Both the position numbers and the translations under genes were made by a program. DNA of 64,000 nucleotides from Oscillospiraceae bacterium (GTDB lineage Bacteria > Bacillota > Clostridia > Oscillospirales > Ruminococcaceae): the NCBI GenBank assembly GCA_029006135.1, contig JAQXGE010000033.1:22435-86434 (forward strand), written 5' to 3'. Positions 1 to 64,000 of the stretch are shown here, in pieces. Under the pieces are notes generated by a model. It had not been told where the DNA came from. It was given only the letters and a program-made list of their open reading frames with translations, and ran no database searches. Within the stretch, counting starts at the first letter, position 1, and each line of letters begins with the position of its first letter.

Positions 1-10
1 AATTTTTCAT
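1..10 (-). CDS. Start of a gene running off the left edge
   Basis: Only about three codons are inside the window: an ATG on the minus strand at 10-8 followed by Lys and Asn. It is proposed because a consensus minus-strand promoter lies about 35 bases upstream and an AAAGGTGTGG-like ribosome site precedes the ATG. Nothing can be said about the product. Confidence 0.45.
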
Positions 11-45
11 GTTTGCCCCACACCTTTTTAATAATTATCGGTGGT

Positions 46-74
46 ATTATAAGCCGCCACGGCAAACAAGTCAA
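46..74 (-). promoter_or_regulatory. Sigma-A type promoter for the gene leaving the left edge
   Basis: On the minus strand TTGACT and TATAAT are separated by exactly 17 bases. The site lies between the end of ogt and the ATG at position 10 and points out of the window. Confidence 0.7.
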
Positions 75-119
75 TATTTGTTCGAAATGAAAGGATATTG
101 TCCTGCCAACTCGGCAATT

Positions 120-584
120 TTAGTTCGATTCCAGCCCGAGAAGATATTTTTTGACCGCCGGTCTGTCCCCGTACCGGATACCGTATCCGCCCAACGAGCC
201 ATCTGCACGGATGACGCGGTGACAGGGGACAACAATGATTACTGGGTTGACATGGTTGGCCATTCCCACTGCCCGGCAGGCTTTTGGCGCGCCGACAGCC
301 TGCGCAATCTCGCTATAACTGCGGGTTTCACCGTAGGGAATATCGCATAGTGCACGCCAGACCCGCAGCTGAAAAGGCGTTCCGTGCAGGGAAAGCGGCA
401 GGTCAAAGCGGCGGCGAGTGCCGGCAAAATATTCCTGCAGCTGCGCGGCGGTCTGTTCCAAAAGAGGACAGGGACGCTCCGGCTCACTGCGGTCCTCCAC
501 CGGTGCGATGCGGCACACTCCATTTTCATCCGCTTCCAACCGCAAAAGTCCGATGGGGGAGGGTTCATATAGAAGGCTGTTCAT
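120..584 (-). CDS. ogt: Methylated-DNA--protein-cysteine methyltransferase
   Basis: Suicide DNA-repair protein of the Ogt/AGT family that moves O6-methyl or O4-methyl groups from damaged bases to its own cysteine. The PCHRV active-site motif is present (nucleophile Cys121 counted from the chosen start), preceded by the family NxNP block and the helix-turn-helix segment IPYGETRSYSEIA that inserts into DNA. The ORF track starts 24 codons earlier. I prefer the ATG at 584 because AAAGGAG lies 10 bases upstream and the resulting 154 aa fits the family. It is divergent from the penicillin-binding protein gene. Confidence 0.9.
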   Translation of the reverse strand: MNSLLYEPSPIGLLRLEADENGVCRIAPVEDRSEPERPCPLLEQTAAQLQEYFAGTRRRFDLPLSLHGTPFQLRVWRALCDIPYGETRSYSEIAQAVGAPKACRAVGMANHVNPVIIVVPCHRVIRADGSLGGYGIRYGDRPAVKKYLLGLESN

Positions 585-709
585 TTCCTCGGCGCTCCTT
601 TCATCCTGCATGGGCGGTGTTTTCTCCAGCATATCAGATTCCCGCCCGCTGCGCAAGGACGGTATGCAGCTGCAGCGATTCGCATACGATTACGCAGGGG
701 GCGATAGCG

Positions 710-2776
710 ATGGGAAACGGCACAGCGGGGAAGCGGTCTTCTAAGAGGGCAGGGAACCGGTTTGTCACGCCCGCTATGGACCGGCATATTCGCCGCCGTA
801 TTCAATTTTTCGCGGCGGCAGTGGCAATCATCTGCTTCGGCGGGCTTCTTGTACGGCTTTTTGTGCTGCAAATCCTTGACCCGGAAAACTACGCCGACAG
901 GGCCGCCGGCCAGCAGCTCAGGGATACCACACTCCCTGCCGCACGGGGTGAAATCTATTCTGCGGACGGTGTGACACTTGCTGCAAGTGAGACTTGCTGG
1001 ACCATCCGTGCCTCGCCCCGTGAACTTCAGGATGAACTTGTGGAGCCGGCGGCAAAGGCCCTGAGCGGGATTCTTGAACTGGATGAGCAAACTGTGCTGA
1101 AAAAGCTCTCCCAGCGCAGCAGCAATGACTGCCTGCTGCGCCGCCGTGTGGACGCAGAGATGGCCGCGGCGGTGCGTACCTGGTGCGCAGAGCATGACGC
1201 AAAGGGAATCCAGATTTTGCAGGATACCCGCCGCGTCTACCCGGAAGGGAATTTTATGGGATGTATTCTTGGATTCACGGATGTGGACAATCAGGGGCTT
1301 TGGGGACTGGAGCTCGAATATGATGAACAGCTGACCGGTGAAAACGGTACCATTCTCACGGCCAAAAACGCATGGGGCTATGATATGCCTACCCATTACA
1401 GCACGCTGCAAGAAGCAGTGCCGGGCAGCAGCCTGACGCTCACAATCCGTGATGACATCCAGCATTATCTGGAAAGCGCGCTCACGGCTGCGGTGGAAGA
1501 ACATCATGTGTCCGCCCGTGCGGTGGGGATTGTTATGGATGTGAATACCGGCGCGATTCTTGCCATGTCCACCAAACCCGACTATGACCCAAATAATCCG
1601 CGGGTCCTTGTGGACGACGAAGAGCGCAGTCGTGTCAACTCGCTCACCGGGGAGGAACGCAGTGCCGCACTCCAGACTGCCCAGCAGGCACAGTGGCGAA
1701 ACAAAGCCATCAGCGACTTGTATGAGCCGGGCAGCGTGTTCAAGCTTATCACCTGTTCCGCCGCATTGGACACCGGTGCGGTCACCGCCAATACGACCTT
1801 TGTCTGCGCCGGAAAAATCAATGTGGCTGGCACAACGTTTCGCTGTGCAAACGGCCATATCCACGGCGCCGAGACGGTGGCTCAGGGACTGGCGGTTTCC
1901 TGCAATCCCTGCTTTATACAAATCGGTGCACGGCTTGGAAAAGAAAATTTCTGCCGCTACTTTGAAGCCTTCGGCCTGCGCAGCTCTACCGGTATTGACC
2001 TGCCGGGTGAGATGAAGCGCAGCGAATATTACACGGCCGACCGGATGGGCCCGGTGGAACTGGCCAGCTGTTCATTTGGCCAGAGCAGTAAAATCAGCTA
2101 TCTGCAGATGCTCACAGCTGTCTGCGCCGTAGTCAATGGAGGAAGGCTCATGCAGCCCTATGTGGTTGCAGCAATCACCGATGCCGATGGTCAGGTGAGC
2201 TATGAGGCCCAGCCCACCGTCAAGGCACAGGTAATCCGGGAGGAAACCTCCGCCGTTATGCGGGAACTGATGGAGGGCGTTGTGACCTTTGGCACCGGAA
2301 AAAATGCCGCCGTGGCCGGTTACCGCGTGGGCGGCAAATCCGGAACCAGCCAGAAACTGGACAGCGAAAACGAGCGCGCCCGCATTGCCAGTTTTGTGGC
2401 CGTGGCGCCGATTGAAGAGCCGCGTCTGGCTGTGCTGATCTGTCTGGATGAGCCGCACAGCTGGACAACGAGCGGCGGCGCACTCTCCGGTCCGGTATGT
2501 GCCGAAGTGCTGAGAAAAAGTTTGCCGCGCCTTGGCATAGAACCAAGCTATACCGAGAAGGAACAGGAAAAATATTTTACGGTCGTTCCCGATGTCACCG
2601 GATGGCGCACAGCCGCCGCCGGGCAGAAGCTGGCGGAATACAGCCTTGCAGCGGACGTTCTGGGGGAAGGGGAGCGGGTGCAGAGTCAATACCCGGCCGC
2701 CGGAACAAGTGCGCGGAAAAATTCATCCATCCAGCTGGACACAACCGGCTCGCTTGACCCCGCAGCGGATGAATGA
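710..2776 (+). CDS. SpoVD/FtsI-like class B penicillin-binding protein with a C-terminal PASTA domain
   Basis: Peptidoglycan DD-transpeptidase anchored by one N-terminal membrane segment (about residues 31-53). A PBP dimerisation domain follows (about 70-230), then the transpeptidase with the three active-site motifs SVFK (Ser342, Lys345), SCN (397-399) and KSG (543-545), and one PASTA repeat at the C-terminus (about 626-686). The ORF track opens at 284, but that extension is antisense to ogt. The ATG at 710 follows AGGGGGCG at good spacing and gives 688 aa, normal for the family. It stands alone, not in a division-and-cell-wall (dcw) cluster, so a role in sporulation or division cannot be chosen from context. 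Confidence 0.88.
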   Translation: MGNGTAGKRSSKRAGNRFVTPAMDRHIRRRIQFFAAAVAIICFGGLLVRLFVLQILDPENYADRAAGQQLRDTTLPAARGEIYSADGVTLAASETCWTIRASPRELQDELVEPAAKALSGILELDEQTVLKKLSQRSSNDCLLRRRVDAEMAAAVRTWCAEHDAKGIQILQDTRRVYPEGNFMGCILGFTDVDNQGLWGLELEYDEQLTGENGTILTAKNAWGYDMPTHYSTLQEAVPGSSLTLTIRDDIQHYLESALTAAVEEHHVSARAVGIVMDVNTGAILAMSTKPDYDPNNPRVLVDDEERSRVNSLTGEERSAALQTAQQAQWRNKAISDLYEPGSVFKLITCSAALDTGAVTANTTFVCAGKINVAGTTFRCANGHIHGAETVAQGLAVSCNPCFIQIGARLGKENFCRYFEAFGLRSSTGIDLPGEMKRSEYYTADRMGPVELASCSFGQSSKISYLQMLTAVCAVVNGGRLMQPYVVAAITDADGQVSYEAQPTVKAQVIREETSAVMRELMEGVVTFGTGKNAAVAGYRVGGKSGTSQKLDSENERARIASFVAVAPIEEPRLAVLICLDEPHSWTTSGGALSGPVCAEVLRKSLPRLGIEPSYTEKEQEKYFTVVPDVTGWRTAAAGQKLAEYSLAADVLGEGERVQSQYPAAGTSARKNSSIQLDTTGSLDPAADE

Positions 2777-2800
2777 CCCACTGAGGAGCTTCATTTAGGC

Positions 2801-2842
2801 AAAAAAACAAAGGTCGGAGTCTGCCATTTGGCAAACTCCGAC
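2801..2842 (-). terminator. Intrinsic terminator of the Crp/Fnr gene
   Basis: GTCGGAGT and ACTCCGAC form a stem extended by TGCC/GGCA around a short ATTT loop. On the minus strand it is followed by a run of seven T. On the plus strand the T-run is poor, so termination of the PBP transcript here would be weaker. Confidence 0.75.
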
Positions 2843-2856
2843 TGATTTGCTTGCGG

Positions 2857-3516
2857 TCAATCCCCGCAGAGTTCTTTAAGCTTTTTCTTGTCGGTCAGTT
2901 CCACCGTGCCGCGGGTCAGGCGGACCATGCCCTCGTTCTGGAAATACCGCAGCATCCGGGTGACAACCTCCCGGGCCGTGCCGAGATGATTGCCGATGGT
3001 TTCATGCGTCATCTTGAGCGCGTCCGTTCCTTCCAATACGGATTCCTCCAAAAGGAATGAAGCCAGCCGCTTGTCAAAACTTTTCCACATGATTTGCTCC
3101 ACCAGCCACATGACATCGGTGAAGCGCGCCGCCATGAGCTCGTTTGTGAAGTTGGCGGCCGGTGCGGATTCTTCCATAATCTGCTTGTAAATCTGCGGCG
3201 GAATGATGATAAGGTCGGTATCCTTCTCTGCTTCGATAATGACCTCGAACTGGATGCTCCGCATTATGCAGGAGGCGGAGAATAGGCAGATGTCCCTCTC
3301 GAACAGGCGGTAAAGTGTGACTTCACGCCCTTCATCTGAGAGAATATAGGAACGCAGCTGACCGGATTGCACAAGCAAAAGCCCGGTGCAGTCCATGTTC
3401 CCGTTGTGAATGACGGTGCCTTTTTTTACCGTGCGCTCAAATGCGCTGCGCGTCAGCTTGTCCTGCTGCTCCGGCGTCAGTTTGTCCCAGATGGGAAAAT
3501 ATTCGGAAAGCTCCAT
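2857..3516 (-). CDS. Crp/Fnr family transcriptional regulator
   Basis: An N-terminal cyclic-nucleotide-binding-like beta-barrel (about residues 20-130) is followed by a C-terminal winged helix with the recognition segment TIGNHLGTAREVVTRML. There is no Fnr-type cysteine cluster, so the effector is unknown. The track ORF starts 31 codons upstream. The ATG at 3516 gives 219 aa, a normal length, and follows AGAAGGG. The gene is divergent from superoxide reductase across a 166-bp region that carries a palindrome suited to this family. An oxygen- or redox-linked role is therefore likely, by inference. Confidence 0.85.
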   Translation of the reverse strand: MELSEYFPIWDKLTPEQQDKLTRSAFERTVKKGTVIHNGNMDCTGLLLVQSGQLRSYILSDEGREVTLYRLFERDICLFSASCIMRSIQFEVIIEAEKDTDLIIIPPQIYKQIMEESAPAANFTNELMAARFTDVMWLVEQIMWKSFDKRLASFLLEESVLEGTDALKMTHETIGNHLGTAREVVTRMLRYFQNEGMVRLTRGTVELTDKKKLKELCGD

Positions 3517-3544
3517 GTAAGTGCCCTTCTTCCTTAATATAGTA

Positions 3545-3573
3545 AGTATAGTTTGAATTGCGATACTTGTCAA
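3545..3573 (-). promoter_or_regulatory. Promoter of the Crp/Fnr gene
   Basis: Minus-strand TTGACA and TATACT are separated by 17 bases, just upstream of the regulator's start codon. Confidence 0.75.
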
Positions 3574-3596
3574 ACCCTGAAAAAATCTTTTGTTTG

Positions 3597-3609
3597 GTGA
3601 TAAAGTCAC
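3597..3609. promoter_or_regulatory. Candidate Crp/Fnr operator between regulator and superoxide reductase
   Basis: GTGA and TCAC are separated by five bases and form an inverted repeat of the kind bound by Crp/Fnr proteins. Its centre lies about 41 bases before the start site expected from a TATTAT box at 3632-3637. That -10 box has no recognisable -35, which is the layout of a class II activator-dependent promoter. Confidence 0.45.
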
Positions 3610-3682
3610 AGAACCCAGTAATTTGGTATGATATTATATGGCTGTAATCAAAAACACACACAACACACGGAGGTTGTTTATT

Positions 3683-4057
3683 ATGACGAAGTTTTATATC
3701 TGCAATCACTGCGGCAATCTGGTTACCAAAATTCAGGACGCCGGCGTTCCCCTTTTCTGCTGCGGTCAGAAAATGACCGAACTGGTACCCAACACCGTTG
3801 AGGCCAGCGGCGAAAAGCACCTGCCCGTTGTCAATGTCGAGGGCAATGTCGTTCACGTCAATGTGGGTGCGGTGGATCATCCGATGATCACCGAACACTC
3901 CATCCTCTGGGTCTACCTTGAGACCGAAAAGGGCGGTCAGCTGAAGAAGCTCAACCCCGGCGAAGCGCCTCACGCGGATTTCGCGCTGGGTGACGAAAAG
4001 CCCGTTGCTGTCTACGCCTACTGCAATCTCCACGGCCTGTGGAAAACCAGCATCTGA
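3683..4057 (+). CDS. dfx: Desulfoferrodoxin-type superoxide reductase (two-iron SOR)
   Basis: Cytoplasmic enzyme of anaerobes that reduces superoxide to peroxide without making oxygen. The N-terminal desulforedoxin domain has Cys7, Cys10 and the adjacent pair Cys26-Cys27 for the FeS4 centre. The catalytic domain has the EKH segment (His46), His66, His72, Cys114 and His117 that ligate the second iron. The 124-aa length is typical. The start at 3683 is chosen because GGAGG lies ten bases upstream; the track ORF begins 15 codons earlier. It is monocistronic with its own terminator and is divergent from a Crp/Fnr regulator. Confidence 0.95.
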   Translation: MTKFYICNHCGNLVTKIQDAGVPLFCCGQKMTELVPNTVEASGEKHLPVVNVEGNVVHVNVGAVDHPMITEHSILWVYLETEKGGQLKKLNPGEAPHADFALGDEKPVAVYAYCNLHGLWKTSI

Positions 4058-4084
4058 TAGCTGACAGATAATTTCTCCTCTTTG

Positions 4085-4136
4085 TCCGGACCGGGACGCT
4101 CTTTGACTGAAGCGTTCCGGTCCGGATTCTGTTTTA
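4085..4136 (+). terminator. Intrinsic terminator after superoxide reductase
   Basis: A long stem of TCCGGACCGG-type sequence pairs with its complement across a ten-base loop and is followed by TTCTGTTTT. Confidence 0.8.
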
Positions 4137-4155
4137 CGCGGAAATAATTCTCGGC

Positions 4156-4184
4156 TTGAATCGGGGCGTGGTTTGCGGTACAAT
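4156..4184 (+). promoter_or_regulatory. Promoter of the GT-C-like membrane protein
   Basis: TTGAAT and TACAAT are separated by 17 bases, 37 bases before the proposed TTG start. Confidence 0.65.
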
Positions 4185-4220
4185 ATTTCCGGAAAAACAA
4201 AAGGGGAGGAGGAACCCTTC

Positions 4221-5837
4221 TTGCACTTGCGCAATACCAAACAAACCCGAACCTGGCTGATGGCAGCGCTTTGGGCTTTGTTCTGCCTGACAATCTTAGT
4301 CTGTGACTGGCGCTTCTGGGCTGTCAACCGCCTGGATGCCGATATGGCTTCCGAACAGGTTCTCGCTGAACTGCTTTCCCGCGAGGGGAGTGTACTCAGC
4401 AAAGACTGGTACTATTCCACGGAGCTGCGCGTTCTCAATACACAGCTTGTGATGGCACCGCTGTTTCGATTGTTTTCCGATTGGCACACCGTGCGGGTGG
4501 CGGGAAGCTGCCTGCTCATCGTTATCTACCTGATTGCCTGGTTTTTCTTCGCACGGCAGAGCCGGCTGCGGTATGCGGGGCTTTTTGGCGCGGGACTCCT
4601 GCTTTTGCCTTTCAGCGGCCTTTACCGGCAATATGTTTTGGAAGGTCTTTATTACATTCCGCACATTGCCATCAGTTTTGCCTGCCTGGGGTGTGTGCTG
4701 GCATTCCTGCGTGCCGAACGCAGGGGCCGGTGTGCGGCAGCATCTGTGTTCTGCGTACTTTCCTTTTTAGCTGCACTGGGCGGACCGCGGCAGCTTTTTA
4801 TTCTGCATATCCCGCTCACATTGGCTGTGCTTCTCCTTTGCTGGCTGGACGGCGGCCGCGAGGGCGGTACAATGAAGGAAATTATACACCGCGCACTTGC
4901 CTGTCCTGGCGGAAAGCTGCTGGGGGTGTGTCTGGCGGCAGATGCTGCCGCATTGGCAGGCTATGCGGTTAATGCAAAAGTCCTCTTTGAAACTTATCAC
5001 TTTCAGGACCAGGGCTATGTGAAATTTACCGGGCTGAATTTTGAGCGTCTGCAATGGTTCGTCAATGCGGTTTTTTCCTCGTTCGGCTGGCAGGAAGGCA
5101 AAGTCTTTTCCGCTGCGCTCCTTTACAATCTGGGTGCGGTGGCATTGCTTGTATTCTGTTGTGTCTTTTCTGTCAGACTCGTGAAAGATAAAGAGCACTA
5201 CCCGCTTGCGCATCGGCTCATAGGCGCTTTCTTCCTTATGGGCCTTGTCTGCTTTGCACTGCTTTACGGATTCACTAACAGCGGTCACTCGGACCGCTAT
5301 CTTTTGCCGCTGGCGGTGCTTTTTGTCCCACTGGTGGAGATCGCCCTCACGGACTGTGCGCCAAAGCACAAACAGGATGCCCGCATTGGTGTCTTCTGCC
5401 TGGCGGCGGTGCTGCTTCTCCGCACGGGTGCAGATTACCATGAAGCGGCCACCTCTGTTAATGACAATTATGCCACGGCACAGTTCCTCGTGGAAAACGG
5501 TTACGAGAACGGGTATGCCTCTTTCTGGGATGGCAATATTATGACCGAACTGACGAACGGCCGCATCCATGTCTGGACCCTTACGCCCAACAGTGTGCCC
5601 GAACTTCGCCCGTGGCTCCAGATCACTGAACATCTGCAATCACCGCCGCAGGGCAAGGTGTTCTTTGTCATATCCAAGTGGGAAGCCTATGGGGAACGCC
5701 AGCCCACCACGGAGGCATTGGCTGCCGCGATGCCGGAACAGGCACTCATTTTTGAGGATGACAGCCATAAAATTTACGGCTTTGAAAGCGATGAAGCAAT
5801 GCGGGAACTCTGCGGATTTGCTCCCTTTGGCGAATGA
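4221..5837 (+). CDS. Polytopic membrane protein, GT-C glycosyltransferase-like
   Basis: Integral membrane protein with about ten hydrophobic segments spread over residues 10-420 and a soluble C-terminal part of about 120 aa. The first extracytoplasmic loop carries an acidic DADMASE motif, as in many GT-C fold transferases that use lipid-linked sugars. The exact reaction cannot be named. The track ORF uses an ATG at 4173. I prefer a TTG at 4221 because GGAGGAGG ends eight bases upstream and the earlier ATG lies inside the promoter region. The gene is transcribed alone. Confidence 0.7.
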   Translation: MHLRNTKQTRTWLMAALWALFCLTILVCDWRFWAVNRLDADMASEQVLAELLSREGSVLSKDWYYSTELRVLNTQLVMAPLFRLFSDWHTVRVAGSCLLIVIYLIAWFFFARQSRLRYAGLFGAGLLLLPFSGLYRQYVLEGLYYIPHIAISFACLGCVLAFLRAERRGRCAAASVFCVLSFLAALGGPRQLFILHIPLTLAVLLLCWLDGGREGGTMKEIIHRALACPGGKLLGVCLAADAAALAGYAVNAKVLFETYHFQDQGYVKFTGLNFERLQWFVNAVFSSFGWQEGKVFSAALLYNLGAVALLVFCCVFSVRLVKDKEHYPLAHRLIGAFFLMGLVCFALLYGFTNSGHSDRYLLPLAVLFVPLVEIALTDCAPKHKQDARIGVFCLAAVLLLRTGADYHEAATSVNDNYATAQFLVENGYENGYASFWDGNIMTELTNGRIHVWTLTPNSVPELRPWLQITEHLQSPPQGKVFFVISKWEAYGERQPTTEALAAAMPEQALIFEDDSHKIYGFESDEAMRELCGFAPFGE

Positions 5838-5893
5838 AGCATACACCCGAACGGACTGACAAGGCAACAGAACCATTTCAATAAAAATTTTGT

Positions 5894-5932
5894 CTCCCTG
5901 CGCTCGACTGGTCTTGACAGCGGCGCAGGGAG
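5894..5932. repeat. Inverted repeat enclosing the -35 box of the marR promoter
   Basis: CTCCCTGCGC (5894-5903) and GCGCAGGGAG (5923-5932) are perfect complements, with the TTGACA of the marR promoter in the 19-base loop. It could be an operator or a hairpin ending the upstream transcript, though no T-run follows on the plus strand. Confidence 0.6.
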
Positions 5933-5942
5933 TGCTTATAAT
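5914..5942 (+). promoter_or_regulatory. Consensus promoter of the marR-ABC exporter operon
   Basis: A perfect TTGACA and a perfect TATAAT are separated by exactly 17 bases. A promoter this strong implies it is normally held off by a repressor, which fits the MarR gene that follows. Confidence 0.85.
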
Positions 5943-5948
5943 TAAATA

Positions 5949-6008
5949 GTTTGATAACGAACAGTTTGCAAACGAACAGTATGAACACGAACGGATTGAA
6001 AAAGACAA
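5949..6008. repeat. Tandem 15-bp repeats at the start of the marR transcript (likely operators)
   Basis: Three head-to-tail copies of a unit close to GTTTGNNAACGAACA lie at 5949, 5964 and 5979, with a degenerate fourth at 5994. The second copy contains the perfect palindrome GTTTGCAAAC. The array begins at the expected transcription start, a typical place for autorepressor sites. Confidence 0.65.
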
Positions 6009-6079
6009 CACAAAACATAGCGCCCCAACTGCAGACTGTGCCCGGCGGGTGGGGGAATAGGGAGGTGACAAAAACGAAA

Positions 6080-6604
6080 ATGGTTCAACAGCCCATTGCA
6101 GCCTCTTTGAAATCGGAAGACGCCCGGCACGCATCAGTGGCACTGGGCCGTTCACTCAACCGGATTTCCCGCGAGATCAACGGCGCACTTGATGCCCGTG
6201 TGGCTTCACAGGTCAGTCCTGAACTGACAGGCGTGCGCGGTATGGTGCTGGGCTATGTGATTAGCTCTACACGCAAAGGCAAAGAAATCTACCAGCGTGA
6301 CGTTGAGACGGAGTTTCACATCAACCGTTCCAGCGTGACGGCGCTCCTGCAGGGACTTGAACAGGCGGGGTTTATCAACCGTGTGTCGGTGGAGCAGGAT
6401 GCACGCCTCAAAAGTCTGGTGCCCACTGAAAAGGGCATACAGTGTCATGCCGATCTTCAGCGCTGCATTGACGCTTTTGAAAAGGACTTGCGGGCGGGTT
6501 TTTCCCCCGCGGAAATCGCCGGATTTATGCACGCACTCAATACGCTCTACACCAATGTGCAGAACATCCGCAGCTCCCTGAGCGGCATCGCGCAGGAAGA
6601 ATGA
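6080..6604 (+). CDS. MarR family transcriptional regulator
   Basis: Winged-helix regulator, 174 aa from the chosen start. The DNA-binding part is visible as YQRDVETEFHINRSSVT followed by LLQGLEQAGFINR and the wing VEQDARLKSLVPTEKG. The track ORF starts 43 codons earlier, inside the repeat array. The ATG at 6080 sits 11 bases after GGGAGGTGA. It is first in an operon with two ABC half-exporters, a common Clostridia arrangement in which the regulator represses a drug or peptide exporter and is released by the substrate. Self-control through the upstream 15-bp repeats is inferred. Confidence 0.88.
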   Translation: MVQQPIAASLKSEDARHASVALGRSLNRISREINGALDARVASQVSPELTGVRGMVLGYVISSTRKGKEIYQRDVETEFHINRSSVTALLQGLEQAGFINRVSVEQDARLKSLVPTEKGIQCHADLQRCIDAFEKDLRAGFSPAEIAGFMHALNTLYTNVQNIRSSLSGIAQEE

Positions 6605-6635
6605 AACACCCCCAAAAAAGAAACAGGAGAATCCA

Positions 6636-8393
6636 ATGCTGAAAACACTTTACAAACAAACGAAGGGGGCCCGGCTGGTCTCCATCCTGACACCGCTGTG
6701 TATGATCGGCGAAGTCATCATGGAAATGATCATTCCCCGGCTGATGGCCTCCATTATTGATGACGGCGTAACAGCCGGCAATCTTGCCCACATTTACCGC
6801 ACTGGCGGCTGGATGATTGTGGCAGCGCTGATTGGGCTGTTCTTTGGTATTGGCGGCGGCGTATTCGGCTCGCACGCATCCACCGGTTTTGCCCGCAACC
6901 TGCGCCGCGCCATGTACCGCAATATTCAGACGTTCAGTTTTGCCAACATCGACAAATACTCTACCTCTGGCCTTGTCACCCGTATGACAACGGACGTGAC
7001 CAACATCCAGAACGCCTACCAGATGATGCTCCGTATGCTCATCCGCGCTCCGTCAAGTATGATCATTGCCATGGTCATGGCGTTCTCAATCAATTCACAG
7101 CTGGCATCCATCTATCTGGCGGCGGTCGTCCTGTTGGGGGCGTGCCTGATCTTTATCATGACCCGCGCCAACCGGTATTTCTCCAATGCATTCAAGAAAT
7201 ACGATGACCTCAATGAGAGCGTGGAGGAAAACGTCTCCGCCATCCGCGTGGTAAAAGCCTATGTCCGTGAGGATTACGAGGGCAAAAAGTTCCGCAAGGC
7301 TTCCGCCAACGTGCAGAATCTGCTGCTCAAGGCTGAAAAAATTCTTTCCTTTAACAATCCTCTGATGATGCTCACCGTTTATACCTGCATCCTTCTCATC
7401 TCCTGGCTGGGCGCACGGATGATTGTGCTGTCCGGCGCAACGGCCCTCACCACCGGCGAGCTGATGAGCCTGCTGGCCTACTGCATGAACATTTTGATGA
7501 GCCTGATGATGCTCTCGATGGTCTTCGTGATGATTTCGATGTCTGTTGCCTCTGCTCGCCGCGTGGCGGAAGTCCTCGACGAAAAGAGTGACCTCACCAA
7601 CTGCGAGGACCCTGTGACCGAAGTCAAGAACGGTGCAGTCAACTTTAATCATGTGGGATTCCGTTACAAAAAGGACGGACAGGACGTTCTGAGCGACATC
7701 AACCTCAACATTCGTTCCGGCGAAACGGTGGGAATTATTGGCGGAACCGGCAGCGCTAAGACCAGCCTTGTCCAGCTTCTGCCGCGCCTTTACGATGCGA
7801 CCGCCGGCACGGTCGAGGTCGGCGGCGTGGATGTGCGCCGCTATGACCTTAATACGCTGCGCAACAGCGTTGCGATGGTTCTGCAGAAAAACGAACTGTT
7901 CAGCGGCACCATTGCGGAGAATCTTCGCTGGGGCAACAAAGACGCCACGGATGAGGAAATCGAGGAAGCCTGCCGTCAGGCCTGCGCAGATGAATTCATC
8001 GAGCGTTTCCCCGACAGATACAACACGCACATCGAGCAGGGCGGCACCAACGTTTCGGGCGGTCAGAAACAGCGCCTGTGTATTGCCCGCGCTTTGCTGA
8101 AAAAGCCCAAAATCCTGATTCTGGATGACTCGACCTCCGCGGTGGATACGGCGACCGATGCCAAAATTCGCCGCAGCTTTGCTGAGAAGATTCCCGGAAC
8201 CACCGTCTTTATCATCGCCCAGCGCATTTCCAGCGTTGAGAATGCCGACCATGTGCTGGTTCTGGATAACGGCAAGGTCAGCGGCTACGGTACGCCTGCG
8301 GAAATGCTCGCGACCAATGCCATTTATCAGGAAGTCTATGCCAGCCAGACGAAGGGCTCGGGCGATTTTGACCAGAAGGGAGGCGACCAATAA
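6636..8393 (+). CDS. ABC exporter half-transporter, subunit 1 (degenerate nucleotide site)
   Basis: Type IV ABC exporter subunit of 585 aa, with six membrane helices (about residues 15-310) and an ATP-binding domain. Walker A is GGTGSAKT, the signature is VSGGQ and Walker B is ILILDDSTS. The usual catalytic glutamate is Asp and the switch histidine is Gln (IIAQRIS). These are the marks of the non-hydrolysing partner in BmrCD/TM287-288-type heterodimers. Its stop codon overlaps the ATG of subunit 2 by one base (TAATG), indicating translational coupling. The substrate is unknown; a drug or peptide is usual when a MarR gene leads the operon. Confidence 0.92.
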   Translation: MLKTLYKQTKGARLVSILTPLCMIGEVIMEMIIPRLMASIIDDGVTAGNLAHIYRTGGWMIVAALIGLFFGIGGGVFGSHASTGFARNLRRAMYRNIQTFSFANIDKYSTSGLVTRMTTDVTNIQNAYQMMLRMLIRAPSSMIIAMVMAFSINSQLASIYLAAVVLLGACLIFIMTRANRYFSNAFKKYDDLNESVEENVSAIRVVKAYVREDYEGKKFRKASANVQNLLLKAEKILSFNNPLMMLTVYTCILLISWLGARMIVLSGATALTTGELMSLLAYCMNILMSLMMLSMVFVMISMSVASARRVAEVLDEKSDLTNCEDPVTEVKNGAVNFNHVGFRYKKDGQDVLSDINLNIRSGETVGIIGGTGSAKTSLVQLLPRLYDATAGTVEVGGVDVRRYDLNTLRNSVAMVLQKNELFSGTIAENLRWGNKDATDEEIEEACRQACADEFIERFPDRYNTHIEQGGTNVSGGQKQRLCIARALLKKPKILILDDSTSAVDTATDAKIRRSFAEKIPGTTVFIIAQRISSVENADHVLVLDNGKVSGYGTPAEMLATNAIYQEVYASQTKGSGDFDQKGGDQ

Positions 8394-10318
8394 TGGAAAA
8401 AGCAAAGGAAGTCAAAGGCCCCGGCAATCGAGGCCCGCGCGGTCCCCGGCCAAAAATCAAGAACCCGGGCAAGATTTTCAAGCGCATTATGGGCTATGTG
8501 CTCAAATATTACAAAATCCCCGTCATTGTGGTCGTCTTTTGTATCTTTATCAGTGTTTTCGCCAACGTACAGGGAACACTGTTCATGCAGAAGCTCATTG
8601 ATGATTACATCCTTCCACTGCTGAAGGAGCAGAGCAATGATTTCTCGGGTCTGGCTCATGCCATTGCCCGCACGGCTTGTTTCTACGCGGTCGGTATTGT
8701 TGCGTCTTTCTGCCAGAGCCGAATTATGGCCATTGTGTCCCAGGGCACACTGAAAAATCTGCGCGATGAGATGTTCACCCATATGCAGACGCTGCCTATC
8801 AAATATTTTGATACCCATGCCCATGGCGATATCATGTCCATCTACACCAATGACATTGATACCCTGCGCCAGATGATCAGTCAGAGTATGCCCCAGCTGC
8901 TCAACAGTGCCATTACCATCGTGAGCGTTCTTTGCTCCATGCTGGTCCTGAGTGTGCCGCTGACCGTCCTGACCCTTGCCATGGTAGGCGTTATGCTGCT
9001 TGTCACCAAGTATTTGACCGGAAATTCCAGCAAATACTTCATCTCTCAGCAGAGGGACATCGGCGCCCTCAACGGATTTATTGAAGAAATGATGAACGGC
9101 CAGAAGGTCATCAAGGTTTTCTGCCATGAGGACGAAGCCATTGAACAGTTTGACGAACTGAATAATCACCTGTTTGAAAGTGCCGACAAAGCCAACCGCT
9201 TTGCCAACCTCAATGGACCCTGCAACACCCAGCTCGGCAACCTTTCTTATGTGCTGTGTGCGATGGTGGGCGGTGCGTTGGCACTGTCCGGCTCCACCGG
9301 CCTGACGCTGGGCAAACTGGCCTCTTTCCTGACCTTCAACAAGAGCTTCAACCAGCCCATCAACCAGGTTTCTCAGCAGATCAATTCCATTATTATGGCG
9401 CTCGCCGGCGGTCAGCGTGTCTTTGACTTGCTGGATGAACCGTCCGAAGTCGATGAGGGAACGGTCACACTCGTCAACGCCAAGCGCTTGGCAGACGATT
9501 CTCTCACCGAGACGCAGGACCGTACGAACCTCTGGGCCTGGAAGAGCATCGGCGAGGACGGGAAACCTGTCTACACCGAACTGAAGGGCGATATCGTCTT
9601 TAAGGATGTCGATTTTGGCTATGACCCCAGCAAAATCGTGCTTCATGATATCAACCTTTATGGACGTCCGGGCCAGAAAATTGCCTTTGTTGGTTCCACC
9701 GGTGCCGGCAAGACAACGATCACAAACCTGATCAATCGTTTTTATGATATCCAGAAGGGAACCATTCACTACGATGGCATTGATGTGACGGATATCAAAA
9801 AGAATGCGCTGCGCTCCTCTTTGGGCATCGTTCTCCAGGATACCCACCTGTTCACCGGCACGGTTATGGAAAACATCCGCTACGGCCGTCTGGATGCAAC
9901 CGATGAAGAATGTATGGCAGCTGCCCAGCTTGCCAACGCTGACCGGTTTATCCGGCATCTTCCGGATGGGTATAACACCATGCTGACCGGCGATGGCACC
10001 AATCTGAGTCAGGGTCAGCGGCAGCTCCTTGCAATCGCCCGTGCCGCTGTGGCCGATCCGCCGGTACTGATTCTGGACGAGGCAACCTCTTCCATTGATA
10101 CCCGCACCGAGAGCCTGGTCCAGCAGGGAATGGATGGACTGATGTATGGACGCACAACGTTTGTTATTGCCCACCGGCTGTCAACCGTGCGCAACTCCGA
10201 CTGCATCATGGTTCTTGAGCAGGGACGCATTATTGAACGCGGTACCCATGAAGAACTGATTGCCCAGAAGGGCCGCTATTATTGCCTGTATACCGGGAAT
10301 TTCGCTGAAAATTCCTAA
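8393..10318 (+). CDS. ABC exporter half-transporter, subunit 2 (canonical nucleotide site)
   Basis: Partner of the preceding subunit, 641 aa. The N-terminus has a basic, Pro/Gly-rich stretch of about 25 aa before six membrane helices (about 40-330). The ATPase domain has Walker A GSTGAGKTT, signature LSQGQ, Walker B LILDEATS with the catalytic Glu, and the H-loop IAHRLS. A spacer of about 60 residues between membrane and ATPase domains (around EDGKPVYTELKG) is longer than in subunit 1, as is usual for this arm of the heterodimer. It is last in the marR operon and is followed by a terminator. Confidence 0.93.
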   Translation: MEKAKEVKGPGNRGPRGPRPKIKNPGKIFKRIMGYVLKYYKIPVIVVVFCIFISVFANVQGTLFMQKLIDDYILPLLKEQSNDFSGLAHAIARTACFYAVGIVASFCQSRIMAIVSQGTLKNLRDEMFTHMQTLPIKYFDTHAHGDIMSIYTNDIDTLRQMISQSMPQLLNSAITIVSVLCSMLVLSVPLTVLTLAMVGVMLLVTKYLTGNSSKYFISQQRDIGALNGFIEEMMNGQKVIKVFCHEDEAIEQFDELNNHLFESADKANRFANLNGPCNTQLGNLSYVLCAMVGGALALSGSTGLTLGKLASFLTFNKSFNQPINQVSQQINSIIMALAGGQRVFDLLDEPSEVDEGTVTLVNAKRLADDSLTETQDRTNLWAWKSIGEDGKPVYTELKGDIVFKDVDFGYDPSKIVLHDINLYGRPGQKIAFVGSTGAGKTTITNLINRFYDIQKGTIHYDGIDVTDIKKNALRSSLGIVLQDTHLFTGTVMENIRYGRLDATDEECMAAAQLANADRFIRHLPDGYNTMLTGDGTNLSQGQRQLLAIARAAVADPPVLILDEATSSIDTRTESLVQQGMDGLMYGRTTFVIAHRLSTVRNSDCIMVLEQGRIIERGTHEELIAQKGRYYCLYTGNFAENS

Positions 10319-10324
10319 AAACTG

Positions 10325-10356
10325 CCGGGATGAATTTCATTCATCCCGGTAATTTT
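10325..10356 (+). terminator. Intrinsic terminator of the marR-ABC operon
   Basis: CCGGGATGAAT pairs perfectly with ATTCATCCCGG across a three-base loop and is followed by TAATTTTG. Confidence 0.8.
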
Positions 10357-10385
10357 GTGCAAAACGCCGTTCAATCGCGGAAAAC

Positions 10386-10414
10386 TTGACGGACAGGAAA
10401 AAAATGGCTATAAT
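10386..10414 (+). promoter_or_regulatory. Promoter of the ricin-domain protein
   Basis: TTGACG and a perfect TATAAT are separated by 17 bases. The expected start near 10421 leaves a 5' leader of about 135 bases. Confidence 0.8.
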
Positions 10415-10420
10415 ATGCTC

Positions 10421-10554
10421 TATACGAAAAACGCAAATGGCGTTTTACTCGTATTTTACATAGAGCAGCCGAGGGAAAACGCACATATTTTGCGCTGGCT
10501 GCATCCGAATTATATAACGAAAATTTCGTTCCAATCAGAGAGGAGTTATTTACT
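10421..10554 (+). promoter_or_regulatory. Structured 5' leader of the ricin-domain protein
   Basis: The untranslated leader can form three successive hairpins: AAAACGC/GCGTTTT, GCAGCC/GGCTGC with an inner CGCA/TGCG stem, and AACGAAA/TTTCGTT. The last ends shortly before the AGAGGAG ribosome site. I recognise no known riboswitch. It may stabilise the messenger or control translation. Confidence 0.5.
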
Positions 10555-11526
10555 ATGGCAGTTAAGAAAGTGGAACAGACCGTTATTACCGAAGGTAAGT
10601 TTTATACTATCTCCGCCGCCAACGGCAAAGTAATCGAGGTTAAGGATTACAACACCGACAATGGCGCCCAGATTCAGATTTGGGACAATGTCAACGCTGA
10701 GTGGCAGCAGTGGAGCTTCGTCCGTGCGGGCGAGGGCGTCTACCGCATCAAGAACCGCTTCACCGGCAAGATGATGGACCTGTACTGCTCCGGTGTTACC
10801 GATGGTACCCGCGTGCATCAGTGGGAAGGCGCCAACGCTTCCAGCCAGCTCTGGATTGTTGAGTCCACCAATGACGGCCGCGTCAAGATTAAGTCCAACC
10901 TGGCCGGCAAGTGCCTGGACCTCGTGGGCATGAAGAACGAAAACGGCACTGCCCTGCAGATTTGGAACGATGTCAACGGTGAGAACCAGTACTGGACCAT
11001 CGAGGAAGTTACCCGCAAGCCCAAGACCAGCGCTAAGGCCAGCGCCGCCAAGGCAAAGGCTGAGGTGAAGGAAGCTGCCGAGAGCGCCGCTAAGACCGCT
11101 GAGGTTGCCGTTAGGGCCGCCGCTGAGGCTGCCACCGAGGTTGTCGAGACCGTCAAGGCTGCCGCCGATAAGCCGGTTGCTGAGGTTGCTGATGAGGTTG
11201 TCAAGACGGTCAAGAAGGCCGCTGCTGCTCCTGCCGCCAAGAAGACCGTCAAGGCTGCCGCTGAGACTGCCAAGGCCGTTTCCGAGGCCGCTGAAGCCGT
11301 TGCGGATGCCGCCGCTGAGGCTGTCAAGGATGCTGCTGAGTCTCCGGTCGTCCAGAACGCCAAGGAAGCCGCTGTCAAAGCTGCTGATACCGCTGTCAAG
11401 GCTGCCGATACTGCTGTGAAGGCCGTCACCGAGGCTGCTGCCCCCAAGACTGCCAAGACCACTCCGGCTCCTGCAAAGAAAAACTGCGGCCGCTCCAAGA
11501 AGGCTTCTAAGTCCAAGAGAAAGTAA
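10555..11526 (+). CDS. Ricin B-type lectin domain protein with long Ala/Lys-rich tail
   Basis: Residues 1-153 form a ricin-type beta-trefoil: three repeats each end in the QxW-type signature (QQW near 53, SQLW near 100, NQYW near 147), so carbohydrate binding is likely. Residues 155-323 are a low-complexity tail of Ala, Lys, Glu, Val and Thr without aromatics, built from helix-prone units such as AAADTAVKA-like blocks. It ends in a very basic GRSKKASKSKRK and resembles histone H1 tails or phasins. There is no signal peptide or membrane segment, so a cytoplasmic location is expected. The promoter, ribosome site and uniform codon choice suggest high expression. Function unknown. Confidence 0.8.
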   Translation: MAVKKVEQTVITEGKFYTISAANGKVIEVKDYNTDNGAQIQIWDNVNAEWQQWSFVRAGEGVYRIKNRFTGKMMDLYCSGVTDGTRVHQWEGANASSQLWIVESTNDGRVKIKSNLAGKCLDLVGMKNENGTALQIWNDVNGENQYWTIEEVTRKPKTSAKASAAKAKAEVKEAAESAAKTAEVAVRAAAEAATEVVETVKAAADKPVAEVADEVVKTVKKAAAAPAAKKTVKAAAETAKAVSEAAEAVADAAAEAVKDAAESPVVQNAKEAAVKAADTAVKAADTAVKAVTEAAAPKTAKTTPAPAKKNCGRSKKASKSKRK

Positions 11527-11545
11527 TTTTATCAACAGATAAACC

Positions 11546-11575
11546 AAAGCCCGCAGGCTCAGCCTGCGGGCTTTT
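11546..11575. terminator. Bidirectional intrinsic terminator between the lectin gene and mntP
   Basis: AAAGCCCGCAGGCT pairs with AGCCTGCGGGCTTT and is followed by T5 on the plus strand. The minus-strand T-run is weaker but may serve the convergent mntP. Confidence 0.85.
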
Positions 11576-11616
11576 TGCGGTATTAGGTTTATCTTAAAAA
11601 CGCCGTAACAGCAAAA

Positions 11617-12168
11617 TCAAAGGAAACTCTCAATCAGTGTTTTGAGACCGATGAGGATCAGCACGATACCGCCCATCCGCTCGGCAAGAGCGCGGTACTT
11701 GTCACCAAAGACGGCACCGACCTTGACGCCGATGGCGGAAAGCACGCAGGTGGTAATGCCGATGATGCAGGCCGCAGGCACAATGTTGACCTGCATGGCC
11801 GCAAAACTCACGCCCACAGCCAGCGCGTCAATGGAAGTCGCCACAGCCAGCGGCAGCATGGCTTTTGCGGAAAAGTCATTGTCCACTTCCTCGTCTTCGC
11901 CAAAGCTCTCTCTGACCATGTTCGCGCCGATGAGCGCCAGCAGGATAAAGGCGACCCAGGGACCGACCCGGTTCAGCAGCGAAGAAAACTGCGAACCGAG
12001 GAAATACCCTAAAACCGGCATTCCTGCCTGAAAAACGCCGAACCAAATCCCGCAGGTGAGAGCATGACGCAGCGTGACCTTGCGGACCGACAGACCCTTG
12101 CAGATGGAAACCGCAAAGGCATCCATCGAAAGACTGACGCCAATCAAAAGCAAATCAACAAAATTCAT
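11617..12168 (-). CDS. mntP: Manganese efflux pump MntP
   Basis: Small membrane protein of 183 aa with six hydrophobic helices arranged as two inverted halves. Each half carries the family's conserved Asp motif, SMDAFAVS in helix 1 and TSIDALAVG in helix 4. It exports Mn2+ from the cytoplasm. The assignment is strengthened by a yybP-ykoY type Mn2+ riboswitch directly upstream. An acidic cytoplasmic loop (ESFGEDEEVDND) lies between helices 3 and 4. Confidence 0.95.
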   Translation of the reverse strand: MNFVDLLLIGVSLSMDAFAVSICKGLSVRKVTLRHALTCGIWFGVFQAGMPVLGYFLGSQFSSLLNRVGPWVAFILLALIGANMVRESFGEDEEVDNDFSAKAMLPLAVATSIDALAVGVSFAAMQVNIVPAACIIGITTCVLSAIGVKVGAVFGDKYRALAERMGGIVLILIGLKTLIESFL

Positions 12169-12225
12169 ACATGAAACCTCCGGCTTTTGCCTAATTTTTC
12201 CACATTTTTGGGAGCAAAGAAAAAA

Positions 12226-12347
12226 GACGACACCTATCTGCCGATTGACAGATAAGTCTCGTCATTTCAAGCAATGCCAGGGCAAACACCCATTATGTTG
12301 GCAAAACTGCGCGGCAAAAAGGCTGCGCCGACTACTCCCTTATGTTG
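12226..12347 (-). promoter_or_regulatory. yybP-ykoY manganese riboswitch with terminator expression platform
   Basis: On the minus strand the conserved AAGGGAGTAG block opens the aptamer and GACGAGACTTAT closes it. P1 is ATAAG (12343-12339) with CTTAT (12256-12252). The second arm contains CCAACATAATGG and a GCCCTGGC segment. The 3' P1 strand also belongs to an alternative hairpin, GACGAGAC with GTGTCGTC (12226-12263), followed by T6. Mn2+ binding should stabilise P1, block this terminator and switch mntP on. It ends 57 bases before the mntP start. Confidence 0.88.
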
Positions 12348-12353
12348 CCTACT

Positions 12354-12382
12354 ATCCTACCACAAGCAAAAAATAATGTCAA
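12354..12382 (-). promoter_or_regulatory. Promoter of the mntP riboswitch transcript
   Basis: Minus-strand TTGACA and TAGGAT are 17 bases apart. Transcription would start just before the aptamer. Confidence 0.75.
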
Positions 12383-12516
12383 TACGTTAGATTTGGCTAA
12401 CTGCGTGCAGGAACGAATGCGGCGGGCGGGATGCGGTCAATCACGCAGTTTTGCGCCAAACCGCAAGCATCCGGGATGCTTTTTATCCTGCCGGACAATT
12501 TTCCTCTGTCGGAACC

Positions 12517-12545
12517 TTGCGCAATGCGGCACTTTCGGGTACAAT
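12517..12545 (+). promoter_or_regulatory. Promoter of the HAD phosphatase-exonuclease pair
   Basis: TTGCGC and TACAAT are separated by 17 bases, 31 bases before the start codon. Confidence 0.6.
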
Positions 12546-12576
12546 AAGAAAAAACAGGTAGAAACAGAGGATGGTT

Positions 12577-13407
12577 ATGAAATATAAAGTTCTGGCGCTT
12601 GACCTGGACGGAACCCTTACCAATGAAGCTAAAGTCATCACGCCCCGTACCAAGGCGGCTTTGCTTGCCGCCGCTGACCGGGGCGTTCGTATCGTACTGG
12701 CAAGCGGCCGGCCGACCGTCGGCATTGAACCGCTGGCCCGGGAACTTGAACTGGATAAGCGCGGCGGCTGTATTCTGAGCTATAACGGCGGCAAAATTAT
12801 TGACTGCAAGACCGGTGATACCCTCGTGCAGTATGCGTTCCCGCCGGATTTGATTGAAACCGTCTGCACGTTTGCCCGCTACTGGAATGTTGTCCCGCTG
12901 ACCTATGACGGCAGCGGAATCGTGACGGAAAACGCCGCAAGCCCCTATGTGGCCGAGGAAGCCCGCATCAACCGCATTCCGGTGCGGGAAGTGCCGGATT
13001 TGCCCAAAGAAGTCACATGGCCCATCAACAAAATGCTCCTTGTGGGCGACCCTGTTGATATGCCCCATGTGGAGGAGCTCATGCAGCAGAAGTTTGCCGG
13101 CAAACTCTCCATTTACCGCTCGGCGCCTTTCTTTATCGAAACCATGCCGCTTGGCGTGGAAAAATCCGCCTCCCTTGCGCTGCTGCTGAAAACGATGGGC
13201 CTTGGCCCGGAAAATCTGATGGCCTGCGGTGATGGGTGGAATGACCTGCCGATGATTCAGTTTGCCGGTCTGGGTGTCGCTATGGGCAACGCCGTGCCGC
13301 CCGTCAAGGCGGCGGCCGGGTATGTGACGGCCGATAATGAGCATGACGGCGTGGCACAGGCGGTGGAAAAGTTTATCCTGGAAGAAAACACGGAGGCAGG
13401 GCAGTGA
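12577..13407 (+). CDS. Cof-type HAD-IIB phosphatase
   Basis: Haloacid-dehalogenase superfamily hydrolase of the Cof/YwpJ group, acting on sugar phosphates or other small phosphoesters. Motif I is LDLDGTL with the nucleophilic Asp, motif II is ASGR, and the Mg2+ motif IV is GDGWNDLPM. The large C2-type cap lies between about residues 85 and 190. The track begins at the ATG at 12571, but AGAGG abuts that codon, so the second ATG at 12577 (276 aa) has the better spacing. Its last codons overlap the GTG of the next gene (GTGA). Confidence 0.87.
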   Translation: MKYKVLALDLDGTLTNEAKVITPRTKAALLAAADRGVRIVLASGRPTVGIEPLARELELDKRGGCILSYNGGKIIDCKTGDTLVQYAFPPDLIETVCTFARYWNVVPLTYDGSGIVTENAASPYVAEEARINRIPVREVPDLPKEVTWPINKMLLVGDPVDMPHVEELMQQKFAGKLSIYRSAPFFIETMPLGVEKSASLALLLKTMGLGPENLMACGDGWNDLPMIQFAGLGVAMGNAVPPVKAAAGYVTADNEHDGVAQAVEKFILEENTEAGQ

Positions 13408-14369
13408 ATTTAATCGTTTTTGATTTGGAATGGAACATGGGCAATGCCCCCTACACTTTTAATTATCACGGCTCGGAACTGACCCTGCGGGGGGAAATTG
13501 TTCAGATTGGTGCGGTTCGCATCAATGAGAAGGCGGAAGTGCTGGACACTTTTGAGATGACCCTGCGCCCCCGCCTGTTCCGCCGTCTGCATTGGCGCAT
13601 TGCGCAGGTGACGGGGCTTTCTCAGGGGGACCTCGAAGCCGGAATCCCCATCGCGGAAGGCCTGCGCCGCTTCAAGGAATGGGCCGGCCCGGACGCGGAG
13701 TTTGCCGAGTGGGGCCTTGATGATGTCCCCGTACTCAAGCAGAATCTTTTCCTTTATAATCTTGATGAGTCCTGGCCGCAGCGGTGGTATGACCTGCAGC
13801 AGATTTTCCTCAAGACCTTCCCGCGCAGGGAAGGGGAGGGCATGACGCTTGAGAGCGTTGTAGAACGCCTTGGCATCCCCAAGGACGGCTCCTTCCACAA
13901 TGCGCTGGACGATGCGCTGTATACGGTCAAGGTCTGCCAGCGCCTGCCCTTGGCGGAAGGACTGGCCGAATACCCTGACGAGGAGACCCAGCTGAAAACA
14001 GCGCTCCTCAACGGCCTTGATTCCGAAGTGTACGATGTGCAGGTCTTTCCCCGCCACCTCGACCACGATGCCTACAAAACAGACCCGAAACTGTGCAAAG
14101 TTGCGTGCCCGTTCTGCGGTGAGGAACTGCAGCTCAATGATATCTGGCTCAAGCGCGGCAATACCGGCTATTATACCGAGGGCACCTGCCCCGCGCACGG
14201 GCCGTGGTTCGTGCGGTTCAAGCTCAGCCGCCGCGACGGACTGCACTGGAACTTCGCCCGCTGTGTTGAGACAGTGCGCCCGGAAAGCTATGCGCGCTAC
14301 AAAAAACTTGAAGCCTCCCAGCGGGAGCGAATCCGCCTGAAAGCCGAAAAGCAGGCGGCACTCAAGTGA
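13404..14369 (+). CDS. DnaQ-like 3'-5' exonuclease with C-terminal zinc-ribbon-like segment
   Basis: DEDDh exonuclease of the KapD/ERI-1-like branch. ExoI is visible as FDLEWN, ExoII as EWGLDDVPVL and ExoIII as HNALDDALYT. The last third (about residues 230-321) is separate from the nuclease and holds two cysteine pairs, CPFCG and CPAHG with a later Cys, suggesting a metal-binding ribbon, then a basic coiled C-terminus. It starts at GTG and overlaps the stop of the HAD gene by four bases. The substrate, RNA or DNA, is not clear from sequence. Confidence 0.8.
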   Translation: MNLIVFDLEWNMGNAPYTFNYHGSELTLRGEIVQIGAVRINEKAEVLDTFEMTLRPRLFRRLHWRIAQVTGLSQGDLEAGIPIAEGLRRFKEWAGPDAEFAEWGLDDVPVLKQNLFLYNLDESWPQRWYDLQQIFLKTFPRREGEGMTLESVVERLGIPKDGSFHNALDDALYTVKVCQRLPLAEGLAEYPDEETQLKTALLNGLDSEVYDVQVFPRHLDHDAYKTDPKLCKVACPFCGEELQLNDIWLKRGNTGYYTEGTCPAHGPWFVRFKLSRRDGLHWNFARCVETVRPESYARYKKLEASQRERIRLKAEKQAALK

Positions 14370-14416
14370 GACAGGGAAAAGGCTGAATCTTTTTCCAAAA
14401 ATCAATGACCTAAATC

Positions 14417-14457
14417 AAAGGCGCCCTCTGCACGTTAAGCACAGAGGACGCCTTTTG
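14417..14457. terminator. Terminator between the convergent exonuclease and flavin reductase genes
   Basis: AAAGGCG-CCTCTG pairs with CAGAGG-CGCCTTT around a loop of about ten bases. A TTTTGGTTTT tract follows on the plus strand. Confidence 0.8.
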
Positions 14458-14477
14458 GTTTTATATATTTTGGAACG

Positions 14478-15056
14478 TTATTTCCGCTTCTTTTTCTTGC
14501 GGACACTGTACCCGAAGGTGCCCAGACGCCGCCCGAGGGCCAGATAGTCCCCGTGGGAGTAGACAATGAGCTTGGCGCGGTTCAAACAGAGCTTGCCGCT
14601 CTCATCCAGCAGGCTTTCGTCCACGTCCACGGCCACAACCTCCGCTAAGAACAAATCATGGCTGCCCAGCGGAATCTGCTGGGTCACCCGACATTCAAGA
14701 TTCAGCGGGCTTTCCTCCAAAAGGACGGTCCCCACCTTGGCGGCCGGGGCGGGCGTTAAGCCCAGTGCAGCAAATTTGTCCACATCCCGCCCGCTCTTGA
14801 CGCCGCACCAGTCAACGGCACGCACGAGCGATTCGGTGGGCAGGTTTACCACAAACTCGCCGCTTTCGGCAATCAGGTGATGGCTGTACCGCTCCGGCCG
14901 CACGCTGATGGACAGCATGGAGGGCTGTGTGCAGATGGTTCCGCACCAGCCGACCGTAATGAGGTTGGGGTGGTCCTTCGGCCCGCAGCTTACAAGAACA
15001 GGCGGCTCGGGGTTGAGCAGGGTGGAGCCTTTCCAAACTTGACGGCTCATGGTCAT
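14478..15056 (-). CDS. Flavin reductase/flavoredoxin family FMN-binding protein
   Basis: Protein of 192 aa with the split-barrel fold of flavin reductase-like domains. Family segments include SCGPKDHPNLITVGWCGT near the N-terminus (flavin phosphate region), the SVRPERYS block and a GEFVVNLPTE strand. It would reduce flavin or move electrons between FMN and a partner such as ferredoxin. The C-terminus ends in a Lys/Arg run. Its ATG overlaps the stop of the upstream Crp/Fnr gene by four bases (ATGA), so the two are translationally coupled and probably functionally linked. Confidence 0.85.
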   Translation of the reverse strand: MTMSRQVWKGSTLLNPEPPVLVSCGPKDHPNLITVGWCGTICTQPSMLSISVRPERYSHHLIAESGEFVVNLPTESLVRAVDWCGVKSGRDVDKFAALGLTPAPAAKVGTVLLEESPLNLECRVTQQIPLGSHDLFLAEVVAVDVDESLLDESGKLCLNRAKLIVYSHGDYLALGRRLGTFGYSVRKKKKRK

Positions 15057-15751
15057 CTCTCCTTTTTCTGTGCCCGAAGGCTGTTTTTGTCAAGAATTTT
15101 GAAGCTGCCGCGCCAGCATTCAATCAGTCCCTCCCGCTGCATCCGTCCTAACTCCCGGCTCAGGGCGCTGCGGTCGCAGTTGAGGTATTGGGCAAGAGCT
15201 GAACGGGTCATTGAAGTTTCAAATGTGTCACTCTCTGCCCGCTTTGCCTCATCCAATAGCCAGATTGCAATACGCTCGCGCAGACTTTTGCAGATGAGCA
15301 ATTCCAGCCGCTGGTCGAGCGCAAAGTATTTGTCGCTGATGGTCAAAATCAGGTTGCGGAGCAGCTGCAGATGCGCCGGGTGAAGACACCGGCAGGGGGA
15401 CATGACCCGCTCATACGGCAGATACAGTGCGGTGCAGTCTGTTTCCGCCGTAATGGTGACAGGGCTTTTCTGGCTGGAACCGGATAGCACATCTGCAAAC
15501 ACACCGCCCGGTCCCATGCAGGCAACTGTTACGTCACTCCCGTCCGGGGATGGCTTGGCCGCAGTGATGCGCCCTTCGAGCAAAATTCCCGCTTCACGCG
15601 CGGAATCCCCCGCAAGAAGCAGAATTTCCCCTTTTGAAAACTGCCTCACGCGGGGGTCAAGGCAGGGGAGAAGCTGGTCCAAATCTTCATCGCTGAGTCC
15701 GCGCATTAAAGGCGTTGTGCGCAGCAGCGGATAAAACGGCGAAAGATCCAT
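15053..15751 (-). CDS. Crp/Fnr family transcriptional regulator, coupled to flavin reductase
   Basis: Cyclic-nucleotide-binding-like barrel (about residues 12-125) followed by the long dimer helix and a winged helix with MTRSALAQYLNCDRSALSREL. Cysteines occur (including a CRC segment), but no Fnr-type iron-sulfur set is evident. The effector is unknown. The track start lies ten codons earlier. The ATG at 15751 follows GGGAGGA at seven bases and gives 232 aa. A 16-bp perfect palindrome lies between its promoter and start codon, suggesting autoregulation. A divergent ABC importer may share that control. Confidence 0.88.
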   Translation of the reverse strand: MDLSPFYPLLRTTPLMRGLSDEDLDQLLPCLDPRVRQFSKGEILLLAGDSAREAGILLEGRITAAKPSPDGSDVTVACMGPGGVFADVLSGSSQKSPVTITAETDCTALYLPYERVMSPCRCLHPAHLQLLRNLILTISDKYFALDQRLELLICKSLRERIAIWLLDEAKRAESDTFETSMTRSALAQYLNCDRSALSRELGRMQREGLIECWRGSFKILDKNSLRAQKKER

Positions 15752-15767
15752 GGCGCATCCTCCCAAA

Positions 15768-15783
15768 TGTTGCTGCGGCAACA
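15768..15783. promoter_or_regulatory. Palindromic candidate operator for the Crp/Fnr regulator
   Basis: TGTTGCTGCGGCAACA has six-base half-sites TGTTGC and GCAACA around four bases. It lies at or just after the expected start site of the regulator's own transcript and upstream of the divergent importer, a good position for autorepression. Confidence 0.55.
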
Positions 15784-15797
15784 GACAATTTGCTTAT

Positions 15798-15826
15798 ATT
15801 ATAGTATAGTAAACCGGCAAAAGCAA
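15798..15826 (-). promoter_or_regulatory. Promoter of the Crp/Fnr-flavin reductase operon
   Basis: Minus-strand TTGCTT and a perfect TATAAT are 17 bases apart, upstream of the palindrome. Confidence 0.65.
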
Positions 15827-15872
15827 GAGCGCAGGGTTCTGCGCTTTGCCTGATAGAGGAGGAAAATAAAGA

Positions 15873-16913
15873 ATGAAAAAGTTTTTGTCGATTTGCATCG
15901 CAGCGATGCTGGCACTGTCGCTCGCTGGCTGCGGTGCTTCTTCAGTGTCCGAAACCCCGGCGGCATCCTCACAGCCCGCCGCACAGTCTGACGCACAGTC
16001 GGCTGAACAGCAAAAGACGAGTGAACCGCTTCGCATCGCGGGACTTAAAGGTCCCACCACGATGGGCCTTGTCAACCTCATGGCGGGGGAGAACGCCGGA
16101 AGCTACGAGTTTTCCATGTACGGTTCGGCTGATGAGATTGTGCCGCTGCTCGTCAAAGGCGAACTGGATGCCGCCGCAGTGCCTGCGAACCTCGCAGCAG
16201 CGCTTTACAGCAAAACGTCCGCCGCTGTTCAGGTGGCCTGCATCAACACGCTGGGCGTCCTTTATGTGGTGGAAAAGGGGGAAAACATCCATTCGGTGTC
16301 TGACCTCAAAGGCACCACGATTCTCTCAACCGGCAAGGGAACCACGCCGGAATACGTCCTGCGCTATGTTCTTGCACAGAACGGCATTGACCCTGATAAC
16401 GATGTGAGGATTGAATACCTGAGCGAAGCAACCGAGGTCGCCGCTCGCCTGACGGCTGACGAATCAGAAAACGGCACCGTGACGGCCATGCTCCCGCAGC
16501 CTTTTGTCACGAGCGTTGTCGCACAGAGCGAGGGCGCAGTTCGTGTGGCGCTGGATATGAATGAAGAATGGCAGAAAACCGCTGGCAGCCGCCTGGTCAC
16601 CGGTGTGCTGGTGGCGCGCCGCGATGCCATTGAAAACAATCCTGAACGCTTTGCGGATTTCCTGACTGCCTACAAGGCCAGTGTTGAAGCCGCCAACAAG
16701 GATACGGCAGGAACGGCCGCTCTGTGCGAGGAGTACGGCATTGTTGCAAAAGCCGCTCTTGCCGAAAAAGCCCTGCCCGCCTGCAACATTGTCTTTGAGA
16801 CGGGCGATGAGATGAAAACGGATTTGCAGAATTACTATCAGGTACTTTTTGACGCTGACCCCGCCAGTGTGGGCGGTCAGATTCCTGATGAAAACTTCTA
16901 CTATGCAAACTGA
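15873..16913 (+). CDS. ABC importer substrate-binding lipoprotein (SsuA/NMT1-like)
   Basis: Secreted lipoprotein of 346 aa. The signal peptide ends in the lipobox LAGC (Cys20), followed by a Ser/Ala/Gln-rich linker. The mature part is a two-lobed periplasmic-binding-protein fold of the SsuA/TauA/ThiY type, with blocks such as GELDAAAVPANLA and DLKGTTILSTGKGTTPEYVL. The ligand cannot be named; relatives bind sulfonates, nitrate, thiamine precursors or taurine. It begins a three-gene importer operon and is divergent from the Crp/Fnr-flavin reductase pair. Confidence 0.88.
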   Translation: MKKFLSICIAAMLALSLAGCGASSVSETPAASSQPAAQSDAQSAEQQKTSEPLRIAGLKGPTTMGLVNLMAGENAGSYEFSMYGSADEIVPLLVKGELDAAAVPANLAAALYSKTSAAVQVACINTLGVLYVVEKGENIHSVSDLKGTTILSTGKGTTPEYVLRYVLAQNGIDPDNDVRIEYLSEATEVAARLTADESENGTVTAMLPQPFVTSVVAQSEGAVRVALDMNEEWQKTAGSRLVTGVLVARRDAIENNPERFADFLTAYKASVEAANKDTAGTAALCEEYGIVAKAALAEKALPACNIVFETGDEMKTDLQNYYQVLFDADPASVGGQIPDENFYYAN

Positions 16914-17676
16914 AAAGAAAACACCTTTTTGGCAAACGCTGCTGGCGGTGCTGTTCTGGGCGGCAGTCTGGCAGCTGCTTGCCGGGGTGCTGGGGCATAA
17001 CGGTCTGTTCCTTGCCTCACCCTTTGAAACGCTGCGGGCGCTTGCGGGACTTTTGCCCACGGCGGAGTTCTGGCAGCGGATTTTGTTCAGCGCACTGCGG
17101 ATTCTTGCGGGCTTTGTACTTGCCGTGGCGGCGGGGCTGTTCCTTGGCGCGGCAGGGGCCAGATGGAATTGGCTGAGGGTACTTATCTCGCCGGTCATGC
17201 AGCTGATTCGAGCCATGCCGGTGGCGAGCTTTGTTATTCTGGCACTGCTCTGGGTCAGCGGAAAAAATCTCTCAGTGGTGGTCAGCTTCACCCATGTCCT
17301 GCCGGTGATTTATGCCGGCGTGCTGGGCGGCATTGCCGACACGGACCGTCAGCTGCTGGAAATGGCAAAAGTCTACCGGATGCCGCTGATTAAACGTCTG
17401 CGGTATATCTGGCTGCCCGGCGTGTTCCCGTCTTTTTGTGAAAGCTGCATTGCCGCTATGGGTATGTGCTGGAAAAGCGGTGTCTCCGCGGAGGTTATCG
17501 GCCTGCCGGATCACAGCGTGGGGGATGCGCTCTACCGTGCAAAAATCACCCTTTCAACGCCGGAAGTTTTTGCCTGGACGCTCGTCATCGTGCTGCTTTC
17601 GGCCGCACTGTCCGCCCTTGCGTCCTGGGGACTGCACGCCGTTAAACGGCATCTTTGCGGGGAGGTGAGCGCGTGA
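16903..17676 (+). CDS. ABC importer permease (SsuC/TauC-like)
   Basis: Membrane component of the importer, 257 aa from the proposed start, with about six helices. The cytoplasmic coupling segment is present around AKVYRMPLIKRLRYIWLPGVFPSF, matching the BPD_transp_1 EAA loop. The track start at 16849 lies well inside the upstream gene. The ATG at 16903 overlaps it by 11 bases and removes an unlikely N-terminus. The ribosome site is weak, consistent with translational coupling, so the exact start is uncertain. Confidence 0.85.
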   Translation: MQTEKKTPFWQTLLAVLFWAAVWQLLAGVLGHNGLFLASPFETLRALAGLLPTAEFWQRILFSALRILAGFVLAVAAGLFLGAAGARWNWLRVLISPVMQLIRAMPVASFVILALLWVSGKNLSVVVSFTHVLPVIYAGVLGGIADTDRQLLEMAKVYRMPLIKRLRYIWLPGVFPSFCESCIAAMGMCWKSGVSAEVIGLPDHSVGDALYRAKITLSTPEVFAWTLVIVLLSAALSALASWGLHAVKRHLCGEVSA

Positions 17677-18257
17677 TTGCAATCAGCCATCTGAACAAGA
17701 CGTTCGCCGCAAAGCCGGTATTGCAGGATGTTGAATTGACAGTCACCGGTCCTATTGTGCTGATGGGAGCTTCAGGATGCGGAAAAACAACGCTGCTGCG
17801 GATCCTCATGGGACTTGAAACACCGGATTCCGGAGAGGTGACCGGCGTTGGCCCCATCGGCGCGGTCTTTCAGGAAAGTCGGCTCTGCCCCCAGCTCACC
17901 GCTCCGGCCAATATCTGTTTGACGGGCGGCGGCGTGACGGAAGAGCAGGCGCGTGAGGCGCTTATCGCGCTCGGCTTTGCGCAGGGGGAACTGGCACTGC
18001 CGGCTTCCAAACTTTCCGGCGGGCAGCAGCGCCGCACGGCACTGCTCCGGGCACTCCTTTGCCGCACGGCACGGACGCTCTTGCTGGATGAACCCTTCAC
18101 CGGCATGGATGCGGAACTGGTCGAGCGCGCCGCCGCTTTGACAAAACAGCTGGTGAATGGGCGGGACACGATTCTTGTCACCCATGACCGCCGTGCCGCG
18201 GATTTCCTTGGCTGGCCGGTTTATGAGCTGAATGATAACCAAATACGGTGCAGATAA
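17673..18257 (+). CDS. ABC importer ATP-binding protein (SsuB-like, short)
   Basis: ATPase of 194 aa with Walker A GASGCGKTT, signature LSGGQQRR, Walker B TLLLDEPF and a switch His in LVTHDRR. It is shorter than the usual 240-260 aa because the helical domain and C-terminus are compact; no frameshift is seen. The start is a GTG at 17673 preceded by GGGGAGGTGA and overlapping the permease stop as GTGA. The track start six codons earlier would include the ribosome site. Confidence 0.9.
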   Translation: MIAISHLNKTFAAKPVLQDVELTVTGPIVLMGASGCGKTTLLRILMGLETPDSGEVTGVGPIGAVFQESRLCPQLTAPANICLTGGGVTEEQAREALIALGFAQGELALPASKLSGGQQRRTALLRALLCRTARTLLLDEPFTGMDAELVERAAALTKQLVNGRDTILVTHDRRAADFLGWPVYELNDNQIRCR

Positions 18258-18292
18258 AACGGAGGCGGAACTTTTGTGTTCCGCCCCGTTTT
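18256..18292. terminator. Terminator shared by the importer operon and the convergent antiporter gene
   Basis: AAAACGG-GGCGGAAC pairs with GTTCCGCC-CGTTTT across six bases. The flanking A and T runs make it work in both directions. Confidence 0.85.
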
Positions 18293-18297
18293 CACTT

Positions 18298-19923
18298 TCA
18301 GATTTCGCTGTCGCTGTGATGGATGAGCAAAAGGTCGCCGGGATGCAGGTCTGTGTCACCGTCCGGAATCAGCCATTGATCGTTCCTTTCAATCAGAACA
18401 ATGAGGGACTCTTCCTGCCGCGGCAAATCGCTGACGCGGGTGATGCTTTCGCCGCTTAAGTCCTGTGCGGTCAGCCGCCGTGTGGTCATGCTTACTTCCT
18501 CAAGATCGCTGTGCGCGGCGGGAGCACAGAGAATCAGCTGATCCCCAGCCATTAAAACGGTGGAGCCGTTCGGGGCAAACCGGCTGTCCTGACGCCGGAC
18601 GGAAGCAATGATTGTCTGCGGCGGCAGAGCAATTTCCCGCAAAGGCCTGCCGCACCAGCCGTGCCTCTCAGGAAGCTCGACCCGGATGAACTGCACGGGG
18701 GCTTCCTCGTTATAGTCAGTAAAGGTTTTCATGACGTCGGCACCCTCGGCGGTGTCAATCATCCGGAGCCTGCGGGCAACGGCGGGCAGAAGCGACCCCT
18801 GAATCCCGATGGAAAGAAGCACGACAACAAAAACAATGTGGAAAATATCCAGGTCGGTTACGGCGGGACTGATGACGGTCATGACGGCAAAAACGATGGA
18901 GGCCGCGCCGCGCAGGCCGGACCAGCTGACAAGCAACTTCTGCCCAAGGCTGCCGCCAAAAGGTTTCAGCAGCAAAAATACAGCGGCCGGCCGTGCCGCA
19001 AAGGTGAGGAACAGCGCAATACCCAGCGCGGGAACAATGACCTGCGGCATCTGGGAAGGCGTACTCAGCAGACCGAGCAGGAAGAACAGCACGACCTGCA
19101 TCATGCCGGTCAGCCCGTCAAAGAAAGATACAAGGGTGCGCTTGTTTTTGATTCCGCTGTTGCCCATCACGATGCCGGTAATGTAAACACTGAGGTACCC
19201 GTTGCCGCCAAGTGCTTCCGGTGCGGCGTAAGCAAACAGTGCCGCCGCAACAACAAACACGGTGTCAAATCCGGCCGCGCCAAAGCGCAGCCGGCTCATC
19301 AGCCGGGAGGCCGCAATGCCCGCCGCAAAGCCGATGGCAAGCCCCCAAAAGATCTGTGTTGCAAGCATTCGCAGAACCTCGCCGCCCGTGACCTGCCCCT
19401 GCATGGCAATGAGCAGCAGCGAGGTCAGCATATAAGCGCAGGGGTCATTGGAGCCGCTCTCTACTTCGAGCAGGGAGGAGGTGTTTTCTTTCAGTGCAAG
19501 GTTCCGCGCGCGAAGGATGGAAAACACCGATGCGGCATCAGTGGAGCCGAGAACAGCGCCAATCAGCAAACTTTCCAGCAGCGGGAAGCCCAGCACAAAA
19601 TGGCAGAAAACACCGGTGAGCAGTGCTGTCATCACAACGCCCAGGCTGGAAAGCAGAATGGATTGCGCTGCAACGGGCTTCGCCGCCTTCCAGCTTGTGC
19701 CAAATCCACCGTAAAACATGATGAAAATCAGTGCGAAGGAAGAAACTTGGGAAGCAAACTCATAATTGTCAAAGGGAATCTTGAGCAGCCCGTCCGAGCC
19801 GAACAGCATCCCGAGCAGAATGAACGCAAGCAGGGCAGGAACCCCTAAACGGGAGGAAAGTTTGTTGAAAGCAACACTGGAGAACAAAACGAGCGCGGCG
19901 AACAGCAAAAGGTATACAGGCAT
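18298..19923 (-). CDS. Potassium/proton antiporter, NhaP2/CvrA-like
   Basis: CPA1-family cation/proton antiporter of 541 aa. About 12-13 membrane helices fill residues 1-390. The transport-core motif GSTDAASVFSIL holds the conserved Asp pair region, and EVESGSNDPCAYML is the second family signature. The C-terminal cytoplasmic part contains a TrkA-C/RCK-C domain (around ELPERHGWCGRPLREIALPPQT) and a second ligand-binding-like stretch, as in NhaP2. It would export K+ or Na+ in exchange for protons. AAGGAG stands six bases before the ATG. Confidence 0.9.
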   Translation of the reverse strand: MPVYLLLFAALVLFSSVAFNKLSSRLGVPALLAFILLGMLFGSDGLLKIPFDNYEFASQVSSFALIFIMFYGGFGTSWKAAKPVAAQSILLSSLGVVMTALLTGVFCHFVLGFPLLESLLIGAVLGSTDAASVFSILRARNLALKENTSSLLEVESGSNDPCAYMLTSLLLIAMQGQVTGGEVLRMLATQIFWGLAIGFAAGIAASRLMSRLRFGAAGFDTVFVVAAALFAYAAPEALGGNGYLSVYITGIVMGNSGIKNKRTLVSFFDGLTGMMQVVLFFLLGLLSTPSQMPQVIVPALGIALFLTFAARPAAVFLLLKPFGGSLGQKLLVSWSGLRGAASIVFAVMTVISPAVTDLDIFHIVFVVVLLSIGIQGSLLPAVARRLRMIDTAEGADVMKTFTDYNEEAPVQFIRVELPERHGWCGRPLREIALPPQTIIASVRRQDSRFAPNGSTVLMAGDQLILCAPAAHSDLEEVSMTTRRLTAQDLSGESITRVSDLPRQEESLIVLIERNDQWLIPDGDTDLHPGDLLLIHHSDSEI

Positions 19924-20051
19924 GACGGCTCCTTTCCGGAAATTAGTCCAAAATCTTTATACTATCTTAATTCTACCATACATCAACGCAGGAATGCCAC
20001 AAATAATTTGTAAACACTTTCGCTTGGTTTGGCTTGCATATTTGTCAGGAA

Positions 20052-20060
20052 TGATATAAT
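20052..20060 (+). promoter_or_regulatory. Extended -10 promoter of the class B sortase gene
   Basis: TATAAT is preceded by TG one base upstream, the extended -10 form. A TTGCAT lies 15 bases upstream, closer than ideal. Confidence 0.5.
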
Positions 20061-20107
20061 ATAAAATCGGTTGTTTTTGAGAATCATTTTTAAGGGAGAA
20101 CATCGAA

Positions 20108-21043
20108 ATGGCAAAAATTCACCGTGATCCAAGCCCGTATATTCACAATGCAGGCACGGAAGAACGCGAGGAAAAAATGTCCGCCGCGCCGGCAGAACGC
20201 GAGCAATACCAGGAAAATTCGGAGAATGAGCAGGAGATTCAGCAGGATACCCCGAAAAAATCCAGCCGCGGGCAGTGGCTTTATACGGCGGCAATCATTT
20301 TCTTTGCCGGCGTTTTCCTGTTGAGCGCCGCCATGCTGATTAAACGCTATGCGGAGGACCGCCGCGCAGAGAACGCATTTTCCGACCTTGCCGCGCTTGC
20401 GGAGAAGCCAGCTGCCGTTTCGGATAAAAACACGGAGATCCAGCAGACAGACGATGGATCCGACATTGGCAATGCCGAAAGATTCAGTGCATTGGTTCAA
20501 AAGAATCCGGATTTTATCGGGTGGATCTCCATTGAAGGAACCAACCTTGATTTTCCGGTCATGCATAAACCGGATGTGAAAGATTTTTATCTGCGCCATG
20601 ATTTTGACGGGGCGTACAGCAACTACGGTGTGCCGTACTTGGATGAGGACTGCACACTCAGTGAAACACAGCGCAGCGAAAATCTGATTATTTACGGACA
20701 TAATATGAAAACCGGCACGATTTTTGGCTGCCTGACCGACTACAAAAAAGCCGATACATACAGCAAACACCCCGTTATCCAATTTGATACGCTTTATGAC
20801 AGCGGAACCTATGAGGTCTTTGCCGCCTTTGCCATTGACGTGGTGGAGGATCAGTCGTTTGACTATTATAACAAAATCGATATGGATGAAGATCAATACA
20901 ATGACTTTGTTGCGGAGGTCAAGCGCCGCAGCGATGTGGACAGCGGCATCACGCCGGTGTACGGGGAGGACCTTTTGACTCTGTCAACCTGTGAGTATTC
21001 CACAGCAAACGGCCGATATGTGGTCTGCGCAAGGCGATGCTAA
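20108..21043 (+). CDS. Class B sortase
   Basis: Membrane-anchored cysteine transpeptidase, 311 aa. An unusually long, acidic cytoplasmic N-terminus (about 55 aa) precedes one membrane helix (57-78) and the sortase domain. Catalytic residues are His198 in YGHNM, Cys295 in TLSTC and Arg303 in GRYVVCAR. The class B helix between strands 6 and 7 is visible. No substrate is adjacent. It is probably the housekeeping anchor enzyme; the pilus operon 21 kb downstream has its own sortase. In C. difficile a class B sortase recognises (S/P)PxTG, so overlap with the PPTG motifs here is possible. Confidence 0.9.
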   Translation: MAKIHRDPSPYIHNAGTEEREEKMSAAPAEREQYQENSENEQEIQQDTPKKSSRGQWLYTAAIIFFAGVFLLSAAMLIKRYAEDRRAENAFSDLAALAEKPAAVSDKNTEIQQTDDGSDIGNAERFSALVQKNPDFIGWISIEGTNLDFPVMHKPDVKDFYLRHDFDGAYSNYGVPYLDEDCTLSETQRSENLIIYGHNMKTGTIFGCLTDYKKADTYSKHPVIQFDTLYDSGTYEVFAAFAIDVVEDQSFDYYNKIDMDEDQYNDFVAEVKRRSDVDSGITPVYGEDLLTLSTCEYSTANGRYVVCARRC

Positions 21044-21139
21044 GGGGGAAAGATACAGAACTTCCCGTTGTGCTGCGATGAAAGAAAAAACAAAACGAGA
21101 AAAAGCAGGGGAAAACTTCATTTTCTTTTGAATATTGAC

Positions 21140-21175
21140 CGGGAAACACCGTTTTTAGGGCTTCCCGCTTTTTAT
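21140..21175 (+). terminator. Likely terminator after the sortase gene
   Basis: CGGGAA (21140-21145) and TTCCCG (21162-21167) form a stem with a 16-base loop, followed by CTTTTTAT. Confidence 0.6.
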
Positions 21176-21309
21176 ACTTGCGTCTAAGGAGAAAATGTGG
21201 TATCCTATTCTTTGCGCACAGCTTCCTTGAGAAGTCTTATGGTGTAAGAAACCGGAAAGGGAGAATGGCGCAGGGCGGCCGCAGCCCTTGGCGGCCGCCC
21301 TCTTTTTTT
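21176..21309 (+). other. Gene-free stretch ending in a strong terminator: possible small RNA or attenuated glmS leader
   Basis: The sortase-glmS gap is 448 bases without a convincing ORF. A weak promoter-like pair, TTGCGT and TATCCT 17 bases apart, sits near 21178-21206. A TCTTA/TAAGA hairpin and then a very stable terminator follow. The ~100-nt product could be an sRNA, or the terminator could attenuate glmS. I do not recognise the core of the glmS ribozyme here. Confidence 0.35.
21272..21309 (+). terminator. Strong intrinsic terminator upstream of glmS
   Basis: AGGGCGGCCGC pairs perfectly with GCGGCCGCCCT across about eight bases and is followed by C and seven T. Confidence 0.85.
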
Positions 21310-21411
21310 CAAAAAAGGGTAGACGAATGGATTGAAAAAGCATATACTTAATAGATATTCGGGTAAAATTTCAGAATATATCTGCGGTGCATTGCCGCCT
21401 GATTTTCCGCA

Positions 21412-21478
21412 CGGGCAGATAGTGCCCGGCAACAAAAAATCCGGGCAGGGAACTGCAAACGGCAGTTCCGCCCACAGG
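21412..21478 (+). promoter_or_regulatory. Two hairpins in the glmS leader
   Basis: CGGGCA/TGCCCG, and a longer stem of GGGC-GGAACTGC with GCAGTTCC-GCCC, lie immediately before the GGGAGG ribosome site of glmS. They may shape messenger stability or translation. No T-run follows, so they are not terminators. Confidence 0.4.
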
Positions 21479-21491
21479 GAGGGAAACCATT

Positions 21492-23333
21492 ATGTGTGGT
21501 ATCGTAGGTTTTACCGGAAGCGCCCAAGCGGCGCCCATCCTTTTGGACGGACTTTCCAAGCTGGAATATCGTGGTTATGACTCCGCCGGCATCGCCGTGC
21601 AAAATGCGGCAGGCAAGATTGAGGTTGTCAAGGCAAAAGGACGTCTGCGCGTTCTGAGTGAAATGACGGACGGCGGAAACGCGGTGAAGGGCAGCTGCGG
21701 CATCGGGCATACCCGTTGGGCCACACATGGCGAACCCAGCGTTGTCAATGCGCACCCGCATTACAGCAAAGACCAGAAGATTGCCATCGTCCATAACGGC
21801 ATCATTGAAAACTATCAGGAGCTCAAGGACCGCCTGTCCGCCAAAGGGTATACTTTTGTCTCCCAGACAGACACCGAGGTCGTGGCTCAGCTTCTTGACT
21901 ACTATTATACCGGCGTCTCGGCAGGGGACTGCCTTGATGCAATCACACGGATGATGCTCCATGTGCGCGGTTCCTATGCGCTCGGTATCCTTTTTGCGGA
22001 TCATCCCGGCGTGGTGTATGCCGTTCGTAAGGATAGCCCGCTCATCGTTGGCAAGGCGGAAAACGGCAGCCTGATTGCTTCCGATGTGCCGGCGCTGCTC
22101 AAATACACCCGCACGGTCTATTACATTGACAACATGGAGATTGCCCGCCTGACCGGTGACTCCATTGAGTTCTTCAACGTGGATAAGGAACCGCTCACCA
22201 AGGAAGCTTCCACCATTGAGTGGGACGCCGAGGCGGCTGAAAAGGGCGGCTATGAACACTTCATGATGAAGGAAATCCATGAGCAGCCCGCCGCTGTGCG
22301 GGATACTCTCAGCCCCCGCATCAAGGATGGTCAGATTGATTTAAGCGAACTTTCCCTCGATGAAGCGGCGATGCGCGCAGTCAAGCGAATTTATATCATC
22401 GGCTGCGGTTCCGCCTACCATGTAGGCGTGGCGGCGCGCTATGTCTTTGAAAACCTGGCCCGTCTGCCGGTGGAGGTGGATGTGGCCAGCGAGTTCCGCT
22501 ACCGCAACCCGGTACTGGAACCGGATTCCCTCGCCATTGTTATCAGCCAGAGCGGCGAGACAGCGGACAGCTTGGCTGCCCTGCGGGAATGCAAGGAGCG
22601 CGGTGTGCGCACCATTGGCATTGTGAATGTTGTCGGCTCTTCCATCGCACGGGAAGCCGATGCAACCCTCTACACATGGGCCGGACCGGAAATCGCCGTG
22701 GCCACCACCAAGGCGTACAGCACCCAGCTGGCCGCCTGCTATCTGCTGGCGGTTGAGTTTGCGCGCGTGCGCGGTCAGGTTACACCGGAACGCTATGCGG
22801 AACTTGTCACCGAACTTCAGGCACTGCCCGACAAAATTGCCAAAACGCTGGAAGACAAAGAACGGATTCAGTGGTTTGCTTCCAAATACGCCAATGCGAA
22901 GGATGCCTTCTTCATCGGACGCGGGCTGGATTATGCGGTCGCACTGGAAGGCAGCCTGAAATTTAAAGAAATCAGCTATATCCACTCGGAGGCTTTCGCC
23001 GCAGGCGAGATGAAGCACGGCCCTATCTCGCTGGTTGAAAAGAATATGCTGGTTGTAGGAGTCCTGACGCAGCCGGACCTGTATGAAAAGATGGTCTCTA
23101 ACTTGGTGGAAGCCAAGAGCCGCGGCGCGTTTATCATGGGATTGACGACCTACGGAAATTACAGCGTGGAAGATACCGCCAACTTTACCGTTTATGTTCC
23201 CAAGACCGATCCGCTGTTTGCAACGAGCCTTTCGGTCATTCCTCTCCAGCTCCTTGCCTATTATGTGAGCTGTGCAAAGGGTCTTGATGTGGATAAACCC
23301 CGCAACCTTGCAAAGAGCGTCACCGTGGAATAA
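21492..23333 (+). CDS. glmS: Glutamine--fructose-6-phosphate aminotransferase (isomerizing)
   Basis: Makes glucosamine-6-phosphate from fructose-6-phosphate and glutamine, the entry to UDP-GlcNAc for peptidoglycan and surface sugars. The protein is 613 aa, full length. The N-terminus MCGIVGF exposes the catalytic Cys after Met removal, with the class II glutaminase domain (1-240). Two SIS isomerase domains follow, with GSAYHVGVAARY, SQSGETADSLAAL and the C-terminal NLAKSVTVE. A GGGAGG site precedes the ATG. The gene sits before two envelope-polysaccharide genes that would use UDP-GlcNAc. Confidence 0.97.
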   Translation: MCGIVGFTGSAQAAPILLDGLSKLEYRGYDSAGIAVQNAAGKIEVVKAKGRLRVLSEMTDGGNAVKGSCGIGHTRWATHGEPSVVNAHPHYSKDQKIAIVHNGIIENYQELKDRLSAKGYTFVSQTDTEVVAQLLDYYYTGVSAGDCLDAITRMMLHVRGSYALGILFADHPGVVYAVRKDSPLIVGKAENGSLIASDVPALLKYTRTVYYIDNMEIARLTGDSIEFFNVDKEPLTKEASTIEWDAEAAEKGGYEHFMMKEIHEQPAAVRDTLSPRIKDGQIDLSELSLDEAAMRAVKRIYIIGCGSAYHVGVAARYVFENLARLPVEVDVASEFRYRNPVLEPDSLAIVISQSGETADSLAALRECKERGVRTIGIVNVVGSSIAREADATLYTWAGPEIAVATTKAYSTQLAACYLLAVEFARVRGQVTPERYAELVTELQALPDKIAKTLEDKERIQWFASKYANAKDAFFIGRGLDYAVALEGSLKFKEISYIHSEAFAAGEMKHGPISLVEKNMLVVGVLTQPDLYEKMVSNLVEAKSRGAFIMGLTTYGNYSVEDTANFTVYVPKTDPLFATSLSVIPLQLLAYYVSCAKGLDVDKPRNLAKSVTVE

Positions 23334-23392
23334 GCATCGTAGGATTTTGTTGAGTCTTTCCAAATAATCCCGGCGTATTTTGGTTGTTTTTA

Positions 23393-23429
23393 GCTCCGTT
23401 TGCCCAGCATTGGGGAGGGCAAACGGAGC
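23393..23429 (+). terminator. Terminator hairpin after glmS
   Basis: GCTCCGTTTGCCC and GGGCAAACGGAGC are perfect 13-base complements with an 11-base loop. The following AAATTTGTG is a weak T tract, so termination efficiency is uncertain. Confidence 0.6.
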
Positions 23430-23528
23430 AAATTTGTGTTATAATAAAAAATAGACCGGTTCATACCGTGCAAAGGCTTTGTGCGGCGTTCAAAGAACTG
23501 AGGAGCAATAAAGACAGGAAGAACTTGA

Positions 23529-25538
23529 ATGAAACAAGAAAACCGACAAATTATCAAAGGGCTGCCGCGGCGCATATTGCTGATGCTGCTGGACTGCGGC
23601 CTTATTGTGTTAGGCTACTATCTTGCCATTCTGCTGCGCTTTGACGGAACGGATTCAATCATGCCGGTGCAGCAGCTTCGTGCTGAGGTTATCCGAGCCA
23701 TGGCCCCCATGCTGCCCTATGTGCTGATCATTTATATGGTTGTATTCTGGTTCGGCGGACTGTACGAAATTATGTGGGAATATGCAGGTGTGCGGGATTT
23801 GGCCCGCCTGACCTGCCTGTCGGGGCTGGCGACCGGTTTTATCCTGCTGTTTGACCTGCTGTTCCGCAGCCGCCCGATCAGCGGTACCGTGCTGATTATC
23901 GGCGCGGTGATCAACACGGCGTTCATTGCCGGTGTGCGGTTCTTGTGGAGATTCCTGCGTACGCTCAAGAAAAACCAAAGACGGCACAAAAATGCGGACG
24001 CCCGCAACGCAGCACCGCTGCTCATTGTCGGCGCAGGCAATGCGGGCGCATGGGCGGTCAACCTCTGCAAAAGCAAAAACGCTACGTTTGGCAATCCCGT
24101 TGTAATCGTGGATGACGACCTAACCAAGAAAGGTCTGCGTGTTCAGGGCGTTCCCGTCCGCGGCACCATCTCAGATATTCCTGAACTGGTCCGCAAGTAT
24201 CATATTGTGGAGATTATCATTGCCATTACCTCCCTCAAGGGGGAACGTCTCCAGGAAGTTATCAACCTCTGCAACTCCACCCACTGCCGCGTTCGGATGC
24301 TCTCTGACCCGCAGGCGGTGGATGCCAACGGCAAGCCGATGGTCGCAGGCCTGCGTGAACTCAACACTTCGGACTTTCTCTCCCGCGATGAGATTCAGCT
24401 CAATAATGCCCAGATTTCGGAATATCTTCATGACAAGGTTGTTCTGGTTACGGGCGGCGGCGGTTCAATCGGCAGTGAACTGTGCCGTCAGATTATGCGC
24501 TATCGCCCTCGCCAGCTTCTGATTTTTGATATTTACGAGAACTGCGCCTATGAGTTGGAAGTGGAGCTGCGCAACAAGTATGGCCCCGATGCCCCCATTG
24601 TGACGCTGATTGGCTCCATCCGGGACATCGACCGTCTGAATGAGGTGTTTGAAACCTACCATCCTTCCGTTGTGTTCCACGCCGCTGCCCATAAGCACGT
24701 TCCTCTCATGGAGGTCAGCCCGGCCGAAGCAGTCAAAAACAACGTGTTCGGCACCAAAAACCTGCTGACCAGCGCCGCCAATCATGGTGTGGAACGTTTT
24801 GTCCAGCTTTCCACCGATAAGGCGGTGAATCCCACCAATGTTATGGGATGCACCAAGCGAATATGCGAGATGCTCATCCAGACCTTTGCCCAGAATACCG
24901 ACATGAAGTGCATGGCAGTTCGTTTCGGCAACGTTCTGGGAAGCCACGGCAGTGTAATTCCGCTGTTCGAGGAGCAGATCAAAAATGGCGGCCCTGTTAC
25001 GATTACCCACCCGGATATTGTCCGCTATTTCATGACCATTCCCGAGGCGGCTCAGCTGGTCCTTCAGGCCGGAGGATTGGCCCAGAGCGGCAGCATTTAT
25101 GTGCTGGATATGGGCGAGCCGGTCAAAATTATGGATCTGGCTACCCGCCTGATTCGTTTTTACGGTTATGAACCGGGCGTAAATATGGAGATCAAAATTA
25201 CCGGCCTGCGCCCCGGCGAAAAACTCTATGAGGAACTGATGCTGGACTCCGAGCAGGACAAGATGAGCAAAACGGCGCACGATAAAATCTTTATTGCACC
25301 GCCCATGGATATTGATCTGGCTTCGTTCTATGAAGAGCTGCAAAACCTGCACCACAGTGCTGAACACAACGATGAGGCAGTGGTGAAAAGCCTCCAGCGC
25401 ATTGTCGGAAGCTACCACCCCAATCGTGTGCTCCATGAGGACCACACCGTGAGTGCGGCCCGCGGCAACACCGAGATTTATGAGAAAGCGGAACTGGAAA
25501 AGGCTATGGCAGCTCAGGCGGCTCAAGGCGGACAGTAA
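23529..25538 (+). CDS. Membrane-bound UDP-GlcNAc 4,6-dehydratase family protein (CapD/PglF-like)
   Basis: Long-chain SDR enzyme that begins synthesis of deoxy-amino sugars for surface glycans. About four N-terminal membrane helices (residues 12-135) are followed by a first nucleotide-binding fold with GAGNAGAWAV. The catalytic dehydratase domain starts at TGGGGSIGSELC. In place of the SDR YxxxK there is the family's MxxxK (NVMGCTKR). The 669-aa length is typical of the PglF/CapD form. It stands 24 bases upstream of an initiating sugar transferase, the usual pair for making and loading the first sugar of a lipid-linked glycan. Confidence 0.9.
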   Translation: MKQENRQIIKGLPRRILLMLLDCGLIVLGYYLAILLRFDGTDSIMPVQQLRAEVIRAMAPMLPYVLIIYMVVFWFGGLYEIMWEYAGVRDLARLTCLSGLATGFILLFDLLFRSRPISGTVLIIGAVINTAFIAGVRFLWRFLRTLKKNQRRHKNADARNAAPLLIVGAGNAGAWAVNLCKSKNATFGNPVVIVDDDLTKKGLRVQGVPVRGTISDIPELVRKYHIVEIIIAITSLKGERLQEVINLCNSTHCRVRMLSDPQAVDANGKPMVAGLRELNTSDFLSRDEIQLNNAQISEYLHDKVVLVTGGGGSIGSELCRQIMRYRPRQLLIFDIYENCAYELEVELRNKYGPDAPIVTLIGSIRDIDRLNEVFETYHPSVVFHAAAHKHVPLMEVSPAEAVKNNVFGTKNLLTSAANHGVERFVQLSTDKAVNPTNVMGCTKRICEMLIQTFAQNTDMKCMAVRFGNVLGSHGSVIPLFEEQIKNGGPVTITHPDIVRYFMTIPEAAQLVLQAGGLAQSGSIYVLDMGEPVKIMDLATRLIRFYGYEPGVNMEIKITGLRPGEKLYEELMLDSEQDKMSKTAHDKIFIAPPMDIDLASFYEELQNLHHSAEHNDEAVVKSLQRIVGSYHPNRVLHEDHTVSAARGNTEIYEKAELEKAMAAQAAQGGQ

Positions 25539-25562
25539 AGAGAAAGATGAGGCGATTTGGCT

Positions 25563-26204
25563 ATGTATAAATCTTGTTTTAAGCGGATACTCGACCTGAT
25601 TCTTTCACTGGCGGCCTGCGTGGTGCTGGCTATTCCCATGGCGGTTATCGCCATCTGGATTAAACTGGATTCCCCGGGCCCGGTCTTTTTCAAGCAGCGC
25701 AGAGTCGGTGCGCATAAAGAGCATTTCAACATCCTCAAGTTCCGCACTATGCGGGGGGATACACCCCACGATGTGCCCACCCATCTGCTGAAGGATGCGG
25801 ACAGCTATATTACAAAAAGCGGAGCCTTCTTGCGCCGCACGAGTCTTGATGAGCTGCCGCAGATTTATAACATTGTGGCGGGGCAGATGTCCATCATTGG
25901 CCCCCGGCCGGCATTGTATAACCAGTATGATCTTATTGCGGCCCGCGATAAAGTCCATGCCAATGATATCCGCCCCGGCCTGACCGGCCTTGCGCAGGTC
26001 AACGGACGGGATGAACTTCCCATTGATGTCAAGGCTCGCTATGACGGCGAGTACGCGGCCAATGTGACCTTCTTAAACGATGTCAAAATTTTCTTCCGCA
26101 GCATCGGGTATGTTTTTGCCCGCCGCGGTGTGGTGGAGGGCGGTACTGGAGCACTGGAAGAAAAAAAGTCGCAGCAGGGTGAATCTGGGGCTGAAAATCA
26201 CTGA
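25563..26204 (+). CDS. Initiating sugar-phosphate transferase (bacterial sugar transferase, PglC/WcaJ-like)
   Basis: Monotopic phosphoglycosyl transferase that moves a sugar-1-phosphate onto undecaprenyl phosphate. A hydrophobic re-entrant helix is at residues 8-30. Family blocks are FFKQRRVG, FNILKFRTM, RRTSLDELPQ with the catalytic Asp-Glu, and the closing GLTGLAQVNGR. 213 aa is the short PglC-like form. The track starts at a TTG two codons earlier; the ATG at 25563 has better spacing (ten bases) from GATGAGG. A substrate made by the upstream dehydratase is inferred. The C-terminal 20 aa are charged and low in complexity. Confidence 0.9.
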   Translation: MYKSCFKRILDLILSLAACVVLAIPMAVIAIWIKLDSPGPVFFKQRRVGAHKEHFNILKFRTMRGDTPHDVPTHLLKDADSYITKSGAFLRRTSLDELPQIYNIVAGQMSIIGPRPALYNQYDLIAARDKVHANDIRPGLTGLAQVNGRDELPIDVKARYDGEYAANVTFLNDVKIFFRSIGYVFARRGVVEGGTGALEEKKSQQGESGAENH

Positions 26205-26314
26205 ATTTGCCATCTTCCCGGCAAAATGACGGAAAAAATTTGGCCGGAAACGCACAAATCTTGCTCTGAAAACAAAAATAGCCAATAAAATCTTGGGAAA
26301 TTTGTTGAAATATG

Positions 26315-26343
26315 TTGCAAAAGTCAAGTTGATTGTGTAAAAT
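26315..26343 (+). promoter_or_regulatory. Promoter of the PucR-type regulator
   Basis: TTGCAA and TAAAAT are separated by 17 bases in an AT-rich intergenic region. A leader of about 95 bases follows. Confidence 0.65.
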
Positions 26344-26445
26344 ATACATTAGAGCCCAGTTGATTTGGTTCAAAATCACAGCAATAATTTTTGAAGCAGA
26401 CTGTCAAAATATTGTCAGTCTGCATAAGACAAGGGGAACAGGTTT

Positions 26446-27531
26446 ATGGCGAACAGAGTATTCCAGAACGTAGTCTACCAGATGAAGGATGCAATCGACC
26501 GCGTGGTTGGCGTGGTGGACGAAACGGGCTCTGTCATTGCGTGTTCGGAGCTTGGTCAGATTGGCGAGATGCGGGACGGCTTTGCCGTGGCTCGCCTGAC
26601 GGCAGGGGACGCCTTCACAAAGGACGGATATTCTTACCACCAGTTCTCCAATGCCAAGCATAATGACTATGCAGTCTTTGTGGAAGGGGATGACACCACC
26701 GCCGGCCAATTCGCTTCGGTGCTGTCCATCAGCCTGCAGAGCATCAAGCAGTATCACGATGAAAAGTTCGATAAAACCAACTTCATCAAGAACGTGGTGC
26801 TCGACAATATCCTTCCCGGCGACATTTACGCCAAGGCACGGGAACTGCACTTTGTTTCGGACGTGCAGCGCGTGGTTTTGCTCATCCGCGTCACATCCGG
26901 CAACGATATTTCTGCCTATGATGTTGTGAGCAGTCTTTTCCCGGACAAGCAGAAGGACTTTGTCTTTAATATCAGTGAGACGGATACGGTCCTTGTCAAA
27001 GAAATCAAGCCGGACAACAATACCCGCGATATGGAAAAACTCGCGGCTTCCATTGTTGACACGCTTCAGGGTGAGCATTACATTAAAGCTGTGGTGGGCA
27101 TCGGTACCCCCATCAGCAACATTAAAGATTTGGCATCTTCTTTCAAGGAAGCACAGATTGCCATGGAAGTCGGCAAGGTCTTTGATACCGAGAAGCAGGT
27201 CATCAGCTATGACCATCTGGGCATTGCCCGCCTGATTTATCAGCTTCCCACTACGCTGTGCGAGGCCTTCCTGCGGGAAGTTTTCAAACAGGACAGCATT
27301 GATTCTCTTGACTCTGAGACGCTGTTCACTATCCAGCGCTTCTTTGAAAATAACCTCAACGTTTCCGAGACAAGCCGCGGACTGTTCGTTCACCGCAACA
27401 CGCTTGTCTATCGTCTGGAAAAGATCAAAAAACTTACGGGTCTTGACCTTCGCAAGTTTGATGATGCCATTGTGTTCAAGGTGGCCCTGATGGTAAAGAA
27501 GTATCTTGCCTCCGACCCCGCTAAGTACTGA
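26446..27531 (+). CDS. PucR/CdaR family transcriptional regulator
   Basis: 361 aa. The C-terminal PucR-type helix-turn-helix is clear: FFENNLNVSETSRGLFVHRNTLVYRLEKIKKLTG followed by DLRKFDDAIVFKVAL. The middle (about residues 130-260) resembles the GGDEF-like CdaR domain, and the N-terminal 120 residues look like a sugar-diacid or PAS-like sensor. Members control purine or sugar-acid catabolism or, in Clostridia, unknown functions. No target operon is adjacent and the gene is transcribed alone. AAGGGGAA precedes the ATG. Confidence 0.85.
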   Translation: MANRVFQNVVYQMKDAIDRVVGVVDETGSVIACSELGQIGEMRDGFAVARLTAGDAFTKDGYSYHQFSNAKHNDYAVFVEGDDTTAGQFASVLSISLQSIKQYHDEKFDKTNFIKNVVLDNILPGDIYAKARELHFVSDVQRVVLLIRVTSGNDISAYDVVSSLFPDKQKDFVFNISETDTVLVKEIKPDNNTRDMEKLAASIVDTLQGEHYIKAVVGIGTPISNIKDLASSFKEAQIAMEVGKVFDTEKQVISYDHLGIARLIYQLPTTLCEAFLREVFKQDSIDSLDSETLFTIQRFFENNLNVSETSRGLFVHRNTLVYRLEKIKKLTGLDLRKFDDAIVFKVALMVKKYLASDPAKY

Positions 27532-27546
27532 TTTCAGTTATATCTG

Positions 27547-27580
27547 CGCCCGCAGCCCGGAAAATGGCTGCGGGCGTTTT
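27547..27580 (+). terminator. Intrinsic terminator after the PucR gene
   Basis: CGCCCGCAGCC pairs perfectly with GGCTGCGGGCG across eight bases, followed by TTTT. Confidence 0.85.
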
Positions 27581-27678
27581 GCACATCAAAATTTTACAAA
27601 GTTTCCATAATCCGCCGCAGTAAGCGAAAAATGACGTAAGAAAGCTGATTTTCCCCGCTGACGTCTGCTACGCAAACC

Positions 27679-27707
27679 TTGACGTCAGAACTTTTCCATG
27701 GTAAATT
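27679..27707 (+). promoter_or_regulatory. Promoter of the ftsEX operon
   Basis: TTGACG and TAAATT are 17 bases apart. The -35 lies inside the palindrome TGACGTCA, and a second TGACGTC occurs 22 bases earlier, which may be a regulator site. Confidence 0.6.
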
Positions 27708-27782
27708 AGTATATGTATTGTTCTGCCCCGGGAGAAGTGTACCCGTTCGGCAGGGAAGTGTTTCGTGCAAGGAGCCAAATCC

Positions 27783-28538
27783 ATGATTGATTTTGAACAC
27801 GTCACCAAGATTTATGAGACCCAGAACGATGAAAATGTCGCGCTGGAAGATGTCAATATTCACATTGATGAGGGGGAATTTGTCTTTATCCTGGGCCATT
27901 CCGGCGCAGGCAAATCTACATTCCTCAAGCTGATCCAGATGGAAGAAAAGCCCACAGAGGGCCGTATCCTTCTCAACGGTCAGGACCTGACCCGCATCAA
28001 ACGCCGCAAGGTGCCCTACCTGCGCCGCCAGATGGGTGTGGTGTTTCAGGACTTCCGCCTGATTCCTACCATGACGGTTTACGAGAATGTGGCTTTTGCC
28101 ATGCGTGTGACCAACATCAACAATAAAACCATCAAGAACCGTGTCCCGTATGCTCTGAGCCTCGTGGGGCTTGAGGACAAGATGGACCGTCTGCCGGAGG
28201 AACTGTCCGGCGGCGAGCAGCAGCGTGTGGCGGTTGCCCGCGCTCTGGCGCACGGTCCAAAGATGATTATTGCGGATGAGCCGACCGGCAACATTGACCC
28301 CGAACTGAGCATGGATATCATGCAGCTCTTTGAGGCAATCAATAAGGTGCACATCACGGTGGTTGTGGTGACCCATGAGCACGAGCTGGTCAATCAGCTT
28401 GCGCCCAAAAACAACAACCGTGTTATCACGCTCGAGCACGGTCATGTGGCATCCGATACCGCCCACCCCGAGGTCGCTCAGGAATATGAAGAGTGGCTGG
28501 CCGGCCGGACGGAAGATCTCGCGTACACGGAAGAATAA
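27783..28538 (+). CDS. ftsE: Cell division ATP-binding protein FtsE
   Basis: Type VII ABC ATPase that drives FtsX to activate a peptidoglycan hydrolase at the septum. Walker [10 protein letters not shown], signature LSGGEQQR, Walker [13 protein letters not shown] and the switch His in VTHEHEL are intact. 251 aa, slightly longer than E. coli FtsE through a C-terminal extension ([14 protein letters not shown]). The track starts six codons earlier at a GTG; AAGGAG eight bases before the ATG at 27783 decides the start. It is followed after 12 bases by ftsX and then by an EnvC-like hydrolase gene. Confidence 0.96.
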
Positions 28539-28550
28539 GGGGAAGGGAAA

Positions 28551-29456
28551 ATGCGCTTTTCAAGTTTTACCTATCTGGTTGGCCAGGGCCTGCATAACCT
28601 GCGTGCCAACAAAATGATGACCTTTGCCTCTATGGGTGTCCTGACGGTCTGCATGGTTCTGGTGGGCGCGGCGTTTATGTTCGGCGCCAATGTCAGTGCT
28701 ATGGTGGACTATATCGGCGAACAGAACCAGACGGTCGCCTTTATGGATAAGGGCTTGAGCGAGGAGGATTTCTCCGCCGCAGATGCCGCAATCCGCAGCA
28801 TCCCTCATGTGGCTGCGGTGGAATATATCTCGGAGGATGAGATGCTCGCTCAGTACAGTGAGAAGCTCTCCGGCTACACCAATCTTCAGGAAATGTTCCA
28901 GAATGACAATCCGCTTCATGCGAACTATGTTGTCCGTGCGGATGATGCTGCCAATATTGGTTCTATTGCGGCGGCACTTGAACAGGTCCCCGGCGTTATC
29001 CGGGTCAACTCCGTCACGGATGTGTCAGATTTGTTTGTCTCACTGCGCCGCGCGGTCAACTATATCTGCTATGGTCTGGTGGCCGTGCTTGCCCTCGTGA
29101 GCGTGGTCGTCATCAGCAATACCATCAAAATCACGGTCTTTAACCGCCGCAAGGAAATCGGAATTATGAAACTGGTGGGCGCAACCAACAGCTTTATTCG
29201 ATTCCCGTTCTTCGTGGAGGGCGTTACCTCCGGCCTTGTCTCGGCAGCCGTGGCCTCCGGGGTTGTGTGCGGGGCGTATTATGCACTCTGCCGCTGGTAT
29301 GCGCAGAATCCCTCCAGCCTTTCCATGCTTCTTGGCGGCACGCTGGTGCCGCTTGAAAACCTGTGGTATTACATTGTCATCGGCTTTGCGCTGTTTGGCT
29401 TTGTTCTGTGCGGCATTGGCACTGCAACGAGCATCCGCAAGCATTTGAAGGTCTGA
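28551..29456 (+). CDS. ftsX: Cell division protein FtsX
   Basis: Membrane partner of FtsE, 301 aa, with four helices: one near residues 22-45 and three in the C-terminal half (about 165-295). The large extracellular loop (about 48-160) would contact the hydrolase. The short cytoplasmic N-terminus and the VVISNTIKITVFNRRKEIGIMKLVGATN block are family hallmarks. It is translated with ftsE from an adjacent ribosome site (AAGGGAAA). Confidence 0.95.
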   Translation: MRFSSFTYLVGQGLHNLRANKMMTFASMGVLTVCMVLVGAAFMFGANVSAMVDYIGEQNQTVAFMDKGLSEEDFSAADAAIRSIPHVAAVEYISEDEMLAQYSEKLSGYTNLQEMFQNDNPLHANYVVRADDAANIGSIAAALEQVPGVIRVNSVTDVSDLFVSLRRAVNYICYGLVAVLALVSVVVISNTIKITVFNRRKEIGIMKLVGATNSFIRFPFFVEGVTSGLVSAAVASGVVCGAYYALCRWYAQNPSSLSMLLGGTLVPLENLWYYIVIGFALFGFVLCGIGTATSIRKHLKV

Positions 29457-29486
29457 ACCGGACATACAAATGGAAGGAAACAGGAA

Positions 29487-30719
29487 ATGACATACGCATC
29501 ACGATGCAATATCCGCCGTATTCTTTCACTTCTGATGGCACTGGCGGCAGCGGCGGCGCTGGTTTTCAGCAGCGCCACGCCCGTTTATGCTGACAGTAAA
29601 CAGCAGCAGCTTGAAGCCCAAAAAACACAGGCCCAGAAAGAACTGGATGCCATCCGCCAGCAGATCAAGGCCAATGAGAGCGATCTGGAGGCGGCCGAGG
29701 CTCAGAAAGACCTGTACGCAAAGGAACAGTCGGCCATTAAGGTCCAAATCAACGCCCTCAATAGCCAGATTGAGGATCTTGAGATCCAGATTGCGGACAA
29801 AGAGCAGGAGATTACCGATAAACAGGCGGAAATCGAACAAAAACAGCAGGAATACGATACCCGCTGGGAAGAATATAAAGAGCAGCTCTTTTCCATGCAG
29901 ACGCTGGACCAGGGCGGAGCGATTGCGCTGCTTTCCACAGCACAGAACCTCTATCAGCTGCTGACGTTTGACCAGGTGCTGCAGGATATCTCCGATGCCA
30001 ACACTCATGCCTGTGAAGACCTCGAAAATCAGGGCAACGCCCTCAAAGAGGAACGCGCGCAGCTTGAGCAGGCAAAAGCCGAACTTGAGGATCAGGAAGC
30101 CCAGCTTCAAAGTCAGCGCACCCAGCTTGACGGCAAGGTAGACGAACTGGCTAAAAATATTCAGGCGCAGGACTCCAGCATCTCTGCCGCGGAGGCGAAA
30201 GCTGAGGCTCTCTCGGCGGCCGAGACCGAGGCGCGCGCCAAGTTTAACAAAGCTGCGGATGAGTTGGACTCTTACCTCAAATCTATCATTGAGCAGACCA
30301 AGAACAACTATGCCAACGCGCCCATCAGCTGCTCACTGGACTTTATCTGCCCGCTGCCAAGCTATAAGTATATTTCCTGCTATTATGGCGATGGCGGACA
30401 TAAGGGCGCGGACTTTGCGGCGCCCGGCGGCACGCCCATCTATGCGGTGGCCAGCGGCGTTGTGACGGTTGCCGCCAGTCATTACAGCTACGGAAACTAT
30501 GTCATGGTCTATCATGGCACCGATGACAATGGCAACTCCTACGCGACCCTTTATGCCCATATGAACAGCTGGCCGCCGGTCAGCGTCGGGCAGTCTGTCA
30601 CCAAAGGGCAGGTTATCGGCTATGTGGGCTCGACCGGCAATTCGACGGGCAATCACCTGCATCTTGAACTGCGCGTCAATGGCGCGCGCACCAATCCGCT
30701 TTCCTATATCCCGCATTGA
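29487..30719 (+). CDS. EnvC/CwlO-like murein hydrolase or activator with coiled coil and M23 domain
   Basis: 410 aa. The signal peptide ends near residue 35 (PVYA/DS), and a coiled coil rich in Gln/Glu/Lys covers about residues 37-265. A LytM/M23 domain follows (about 295-405) with HKGADFAAPGGTP and HLHLEL, so the zinc ligands His, Asp and His are present and the protein may be an active endopeptidase rather than only an activator. FtsEX regulates coiled-coil hydrolases by contact (EnvC in E. coli, CwlO in Bacillus, PcsB in streptococci). Its position directly after ftsX makes it the expected partner. Confidence 0.9.
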   Translation: MTYASRCNIRRILSLLMALAAAAALVFSSATPVYADSKQQQLEAQKTQAQKELDAIRQQIKANESDLEAAEAQKDLYAKEQSAIKVQINALNSQIEDLEIQIADKEQEITDKQAEIEQKQQEYDTRWEEYKEQLFSMQTLDQGGAIALLSTAQNLYQLLTFDQVLQDISDANTHACEDLENQGNALKEERAQLEQAKAELEDQEAQLQSQRTQLDGKVDELAKNIQAQDSSISAAEAKAEALSAAETEARAKFNKAADELDSYLKSIIEQTKNNYANAPISCSLDFICPLPSYKYISCYYGDGGHKGADFAAPGGTPIYAVASGVVTVAASHYSYGNYVMVYHGTDDNGNSYATLYAHMNSWPPVSVGQSVTKGQVIGYVGSTGNSTGNHLHLELRVNGARTNPLSYIPH

Positions 30720-30737
30720 TTTTAAGGAGGCTTTACC

Positions 30738-30842
30738 TTGAATCCCAGAAAACATAAAACGATGGTCCGTGTTGTCTGTCTGATTATTGCTGCGCTGATG
30801 GTTGTCACGCTTGCAGCGTCCACCATCCTCGCATTTATCTGA
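30738..30842 (+). CDS. Small single-helix membrane protein (34 aa), absent from the ORF track
   Basis: A TTG start lies seven bases after a perfect AAGGAGG and opens 34 codons: a basic head MNPRKHKTMVR and then one hydrophobic helix of about 22 residues ending in LAFI and a stop. The strong ribosome site, basic-in topology and tight fit between the M23 gene (18 bases) and the S41 gene (47 bases) make it a real gene. Function unknown; a regulator or chaperone of the neighbouring envelope enzymes is a guess. Confidence 0.7.
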   Translation: MNPRKHKTMVRVVCLIIAALMVVTLAASTILAFI

Positions 30843-30889
30843 TTCGCAAACAACGGATTCCACATTTCCCGCAAGGAGCAGTCGTTTAT

Positions 30890-32104
30890 ATGAGCAAAAA
30901 AATCAGTCTGGGTGTGGCCGCCTCGGTCACGCTCATTGCTATGGCGGTAACTTTTTCCGTCACCATGACCGTTTCAATGAATATGTTTAATAATACGGTC
31001 ACCAGCGTTAAAAACAAGGAACGAATGTACAATAAGCTGTCCGAGGTGGATCGCTACGTCCGCGCTAATGAATACGCCGACATCAATGAGGATACCCTCA
31101 ACGATACCATTGCATCCGGTTATATGCTTGGCATCAATGACCGCTATGCACGATACTATTCCGCTAAAGCCTATACGGAACGCATGGGACTTGCAAATGG
31201 CAGTCTCATGGGAATTGGTGCGTCTGTTGTCAAGGATTCTTCCTCCGGCTACGGCCGCATTATTCGTGTCTACAACAATACGCCCGCAGCGGAAGTTGGC
31301 CTTCAGACCGGTGGATTCATCACAGCCATCGGGGAGACCAGTACCCGCAGCATGAGCGATACTTCCGCCATCACCTCCGCCCTTGTGGGGGAGGAGGGAA
31401 GCACGGTTACCATCAAATATCTGACGCCTGACCGTCAGGAAGAAACCCTCGAGCTGACCCACGCCAACTATACGACGCCGAGCATCAGCACGGTCACAAT
31501 GCTGAATGGGAACGTGGGCTATCTGAGGATTGATGCTTTTACAAGCACAACAGCGGTGGAATTCCGTAATGCGGCGAATAACCTGACTAATCAGGGCGCG
31601 GCTGCCATGATTTTTGACCTGCGTGACAACACCGGTGAAAATCTCAATGCTGCTCTTGTGGCGGCAGATTACTGTGTGCCTTCCGGATTGATGGCACAGA
31701 GCCAGGCAAAAGATGGGACCCTGACCGATCTGCGTGTCTCGGACGATGATGAACTGACAATCCCCATGGTGTGCCTTGTCAACGGAAATACGGCAGGCGG
31801 CGCAGAACTTTTTGCGAACGCACTTCGCAAGATGGGCGGTGCAACCATTGTGGGAACGACCACGGCCGGCAAAGGCGTTCTGCTTTCTGACCCGCAGAGC
31901 CTCTCGGACGGCAGCGCTGTCGTTATCACGGTTGGAATGCTGCTTGACAATGAAGGCCAGAGCTGGAACGGTACCGGCCTGACTCCGGATATTGATGCCT
32001 CGCTCACCACGGATGAACAGAGCAGCTACTATGACTTTACCCCTGACAATGACCCGCAGATTAGCAAGGCGCTTGCCGCGCTCTCGAACGTCATGACACA
32101 GTAA
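30890..32104 (+). CDS. S41 (CtpA-like) peptidase-family protein lacking the catalytic serine
   Basis: 404 aa. A signal anchor (about 8-32), PDZ domain (about 100-190) and S41 core (200-370) are in the CtpA order. The nucleophile loop, normally VNxxSASASE, reads VNGNTAGGAE, putting Gly303 where the catalytic Ser should be. The general-base Lys is kept (Lys328 in TTAGKGV), but the DLRxNPGG block is altered to DLRDNTGENL. It may be a pseudopeptidase, perhaps a PDZ scaffold, in the ftsEX-M23 operon. A neighbouring residue acting as nucleophile cannot be excluded from sequence alone. Confidence 0.85.
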   Translation: MSKKISLGVAASVTLIAMAVTFSVTMTVSMNMFNNTVTSVKNKERMYNKLSEVDRYVRANEYADINEDTLNDTIASGYMLGINDRYARYYSAKAYTERMGLANGSLMGIGASVVKDSSSGYGRIIRVYNNTPAAEVGLQTGGFITAIGETSTRSMSDTSAITSALVGEEGSTVTIKYLTPDRQEETLELTHANYTTPSISTVTMLNGNVGYLRIDAFTSTTAVEFRNAANNLTNQGAAAMIFDLRDNTGENLNAALVAADYCVPSGLMAQSQAKDGTLTDLRVSDDDELTIPMVCLVNGNTAGGAELFANALRKMGGATIVGTTTAGKGVLLSDPQSLSDGSAVVITVGMLLDNEGQSWNGTGLTPDIDASLTTDEQSSYYDFTPDNDPQISKALAALSNVMTQ

Positions 32105-32129
32105 AAACATTTGCAAAGGAGCCTCCCGT

Positions 32130-32999
32130 ATGCCCAACCTGACTGACCTTTCAACCATCCGCGACCTTTGTGCACGGTATGACTTTGCGCTTTCCAAGGG
32201 ATTTGGGCAGAACTTTATTGTCAACCCAGGTATCTGCCCCCGCATAGCGGAGGCTTCCGGCATTGGCCCCGGCTGGGGTGCATTGGAGGTTGGCCCGGGC
32301 ATCGGCGTTCTTACCGAACAGCTTTGCCAGCGGGCGGACAAGGTCGTTTCTATTGAGGTAGACAAGCGCCTTCCTGCATTGCTTGAGGAGACAATGGCGG
32401 GATATGACAATTTTAAGCTGATCCTCGGCGATGTGCTCAAGGTGGATTTGCGCACAATTCTGCGCGAGGAATTTGGCGATCGCCCCGTTGCGGTCTGTGC
32501 GAACCTGCCTTATTACATCACAAGCCCAATCTTGATGCGCCTGCTCGAAGAACGCCTCCCCATCCGCAGCATCACTGTTATGGTTCAAAAGGAAGCTGCT
32601 CAGCGTCTGTGCGCTGCCCCCGGCACAAGGGAAGCGGGCGCCATCAGCTATGCGGTGGCTTACTATGCCTCGGCCAGTCAGCTGTTTACGGTCCAGCCCG
32701 GCAGCTTTTATCCGGCTCCCAAGGTGACCAGTGCCGTCATCCGACTGGACATTCATGATACGTCTCCGGTTACCCCGGCTAACGGGGATGAGGCGGGGTT
32801 GTTCCGCCTTATCCGTGCCGCGTTTTCTCAGCGGCGCAAAACCGCCGCCAACGCGGTGGCCAATGGGCTTGGCTTGCCGAAGGCAAAGGTCCTTGCCGCA
32901 CTGGAAGCTGCGGGCCTTGATGTTCGTGTGCGGCCCGAACAGCTCACGCTCGAGGAGTATTGCGCCTTTCAGGCTGCGCTTGCCGCTGAGATGGATTGA
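32130..32999 (+). CDS. rsmA: 16S rRNA dimethyladenosine transferase
   Basis: KsgA/RsmA methylates two adjacent adenines (A1518 and A1519 in E. coli numbering) near the 3' end of 16S rRNA during 30S maturation, using SAM. 289 aa with the entry motif GFGQNFIVN, SAM motif I EVGPGIGVLTEQL, motif II ending in EVD, and the catalytic NLPYYITSPI. The C-terminal helical domain is complete. GGAG precedes the ATG. The gene's stop codon overlaps the -35 box of the downstream tRNA promoter. Confidence 0.96.
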   Translation: MPNLTDLSTIRDLCARYDFALSKGFGQNFIVNPGICPRIAEASGIGPGWGALEVGPGIGVLTEQLCQRADKVVSIEVDKRLPALLEETMAGYDNFKLILGDVLKVDLRTILREEFGDRPVAVCANLPYYITSPILMRLLEERLPIRSITVMVQKEAAQRLCAAPGTREAGAISYAVAYYASASQLFTVQPGSFYPAPKVTSAVIRLDIHDTSPVTPANGDEAGLFRLIRAAFSQRRKTAANAVANGLGLPKAKVLAALEAAGLDVRVRPEQLTLEEYCAFQAALAAEMD

Positions 33000-33024
33000 C
33001 AATTTGTTTATACTGTGCTACAAT
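32996..33024 (+). promoter_or_regulatory. Promoter of tRNA-Thr
   Basis: TTGACA and TACAAT are 17 bases apart. The TTGACA includes the TGA stop of rsmA. The start site falls a few bases before the mature tRNA. Confidence 0.8.
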
Positions 33025-33035
33025 AGATAAGTAGC

Positions 33036-33111
33036 GCTGGCGTAGCTCAATTGGCAGAGCAGCTGATTTGTAATCAGCAGGTTGCAGGTTCGATTCCTGT
33101 CGCCAGCTCCA
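33036..33111 (+). tRNA. tRNA-Thr (anticodon TGT)
   Basis: A 76-base cloverleaf. Acceptor GCTGGCG/CGCCAGC, D stem GCTC/GAGC, anticodon stem GCTGA/TCAGC with loop TTTGTAA, T arm GCAGG-TTCGATT-CCTGT, discriminator T and an encoded CCA. Confidence 0.97.
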
Positions 33112-33162
33112 AAATACCGCGATGTGAAGTTGCTTTTGCAGCTCGCAGCGCGGTATTTTTTG
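33112..33162 (+). terminator. Intrinsic terminator of tRNA-Thr
   Basis: AAATACCGCG and CGCGGTATTT are perfect complements around a 27-base loop, followed by further T. Confidence 0.8.
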
Positions 33163-33192
33163 GTTTTGCAGCAGTTTTGACTGTTTTTGCAT

Positions 33193-33233
33193 AGAAAAAG
33201 CGGGAATAGGATTTTGTCATCCTTGTTCCCGCT
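33193..33233 (-). terminator. Intrinsic terminator of asnA
   Basis: AGCGGGAA-AGGAT pairs with ATCCT-TTCCCGCT, and on the minus strand is followed by TTTTTC. Confidence 0.8.
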
Positions 33234-33250
33234 CGTTGTTTATAAAACTA

Positions 33251-34261
33251 TTACAGCAGCTGTACCTGCGCTTTTTGGCAGATTTCTTTGGTTTCTTCAT
33301 CCCACAGGCTGACCTGAACTTCGCCGATATGGGCCTTGCCCAAGAGCAGCATACACAGACGGCTCTGCCCAATGCCGCCGCCGATGGTCAGGGGCAGTTT
33401 CCCTTCAAGAAGCATTTTGTGGAACGGCAAGTCCGCACGCTCAGGGCATCCGGCCTCCTCAAGCTGGCGCAGCAGAGACTCCCGGTTAACCCGGATTCCC
33501 ATGCTGGACAGTTCCAGTGCACATCCCAGCGCTTTGTGCCAGAACAAAATGTCGCAGTTGAGTGCCCAATCATCATAGTCCGGCGCGCGTCCATCGTGAC
33601 GGATGCCGCTCTTGAGTGTTCCGCCAATCTGCATGATGCAGACCGTGCCGTGCTGGCGGGTGAAGGCGTTCTCACGCTCTTTGGGAGTAAGTTCAGGGTA
33701 AAGGTCCTCAAGTTCCTGCGTGGTGATGAAGGTCGGTTCACGGACCAGCCGAATACTTTTCAGCTCGGGGAATTTCCAGCGCAGTTCGTCTGCGGTTGAG
33801 CAGACAGCATCCACAATATTCCGCACAGTCTCCTCAAGAAACTCAAGCGTCCGATCTTTCTCGGTAATGACCTTTTCCCAGTCCCACTGGTCCACATAGA
33901 TACTATGCAGATTATCCAGTTCCTCATCGCGGCGGATGGCGTTCATGTCGGTCACAAGGCCCTGACCGGGACGGAACCCGTATTTGGCCAAAGCGTAGCG
34001 CTTCCATTTGGCCAGACTGTGTACTACCTCGGCCTGGCCATTCAAGCAGGGAACATCAAACGCAACGGGACGCTCCACGCCGTTGAGGTTATCATTCAGG
34101 CCGCTGTCCGTGTCCACAAAGAGAGGGGCTGTGACGCGCTTGAGATGCAGTGCGGCGCAGAGCTTTTCCTGAAATATGGTTTTGACAATGCCGATGGCCT
34201 TCTGGGTGTCATACAGCCCCAACAGGTCATGGTAGTTTTTCGGAATGGATGTTTTGGACAT
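33251..34261 (-). CDS. asnA: Aspartate--ammonia ligase (asparagine synthetase A)
   Basis: Makes asparagine from aspartate, ammonia and ATP; related to class II aminoacyl-tRNA synthetases. 336 aa from the ATG at 34261, matching the family length of about 330. Clear family segments are VTAPLFVDTDSGLNDNLNG, DVPCLNGQAEVVHSLAKWKR, DMNAIRRDEELDNLHS and the C-terminal LTIGGGIGQSRL. The track ORF has a spurious 125-codon extension running through the promoter. GAGGG precedes the chosen ATG. It is monocistronic with its own promoter and terminator. Confidence 0.96.
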   Translation of the reverse strand: MSKTSIPKNYHDLLGLYDTQKAIGIVKTIFQEKLCAALHLKRVTAPLFVDTDSGLNDNLNGVERPVAFDVPCLNGQAEVVHSLAKWKRYALAKYGFRPGQGLVTDMNAIRRDEELDNLHSIYVDQWDWEKVITEKDRTLEFLEETVRNIVDAVCSTADELRWKFPELKSIRLVREPTFITTQELEDLYPELTPKERENAFTRQHGTVCIMQIGGTLKSGIRHDGRAPDYDDWALNCDILFWHKALGCALELSSMGIRVNRESLLRQLEEAGCPERADLPFHKMLLEGKLPLTIGGGIGQSRLCMLLLGKAHIGEVQVSLWDEETKEICQKAQVQLL

Positions 34262-34304
34262 ATTTTTCCCTCTTTTCCTGATTTCTTGACGTAACACTGA
34301 TTTC

Positions 34305-34333
34305 ATTATATCGAATGGTGTGCCATCCGTCAA
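34305..34333 (-). promoter_or_regulatory. Promoter of asnA
   Basis: Minus-strand TTGACG and a perfect TATAAT are separated by 17 bases, 44 bases before the start codon. Confidence 0.8.
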
Positions 34334-34518
34334 ACAATTCTGCTTTCGTTTTTGCGCAAATTCTCCGCCTGCACGGGAAGAAAAAGAGGGAAAGCCGGGA
34401 ATTTGGTGGCTGACCGTTCGCCTTTGCCGCCCTGCACCCCGGATTCGATGATTATTTGCGCTGCTTCCGCCTATACTTGCAATGAAGAATTCCGGTTCAC
34501 AGCAGGAGGGAAGCGCGT

Positions 34519-36795
34519 ATGTTTTACTATCATAAAGGTCTGACCCGCCAGGCAAGGCGTACCGTTGGCACAGCCCTGACGATGGCCGGACGGCAGGGCT
34601 GCACGGCGGCAGATACCGGTCACCTCCTGATGGCAATGGTTCAGACAGGCCGCGGTGCGGCAGCAGAGTTCCTGCGCCGTAAAAACGTTACAATGTCCGC
34701 ACTCGCGGCGTGTGCTTCTCAGCGCTGCTGCGGACGGCCGGTGCGGCTGCACCGCAGTGATCTTGCGCCGGAAAGCCGGAAGGCGCTGGAATTTGCCGTG
34801 CTGGGTGCTCACGCAGCCCGCAGCGCGCGGGCGGACAATGAACATCTCCTTTGCGCAATGCTCGAAGATGCCGGATGCACCGCAAGCCTTTGGCTGGCAG
34901 AAATCGGCGTTGAGGTTCCGCGGGCTGCGCGGGAGTGCAGGCAGCTTTCAGGCCAGCTTGTTCTGCCTTCCGCACCTAAAATGAGCGTAAGCCGAAACAG
35001 CCGTCCGAGCGAAAAATATGGCCGAGATTTAACCCGTTTGGCGCAGGAGGGGCAGCTTGACCCGGTGCTTTGCCGTGAAAGCGAACTCGAGCGCATGATT
35101 GAGATTCTTTGCCGCCGCCAGAAAAACAATCCCTGCCTTTTAGGGGAACCGGGTGTGGGCAAAAGTGCGTTGGCTGAGGCACTCGCTCAGCGCATAGCGT
35201 CCGGCCAGATTACCCAGAGCCTTAAAGGCAAGAGGGTGCTGAGCCTTGATATGGCTTCGATGGTGGCGGGTACCAAATACCGCGGAGATTTTGAAGAACG
35301 GTTCAAGAACCTGCTTGAGGAAATCTATCGCGACCGCTCCACAATTCTTTTCATTGATGAGATTCATGTGATTGCCGGTGCCGGTGCAGCCGAAGGCGCC
35401 ATTGACGCTGCAAGTATTCTGAAGCCCATGCTGGCCCGCGGTGAAATTCAGCTTATCGGCGCCACAACCCCCGAGGAATACCGCAAGACCATTCAGAAGG
35501 ATTCCGCGCTGGATCGCAGATTTGGAAAAATCAATGTGGAGGAGCCTACCCCGACGCAGGCTGAAAAAATCCTGACAGGACTAATGCCCCGCTATGAGCG
35601 CTACCACAATGTAAAGATTCCGCAGGATGCAATCCATGCGGCGGTTGAACTGAGTGTACGGTACCTTCCGGGACGTTTCCTGCCCGACAAGGCCATTGAT
35701 TTGCTTGACGAAGCCGCCGCAGCACTGCGCATTGCAGATGGGGAGGAAAGCGGCAGTCAGCCGGTGCTGACGCCTGCGGATTTAGCCCATGTGGTAGGCC
35801 GGGCCAGCGGTGTGCCTGCTGAACGTGTGGGGGAGGCAGAGAGAGAACGGCTCGAACAGCTTGAAGCGCGGCTTTCGGCACAGGTCATCGGACAGCCACG
35901 AGCTGTCCACGCCGTGGCCGCCGCAATCCGCCGCAGCAGAACCGGCCTGCGGGAGACAGGACGCCCAATCGGCGCCATGCTGTTCCTTGGCCCGACCGGT
36001 GTGGGAAAGACCCAGCTGGCCCGCACACTCGCACAGAGCTGGTTCGGCAGTGAGAAGGCGCTTCTGCGTTTTGATATGTCGGAATATATGGAACAGCATA
36101 CGGTGGCGCGGCTCATTGGCTCGCCGCCGGGCTATGTTGGCTACGATGAAGGCGGTCAGCTGACCGAGGCTGTTCGCCGACGCCCTTACAGTGTTGTACT
36201 CTTTGACGAGATTGAGAAGGCACACAGCGATATCCAGAACATTCTTTTGCAGATTCTTGAGGATGGCCGGCTCACTGATGCACAGGGCCGGCAGGCGGAT
36301 TTCTCCAACACCATCATCCTGCTCACCTCCAATTTGGGTGCGCGGTGTTTAGCGGGGCAGGGGAGCCCTGTGGGATTTGGCGCGGCCGGGGAGGACAGTA
36401 CACGCCGGGGACAGAAGGCATTGGCTGAAGCGCGGGAATATTTCCGCCCGGAACTGATGGGCCGCCTTGATGAGGTCGTCCTTTTTGACCCGCTCGGACC
36501 CGAACAGCTGCGGGCAATCGCTGACCGGCTGCTCAGTGAACTGGAGGAGCGCGCGGCTCGGCAGGGATATGTCCTGCGTCATACCCCTGCTGTGGCGGCT
36601 GCACTGGCTGGGAAAGAGCCCCCCGCCTATGGCGCACGCGAACTGCGCCGAAAAGTCAGCCGCGCCGTGGAACAGGCATTGGCCGATCGTATTGCGGCAG
36701 GCACTGCCCAACCCGGCGTTCCGTTCATCGCGGATGTGGATCCCGCAACCGGCCAGATTATCCTGACATCCGATGATTTGGCTGCCTGTGTATAA
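34519..36795 (+). CDS. clpC: Clp ATPase, ClpC/ClpA-like AAA+ unfoldase
   Basis: Hexameric unfoldase feeding proteins to ClpP. 758 aa with an N-terminal Clp repeat domain (about 1-140), first AAA+ module (Walker A GEPGVGKSA, Walker B ILFIDEIH), a short middle region, and second module (Walker A GPTGVGKTQ, Walker B VVLFDEIEKAHSD), then the D2-small domain. The middle insertion is much shorter than ClpB's, which argues for ClpC/ClpA and against a disaggregase. The N-domain is Cys-rich and divergent. No mcsA, mcsB or ctsR gene is nearby, so it is not the usual Bacillus-type clpC operon. AGGAGGG precedes the ATG. Confidence 0.88.
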   Translation: MFYYHKGLTRQARRTVGTALTMAGRQGCTAADTGHLLMAMVQTGRGAAAEFLRRKNVTMSALAACASQRCCGRPVRLHRSDLAPESRKALEFAVLGAHAARSARADNEHLLCAMLEDAGCTASLWLAEIGVEVPRAARECRQLSGQLVLPSAPKMSVSRNSRPSEKYGRDLTRLAQEGQLDPVLCRESELERMIEILCRRQKNNPCLLGEPGVGKSALAEALAQRIASGQITQSLKGKRVLSLDMASMVAGTKYRGDFEERFKNLLEEIYRDRSTILFIDEIHVIAGAGAAEGAIDAASILKPMLARGEIQLIGATTPEEYRKTIQKDSALDRRFGKINVEEPTPTQAEKILTGLMPRYERYHNVKIPQDAIHAAVELSVRYLPGRFLPDKAIDLLDEAAAALRIADGEESGSQPVLTPADLAHVVGRASGVPAERVGEAERERLEQLEARLSAQVIGQPRAVHAVAAAIRRSRTGLRETGRPIGAMLFLGPTGVGKTQLARTLAQSWFGSEKALLRFDMSEYMEQHTVARLIGSPPGYVGYDEGGQLTEAVRRRPYSVVLFDEIEKAHSDIQNILLQILEDGRLTDAQGRQADFSNTIILLTSNLGARCLAGQGSPVGFGAAGEDSTRRGQKALAEAREYFRPELMGRLDEVVLFDPLGPEQLRAIADRLLSELEERAARQGYVLRHTPAVAAALAGKEPPAYGARELRRKVSRAVEQALADRIAAGTAQPGVPFIADVDPATGQIILTSDDLAACV

Positions 36796-36834
36796 AAAGG
36801 AGCATCCCTGCTTGACGAAAAATGTGAAATTGTG

Positions 36835-36862
36835 TTGACAGTCCCACGAAACCATGTATAAT
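36835..36862 (+). promoter_or_regulatory. Promoter of the potABCD operon
   Basis: Perfect TTGACA and perfect TATAAT with 16-base spacing. Transcription should begin near 36869, leaving an unusually long leader of about 190 bases before potA. Confidence 0.85.
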
Positions 36863-36868
36863 ATTCAT

Positions 36869-37057
36869 TGTGTGTTGCATCTATTAGACACATTGGCGTT
36901 GTATGTGCTGCTGTAACTCCTGCGGTCGGGCGCAGGGGTGTAACAAACCTTTTGCGGGGCGGCATAATTGGCGCTGACCCACCGGGCTTTTTGCCGATGA
37001 GCCGGTAACCAGCAGCCGAGGTGGGAACAAATTCCGCAAAGGGGGATGCAGTAAAAA
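36869..37057 (+). promoter_or_regulatory. Structured potA leader that can sequester the Shine-Dalgarno (candidate riboswitch)
   Basis: Hairpin 1 is CTCCTGCG/CGCAGGGG (36917-36938). A ten-pair outer stem CCTTTTGCGG (36948-36957) with CCGCAAAGGG (37034-37043) closes a domain of about 75 bases that contains CCCACC/GGTGGG (36978-36983 with 37020-37025) and inner GGCT/AGCC pairing. The 3' strand of the outer stem is also the ribosome site AAAGGGGG of potA, so its formation would block translation. I could not match it to a riboswitch class I know. Confidence 0.55.
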
Positions 37058-38098
37058 ATGAATGAAATTGTATCACTGAAAGACATTGTCGTTGACTTCG
37101 ATGGGGAACGAATCCTGGATGGACTTTCTCTTGACATTCACGATAAGGAGTTTGTGACCTTCCTTGGCCCTTCCGGCTGCGGAAAAACCACAACCCTTCG
37201 CGTGATTGCGGGATTCCTCACACCGAAATCCGGCAGTGTCCTTTTTGATGGGAAGGACATCACCGCCCTGCCGCCTTATAAACGGCAGGTCAACACCGTG
37301 TTCCAGAAATACGCGCTCTTCCCGCACCTGAACGTGTATGAAAATGTCGCTTTTGGTCTGCGGCTGAAAAAGCTGCCGGAGGAGACCATCCGCCCCAAAG
37401 TTCAGGAAATGCTCGAAACCGTGGGCTTGAAGGGATTTGAACGCCGCAGCATCAACCAGCTTTCCGGCGGCCAGCAGCAGCGTGTAGCCATTGCCCGCAG
37501 CCTGGTCAACCAGCCCCGCGTTCTGCTCCTTGACGAGCCTCTCGGCGCGCTGGACCTTAAGCTCCGCAAGGAAATGCAGCTGGAACTCAAGCGTCTGCAA
37601 AGGGAAATGAACATCACCTTTGTCTACGTCACCCATGACCAGGAGGAAGCCCTCACGATGTCGGACACCGTTGTGGTCATGAACAAGGGCAATATTCAGC
37701 AAATCGGCAGCCCGCAGGATATCTACAATGAGCCCTGCAATGCGTTTGTTGCCCGCTTTATCGGTGATTCCAATATTGTTGACGGCATTATGGAAAAAGA
37801 CTTCCTTGTTTCCTTCGCTGGCCGTGAGTTCACCTGCGTGGACCGCGGATTCAAGCCGCGTGAGCCGGTGCAGGTTGTCATCCGCCCCGAGGACGTGGCT
37901 ATTGTTCCGCCTTCCGTGGGTATGCTTACCGGTCTTGTCCGGGAAGTCATCTTCAAGGGTGTCCATTTTGAGATGCACGTTGATGTGGAAGGCAAGGAAT
38001 GGCTGATTCATTCTACGCAGGCCAGCCAGCCCGGCGAACTCATCGGTATGAATATCGGCCCCGACGAAATTCACATCATGTCCCGCGAGGAGGTGTGA
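37058..38098 (+). CDS. potA: Spermidine/putrescine ABC importer ATP-binding protein
   Basis: 346 aa. The N-terminal ATPase (1-235) has Walker [10 protein letters not shown], signature LSGGQQQR, Walker [13 protein letters not shown] and the H-loop VTHDQEE. The C-terminal TOBE regulatory domain (about 245-345) has the block [10 protein letters not shown]. It is the first gene of a complete potABCD set, five bases before potB. The long structured leader suggests control at translation, perhaps by polyamine level. Confidence 0.95.
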
Positions 38099-38102
38099 GC
38101 CG

Positions 38103-38924
38103 ATGTTCCGTTCCAAAGCTTCCCGCTGGGCCGCCGCACCGTATCTGGTGTGGATGTGCGTCTTTATTGTTGTGCCGCTTGCCATCGTTGTCTGGTATGC
38201 GCTGACGGATGCTTCCGGCGCTTTCACGCTCACCAATCTGACCGGCATCGGCCGCTATGCCTCCGTGTTTGGCCGCAGCCTGCTGCTTGCAGCCATCGCA
38301 ACGGTCATCTGTCTGGTCCTTGCGTTCCCGGTTGGGTATTCCCTCAGCCGCCTGCGCGCCAACAAGCAGCACATTATGCTGATGCTTGTGATGCTGCCGA
38401 TGTGGATGAACTTCCTGCTCCGCACCTATTCCTGGATGACGCTGCTTGAGAAAAACGGCCTGATTAACAAGTTTTTCGGCTTGTTCGGCATCGGACCTTT
38501 TAACATGATTAACACCTCCGGCGCCGTTGTGCTGGGCATGGTGTATAACTACCTGCCCTACATGATTCTTCCGCTCTATACCGCCATGACCAAAATTGAC
38601 AATTCGGTGATTGAGGCGGCACAGGATTTGGGCGCCAATACCTTCCAGGTTCTTGTCCGTGTCCTCATTCCGATGGCCAAACCTGGCATCGGCACAGGAA
38701 TCACCATGGTGTTCGTTCCGGCTGTTTCTACCTTTATTATCAGCCGTATGCTGGGCGGCGGTTCCAACCTGCTCATCGGCGATCTGATTGAACTTCAGTT
38801 CCTTGGCAATTCCTACAACCTGAATCTCGGCTCCGCCATGAGCCTTGTGCTGATGGTTATTGTTCTGCTCTGCATGAGCTTTACCTCCAGCTTTGATGAA
38901 GAGGAAATGGAGGGAGTCATGTAA
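38103..38924 (+). CDS. potB: Spermidine/putrescine ABC importer permease PotB
   Basis: 273 aa, six membrane helices, with the permease EAA coupling loop in the region VIEAAQDLGANTFQVLVRVLIPMAKPG. The N-terminal half carries FPVGYSLSRLRANKQ, typical of PotB. The stop shares one base with the ATG of potC (TAATG), so the two permeases are translationally coupled. Confidence 0.94.
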   Translation: MFRSKASRWAAAPYLVWMCVFIVVPLAIVVWYALTDASGAFTLTNLTGIGRYASVFGRSLLLAAIATVICLVLAFPVGYSLSRLRANKQHIMLMLVMLPMWMNFLLRTYSWMTLLEKNGLINKFFGLFGIGPFNMINTSGAVVLGMVYNYLPYMILPLYTAMTKIDNSVIEAAQDLGANTFQVLVRVLIPMAKPGIGTGITMVFVPAVSTFIISRMLGGGSNLLIGDLIELQFLGNSYNLNLGSAMSLVLMVIVLLCMSFTSSFDEEEMEGVM

Positions 38925-39775
38925 TGAAAAAGCATAGAAGACAAAACCGTCATCTTCTCCAGCGCACTTACCTTGTGCTGATTTTCGGGTTCATGTACCT
39001 GCCCATTGCGGTTCTCATTGCGTACAGCTTTAATGAAAATAAGAGCCGCGCGGTCTTTACCGGCTTTTCGCTCAAATGGTACGAGAGCCTTTTCCACAAT
39101 GAGATGATCCTCACGGCGCTCTGGAACTCCCTTGTTCTTGCGCTGGTCTCCTCCATTGTGGCGACCGTGATTGGCACGCTTGCCACAATCGGCATTAACT
39201 CGATGAGCCGCAAAGCGCAGCTTCTAATCAACAATATCAGCTATGTCCCGGTGGTCAACCCTGAAATCATCACCGGTGTCTCCCTGATGCTGCTCTTTGT
39301 CCTTGCGCAGAAAGCAGGCATTGGCGGGGAGGAAGGCGTCTTTGGATGGATTACGCTGATGATTGCACATATCACGTTCAACGTACCTTATGTAATCTTT
39401 AACGTCAGCCCCAAACTTCGCCAGCTGGATTCAAGCCTTTATAACGCCGCATTGGATTTGGGCTGCACACCGCGGCAGGCCTTCTTCAAGGTGATTCTGC
39501 CCCAGCTCAGCCCGGCTATCCTCTCGGCGTTTCTCATCTGCCTGACCTACTCCATTGATGACTTCATGATTTCCTACTTCAACTGCGGTACCATGCAGAC
39601 GCTGCCCATTGCCATCTATTCGATGACCCGCAAGAAGGTCAGCCCCGAAATCAATGCGCTGTCCACAATCATGTTCATTGTGATTCTGGCCATTATCCTG
39701 ATTTCTAATGCACTTGACTCCCGCAGCTACAAGCGCAATCAGGCCGCCATCCGCCGTGATACGGCCGGTGTGTGA
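38924..39775 (+). CDS. potC: Spermidine/putrescine ABC importer permease PotC
   Basis: 283 aa, six helices. A basic N-terminus (MKKHRRQNRH) precedes helix 1. The coupling loop reads LYNAALDLGCTPRQAFFKVILPQLSP, and the SYFNCGTMQTLPIAIYSMTRKKVSPEINALST segment is diagnostic for PotC. It heterodimerises with PotB to form the pore. Confidence 0.95.
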   Translation: MKKHRRQNRHLLQRTYLVLIFGFMYLPIAVLIAYSFNENKSRAVFTGFSLKWYESLFHNEMILTALWNSLVLALVSSIVATVIGTLATIGINSMSRKAQLLINNISYVPVVNPEIITGVSLMLLFVLAQKAGIGGEEGVFGWITLMIAHITFNVPYVIFNVSPKLRQLDSSLYNAALDLGCTPRQAFFKVILPQLSPAILSAFLICLTYSIDDFMISYFNCGTMQTLPIAIYSMTRKKVSPEINALSTIMFIVILAIILISNALDSRSYKRNQAAIRRDTAGV

Positions 39776-39790
39776 AGGGGGGGCAAAGAC

Positions 39791-41044
39791 ATGAAGAAAA
39801 TGAATGTTCGCACGTTTGCATCGCTCTGCCTTGGCGCCGTTTTGGCGGCAGGATGCGTGCTGCCCGCTGCGGCCCAGCCCGCGGACCCCATTGAGGTCAC
39901 CGAGGATATCACGGTTTCCGGTGACTATGACTGGACCCGCTTTGCCGATGACCACCTGACGATCAACGTTTACAACTGGGGTCTTTATATCTCGGACGGC
40001 TCCGATGAGAGTGTGGATGTTGTCTCGGCGTTTGAAAAATTGACCGGCATCAAGGTAAATTACACGACGTTTGACTCAAACGAAAGCCTGTACGCCAAGA
40101 TGAAATCCGGCGGCGCAAGTTACGATGTCATTTTCCCGTCCGATTATATGGTGGGCAAGATGATCAAAGAAGGGATGCTGGCCGAACTCGACTACGCCAA
40201 TATTCCCAACGCCGCCAACATCGGTGAGGAGTATCTGGGCTGGAGCTTTGACCCCGACAACGCTTACAGTGTTCCCTATACCTGGGGTACCACCGGCATT
40301 GTCTACAACACCACCATGGTGGAGGAACCGCCCACAAGCTGGGAGGATCTCTGGGATGTTGCCTACACCGGCAATGTGCTGATGTTCAATAACTCCCGTG
40401 ACGCCTACGCCATTGCGGCCAAAAAGCTGGGAATGTCGCTTAACCCTGCCAGCGTGGACGAAGTGGATTTGGTGATGAAGGAGCTTCAGTCACAGAAATC
40501 CGTGGTCCAAGCCTATGTCATGGACGAAATCTTTGACAAGATGGAGGGCGGCGAGGCCGCCATGGCTCCCTACTATGCCGGCGACGCGCTGACCATGATT
40601 GAGGACAACCCCGACCTTGCGTTTGTTCACCCCGAGGAGGGCGTCAACTTCTTTGTGGACAGTATGTGCATCCCGGCAACAAGCCGCAACAAGGAAGCCG
40701 CGGAAATGTTCATCAACTATCTGTGTGAGCCGTCGGTGGGCTACCAGAACTGCGATTTCATCGGCTACTCCACGCCGATTACCGAAGTGTGGGAAATGCT
40801 CGATGATGACCTCAAGTATAACCCCATCGCCTACCCGGACGAGTCCGTGATGGATAAGGCGGAAGTCTTTGTGACGCTGCCCGATGATGTCAACGCCGAG
40901 ATGGACGCCAAATGGAGTGAGATGAAGAGTTACGATGAATCTGGCAGCGGCTGGCTGGTTGTGGCCTTTATTGCCGGCGCTCTTATGATTTCAATCTTTA
41001 ACATCTGGCGCAAAATGCGTAAAAAGGTTCGGGACGATTATTAA
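39791..41044 (+). CDS. potD: Spermidine/putrescine-binding protein PotD with a C-terminal membrane anchor
   Basis: 417 aa. The signal peptide covers about 1-33. A Cys follows AAG at residue 22 but the lipobox is imperfect (Ala at -3), so cleavage after PAAA is also possible. The two-lobed PotD fold starts at LTINVYNWGLYIS, with FPSDYMVGKMIKEGML and PYTWGTTGIVYN. Unusually the protein ends in a hydrophobic helix (about 384-402) and a basic tail KMRKKVRDDY, so it is probably held in the membrane from its C-terminus. It closes the potABCD operon. Confidence 0.93.
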   Translation: MKKMNVRTFASLCLGAVLAAGCVLPAAAQPADPIEVTEDITVSGDYDWTRFADDHLTINVYNWGLYISDGSDESVDVVSAFEKLTGIKVNYTTFDSNESLYAKMKSGGASYDVIFPSDYMVGKMIKEGMLAELDYANIPNAANIGEEYLGWSFDPDNAYSVPYTWGTTGIVYNTTMVEEPPTSWEDLWDVAYTGNVLMFNNSRDAYAIAAKKLGMSLNPASVDEVDLVMKELQSQKSVVQAYVMDEIFDKMEGGEAAMAPYYAGDALTMIEDNPDLAFVHPEEGVNFFVDSMCIPATSRNKEAAEMFINYLCEPSVGYQNCDFIGYSTPITEVWEMLDDDLKYNPIAYPDESVMDKAEVFVTLPDDVNAEMDAKWSEMKSYDESGSGWLVVAFIAGALMISIFNIWRKMRKKVRDDY

Positions 41045-41050
41045 ATAACG

Positions 41051-41093
41051 TCCACAACACCGGATCGCCTCTTGGAGAGCGGTCCGGTGTTGT
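41051..41093 (+). terminator. Hairpin after potD, probable terminator
   Basis: ACAACACCGGA pairs with TCCGGTGTTGT, with a further CGC/GCG pairing inside. The downstream GTTATAATAT is a poor T-run, so part of the transcription may continue into the thioesterase gene. Confidence 0.6.
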
Positions 41094-41186
41094 GTTATAA
41101 TATAAAATACCCTGCGCCGCTGGGCTTTGGAACCGCAAGGCAGGAGCGGGTGCAGCTTTCCAGACAGGATAAGGAGTATCAGATAT

Positions 41187-41918
41187 ATGCCTTTTACACA
41201 GGATTATAAGATTTATCGTTATGACGGGGATTTCCGCGGCATCCTCAAACCGGGTGCACTTCTTCGCTATAGCCAGCAGATTGCGGGGGAACACGCGGCG
41301 GCAATCGGCATCACCGATGAACTGTACGCCCGCACCCATACCGCCTATGTGCTTGCCAAACTGGCACTGCACTTTGACCGCGCGCCCCATGTGGATGAAA
41401 CGCTCACCGTGGCAACCGAGCCGGAAAAACTCAAGCGCGCCGTCAACCGCCGCGTGAACACATTCTATGACGAGCAGGGCCGGGAAGTGGCCTGTGTGGA
41501 CAGCCGCTGGGTGCTGATTGACACCGAGCGACGCATCATTCTGCGCCGCCACCCGGAGGAATTCCCCACTTCCTGCTGGGCGGAGAACGTGGAACGCGAA
41601 CTGCCCATGAAAATGACAAAGGTGCCCAAAGACCAGTGTGAACTTCTCGGGTGCCACCGTGCCGATTACAGCCGCTGTGATATGAACGGCCATCTCAATA
41701 ATACAATCTATGCGGACCTGATTTGCGATGCACTGCCCGGTGAGGTCTGGCAGACGATGACGGTTCAGGATATGGTGATAACCTACCACAAGGAAGTTCC
41801 GATGGGGGAGAGCCTGCGCCTGTGCCGCGCCCGCCTCGATGAAAACCGCTGGTTCTTCTCCGGCTGGAACGGGGAAACCTGCAATTTTGAGGCGGAAATC
41901 ACGCTAGCCCCGCTGTAA
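41187..41918 (+). CDS. Acyl-ACP thioesterase
   Basis: Hydrolyses acyl-ACP to free fatty acid. 243 aa made of two hot-dog domains. The first has YSQQIAGEHAAAIGI with the substrate helix; the second carries the catalytic Asn/His segment DMNGHLNNTIYADL. Length and layout match the bacterial FatA-like family (PF01643). The track begins 20 codons earlier; AAGGAG ten bases before the ATG at 41187 settles the start. It lies between potD and the sRNA-pilus region and is not obviously linked to either. Confidence 0.9.
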   Translation: MPFTQDYKIYRYDGDFRGILKPGALLRYSQQIAGEHAAAIGITDELYARTHTAYVLAKLALHFDRAPHVDETLTVATEPEKLKRAVNRRVNTFYDEQGREVACVDSRWVLIDTERRIILRRHPEEFPTSCWAENVERELPMKMTKVPKDQCELLGCHRADYSRCDMNGHLNNTIYADLICDALPGEVWQTMTVQDMVITYHKEVPMGESLRLCRARLDENRWFFSGWNGETCNFEAEITLAPL

Positions 41919-41969
41919 GAGGAAAAGGTTACAAAAGACTTCTAAATTATTACAACTTTTTTACAAAAT

Positions 41970-41985
41970 ACCATTGACAAATGGT
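41970..41985. promoter_or_regulatory. Palindrome covering the -35 box of the sRNA promoter
   Basis: ACCATT-GACA-AATGGT is a perfect six-base inverted repeat with the TTGACA in its middle. AAAAGGTTACAA occurs both about 50 bases upstream and at the -10. The palindrome is in the right place for a repressor that blocks polymerase. Confidence 0.5.
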
Positions 41986-42002
41986 TTCAAAAAGGTTACA
42001 AT
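41974..42002 (+). promoter_or_regulatory. Promoter of the candidate small RNA
   Basis: Perfect TTGACA and TACAAT separated by 17 bases, with no coding sequence following. Confidence 0.8.
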
Positions 42003-42008
42003 TTAGTT

Positions 42009-42098
42009 GCAAGCAAAAGATAAACAAAAATCTTTTTCATGTGTTCTTCTCCTCCTTTCTTAAAATCCCCGCCTATCCCTCAGGCGGGGATTTTTTTT
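42009..42098 (+). ncRNA. Candidate ~90-nt small RNA with anti-Shine-Dalgarno sequence
   Basis: Between a consensus promoter and a strong terminator is a ~50-base stretch that appears unpaired. It contains TTCTTCTCCTCCTTTCTT (42044-42061), complementary to AAAGGAGGAGAA ribosome sites. The 3' hairpin AATCCCCGCC/GGCGGGGATT (42064-42092) with T8 is the terminator. This is the plan of CU-rich trans-acting sRNAs of Firmicutes such as RsaE/RoxS and the Csr/Ccn-type RNAs. No credible ORF is present. Confidence 0.6.
42064..42098 (+). terminator. Intrinsic terminator of the candidate sRNA
   Basis: A ten-base perfect stem with a nine-base loop and eight T. Confidence 0.9.
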
Positions 42099-42174
42099 GC
42101 TTGTGCACAGCAATTTCTCCCCATTCTTATTCAGGTATCAGAAATCCGTACAGGTAAAACGGAATAGAGTATAA

Positions 42175-42207
42175 AAGAACGCCGGCAGGTCCGGCGTTCT
42201 TTTTTTC
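42175..42207 (+). terminator. Second terminator upstream of the pilus operon
   Basis: AAGAACGCCGG pairs with CCGGCGTTCTT across five bases and is followed by T7. The 75 bases between the two terminators hold no ORF. They include a TCCGT/ACGGA hairpin and a TTTCTCCCC stretch, so a second short RNA or a read-through backup is possible. Confidence 0.85.
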
Positions 42208-42296
42208 TTACTGGCGGCGCTTGCCACCCTTCGACGAAATCTATCGGACGGGCAGTGTATGATAGTTCCCAGAAACCAAGAAAAGGGGAGTGTGCC

Positions 42297-45200
42297 ATGC
42301 GTTACCGAAACAAACGATTTCTGGCGTCCCTGGCCGCGGCGGGGCTGATGCTCTGCTGGGCCGGGAATACCGCCCTGACTGCACTGGCGGAGGATGCCCC
42401 CGGTGTGTTAGCGGCCGCATCTCAGACAGAAGAACAGTTTCAGGATTCCAATCAGGAGCAGTCAGCGGATGCGGACAGCACGCCTGAAGCCGAATCTGTG
42501 CAGGTGACAGCTGTTCCGGAAATTCCGGAGGAATCTTTGCCGTCAGAGCCTGTGGATGAAAGTGCAGAGTCTTCACCGCAGATAACGCCGGAACAGACAT
42601 CCGAAGAAGATTCTCAAACACCTGAGGAACAAAATTTGCCTGAAGCCACAGAAGCACCGCAGCCTGCCGCGGAGGAACCGCAGGCGGAGCCGAGCGAGGA
42701 ACAGGAAGAAAGCAGTCCTGACGCGATTCCTGCGCAGATTGCTGAGAACGAACCCGAGCCTGAACCGAACACAGACTCTGCCCCGGCGCAGGAAGCTGTC
42801 ACAGAATCCGAAAATGTGGAACAGCCTGCGGGTTCTGCGGCCGTGGCAAGAATTATCCGGCCGCAGGAAAGTTATGTCCATACATATCGTTTCCTGGATC
42901 CTGATGGGCAGGCGTATGACACGATTCCCGACCAGCTGCTTTCTCCCGGGGAGACCCTCACGGAACCGGGTGTTCCACTGCGCAAGGGAGCCGCTTTTGA
43001 GGGGTGGTATACTGCTCCGCAGGAAGGAGAGCAGTTTACCGGATTTGGCACGCCTGAGCCGGAACTGACACAGAATGAGGAAACCATCCTGTATGCGCGC
43101 TTCCGGACGCAATTTTATGTCTTTTATCACGCGGCAAGCGAGCAGGGAAGTGCCGTGGTGAGCACGCAAACCTACTCAAACGGCGCGGCCGTTGACCCGT
43201 CCAATGTGCCCTTTGCACAGCCCGGGCCGGATATGGCGCTGGTAGGATGGACCGATACCCCCGGCGGCACCACCGCACAAAGCGGCTGGACGATTGAAGG
43301 GGCGGACCTTGACCTTTACCCCGTGATAAAGGCGGCTGCCTGGATCACATACGATTCCTGTGGGGGCACTGCCGTGGAGCCCGCCTACGTTCTGTCGGGC
43401 GGAAAGACTGTGCGCCCGGCTGACCCGGTACGTCCCGGCTATGCTTTTACGGGATGGTATACAGACAGCGAAACCGAACAGGCGTTTACGTTCGGGGATA
43501 CCCTGTCGGCAAGTCTGACCCTTTATGCGGGCTGGGAAGCCCAAACGGTTGGGTACAGGGTTCTTTACTGGCAGCAAAATCCTGATGATGACGGCTATTC
43601 GCTGGCACAAACCGTGGACTCCTCGGCGCTTACCGGCACTGTCACTGAGGCCACAGCCGAGCAGGACCGCTATGATAATTTCCACCCGGTCAGTGCGCCG
43701 GTGGAGCAGCAGACCGTGGCGGGGGACGGTTCAACGGTCGTGAATGTCTTTTATGACCGGGATATCGAGACAATCCGCTTTTACCGTATCAGATGGAACG
43801 GGCTGAGCCGGGAATGGAAGGAAATTGAGGAATTGACGATTACGGCGCGCTACGGTCAGGACGTCAGCGCGCTTTGGCCCAGCCAGCGCACGGATCTGAG
43901 CAATGTTTACCCCTCCCTTTGGCGGGTGGAACCCTACGGGAATACCTACCAGTCCAACATCAGCGCCATGCCGGCGGGCGGTGCCAGCTTCTACCAGACC
44001 GATACGGACGGTGCCTATACCCTGCGCTGTGAATACTGGCTCGAAGGCCTTGACAGCGAATATGCCCTTGACCATGTGGATAACTTTAACTCCGACAATT
44101 CGGACTGGAAACTGACTAAGGAGGACCTCTACGACATTAAGGGCTTCGCCCACAATACGCAGATGGGGAATCAGGTTGACAGCAAAGCACAATACATTTT
44201 TGAAGCCCCGAACGCGCAGTGCCTGGGATGGAAAATCTATTACACCCGCAACACCTATCAAATTACATTCTTTGACGGCGGTGTACAGGACTGCGTGAAA
44301 GATTTTCTCTATCAGGCGGATATTTCCGGCGCCGGATATACCCCTGCGCCGCCAGAGGGAAAGGAAGATTACACCTTTGCAGGCTGGTATCTTAATGACG
44401 AACTGGCAGGCGAGGCATATGACTTCAATGACAAAACGATGCCGGCGGGCAATTTTGCACTCTATGCCAAGTGGGTGCCGCCGGTGTATACACTCCATTT
44501 TGATTTGGGCGGAGCCTCCCTCGATGAGCAGGATGACCCTGCGGCCTATGCGGATCAGATTGTGACCAAGGATGAAGCCGCTCAGCAGCCCGGCGACCCG
44601 AGCCGTGAAGGCTGGAATTTTTCGGGCTGGATCCGACAGGACAATGGCGAACCGTACAATTTCTCAACACGCCTCTCTTCTGATCTGACTGTCTGTGCCG
44701 TTTGGACCAGTCTGAACAGTCATACCCTTACCTATGACCGCGGAGACGGGAAAAATATCCTTGTGACGGATCCAAAGACCTATGCGGCGGGATCCGGCGT
44801 CCGGCTCAGTGACCCGCCGCAGGAGTGGGTCGAGTGGGCGCAGCAAGAAGATGCGGGCTTTTTGGGCTGGGCGCTTTTCGACGAGTCCGGAAACGAAACT
44901 GCACGCTGGCTTCCCGGCGAGGAAATGACAATGCCGGACAGGGATGTGACCCTCTGCGCAGTGTGGAGCAAAGGACGTTCCACAACGCTGACGTATGACT
45001 GGAATGACGGCAGCGGCAAGCGTGTCACCGTAAAAATCCCGCAGCCCAACGCACCTTACTGCATTGAGCAGGAGAACCCCACGCGTGACGGGTATTATTT
45101 CCTGGGGTGGGGAATCGAACAGGAGGCAGACGAAGCCGACCTCCTGCATTGCGGCGATACCATCCGCGTGGATACACTCGAGGAGCAGGAGAATGTGCTC

Positions 45201-45326
45201 TATGCGCAGTGGGTAAAACTGCCGGTCCCGCCTACCGGAGTTCACAGCAGCGCGGTGAAAGGCATTTTGCCGCTTCTGATTGGCGCAGCTTTTGCGCTTT
45301 TGAGGAGGAAAAAACGTGAAATTTGA
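42297..45326 (+). CDS. Large VPPTG-anchored surface protein with InlB B-type repeats (putative pilus tip adhesin, Cpa position)
   Basis: 1009 aa from the ATG at 42297, which follows AAGGGGAG; the track ORF starts 14 codons earlier. The signal peptide ends near ALA31. Residues 32-185 are a Glu/Pro/Ser/Gln-rich stalk. The rest contains about six Listeria-Bacteroides/InlB B repeats of the FxGWYxxxxxGxxF...LYAxW type. Between repeats 2 and 3 lies a unique region of roughly 200 aa, rich in Tyr, Trp and Asp, that could be the binding head. It ends in the sorting signal VPPTG (977-981), a hydrophobic helix and RRKKREI. First gene of the pilus operon; binding target unknown. Confidence 0.85.
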   Translation: MRYRNKRFLASLAAAGLMLCWAGNTALTALAEDAPGVLAAASQTEEQFQDSNQEQSADADSTPEAESVQVTAVPEIPEESLPSEPVDESAESSPQITPEQTSEEDSQTPEEQNLPEATEAPQPAAEEPQAEPSEEQEESSPDAIPAQIAENEPEPEPNTDSAPAQEAVTESENVEQPAGSAAVARIIRPQESYVHTYRFLDPDGQAYDTIPDQLLSPGETLTEPGVPLRKGAAFEGWYTAPQEGEQFTGFGTPEPELTQNEETILYARFRTQFYVFYHAASEQGSAVVSTQTYSNGAAVDPSNVPFAQPGPDMALVGWTDTPGGTTAQSGWTIEGADLDLYPVIKAAAWITYDSCGGTAVEPAYVLSGGKTVRPADPVRPGYAFTGWYTDSETEQAFTFGDTLSASLTLYAGWEAQTVGYRVLYWQQNPDDDGYSLAQTVDSSALTGTVTEATAEQDRYDNFHPVSAPVEQQTVAGDGSTVVNVFYDRDIETIRFYRIRWNGLSREWKEIEELTITARYGQDVSALWPSQRTDLSNVYPSLWRVEPYGNTYQSNISAMPAGGASFYQTDTDGAYTLRCEYWLEGLDSEYALDHVDNFNSDNSDWKLTKEDLYDIKGFAHNTQMGNQVDSKAQYIFEAPNAQCLGWKIYYTRNTYQITFFDGGVQDCVKDFLYQADISGAGYTPAPPEGKEDYTFAGWYLNDELAGEAYDFNDKTMPAGNFALYAKWVPPVYTLHFDLGGASLDEQDDPAAYADQIVTKDEAAQQPGDPSREGWNFSGWIRQDNGEPYNFSTRLSSDLTVCAVWTSLNSHTLTYDRGDGKNILVTDPKTYAAGSGVRLSDPPQEWVEWAQQEDAGFLGWALFDESGNETARWLPGEEMTMPDRDVTLCAVWSKGRSTTLTYDWNDGSGKRVTVKIPQPNAPYCIEQENPTRDGYYFLGWGIEQEADEADLLHCGDTIRVDTLEEQENVLYAQWVKLPVPPTGVHSSAVKGILPLLIGAAFALLRRKKREI

Positions 45327-45849
45327 ATCCACGGCCCCGCGGGAACAGGAGCGCACGTTACGGCTGCAGCGTGAAATGGTGCGGCTGCTTGGCCGATTCG
45401 CCGTGCTGGCCGTGCTGCTCTGGCTGGTGTTTGGCGTTCTATTCGGACTTTGTGCCATGCCGGATGACCAGATGGCCCCGCGTCTCTATGCGGGCGACCT
45501 GATTCTTTATTACCGTCAGGCACACACTTTCCACGACAGGGATGTCATAGTGGCCCGCGTGGAAGGGCAGACGGTTGTGGGCCGCGTTGCTGCCCGCGGG
45601 GGAGATACGGTGGAAATTTCGGACGGTATGCTCCATGTCAATGGCAGCACTGTGATGGAAAATGAAATCTATTACACCACCGATGCCTATGAAGGCGGAG
45701 CAACCTACCCGCTCACACTGAAGGAGAACGAACTATTCCTGCTCTGTGACCATCGGGAAGGAGCAACGGACAGCCGCTGGTTTGGCCCCGTTGCCGCCGA
45801 TTCCGTCAAAGGCAAGGTTATTACTGTTTTGCGCCGTTCACGTCTGTGA
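45316..45849 (+). CDS. SipA-like signal-peptidase homologue lacking the catalytic Ser-Lys pair (pilus assembly factor)
   Basis: 177 aa, one N-terminal membrane helix (about 26-46), then a type I signal peptidase fold with MAPRLYAGDLIL and GRVAARGGDTVEI. At the catalytic Ser (normally SMxP) there is Gln52 (QMAP), and at the catalytic Lys (normally KRV) there is Gly89 (GRV). In Streptococcus pyogenes, pilus protein SipA also lacks both residues (Asp48 and Gly85 as I recall), with the same 37-residue spacing. It is therefore probably a pilin-assembly chaperone, not a peptidase. A GTG start after GAGGAGG overlaps the adhesin gene by 11 bases. Confidence 0.85.
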   Translation: MKFESTAPREQERTLRLQREMVRLLGRFAVLAVLLWLVFGVLFGLCAMPDDQMAPRLYAGDLILYYRQAHTFHDRDVIVARVEGQTVVGRVAARGGDTVEISDGMLHVNGSTVMENEIYYTTDAYEGGATYPLTLKENELFLLCDHREGATDSRWFGPVAADSVKGKVITVLRRSRL

Positions 45850-45907
45850 CTTAGGAATTCCCGGGCACAGACTCGAACAAATATATTTTCTCAAGGAGGA
45901 ACAACCT

Positions 45908-46954
45908 ATGAATCGAACCTTATCCAAGGGCGCCCGTCTGGGTACAGCCATCTTCACCGCTGCACTCGCGGCCGGTATGCTCACTGCAGTCGCTGCAGAG
46001 GAAACCGGAGCGGACGGCACGGGCGGAATCGGAAGTCAGAGCAGTATGACAAAAAGTGTTCTCAAGGACGAAAATACCTATGCCCCCAATACGACCCTCA
46101 ATTTTACACTTACCCCGGGTACAGGCAAGCCCGCTTCGGGCGGTCAGCCGGCAATCTATGACGGCATTCCGGGCGGCGTCACACTGGACAGCGGCGACTT
46201 TGTTTTTGCGCCGCAGGACAGCGACATCGGCAAGGCCAAAGTCAGTTCCAGCAATGGCATCACGGTTCATCTGGAAAAGTTTTCCAAGCCCGGCATCTAC
46301 CGCTACTCTGTACAGGAGACGATCCCCGGTACGCCGTATGACGGTCTGAGCTACAACACGGAACCCAAAACGCTTGATGTGTATATTTCCGCTGACCGGG
46401 AAGGATGCCTGAACTATACCCTGATTTGGACCGATGCCGATGGATGCAAGGGAACCGGTGAGTTTGAAAATACATACGAAACCGGATGCTTCACGGTTGA
46501 AAAAACCGTCACCGGCAACCAGGGCGACCGCAATAAGACGTTCAGCTTCACGCTGAAAGTGGACGGAGCCGAGGGCGAGCAGTATAAGGTTCTGCTGCCC
46601 GGCGGCGGCACCGGGACCATGGTCAGCGGCGAGGAATTTACCGTTACGCTCAAAGACAGCCAGACTGTGAAGGTCTACGGCCTGTCCGCGAACGATGTCT
46701 ATACCGTCACCGAGGATGATTATTCATCGGATGGCTATTCCACGACCGTCTCGGTTAATGGCGGCGAGGCAGAAGAGACCAGAACCACGACGGGTAAAGT
46801 TCCTAAGGGCGGCGAGAGCTGCATTGACTTCACCAACTGCAAGGAAGTCACTCCGCCTACCGGTCTTTTGATGGATACCGCACCTTACGCCGCAATGATC
46901 GTTCTTGCCGGGCTGTTCGCCATCTTCCTGCGCCGTCGCCGCCGTGAAGAGTAA
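45908..46954 (+). CDS. Major pilin, Spy0128/FctA-like with isopeptide domains and TPPTG sorting signal
   Basis: 348 aa from the ATG at 45908 (after AAGGAGGA; the track ORF has a spurious 54-codon extension). The signal peptide is 1-30. Two tandem pilin domains follow. Domain 1 has Lys49 or Lys53, Glu137 in SVQE and Asn188 in FENTY. Domain 2 has Lys199 in VEKTVTGN, Glu269 in TVTED and Asn310 in FTNCK. These are the Lys-Glu-Asn sets that form internal Lys-Asn isopeptide bonds in Spy0128-type pilins. It ends in TPPTG (315-319), a hydrophobic helix and RRRRREE. It would polymerise into the pilus shaft. Confidence 0.88.
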   Translation: MNRTLSKGARLGTAIFTAALAAGMLTAVAAEETGADGTGGIGSQSSMTKSVLKDENTYAPNTTLNFTLTPGTGKPASGGQPAIYDGIPGGVTLDSGDFVFAPQDSDIGKAKVSSSNGITVHLEKFSKPGIYRYSVQETIPGTPYDGLSYNTEPKTLDVYISADREGCLNYTLIWTDADGCKGTGEFENTYETGCFTVEKTVTGNQGDRNKTFSFTLKVDGAEGEQYKVLLPGGGTGTMVSGEEFTVTLKDSQTVKVYGLSANDVYTVTEDDYSSDGYSTTVSVNGGEAEETRTTTGKVPKGGESCIDFTNCKEVTPPTGLLMDTAPYAAMIVLAGLFAIFLRRRRREE

Positions 46955-46965
46955 GGAGCCGCGTT

Positions 46966-47730
46966 TTGCAAAAACGGAATTTTATTCTTGGCGGGGCAGT
47001 GCGGATTGGAAATGCTCTGCTGGATTTGACGGCCACCGTCATGATGCTGATTCTTCTTTTCTATGGTGCGTACTGCCTGTGGGATAATTACAACATCAAC
47101 CGCGCTGCCTTTGCCGCTGACGGCTTGATGCGGTATAAGCCGGCCGTTCAGGAGGACGGGAGCGCGCCGACGATGGAAGAACTCAGAACACTGAATGATG
47201 ATGTCTGTGCATGGATTACGGTGGACAACACGAATATTGATTACCCCGTGGTTCAGGGAACGGACAATATGCAGTATGTCAACACCAGCGTGCTGGGGGA
47301 ATTTTCCCTCTCGGGCGCAATCTTTTTGGACAGCCGCTGCGCAGCTGACGGAAGCGGAGATTATCTGCTGCTCTATGGACACCACATGGACAGCGGCGCG
47401 ATGTTCGGTGATATCGTCAAATTTCTTGAGCAGGAATATTTTGATGAGCATCCCAGCGGTACCCTGACGCTCTGCGATGGGACTGTGTACGGGATAACCT
47501 TTTTTGCCTGCTGTGCGGTGGATGCCGCAGACCCGGTGTTGTACAGGCCAGACAGCGGTGCCGGACTTGAACGGCTGATGGCACGGATTGCTCAAACAGC
47601 GGTGTGTCAGCGTGAAATAACCGGGACCCCGGAGCGGGTGATCGGCCTTTCCACCTGCCTTGAGGCGGAAACGAACGGCCGCGCGGTGCTTTTTGGGTGC
47701 TTGGAGCCTTTGACCGGCTCGGATACCTGA
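46966..47730 (+). CDS. Class B pilin sortase (SrtC2-like)
   Basis: 254 aa. A membrane helix (about 20-42) is followed by a sortase domain with His139 in YGHHM, Cys231 in LSTC and Arg239 in NGRAVLFG. Its position after the major pilin and its class B fold match Spy0129/SrtC2, which polymerises the T-antigen pilus in S. pyogenes. Pilin sortases elsewhere are usually class C. It starts at TTG; AAGGAG overlaps the stop of the pilin gene seven bases earlier. The neighbouring PPTG proteins are the likely substrates. Confidence 0.88.
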   Translation: MQKRNFILGGAVRIGNALLDLTATVMMLILLFYGAYCLWDNYNINRAAFAADGLMRYKPAVQEDGSAPTMEELRTLNDDVCAWITVDNTNIDYPVVQGTDNMQYVNTSVLGEFSLSGAIFLDSRCAADGSGDYLLLYGHHMDSGAMFGDIVKFLEQEYFDEHPSGTLTLCDGTVYGITFFACCAVDAADPVLYRPDSGAGLERLMARIAQTAVCQREITGTPERVIGLSTCLEAETNGRAVLFGCLEPLTGSDT

Positions 47731-47775
47731 CCCACAAAACAGCCAAAGAAATCCACAAGAAAGGAGGAATTTGCT

Positions 47776-48423
47776 TTGCAGAAAATTTGCAGCCGGGCAG
47801 CAGCGCTGGCTGCCGCACTATTCCTGCTGCTTGTGCCGCTGGCGGTTCGGGCCGAGGATACGAAGGCAGCCGTACAGATTCCGGTGACGGTTAAATTGGA
47901 GGGGGATATGCCTTCCTCGGATTTGGCCTTCACGGTGACGCTTGCCGCCAAAACCGCCTCAGATCCCATGCCCGAGGCGTCCTCGCTGGAAATTAAAGTC
48001 CATAACGGTGAGGGAAGCGGCAGCTTTGCTCCCATCACTTATACGATTCCCGGGGACTACCACTACACGGTAGTTCAAAAGCCCTGCACCCAATCGGGAG
48101 TGAAATGTGATAACGCACTCTATGAGGTGACGGTGCGGGTGGTCAACGGGGACAGCGACCTTTGCGCCGAGGTGTTTGCCAGAAAATCCGGAACAGACTG
48201 CAAGACCGGGGTGGTCAGTTTCGTGAACTGCTACCGCGCGCCGGGTGCGACTGCTGCGCCCTCTCCCACGGCAGCGCCTACAAGTCCGCCGCCCCAGCCC
48301 GCTCATCGCGCTCCGCAGACAGGGGACAATTCTACCCCTCTGCTTTGGGGTGCTCTGGCAATCCTTTCTGCCGCAGTTATGGCAGTACTCATCATCCGCG
48401 CCCGCCGCAAGGCCGGAAAATAA
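47776..48423 (+). CDS. Minor pilin/anchor subunit with APQTG sorting signal (FctB position)
   Basis: 215 aa. The signal peptide ends near VRA26. One Spy0128-like pilin domain of about 120 aa follows (VTVKLEGDMPSSDLAFTVTL near the start, FVNCY near the end). Then come a Pro/Thr/Ala/Ser-rich wall-spanning stretch (about 152-178), APQTGD (179-184), a hydrophobic helix and RARRKAGK. The motif differs from the PPTG of the other two proteins, suggesting attachment by the housekeeping sortase, as for FctB. TTG start nine bases after AAAGGAGG. Last gene of the operon. Confidence 0.82.
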   Translation: MQKICSRAAALAAALFLLLVPLAVRAEDTKAAVQIPVTVKLEGDMPSSDLAFTVTLAAKTASDPMPEASSLEIKVHNGEGSGSFAPITYTIPGDYHYTVVQKPCTQSGVKCDNALYEVTVRVVNGDSDLCAEVFARKSGTDCKTGVVSFVNCYRAPGATAAPSPTAAPTSPPPQPAHRAPQTGDNSTPLLWGALAILSAAVMAVLIIRARRKAGK

Positions 48424-48425
48424 CT

Positions 48426-48465
48426 AATAACCCCTGCGGGATTCTCAATGCCCGCAGGGGTTATT
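48426..48465. terminator. Terminator between the pilus operon and the convergent Nudix gene
   Basis: AATAACCCCTGCGGG and CCCGCAGGGGTTATT are perfect 15-base complements with a ten-base loop. It serves both strands, although the flanking T-runs are short. Confidence 0.8.
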
Positions 48466-48468
48466 GCA

Positions 48469-49026
48469 TTAGGAATTATTTTGCTCTAAGCGCCGCAGCA
48501 CCATCCGGAGCTCCCCGGAATTGATGCAGGTGAGCAGTGAGCCAGACTCAACGCGTTCTAAGCAGTCGGCAAAGTCGAACCAGCGCACTTCACTGATTTC
48601 TTCTCTCTGGGGTACAAATCGGTCCTCGTCCCAATCAAGCCACATGACATAGATGTTGCTGACCTGATCATCGCGGAACGGTTTTCCGTGGAAGGTCCGG
48701 CTGAACTGGAACCGCCGCTGTCCGCAGTAAATCAAATCCTCTGCGCGGGCCGATACGCCCAGTTCCTCCTTGAGTTCCCGCAGAGCGGAGGGAATGTAGT
48801 CAGCCCCGGCGGGAATATGCCCGGCGCTCGAAATATCATAACAGCCGGGGAAGGAGTCCTTTTCCTCACTGCGCTTTTGCAAAAGCACCTGCAAAACGCC
48901 CTCTTTGCGCCGCACAATCCACACATGGGAGGTGCGGTGCCGCAGGCCGAGCCGGTGCGCCTCCTCCCGGGCAACAATTTGTCCGGTGGGACGGCCGTTT
49001 TCGTCCACAAGGTCAAGCATTTCCAT
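48469..49026 (-). CDS. Nudix hydrolase, IPP-isomerase-like subgroup
   Basis: 185 aa. The Nudix box reads GHIPAGADYIPSALRELKEELGV and matches Gx5Ex7REUxEExGU except for the first Glu position. The N-terminus LDLVDENGRPTG and the RTSHVWIV block are shared with YfcD and isopentenyl-diphosphate isomerase relatives. The substrate is unknown. The track ORF is 58 codons longer; the ATG at 49026 follows AAGGA and gives the usual length. No functional link to its neighbours is apparent. Confidence 0.85.
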   Translation of the reverse strand: MEMLDLVDENGRPTGQIVAREEAHRLGLRHRTSHVWIVRRKEGVLQVLLQKRSEEKDSFPGCYDISSAGHIPAGADYIPSALRELKEELGVSARAEDLIYCGQRRFQFSRTFHGKPFRDDQVSNIYVMWLDWDEDRFVPQREEISEVRWFDFADCLERVESGSLLTCINSGELRMVLRRLEQNNS

Positions 49027-49148
49027 CCGCTGTTCATCCTTCCTTTGCCGTATTTCACGGTGAGCAATGTTTTGTTCAGTATACCACGCCGTACGGAATT
49101 TGTCACCCGCGCACCGGCAATCTTTAAGGATTGGATAAAGGATTGGAC

Positions 49149-49191
49149 AAAAAAATCCCGCACTCTGCATGATACACTGCAAAGCGCGGGA
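49149..49191 (-). terminator. Intrinsic terminator of the siroheme reductase gene
   Basis: On the minus strand TCCCGC-CTTTGCA pairs with TGCAGAG-GCGGGA around eight bases and is followed by T7. Confidence 0.85.
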
Positions 49192-49219
49192 GAGAAACAA
49201 AATATGATGTCAGAAAAGA

Positions 49220-50773
49220 TTACGCAAGGTATTCTGCGGCCGCTGCATCAATGGCGGCCGGGTCGGCGGCACTCCAATCGGCATAGTTCATGCCGGATTC
49301 AGCCACGGTCTTGCCAAGGCTCACAAGGAATTCGGGAATCCGTTCTTCCAGAATAACGCCCAACTCGCGGCCCATCGTTTCCTGACCCTGACGGTCATTG
49401 CCATTTACATAGAGCGTGAAAGCAGAGTGCGGCTTTTTGTCAATAACCTTCGCCGCGCCGCGGAAGCCGAGAGCACCTGTCTGGTGCGTGCCGCAGGAGG
49501 ACGGGCAGCCAGAAATATGAATCTGCGGCAGTGCACCGCAGGGCAGTCCCGCTTCGCGGACGGCTTTGATGCAGGCAGCGAGCAGAGCCTGAGAATCCCG
49601 CACGCCAACCTGGCAGGTGGAAGCGCCGATGCAGCTGACTGAAGTCTCAAAAAGACTCTGAGCGGTGTCACCCTCGGTCAATTCCAGCATTTTTGCAGCC
49701 TCTGCGCCGGTCAGGTTGATGAGATACGCGGTCTCATCGGGGGCAAGGCGCATCTCAGTGCCCGGCATTTCCTGCACGGCATCGGCTACAGCGCAGAACA
49801 CGTCCGGATTAGGCATACCGCCCAGCGGGTGCCAAACCACCGTGTAAAGACCGGGCTGCTTCTGGGACAGTACGCGGGCAGAGTCGGGGCAGGGGGAATT
49901 GTCACCCGTCAGTTCGGGCGTGGTAGGAATCTCCCGAATCGTCAAATCTTCCCCGGAAGCAAAAACTTCGTCCAGCTTTTCAAGGTACGCCTTGCGATAT
50001 CCTTCCGGCCCGCCGCAGACATCCTGCATATAGCGGGTGCGCGCCTTGCCGCGGTTCTCATAGTTGCCGTATGCGCGGAAGGTCAGCCACATGGCTTTAA
50101 TATAATAAAGAATTTTTTCCGGTTCCACATTCTCCGCAACCCGGACGCCGAAACGCGGGTTGTTGCCAAGTCCGCCGGCACTGTAGACATCAAAACGGCC
50201 TTCGGGCGTGGACACAAAGCCCAGGTCACGGTAGGTGGCGTGAACAGCATTGGCAGGGGAGTTGGAAAATGCGACTTTCAGCTTGCGGGGCATCTTCTCA
50301 GCCTTAATAAAATGCATCAGATAATCCGCTGCCGCCTCGGCCCAGGGCAGAACGTCAAAATACTCGCCCTTCTCCACACCGGAAAGCGGGGCACACATGA
50401 CATTGCGCGGATAATCACCGCCGCCGCCCATCGTCACAATGCCAACGCTCAGCGCGTCCTCCATGATGGCATAGACCGTTTCAGGCTGCAAATCATGCAG
50501 CTGAATGGTCTCACAAGTCGTGAAGTGCAGACGTTTTACGCCGTGCTTGCGGATGGCATCTGCCGTGAACGCCAGTTTTTCCGGCGTGACGCGGCCTGCG
50601 GTCATGCGCAGGCGCAGCATACTGGCCTTGCCGCCTTTCTGTGCATAGCTGCCGTAAAGTCCGGAAAAACCCTTGTAAGCGGCTTTGTCCAACTCACCGG
50701 AATAAAAAGCATCAGTCTTTTCACGAAAAGCCGGCAAATCGGCCTGCCAGCTCATGGGGTCAATTCGTTCCAT
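49220..50773 (-). CDS. Ferredoxin-type nitrite/sulfite reductase family protein
   Basis: 517 aa from the ATG at 50773 (spaced nine bases from GGGAAGG; two earlier ATGs are too close to it). The two-fold repeated reductase half-domains and the siroheme/4Fe-4S site are present, with four Cys in CIGASTC and SGCPSSCG. Either nitrite or sulfite could be the substrate. The lack of adjacent flavoprotein or NirD genes implies electrons from ferredoxin. No siroheme biosynthesis genes are nearby. Monocistronic. Confidence 0.9.
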   Translation of the reverse strand: MERIDPMSWQADLPAFREKTDAFYSGELDKAAYKGFSGLYGSYAQKGGKASMLRLRMTAGRVTPEKLAFTADAIRKHGVKRLHFTTCETIQLHDLQPETVYAIMEDALSVGIVTMGGGGDYPRNVMCAPLSGVEKGEYFDVLPWAEAAADYLMHFIKAEKMPRKLKVAFSNSPANAVHATYRDLGFVSTPEGRFDVYSAGGLGNNPRFGVRVAENVEPEKILYYIKAMWLTFRAYGNYENRGKARTRYMQDVCGGPEGYRKAYLEKLDEVFASGEDLTIREIPTTPELTGDNSPCPDSARVLSQKQPGLYTVVWHPLGGMPNPDVFCAVADAVQEMPGTEMRLAPDETAYLINLTGAEAAKMLELTEGDTAQSLFETSVSCIGASTCQVGVRDSQALLAACIKAVREAGLPCGALPQIHISGCPSSCGTHQTGALGFRGAAKVIDKKPHSAFTLYVNGNDRQGQETMGRELGVILEERIPEFLVSLGKTVAESGMNYADWSAADPAAIDAAAAEYLA

Positions 50774-50963
50774 TGTATTCATCCTTCCCAAACGAGTTCC
50801 TTAACGGACTGTTCGAATTTATTCTATCATACCTTTCCCAAATTGAACAGCGCAAAAACAGAAACCGCAGGCGTATTCTGTTAATTTTTTTGTCCCGGCT
50901 TTACTTTGCGCCTAAACTATTGTAAAATACTATAGATAAGAATAATTCAGGTGGTGTATCACT

Positions 50964-51671
50964 ATGGCAGTCAAATATCAACGTGTATTGTTAAAGGTGA
51001 GCGGTGAGGCTCTGGCCGGCGCGAAGGGTACCGGTTTTGATGAACCCACCATCGCCTCCATCTGTGCCGGCATCAAGGCGGCTCATGACCTTGGCGTGCA
51101 GATCGGCATTGTGGTCGGCGGCGGCAACTTCTGGCGCGGCCGTTCCTCCGGAAACATGGACCGCATGGATGCCGACAAGATCGGTATGCTTGCTACCGTG
51201 ATGAATGCCATCGCCGTCAAGGACGCTCTGCGCCAGCAGGGGGTCCCCGCCGTGGTCATGACCAGTGCAGCCATGCCGCAGGTGGCCGATACCTTCCGCA
51301 GCGATAAGGCGATTGCCGAGCTGGAAGCCGGCAAGATTGTCGTGTTCGGCGGCGGCACCGGCAACCCGATCTTCTCTACCGATACCGCTTCGGCACTGCG
51401 CGCACTGGAAATCGGTGCTGACGCAATGCTCAAGGCAACGATGGTGGACGGCGTCTATGACAAGGACCCCCATAAGTATCCCGATGCCGTCAAATATGAT
51501 ACCCTTACCTTTACCCGCGTTCTCGATGAGCGTCTTGCCGTTATGGACTCTACCGCAGCCACGCTCTGCCGCGATAACGGCCTGCCGATTCTTGTGTTCG
51601 ACCTGGGCGACCCGGCCAACATTGCCCGCGCCGTGCAGGGAGAGAATGTAGGCACCCTCGTCAGCGAATAA
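50964..51671 (+). CDS. pyrH: UMP kinase
   Basis: Phosphorylates UMP to UDP; hexameric amino-acid-kinase fold. 235 aa, complete: KYQRVLLKVSGEALAG at the N-terminus, the GGGNFWRG phosphate loop, DADK-type acidic residues (RMDADKIGML), GGGTGNPIFSTDTA and the C-terminal VFDLGDPANIARAV. It starts the conserved block pyrH-frr-cdsA-dxr-rseP-ispG-polC. GGTGG-type sequence precedes the ATG. Confidence 0.97.
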   Translation: MAVKYQRVLLKVSGEALAGAKGTGFDEPTIASICAGIKAAHDLGVQIGIVVGGGNFWRGRSSGNMDRMDADKIGMLATVMNAIAVKDALRQQGVPAVVMTSAAMPQVADTFRSDKAIAELEAGKIVVFGGGTGNPIFSTDTASALRALEIGADAMLKATMVDGVYDKDPHKYPDAVKYDTLTFTRVLDERLAVMDSTAATLCRDNGLPILVFDLGDPANIARAVQGENVGTLVSE

Positions 51672-51740
51672 AGCCCGGCGGTGCCCTGCGCGCCGTTCCC
51701 GAGCATCTCTAAAATACATTTCGGAAAAGGAGAAACTCTT

Positions 51741-52295
51741 ATGAGCAGTACCACCAAAATTTACGAGGAAAAAATGAACAGCTGCGTGGCCCATCTGGAC
51801 CGCGAACTGGCCGCCATCCGTGCCGGCCGTGCTAACCCTGCCATTCTGGACCGCGTGTCGGTTGATTATTACGGCAGCCCCACGCCGGTCAACCAGGTGG
51901 CATCGGTCGCCGTGGCCGAGGCCCGCATCCTGACCATCACGCCCTGGGATTCCAAGCTGGTCAAGGATATTTCCAAGGCCATCCAGACCAGTGACATCGG
52001 CATCATCCCGGTCGATGACGGACATACCATCCGTCTGGTTTTCCCCGCACCCACTGAGGAGCGCCGCAAGCAGCTCACCAAGGAAGTGCAGAAGCAGGGC
52101 GAGGAGGCCAAGGTGGCCGTGCGCAATGTCCGCCGCGATGCGATGGACAAGTTCAAGGCCATGAAGAAGGCAAACGAGATTACCGAGGATGACCAGAAGA
52201 ATCTCGAGGAAGAAGTGCAGAAGCTGACCGATAAGTTCGTTAAGGAAATCGACGCTACCTGCGCCCGCAAGAACAAGGAAATCATGGAGGTCTGA
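51741..52295 (+). CDS. frr: Ribosome recycling factor
   Basis: 184 aa. It splits post-termination ribosomes with EF-G. The family start region, VAHLDRELAAIRAGRANPAILDR, the YYGSPTPVNQVA hinge and the charged C-terminal helix with RRDAMDKFKAM are all present. The track ORF is 20 codons longer; AAAGGAG eight bases before the ATG at 51741 decides the start. Normally uppS follows; here it is missing. Confidence 0.97.
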   Translation: MSSTTKIYEEKMNSCVAHLDRELAAIRAGRANPAILDRVSVDYYGSPTPVNQVASVAVAEARILTITPWDSKLVKDISKAIQTSDIGIIPVDDGHTIRLVFPAPTEERRKQLTKEVQKQGEEAKVAVRNVRRDAMDKFKAMKKANEITEDDQKNLEEEVQKLTDKFVKEIDATCARKNKEIMEV

Positions 52296-52321
52296 TCCAT
52301 ATAAGGTCAGTCCGCTCGTTT

Positions 52322-52352
52322 GTGTGCCGCGCAGCGCAAGGGCGCGGCACAC
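52322..52352. repeat. GC-rich hairpin between frr and cdsA
   Basis: GTGTGCCGCGC and GCGCGGCACAC are perfect 11-base complements around nine bases, without a T-run. It lies in the 150-base gap where uppS stands in relatives and may be a processing or attenuation element. Confidence 0.6.
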
Positions 52353-52445
52353 GGCATTATTCCGGCAGGAATGCAAAATTTCCCGGCACACCGCATAAAA
52401 TCAGAAGGGAAATTGCGTGGCTGCCGCTGAAAGGAATCCGTTTGT

Positions 52446-53309
52446 ATGAAAACTCGTATCATTACCGCCGTGGTCGGTCTGGGCGTTCTCGCCGTGATCC
52501 TGGCCTTCTTTGACACCATTCTTTTTGACCTGGCTCTGGCTGCTGTCTGCCTGATTGGAATTCACGAGGTGTTTTCCGCTATGGGCTTTGGGAAAAAACA
52601 GTGGTATCTCTACGCTGCTGCGGTTCCCATCACGCTTTTGCTGATGCTCAGTTCCAGCGAAGCCGTGCGCGAACTGCTGCTCCCGGCGGGATTCCTGACC
52701 GTGCTTTTCTACAATGTCTGCCTGATTGCCAACAGCAAGACGCTGGATTTCGGCAAACTCAGCGGATTCCTGTATTTTGGCGGCGTCATTATTTTCTGCT
52801 TCTATTCGCTCATTCATCTTAAGCGCTGCCTGCCGATGGAAACATTCGGCTACGATGCCATCTTCTTTATCCTGCTCATCCTCTGCTTTGCATGGGGCGG
52901 TGATACCGCGGCCTACTTTGCGGGCCGTGCGTTCGGCAAGCACAAGCTGGCTCCGGTAGTCAGCCCTAACAAAACCGTGGAGGGCGCAGTCGGCGGTGTG
53001 CTGGGCAGCATCCTGCTCGGCGTGCTTGCCACACTGATTTACAGCATCCCCACCGGCCGCTTCACGACCCTTTCGGTGTCGGTAAGAGCCTCTCATTATT
53101 TGATTGTTGCGGCCATGGGTGCGGTGGCTTCGGTGCTGGGAATTCTCGGCGACCTTTTTGCCTCGGCGGTCAAACGTCAGGTTGGCATCAAGGATTACGG
53201 CACGATTTTCCCCGGTCACGGCGGCGTTCTTGACCGGTTTGACAGTGTGATGTTTATTGCACCCTTTGTCTCCATTGTGGTGCGCTATTTCTTCTATTTC
53301 GTTCAATAA
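52446..53309 (+). CDS. cdsA: Phosphatidate cytidylyltransferase
   Basis: Makes CDP-diacylglycerol from CTP and phosphatidic acid for phospholipid synthesis. 287 aa, about eight membrane helices. The CdsA signature is complete: SAVKRQVGIKDYGTIFPGHGG followed by VLDRFDS. WGGDTAAYFAGRAFG is the second conserved block. It lies 21 bases upstream of dxr within the block. Confidence 0.95.
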   Translation: MKTRIITAVVGLGVLAVILAFFDTILFDLALAAVCLIGIHEVFSAMGFGKKQWYLYAAAVPITLLLMLSSSEAVRELLLPAGFLTVLFYNVCLIANSKTLDFGKLSGFLYFGGVIIFCFYSLIHLKRCLPMETFGYDAIFFILLILCFAWGGDTAAYFAGRAFGKHKLAPVVSPNKTVEGAVGGVLGSILLGVLATLIYSIPTGRFTTLSVSVRASHYLIVAAMGAVASVLGILGDLFASAVKRQVGIKDYGTIFPGHGGVLDRFDSVMFIAPFVSIVVRYFFYFVQ

Positions 53310-53330
53310 GAAGGGAATGTGAAACGACCC

Positions 53331-54482
53331 ATGGCAAAAAAAATCACGCTGCTGGGTTCTACCGGCTCCATCGGTACCCAGAGCCTTGATGTGGCCCGTA
53401 TGCATGGCTATGAGATTTTTGGCCTTGCCGCCAACTCCCGCGTGGAACGGCTTCTTGAACAGATTGCGGAGTTCCATCCCCGGTATGTAGCCGTGGTGAA
53501 CCCGGATGCCTGTGACCGTCTGGAAGCAGCACTTTCCGGTACCGCCGGCGCGCCAAAAATCCTGCGCGGTACGGAAGGACTGCGGGAACTTGCGGCTATG
53601 GATGGCCCGGATGTGGTGCTTAACGCGGTGGTCGGCATTGCGGGACTGCCCGCTTCGCTCGCTGCGATCGAGAGCGGCCATGACCTTGCACTTGCCAACA
53701 AGGAGAGCCTTGTCACCGGCGGGCATCTTGTGACGGATGCCGTCAAAAAGCACGGCGTAAAGCTGCTTCCCGTTGACAGTGAACATTCCGCCATTTTCCA
53801 GTGCCTTCAGGACCAGCATTCGGCCAAAAGACTTGAAAAAATCCTCCTCACCGCCTCCGGCGGCCCGTTCTTCGGCATGAGTACCGAAGAACTGCGCGGC
53901 AAAAAGAAGGAGGATGCGCTGCGCCATCCCAACTGGAACATGGGCGCAAAGATTACGATTGATTCCGCCACGCTGATGAACAAGGGCCTTGAACTGATTG
54001 AGGCCGTCTGGCTCTTCGGCTTGCCGGAGGATAAGATTCAGATTGTCGTTCAGAGGGAAAGCATCATTCATTCGGCCGTTCAGTTTGCGGATCATTCCAT
54101 CATTGCGCAGATGGGCGTGCCGGATATGCGTATCCCCATTCAGTATGCACTGACCTGGCCCGACCGGCTGGAAAGCCCGGTGCCGGAACTGGATTTCACC
54201 ACGCTGCACAAGCTGAGCTTTGACGTGGCGGACGAAGAAACGTTCCGCTGCCTGGCTGCCGCCAAGAAGGCCATCCGCAAGGGCGGACTTGCGCCCTGCG
54301 CCGCCAACGGTGCCAACGAGGAAGCCGTCCGGCTGTTCCTGGAAGACAAGATTGGCTTTTTGGATATCGGGCGTCTCGTTGAAGGCATGGTGGACAGTGA
54401 CAGCTTTGGCGGCGACTATACGCTTCAGGACGTCTATGACTGTGACCGCATGGCGCGGGACTATGTCAGGGCGCATATCTGA
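53331..54482 (+). CDS. dxr: 1-deoxy-D-xylulose 5-phosphate reductoisomerase
   Basis: Second step of the MEP isoprenoid pathway, making MEP with NADPH. 383 aa. Features are the NADPH loop LLGSTGSIGTQSLDV, catalytic PVDSEHSAIFQCL with the metal-binding Asp and Glu, flexible-loop region SGGPFFG and MNKGLELIEAVWLFG. The track uses a GTG four codons earlier; the ATG at 53331 has better spacing from AAGGGAA. ispG two genes downstream belongs to the same pathway. Confidence 0.96.
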   Translation: MAKKITLLGSTGSIGTQSLDVARMHGYEIFGLAANSRVERLLEQIAEFHPRYVAVVNPDACDRLEAALSGTAGAPKILRGTEGLRELAAMDGPDVVLNAVVGIAGLPASLAAIESGHDLALANKESLVTGGHLVTDAVKKHGVKLLPVDSEHSAIFQCLQDQHSAKRLEKILLTASGGPFFGMSTEELRGKKKEDALRHPNWNMGAKITIDSATLMNKGLELIEAVWLFGLPEDKIQIVVQRESIIHSAVQFADHSIIAQMGVPDMRIPIQYALTWPDRLESPVPELDFTTLHKLSFDVADEETFRCLAAAKKAIRKGGLAPCAANGANEEAVRLFLEDKIGFLDIGRLVEGMVDSDSFGGDYTLQDVYDCDRMARDYVRAHI

Positions 54483-54515
54483 AGGGTATAAGACCTTATT
54501 CTTTTCGAGGTGCTT

Positions 54516-55631
54516 ATGACAGGTTTGCTCACCGCAGTTGTGGCAATATTGGTTTTTGGTACGGTGGTTCTGGTCCATGAGTTAGGCCATTTTCTTGCGG
54601 CACGGCGGTGCGGCATTCGGGTGGAGGAATTTTCTATCGGCTTTGGCCCGGCGCTGTGGAGCAAAGAAAAAAACGGGACCAAATACAGCATCCGCTTGCT
54701 CCCCATAGGCGGCTATAATATGCTGGAAGGGGAGGACGGTGAGGAGCAGGAAGAGGAAACCTCTGCTTCCGAATCCGGCACGCTTGCGAACACGGCAGGA
54801 AAGGATGCGCCGGAACCGTTCGCAGTCATGGACGGGCGCTCGTTCAGTGAGGCGGGACCTTGGCAGCGCCTTTTTGTCATGGCCTGCGGCGCGCTGATGA
54901 ATTTTCTGCTCGGCTTTGTGATTCTGCTCGTTCTCACGGCAAGCAGTGAAGCAATCACCAGCAAGGTGATTTATGATTTTGTAGGGGATAACCCCAAAAG
55001 CCAGGCGACCGGTCTGCAGCCCGGTGATGAGATTCTTTCCGTGAATGGGCATTACTGCTTTACGGCGGAGGATGTCATGTACGAACTGCAGCGCACGGAG
55101 GATTACACGGCATCCTTCCGTGTACGCCGTGACGGGCAGGTGACCACAATCCCTAATGTCCAGTTCGATACCCGCACCGACGAAGACGGCAATACCATGA
55201 TGGTGCTGGATTTCCGTGTCTACGGTATCGAGAAAACGCCGCGAACGGTGGTTCACGGTGCAGTGCGGTATTTCTGCTACTATGCACGGGTGATTCTGCG
55301 CGGCTTCGTTGATTTGTTCACCGGCCGGGTGGGTGTCAATGAGCTGTCTGGTCCCGTGGGCGTGGTCAGCGCCGTCAGTGAGGCCGTGCAGTATGGCTGG
55401 CGGGACGTGCTGAGCCTTGCGGCCGTCATCACTGTCAACCTCGGCATCTTCAATCTGCTCCCCATTCCGGGACTTGACGGCTTTAAGCTGATTTTCCTGG
55501 CGGTGGAGGGGATCACCCATCGGGAGGTCCCTGCCCGGATTCAGGCGGCAATCAACGCAGCCGGAATGTTCCTTCTTCTCGCACTGATGGTGATGGTCAC
55601 CATGCAGGACGTAGCGAAGTTTATACTGTGA
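54516..55631 (+). CDS. rseP: RIP metalloprotease RseP (site-2 protease)
   Basis: Intramembrane zinc protease, 371 aa. HELGH in the first helix and PGLDGF near the third provide the zinc ligands. One PDZ domain (about 165-235) has GLQPGDEILSVNG. Between the RLLPIGGY strand and the second helix there is an acidic insert of about 35 residues (EGEDGEEQEEE and following) without clear structure. It would cut anti-sigma factors or leftover signal peptides. The ATG at 54516 follows GAGG; the track's GTG is two codons earlier. Confidence 0.94.
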   Translation: MTGLLTAVVAILVFGTVVLVHELGHFLAARRCGIRVEEFSIGFGPALWSKEKNGTKYSIRLLPIGGYNMLEGEDGEEQEEETSASESGTLANTAGKDAPEPFAVMDGRSFSEAGPWQRLFVMACGALMNFLLGFVILLVLTASSEAITSKVIYDFVGDNPKSQATGLQPGDEILSVNGHYCFTAEDVMYELQRTEDYTASFRVRRDGQVTTIPNVQFDTRTDEDGNTMMVLDFRVYGIEKTPRTVVHGAVRYFCYYARVILRGFVDLFTGRVGVNELSGPVGVVSAVSEAVQYGWRDVLSLAAVITVNLGIFNLLPIPGLDGFKLIFLAVEGITHREVPARIQAAINAAGMFLLLALMVMVTMQDVAKFIL

Positions 55632-55667
55632 TTTCTCTTTTGACTTTTATGGCAAGGAGGCATTTTC

Positions 55668-56717
55668 ATGCGCCAGCTCAAACGGACCGTTAAAATCGGC
55701 AATCTTACCATCGGCGGGAACAACCCCATTGCGGTGCAGACCATGCTCAACGTCCCGGTCAAGGATATTGCCGGGAACGTTGAGCAAGCCAAACGTGTGG
55801 CCGCGGCCGGGTGCCAGATCGTCCGCGTGACGGTTCCCACGCCCGATGACGCCGCCGTTGTGGCCGCCATCAAGGAGGCGGTGGACATCCCCGTTGTGGC
55901 CGATATCCACTTTGACTACCGTGCCGCTTTGGCCGCGATTGACGCAGGTGCGGATAAAATCCGCATCAACCCCGGCAATATCGGGGACGATGACCGTGTC
56001 AAGGCCGTGGCGGATGCCTGCAAGGCCAAAAATATCCCCATCCGCATCGGCGTCAACGGCGGCAGCCTTGAAAAGCACATCCTTGCCAAATACGGCGCTC
56101 CCGTGCCCGAGGCAATGGTGGAGAGCGCCATGTACCATGTGCGCCTGCTTGAAAAGCATGATTTTGACAACATTGTCATTTCCATCAAGTCTTCCAATGT
56201 GCCGCGTATGATGGCGGCTTACCGGATGCTTTCTGCCCAGACCGATTACCCGCTCCATGTTGGCGTGACCGAGGCGGGCGGCAACCGGATGGGCCTTATC
56301 AAGTCCGGTATGGGCATCGGCGGACTGCTCATGGAGGGCATCGGTGATACACTGCGCGTCTCTCTTACCGGAGACCCCGAGGATGAAGTCTACGCCGGGT
56401 ATGATATCCTGCGCGCGGTAGGCTATGCTGTGGCAGGTCCGGAAATCATCAGCTGCCCGACCTGCGGACGCACGCAGTACCCCATGATTGAGATTGCCAA
56501 CGAGGTCGAAGCCCGCCTGAAAGCGGAAGGCTTCAAAAAACCGCTGAAGATTGCCATCATGGGCTGTGTTGTCAACGGCCCGGGTGAAGCATCCGATGCG
56601 GATATCGGCATTGCGGGCGGCAAGGATGAAGCCCTTCTCTTTATCCATGGCCAGCGGGTCCGTATGCTCAAAGGCAACATCGTGGATCAGTTTATCGAGG
56701 AGATCCATAAGCTCTGA
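55668..56717 (+). CDS. ispG: 4-hydroxy-3-methylbut-2-enyl diphosphate synthase (GcpE)
   Basis: Iron-sulfur enzyme of the MEP pathway converting MEcPP to HMBPP. 349 aa in the short bacterial form: a TIM barrel with the start GGNNPIAVQTMLN, then the reductase domain with the cluster ligands SCPTCGRT and GCVVNGPGE followed by the Glu ligand region. AAGGAGG precedes the ATG. A hairpin separates it from polC. Confidence 0.97.
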   Translation: MRQLKRTVKIGNLTIGGNNPIAVQTMLNVPVKDIAGNVEQAKRVAAAGCQIVRVTVPTPDDAAVVAAIKEAVDIPVVADIHFDYRAALAAIDAGADKIRINPGNIGDDDRVKAVADACKAKNIPIRIGVNGGSLEKHILAKYGAPVPEAMVESAMYHVRLLEKHDFDNIVISIKSSNVPRMMAAYRMLSAQTDYPLHVGVTEAGGNRMGLIKSGMGIGGLLMEGIGDTLRVSLTGDPEDEVYAGYDILRAVGYAVAGPEIISCPTCGRTQYPMIEIANEVEARLKAEGFKKPLKIAIMGCVVNGPGEASDADIGIAGGKDEALLFIHGQRVRMLKGNIVDQFIEEIHKL

Positions 56718-56726
56718 CAGCCTGAC

Positions 56727-56766
56727 GCAGATCCCGGACCGCCGCTTCCCGCGGTGTCCGGGTCTG
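56727..56766 (+). terminator. Hairpin between ispG and polC
   Basis: GCAGA-CCCGGAC pairs with GTCCGGG-TCTGC, with further GC pairing inside. The sequence TTATGTTTTC follows. It may terminate part of the ispG transcript ahead of polC. Confidence 0.55.
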
Positions 56767-56813
56767 CTTATGTTTTCGGGAATACTTTTTACACAGCAAA
56801 ATGAGGGAATGAT

Positions 56814-59800
56814 TTGAAACCACTTGTCACTCAGGTTTGGCCGCAGTTTACTGCGGACGAGCAGTTTACGGCCTGTTTCAGCACGGTCTTTGTCGAGCGT
56901 GTCGAACTGCAGCGCACTACCCGCAAAGTAACAATCTGCCTGCGCAGCGCGGAACCGCTGGATTCCGATTTGTGCGGGCGTCTTTTGGCGTCCCTGCAAA
57001 ACGTGTTTGCCGGGTATGAACTGACCCTCAAAAACTACTTCAATTACAATGCAATTACGCCCGAGGCTGTCCGCGCCCTCATTGAGGAACTGAAAAGCCA
57101 GGGAATGCCGGTCAACGGTTTCCTTGACAAGGCCGAACCGGTCGCGTTTGAGCCGGATGGGCTGGTTGTGCGGGTCAATGCGGGCCTTCCGATTCTCGAA
57201 AGTGTCGAGTTCCCGCGGCATCTTGCGGAACTGATTCAGGAACGCACCGGCGCAATGCCTGTTGTTCGGATGGAACTGGTCGGCCGTCAGATGGATGCGG
57301 AGGACCTTGAACGCCGCGTGGCCGAAAAAGCGCCTGCCGCACAGTTCAAGGCTTCGGAGGAAGTCGCGCCGTTTACCATTGACGGCCTGAACCTTGCGCC
57401 CAAACCGGCCAAGGTCTTCTGCGGCAAGTCTTTCAAGCCCACGGATCTGCGGCCGCTCAATGACCTGGGCGATGGCGGCAAGGTCACCGTGTGGGGCGAT
57501 GTCTTTTTCAGCGAAGTCAAGGGCAATCGCCGCAAAATTTACTTTACCTCCATCACGGACTATAACGGCTCCATCAACCTCAAGGTCCTTGGGGATGACG
57601 GGGAAGATATGTCCAAGTGGGAAAATATCAAACCCGGCACGACCCTCATCGTTCGCGGCAACTATACCTATGACAAATATGAACATGACTATGTTCTGCT
57701 GCCCTACGATGTTTTGCAGGTGGAGCGTATGCCCCGCCAGGATACAGCCCCCGAGGGTGAGCGTCGCGTGGAACTTCATCTGCATACCAAGTCCAGCTCC
57801 ATGGACGGGTTCTGCGACTCCGGCAAGATTGTCCGTCTTGCACACCGCATGGGACATCGTGCCATTGCTATTACGGACCACGGTGTCTGCCAGGGCTACC
57901 CCGAAGCCATGCTTGCCACCGATGAAATTCACGGTCAGGACCCCAACTTCAAACTCATCTATGGGTGTGAAGCCTATTTTGTGGATGATATGATTCCTGC
58001 GGTCTACGGCACAGCGGCTATGCCGCTCAGCGGCAGTTTCGTTGTGTTTGACACCGAGACCACCGGCCTTGACGCCAACACCGAAGCCCTGACCGAGATC
58101 GGCGCCGTCTATGTCGAAAACGGAAAAATCAACGAGGAAAAGAAGTTCTGCACCTTCGTCAATCCCGGCAAGCCGATTCCGGCAAAGGTTGTGGAGCTGA
58201 CCGGCATTAACGATGCCATGGTGGCCGATGCCCCCACGCCCGAGGAAGCAATCCGCAGCTTTAAGGAATTCTGCGGGGACAATATCCTTGTGGCACATAA
58301 CGCCAACGGATTTGATATGCTCTTTATCCGCAAAGCAGGGGATAAGGCCGGGGTGGATTTCTCCAACACCTACCTTGACACCCTTCCCATGGCGCAGGCA
58401 CTGTTCCCGGGACTGCACAATTATAAACTGGATACTATCAATAAGCATCTGGAAATTCCTCCCTTCAATCACCATCGTGCCGTGGACGATGCGATGGCAT
58501 TGGCCCGCATCTTTGAGATTATGCTCTGCGACCTTGAAGAAAAGGGAATGCACGCCGTTGAGGAGATTAACACCGGCCTTGGCGGCAACAAGGAAGTTCT
58601 GAAAAAGAAATACTACCACCTCATCATCCTTGTTCAAAACCAGATTGGCCTGAAAAACCTTTACCGCATTGTCAGCGCGGCGCACACGCAGTATTTCTTC
58701 AAGAAGCCCCGCGTGCCGCGCAGTCTGCTCAACCAGTACCGCGAGGGTCTGCTCCTCTCACCGGCCTGCGAGGCAGGCGAACTGTACCGTGCCATCGTGG
58801 CCGGTAAGTCCCATGATGAACTGCTCCGCATTGCGGATTATTATGATTACCTCGAAGTCCAGCCGCTCGGCAACAATGAGTTCATGCTGCGCAACGGTCA
58901 GGTGGATTCCATTGAGGCAATCAAGAACTTCAACCGGACTGTGATTCAGCTCGGTGAGGAACTGCACAAACCGGTCGTTGCAACCGGTGACGTTCATTTC
59001 CAGGAGCCGGAGGATAAAATCTACCGTGCCGTGCTTCAGGCAGGCAACGGCTTCAAGGATGCGGACAATCAGGCACCGCTCTATTACCGCACAACGCCGG
59101 ATATGCTCGAACAGTTCAGCTATCTGCCGCAGGACAAAGCCTTTGAGATCTGCGTCACCAATCCCAATAAGATTGCCGCTACCATTGACAATAACATTCG
59201 TGCCATCCCGCGCGGAACCTACCCGCCTTCCATCGAAGGTGCTGAAGATCAGCTGCGCAGCGGTACATGGGAACATGCCCGCCGTGACTACGGTGACCCG
59301 CTGCCCGATGTGCTGCAAAAACGCCTCAAAAAAGAGCTGGATTCCATCTGCGGCCACGGCTACGCCGTTCTTTACGTCATTGCCGTCAAACTGGTGGCCT
59401 TCTCCAATGCGGGCGGCTACCAGGTGGGCAGCCGTGGCTCTGTCGGCTCAAGCGCCGTGGCGCACTTCTCCGGCATTTCCGAGGTCAACTCGATGCCGCC
59501 GCATTATCTTTGCCCCAACTGCAAACACAGTGAGTGGATTGATGACGGCGTGACGATGGACGGCTTTGACCTGCCCGATAAAACCTGCCCGGTCTGCGGT
59601 CAGCCCATGCTCATGGACGGCCATGACATCCCGTTCGAAACCTTCCTTGGATTCTACGGCGACAAGGAACCGGATATCGACCTGAACTTCTCGGGTATGT
59701 ACCAGTCCAATGTTCACCGCTATACCGAGGAACTGTTCGGCAAGGAGAACGTCTTTAAGGCGGGCACTGTTTCCGGTCTGCAGGATAAAACCGCTTACGG

Positions 59801-61121
59801 CTATGTGAAAAAATACCTTGAGGAACGCGGAAAAACCGTCAACCGTGCCGAGGAAAACCGCCTGTGCATGGGCTGTACCGGCGTCAAGCGCACAACCGGT
59901 CAGCACCCCGGCGGCATGGTCGTTGTGCCCTCCACCTTTGATATTTACGATTTCTGCCCAATTCAGCACCCGGCGGATGACGTCAAGGGCGGACTTCTCA
60001 CCACCCACTTTGAATTTAAGTATCTGCACGATACACTGCTCAAGCTGGACGAGCTGGGTCACGATGTTCCTACTTTCTATAAATATTTTGAGGAATATTC
60101 CGGCATCCCGATTGACAGCGTGCCGATGAACGACCCCAAGGTGTACAGCCTGCTCACCTCCACTGAGGCACTCGGCGTTACGCCCGAACAGATTGGGAGT
60201 CAGACGGGCACCTTCGGCATCCCGGAAATGGGTACAAACTTTGTGCGCGGAATGCTGCTTGACGCAAAGCCCAAAAATTTCTCCGAGCTGATTCAGATTT
60301 CCGGCCTTTCCCATGGCACCGACGTCTGGACAGGCAACGCCGATGAACTGATTCGCTCCGGCACCTGCACCATTGCGGAAGTGATTGGCTGCCGTGACAG
60401 CATCATGCTCTACCTGCTGCGCAAGGGCCTTGAGCCGAAGATGGCGTTTGACATCATGGAGGCCGTGCGTAAGGGCAAGGTGGCCAAAGGCGGATTCAAG
60501 CCCGGCTGGGAGGAAGCTATGCGGGAACACGATGTGCCGGACTGGTACATTGAATCCTGCCGCAAGATTAAGTATATGTTCCCCAAGGCCCACGCAGTTG
60601 CCTACCTGATGGCGGCAATCCGGCTAATGTGGTTTAAGGTCTACCATCCGCCCATCTTCTATGCGGTCTACTTTACGGTCCGCGGCGCGGATATCGACTA
60701 CGAAGCCGCCGTGGGCGGCGTCCGTGTGGCAAAGGAACATCTGCGCGACAACGAAAAAATCCCCAAGGATGAGCGCACCGCCAAGGACGATGATGCCCTC
60801 GTGAGTTTGCAGCTTGTCAATGAGATGCTTCAGCGCGGCTACCAGTTCCTGCCCATCGAACTCGGCAAGAGCTATGCCAGCAAATATGTGGTGGAGGATG
60901 ACAAAGTCCGCCTGCCCTTTACTTCTATCCGCGGCTTAGGCGAAGCCGCAGCCGTGGCACTTGAGGAAGCCACGATGCACGGGCAGAAGTATATCTCTGT
61001 GGAGGAACTTCAGCAGGCTTCCGGTGTGGCACAGTCGGTTTTGGATAAACTGCGCGATGTCGGAGCGCTCGGTAATCTGCCCGAGACCAGTCAGGTGGAC
61101 CTTTTCAGCCTGATGGGATGA
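56814..61121 (+). CDS. polC: DNA polymerase III subunit alpha, PolC type
   Basis: Replicative polymerase of low-GC-type Gram-positives, 1435 aa. An N-terminal region (to about 220) and an OB fold (about 225-310, TVWGDVFFSEVKG) precede a PHP domain split (ELHLHTKSSSMDG) around the inserted 3'-5' exonuclease (FVVFDTETTGLD, HNANGFD, HHRAVDDAMA). The polymerase core has the catalytic PDIDLNFSG and the HhH/duplex-binding C-terminus. The cysteines CPNCKH and CPVCGQ form the zinc finger. It starts at TTG after AGGGA. The N-terminal extension is divergent from Bacillus PolC. Confidence 0.97.
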   Translation: MKPLVTQVWPQFTADEQFTACFSTVFVERVELQRTTRKVTICLRSAEPLDSDLCGRLLASLQNVFAGYELTLKNYFNYNAITPEAVRALIEELKSQGMPVNGFLDKAEPVAFEPDGLVVRVNAGLPILESVEFPRHLAELIQERTGAMPVVRMELVGRQMDAEDLERRVAEKAPAAQFKASEEVAPFTIDGLNLAPKPAKVFCGKSFKPTDLRPLNDLGDGGKVTVWGDVFFSEVKGNRRKIYFTSITDYNGSINLKVLGDDGEDMSKWENIKPGTTLIVRGNYTYDKYEHDYVLLPYDVLQVERMPRQDTAPEGERRVELHLHTKSSSMDGFCDSGKIVRLAHRMGHRAIAITDHGVCQGYPEAMLATDEIHGQDPNFKLIYGCEAYFVDDMIPAVYGTAAMPLSGSFVVFDTETTGLDANTEALTEIGAVYVENGKINEEKKFCTFVNPGKPIPAKVVELTGINDAMVADAPTPEEAIRSFKEFCGDNILVAHNANGFDMLFIRKAGDKAGVDFSNTYLDTLPMAQALFPGLHNYKLDTINKHLEIPPFNHHRAVDDAMALARIFEIMLCDLEEKGMHAVEEINTGLGGNKEVLKKKYYHLIILVQNQIGLKNLYRIVSAAHTQYFFKKPRVPRSLLNQYREGLLLSPACEAGELYRAIVAGKSHDELLRIADYYDYLEVQPLGNNEFMLRNGQVDSIEAIKNFNRTVIQLGEELHKPVVATGDVHFQEPEDKIYRAVLQAGNGFKDADNQAPLYYRTTPDMLEQFSYLPQDKAFEICVTNPNKIAATIDNNIRAIPRGTYPPSIEGAEDQLRSGTWEHARRDYGDPLPDVLQKRLKKELDSICGHGYAVLYVIAVKLVAFSNAGGYQVGSRGSVGSSAVAHFSGISEVNSMPPHYLCPNCKHSEWIDDGVTMDGFDLPDKTCPVCGQPMLMDGHDIPFETFLGFYGDKEPDIDLNFSGMYQSNVHRYTEELFGKENVFKAGTVSGLQDKTAYGYVKKYLEERGKTVNRAEENRLCMGCTGVKRTTGQHPGGMVVVPSTFDIYDFCPIQHPADDVKGGLLTTHFEFKYLHDTLLKLDELGHDVPTFYKYFEEYSGIPIDSVPMNDPKVYSLLTSTEALGVTPEQIGSQTGTFGIPEMGTNFVRGMLLDAKPKNFSELIQISGLSHGTDVWTGNADELIRSGTCTIAEVIGCRDSIMLYLLRKGLEPKMAFDIMEAVRKGKVAKGGFKPGWEEAMREHDVPDWYIESCRKIKYMFPKAHAVAYLMAAIRLMWFKVYHPPIFYAVYFTVRGADIDYEAAVGGVRVAKEHLRDNEKIPKDERTAKDDDALVSLQLVNEMLQRGYQFLPIELGKSYASKYVVEDDKVRLPFTSIRGLGEAAAVALEEATMHGQKYISVEELQQASGVAQSVLDKLRDVGALGNLPETSQVDLFSLMG

Positions 61122-61141
61122 TAAAAAGCTCACTTTTTCGG

Positions 61142-61174
61142 TCCCGCCCTGTATGCAGGGGCGGGGCCTTTCTT
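61142..61174 (+). terminator. Intrinsic terminator after polC
   Basis: CCCGCC-CTG pairs with CAG-GGCGGG across a TATG loop and is followed by CCTTTCTT. Confidence 0.7.
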
Positions 61175-61214
61175 GGCGAGGGAGCGAAGGCGGCAAAATT
61201 TTTGTGCCTGCCTC

Positions 61215-61243
61215 TTGATAACAACCATAAGTTGTGCTATACT
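61215..61243 (+). promoter_or_regulatory. Promoter of the parE-parC operon
   Basis: TTGATA and TATACT are separated by 17 bases; the leader is about 90 bases. Confidence 0.7.
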
Positions 61244-61341
61244 GGGCACAGTTTGACAATCCCCGCCGTTTTATGGTTTAATAATTTCTGTTTGCCCGAA
61301 CATGATAGGACAATGACCAAGCAAGATCCGGAGGAAACTTC

Positions 61342-63321
61342 ATGGCAAAACGCAAGGAAGAATACGGCAACGAAAGCATTAAAAGCTTAAAGGGTGCCGA
61401 CCGTGTCCGCAAACGCCCGGCCGTTATTTTCGGCTCGGACGGTGTGGAAGGCTGCGCCCATTCAATATTTGAAATCGTCTCCAACTCCATTGACGAAGCG
61501 CGGGACGGCCACGGCAACCGCATCAACGTCACACTCTTTCCTGACCACAGTGTGGAGGTCGAGGACTACGGCCGCGGTATCCCGGTGGACTACAACAAAG
61601 CGGAAGATCGCTGGAACTGGGACCTTGTGTTCTGCGAGCTGTACGCGGGCGGCAAGTACGGCGAAGGGGACGGCAACTATGACTTTTCCCTTGGTTTGAA
61701 CGGCCTTGGTCTGTGCGCCACCCAGTACGCCAGTGAATGGATGACGGCGGATATTTACCGCGATGGGATGCACTACCATCTGGATTTCAAAAAAGGCGAG
61801 AATGTCGGCGGACTGAAAAAAGAACCCTTCACCGGCCAACGCACTGGCTCGGTAATTCGCTGGAAACCTGATACCGAGGTTTTCACCGATATTAAGGTCA
61901 CGCCGGAAACCTTCAAGGATATGCTTCACCGTCAGGCTGTCGTCAATGACGGTGTGACGCTTGTGTTCAATGACCGCTCCGGCGACCGCCCCGAAAAGGT
62001 GGAATACTGTTACGAACACGGCATCGTGGACTACGCCAACGAACTGGTAGGGGAGAATACCCTCACCCCGGTTCACTTCTGCTCCGGTTCCGCTACCGGC
62101 CGCGACCGTGAGGATCAGCCGGAATACCAGGTCAAGATGAATGTGGCGTTCTGCTTCTCCAACACGGTGCAGTCGCTTGAATACTACCACAACTCTTCCT
62201 GGCTTGAACACGGCGGCAGTCCTGACCGCGCCGTTCGCCTTGCGTTTGTCAACCAGATTAACACCTGGCTCAAAAATAAAGGCCTGTACAAGAAAAACGA
62301 AAGTGCCATCACCTTCAATGACGTACAGGACTGTCTGGTGCTGGTATCTTCAAGCTTTTCCACCCGCACAAGCTATGAGAACCAGACCAAAAAGGCCATC
62401 ACGAACAAGTTCGTCGCACAGGCCATGACCGAGTTCCTCAAACATCAGCTGGAAGTCTATTTTGTGGAAAATCCGGACGAAGCCGAAAAAGCCTGCCGTC
62501 AGGTACTCATCAACAAGCAGAGCCGTGAACACGCCGAAAAAGCACGCGTCAGCATTAAAAAGACCATGACCCAGCAGATGGATCTGGCCAACCGCGTGCA
62601 GAAGTTTGTTGACTGCCGCACCAAGGACCCTGCTCGCCGCGAACTTTACATCGTGGAGGGCGACTCCGCTATGGGCGCCGTCAAGCAGAGCCGTGACTCG
62701 GAATTTCAGGCCATCATGCCTATCCGCGGCAAAATCCTCAACTGCCTGAAAGCGGACTATGCGCGTATTTTTAAGTCGGACATCATTACCGACCTGATTC
62801 GTGTCATGGGCTGCGGCGTTGAACTCGGCGGCTCGCACAATAAGGAACTGGCAACCTTCAACCTCGACAATCTGCGCTTCAATAAGATTGTCATCTGTAC
62901 CGACGCCGACGTGGACGGCTATCAGATTCGCACCCTTGTGCTCACCATGCTGTACCGCCTCACGCCAACGCTGATTAACAAGGGGTATGTCTATATTGCG
63001 GAATCCCCGCTGTATGAAATCAATACAAAAGACAAAACCTATTTCGCTTATACCGAGCCGGAAAAGGCCGATATCCTCAAACGAATTGATGGACAGAAAT
63101 ATACGATTCAGCGCTCAAAAGGCTTGGGTGAAAACGACCCCGAAATGATGTGGCTCACCACTATGAGTCCCGAGAGCCGGCGTCTGATTAAGGTCCTGCC
63201 CACCGATGCCAAACGCACGGCGGAGGTGTTTGACCTGCTCCTCGGCGATAACCTTCAGGGCCGCAAGGAACACATTGCGGAGCATGGCGCAGAATACCTT
63301 GATGATCTGGATGTGAGCTGA
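61342..63321 (+). CDS. parE: Topoisomerase IV subunit B (type IIA topoisomerase ATPase subunit)
   Basis: 659 aa. The GHKL ATPase domain has EIVSNSIDEA and the DYGRGIPVD and GLNGLGL loops. The transducer holds the conserved Lys region, and the TOPRIM domain has EGDSAMG and DADVDGYQIR. Pairing with parC and the form of the N-terminus (FGSDGVEGCAHSIFEI) suggest ParE rather than GyrB; no recF or gyrA context is present. GGAGG lies eight bases before the ATG. Confidence 0.88.
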   Translation: MAKRKEEYGNESIKSLKGADRVRKRPAVIFGSDGVEGCAHSIFEIVSNSIDEARDGHGNRINVTLFPDHSVEVEDYGRGIPVDYNKAEDRWNWDLVFCELYAGGKYGEGDGNYDFSLGLNGLGLCATQYASEWMTADIYRDGMHYHLDFKKGENVGGLKKEPFTGQRTGSVIRWKPDTEVFTDIKVTPETFKDMLHRQAVVNDGVTLVFNDRSGDRPEKVEYCYEHGIVDYANELVGENTLTPVHFCSGSATGRDREDQPEYQVKMNVAFCFSNTVQSLEYYHNSSWLEHGGSPDRAVRLAFVNQINTWLKNKGLYKKNESAITFNDVQDCLVLVSSSFSTRTSYENQTKKAITNKFVAQAMTEFLKHQLEVYFVENPDEAEKACRQVLINKQSREHAEKARVSIKKTMTQQMDLANRVQKFVDCRTKDPARRELYIVEGDSAMGAVKQSRDSEFQAIMPIRGKILNCLKADYARIFKSDIITDLIRVMGCGVELGGSHNKELATFNLDNLRFNKIVICTDADVDGYQIRTLVLTMLYRLTPTLINKGYVYIAESPLYEINTKDKTYFAYTEPEKADILKRIDGQKYTIQRSKGLGENDPEMMWLTTMSPESRRLIKVLPTDAKRTAEVFDLLLGDNLQGRKEHIAEHGAEYLDDLDVS

Positions 63322-63368
63322 ATTACGGAGCAAATCTTCTGTTCCTGATTTGAATAAAAGGTGTTTGT

Positions 63369-64000
63369 ATGGCAAAAAAATCAACCTCAAAAAAGAAAAA
63401 AACAGCCGAGCGCCCGCAGCTGGGGGATAATGTTGAAATCCTTTCCGCCGGTGCGGTGCTGGAAAGCCCAATTACTGAAACGCTGGAAACCAACTATATG
63501 CCCTACGCGATGAGCGTTATTGTTTCCCGCGCTCTGCCTGAGATTGACGGCTTCAAGCCGGCGCACCGCAAGCTTCTTTATACAATGTATGAGATGGGCC
63601 TGCTCAAAGGCGCGCGTACCAAAAGTGCCAACATTGTGGGCAGCACGATGCACCTCAACCCCCACGGTGATGCCGCCATCTATGATACGATGGTCCGTAT
63701 GGGCCGCTCCAATGAGAGCCTGCTGGTCCCGTTTGTGGATTCCAAGGGGAACTTCGGCAAGGCATACAGCCGGGATATGGCCTACGCGGCCGCCCGCTAC
63801 ACCGAAGCCAAACTGGAGCCGGTGTGCGAGGAACTGTTCCGGGATATTGACAAGGACACCGTGGACTTTGTGCCGAACTATGACGGCACCACCACCGAGC
63901 CGACAATGCTGCCCGTGACCTTCCCGACAATCCTTGCAAACAATACGCTGGGCATTGCGGTCGGTATGGCGTCCAACATCTGCTCGTTCAACCTTGCGGA
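63369..64000 (+). CDS. parC: Topoisomerase IV subunit A, 5' part (runs off the window)
   Basis: Missing from the ORF track because no stop is reached. From the ATG at 63369 about 210 codons are visible. The start is a Lys/Ser-rich MAKKSTSKKKKTAERP head of about 25 aa, then the GyrA/ParC N-terminal fold: YAMSVIVSRALPEIDGFKP, HPHGD-type NPHGDAAIYDTMVRM, and the catalytic Tyr in AAARYTEAKL. AAAAGGTG precedes the ATG, 48 bases after parE. The basic leader is unusual for the family. Confidence 0.9.
   Translation, partial: MAKKSTSKKKKTAERPQLGDNVEILSAGAVLESPITETLETNYMPYAMSVIVSRALPEIDGFKPAHRKLLYTMYEMGLLKGARTKSANIVGSTMHLNPHGDAAIYDTMVRMGRSNESLLVPFVDSKGNFGKAYSRDMAYAAARYTEAKLEPVCEELFRDIDKDTVDFVPNYDGTTTEPTMLPVTFPTILANNTLGIAVGMASNICSFNLA

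Follow-up and report, generated by a model that had tools for sequence, protein, structure and literature searches.

An apparently uncatalogued small RNA of Gemmiger and related Ruminococcaceae with an unpaired core antisense to a translation initiation region

Small RNAs (sRNAs) of the RsaE/RoxS type carry a pyrimidine-rich anti-Shine-Dalgarno (anti-SD) motif. The csRNAs of Streptococcus, which form part of the CiaRH regulon, present both an anti-SD and an anti-AUG sequence in an unpaired region (PMC3091779, PMC4507080). They are driven by an OmpR-type two-component system, are defined by a CiaR box, TTTAAG-N5-TTTAAG, before the -10 element, and occur as several related copies per genome (PMC3091779). 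LhrC of Listeria (RF00616), a CU-rich family of five copies under OmpR-type two-component control, has three redundant CU-rich sites and binds a surface-protein mRNA at the initiation region, hindering translation (PMC4132741).

The RNA gene described here lies in a window of 64,000 nucleotides, the whole stretch of DNA that was analyzed, from a Gemmiger genome (Ruminococcaceae). A preliminary description had read a promoter, a CU-rich core and a terminator free of open reading frames (ORFs), which lie at positions 41974-42098, and had taken them for an sRNA with an anti-SD core that could not be assigned to a family. The first reading is borne out by the sequence, the ORF calls and the fold (Table 1), and the second is strongly supported by conservation, a covariance model and an Rfam scan. 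The promoter hexamers match the consensus at 11 of 12 bases. The minimum free energy of the fold is -27.3 kcal/mol (z = -5.5), to which the terminator contributes most. No ORF of at least 60 aa was called within the sRNA gene; the nearest ones around the locus are the upstream thioesterase gene, which ends at 41918, and ORFs from 42241 onward. A second strong terminator-like hairpin, AAAAGAACGCCGGCAGGTCCGGCGTTCTTTTTTT, is found at 42173-42203, between the sRNA and the pilus operon, and has no obvious transcript of its own.

Table 1. Coordinates of the sRNA gene and its candidate control region in the window.
Feature	Position	Strand	Basis or remark
Direct repeat TTACAA-N5-TTACAA (41950, 41961), candidate OmpR-family regulator site	41949-41967	+	Sequence reading
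Promoter TTGACA-17-TACAAT	41974-42002	+	-35 at 41974-41979, -10 at 41997-42002; kept in Gemmiger and sister genera
Second repeat series TTTCAA/TTACAA/TTGCAA, 11-bp period, over -10 and start region	41985-42012	+	Sequence reading
sRNA, about 90 nt, from the predicted start through the T tract	42009-42098	+	Covariance-model match 42007-42096
CU-rich core CTTTTTCATGTGTTCTTCTCCTCCTTTC	42032-42059	+	Unpaired in fold of 92-nt RNA
Anti-start element CUUUUUCAU, antisense of AUGAAAAAG	42032-42040	+	Gemmiger and nearly all long forms seen
Invariant 25-nt core TTTTCATGTGTTCTTCTCCTCCTTT	42034-42058	+	27 distinct Gemmiger loci
Anti-SD element CTCCTCCTTTC	42049-42059	+	Unpaired in 92-nt fold; hairpin internal loop in long forms
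Intrinsic terminator and T tract	42062-42098	+	Stem 42062-42094, 13 pairs; compensatory changes in homologues

The reverse complement of the core, GAAAGGAGGAGAAGAACACATGAAAAAG, consists of a Shine-Dalgarno (SD) site, a spacer, an AUG and two lysine codons (AUG AAA AAG), so that CUCCUCC stands opposite the SD and the anti-start element opposite the start codon region. The anti-start element is an addition to the earlier account, which had noted the anti-SD sequence only. At the level of sequence, the locus presents itself as a conserved RNA gene whose unpaired core is the antisense of an initiation region. In a scan of genome contigs, split-pattern matches accompanied by the promoter came from Gemmiger and Fournierella, and the matches in other bacteria were usually gene starts encoding MKK or MKN, many of them of lipoproteins. 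A good SD, a spacer and AUG AAA AAG can be read in the reverse complement of every Gemmiger locus, as would be expected if the minus strand were the functional one, encoding a short MKK peptide with its ribosome site and AUG, the antisense likeness being a by-product. We find this scarcely credible, since the reverse frames, usually of 3-26 codons, are unrelated in sequence, about 20 nt separate the SD-like from the AUG-like part in sister genera, and the conservation of promoter and terminator sits on the plus strand. Single-base indels shift the reverse frame between near relatives; because it is also short and not conserved, it is not a gene, and the peptide was rejected as a candidate.

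DNA of the sRNA is present in nearly every Gemmiger genome searched, with one core match per carrier genome. Conservation of promoter, CU core and terminator in close relatives, which the preliminary description had named as a test, was found in 27 distinct Gemmiger loci. The 25-mer is identical across them (the sole exception is one base-2 change outside the 25-mer), and the promoter hexamers are nearly invariant. The distance from the -10 element to the core ranges from 23 to 65 nt, and past the terminator the loci are unalignable, with column identity falling to 41%. A thioesterase gene is found upstream in many loci; the downstream gene is variable, in relatives often guaB or a PadR-type gene. 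The recurrence of guaB or thioesterase neighbors would fit an RNA that acts in cis on the gene behind it, as a leader or attenuator (of guaB in sister genera, of the pilus here), or one that derives from the thioesterase 3' UTR. Either reading is quite unlikely, as the downstream gene switches freely within Gemmiger while the RNA is invariant, and as the RNA comes with a conserved promoter of its own and with a strong terminator well ahead of the next gene. Moreover, a 17-nt pairing with guaB is limited to one species, and guaB was rejected as a target or cis partner on this ground. In many Gemmiger species (loci L002, L003, L004, L008, L013, L017, L022, L023 and similar ones), the sRNA is directly followed by an AT-rich palindrome-like promoter, TATATTATATGATATATAATATATA, behind which come a gene for a PadR-type regulator and another conserved gene.

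Other genera of the family have a longer homologue, predicted at about 155 nt, with the common promoter, the 5' end TTGCAAGAAAGTTACA and the anti-start element. Downstream come a hairpin, with the anti-SD sequence CUCCUCCU exposed in its internal loop, and a terminator. Gemmiger lacks the hairpin and has the antisense elements joined at ribosome-site spacing, whereas in the sister genera they are separate, with the anti-SD sequence in the hairpin. Covariation in related genomes, for which the preliminary description had called, is found in the long-form hairpin and terminator, where 16 pairs changed on both sides, compared with 7.3 in shuffles (0/500). A covariance model built from the long forms only, without any Gemmiger sequence, recovers the window RNA with 45 bits (E = 1.9e-7). 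At E <= 0.01, it matches 17 of 126 genera, the weakest matches spanning the terminator only. The window RNA is homologous to the long forms with their covarying hairpin, and belongs with them to an anti-initiation sRNA family of the Ruminococcaceae that is apparently new. One related genus has two copies of the sRNA (L296 and L297, with L284, L290 and L291), the second of which is without CUCCUCCU. In L284, CUCCUCCU is absent, yet CUUUUUUCAUGUGUUUCCUUUC once more provides an antisense initiation site in full.

The anti-SD run is similar to the 16S rRNA tail of Firmicutes. The RNA might therefore be a non-specific decoy, in which the CCUCCUUUC run mimics the 3' tail of 16S rRNA and lowers the translation of strong-SD mRNAs generally, and this would also agree with the finding, described below, that the pairing does not favor lipoproteins as a class. 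We hold a decoy to be improbable, since it leaves the invariant CUUUUUCAUGUGUU half unexplained, which is kept family-wide even where the anti-SD sequence is remote or lost.

No Rfam family reaches threshold at the window locus, and a scan of the long-form relatives returned no sRNA family, its single hit being an unrelated T-box. Sub-threshold hits, including PyrR (34 bits) and GcvB (24 bits), were judged to be effects of composition or of the terminator. The RsaE/RoxS design, to which the RNA had first been compared, is a fair description in general terms, the pyrimidine-rich anti-SD motif being common to both; the window RNA differs by its anti-AUG element, and has no RsaE/RoxS match in Rfam, neither at the gathering threshold nor at E up to 10. 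A closer parallel is offered by the streptococcal csRNAs, since an anti-AUG element stands beside the anti-SD element in the core. Like them, the window RNA is intergenic and has its own promoter and an intrinsic terminator, direct repeats at the promoter (here a candidate site for a two-component regulator), unpaired anti-SD and anti-AUG sequences, and variants with and without an extra hairpin. In contrast to the csRNAs, the CiaR box TTTAAG-N5-TTTAAG is absent from the stretch 41900-42010, where the repeats are TTACAA-N5-TTACAA. There is one copy per Gemmiger genome, and two copies occur only in one other genus. No sequence homology was detected, the host belongs to a different bacterial order, and the target evidence points to solute-binding lipoproteins, not to comC. 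Because the CiaR box and csRNA sequence homology are absent, the window RNA is an analogue of the csRNAs and not a member of the group.

The likeness to LhrC lies in the CU-rich composition, the OmpR-type control (a candidate feature here) and the pairing with initiation regions (predicted here). However, the window RNA scores 23.1 bits against RF00616, compared with a gathering threshold of 110 bits, it has one antisense block (42032-42059) instead of three redundant CU-rich sites, and it is not a five-copy family. No small-RNA studies in Gemmiger or Subdoligranulum were found in the open-access literature searched. The RNA is a real and apparently uncatalogued sRNA of dozens of gut Ruminococcaceae, of a functional kind that is already known. 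With it, the csRNA/LhrC design reaches into abundant gut commensals, and anti-SD and anti-start elements can be compared in separated and in fused form.

Taken as a whole, we consider it probable that the locus encodes a trans-acting sRNA of about 90 nt under OmpR-family control, which blocks the initiation of a subset of MKK mRNAs. The RNA would be made from its own promoter, on which an OmpR-family response regulator would act via the 11-bp direct repeats. It would then pair, at the SD and the start codon, with some of the MKK mRNAs, chiefly those for solute-binding lipoproteins of uptake systems, and the pairing would block 30S binding. As judged from sequence, the anti-initiation mechanism is likely, and the targets and the regulator are plausible. 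Most likely, some nutrient-uptake lipoproteins would be switched off at the level of translation, rather than pilus genes.

The preliminary description had pointed to the adjacent pilus operon as one that the sRNA might control, and the sites upstream of the major pilin (AAGGAGGA) and the minor pilin (AAAGGAGG) can indeed pair with the anti-SD sequence. Target prediction against 5' ends, which it had suggested, found their pairing to be ordinary: 14-90% of 627 gene starts, taken from stretches of two relatives and from the window, pair as well as or better than the pilus gene starts. The pilus is not a conserved neighbor of the sRNA either. The link fails because the pilus genes pair unremarkably and the neighbors vary, and we regard it as very improbable.

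In 13 Gemmiger genomes, eight exact complements of the 13-nt CUUUUUCAUGUGU away from the sRNA gene were examined, and every one of them is the start of a lipoprotein gene; in the long-form carriers, this is true of 10 out of 16. By their N-termini, most of these lipoproteins resemble solute-binding proteins, with a protein-family check on one only. There are 18 of the 13-nt sites in carriers (42 Mb) and 5 in non-carriers (39 Mb; p = 0.008, uncorrected for relatedness). The best target candidate, and a plausible one, is an amino-acid ABC-transporter binding lipoprotein, which is present in 34 of 35 genomes. Its start has CAC before the ATG in 13 of the 28 species with a usable start, about half of the species being without the site, compared with a background of 8 in the 627 gene starts. 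In the window's own genome, the pairing energy of this start is -29.9 kcal/mol, which places it among the top 0.3% of gene starts. The best-pairing start inside the window (-26.4 kcal/mol) is that of a potD-type (polyamine-binding-type) lipoprotein at 39791; its operon lies just upstream of the thioesterase gene. The energy scan was repeated with short segments, because the scan with long segments was dominated by looped duplexes. Lipoproteins as a class show no enrichment of pairing bases among the 627 gene starts. A general lipoprotein regulon was therefore rejected, and at most a subset regulon can be claimed.

A more far-reaching version, which we put forward tentatively and consider possible rather than probable, is that the sRNA is two-armed throughout the family, with a start-codon/MKK arm and a hairpin-held SD arm that together would brake lipoprotein uptake systems collectively. 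If so, the fusion of the arms in Gemmiger, to an exact antisense copy of a ribosome site, would amount to a natural experiment and suggest joint action of both on one mRNA. For sRNA work in Gemmiger, the locus provides a defined RNA gene, a structural model, a likely regulator class and concrete candidate targets.

A spacing of 11 bp between direct repeats is typical of OmpR-family regulators, and suggests a regulator of this family for the candidate repeats. Nearly all Gemmiger loci retain the upstream repeat, with a second half that reads TTAACA or TTTACA. The long forms extend the second repeat series by one further TTACA unit; in some sister genera, the upstream repeats are not evident. 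In two species (L020 and L021), the promoter spacer is replaced and GC-rich, the -10 element is TGTATAAT, and the upstream direct repeat is retained, which makes these promoters a natural experiment on promoter requirements. A search for triple TTACA repeats led to a different conserved element, TTTACA-N5-TTTACA-N5-TTTACC, upstream of a Na/Pi-cotransporter-type gene (L246, L248, L250, L251, L253, L254, L259-L261), which in several loci faces a phosphate-binding-type lipoprotein gene. It resembles the sRNA repeats without being identical to them, and is likely to be a Pho box of Gemmiger.
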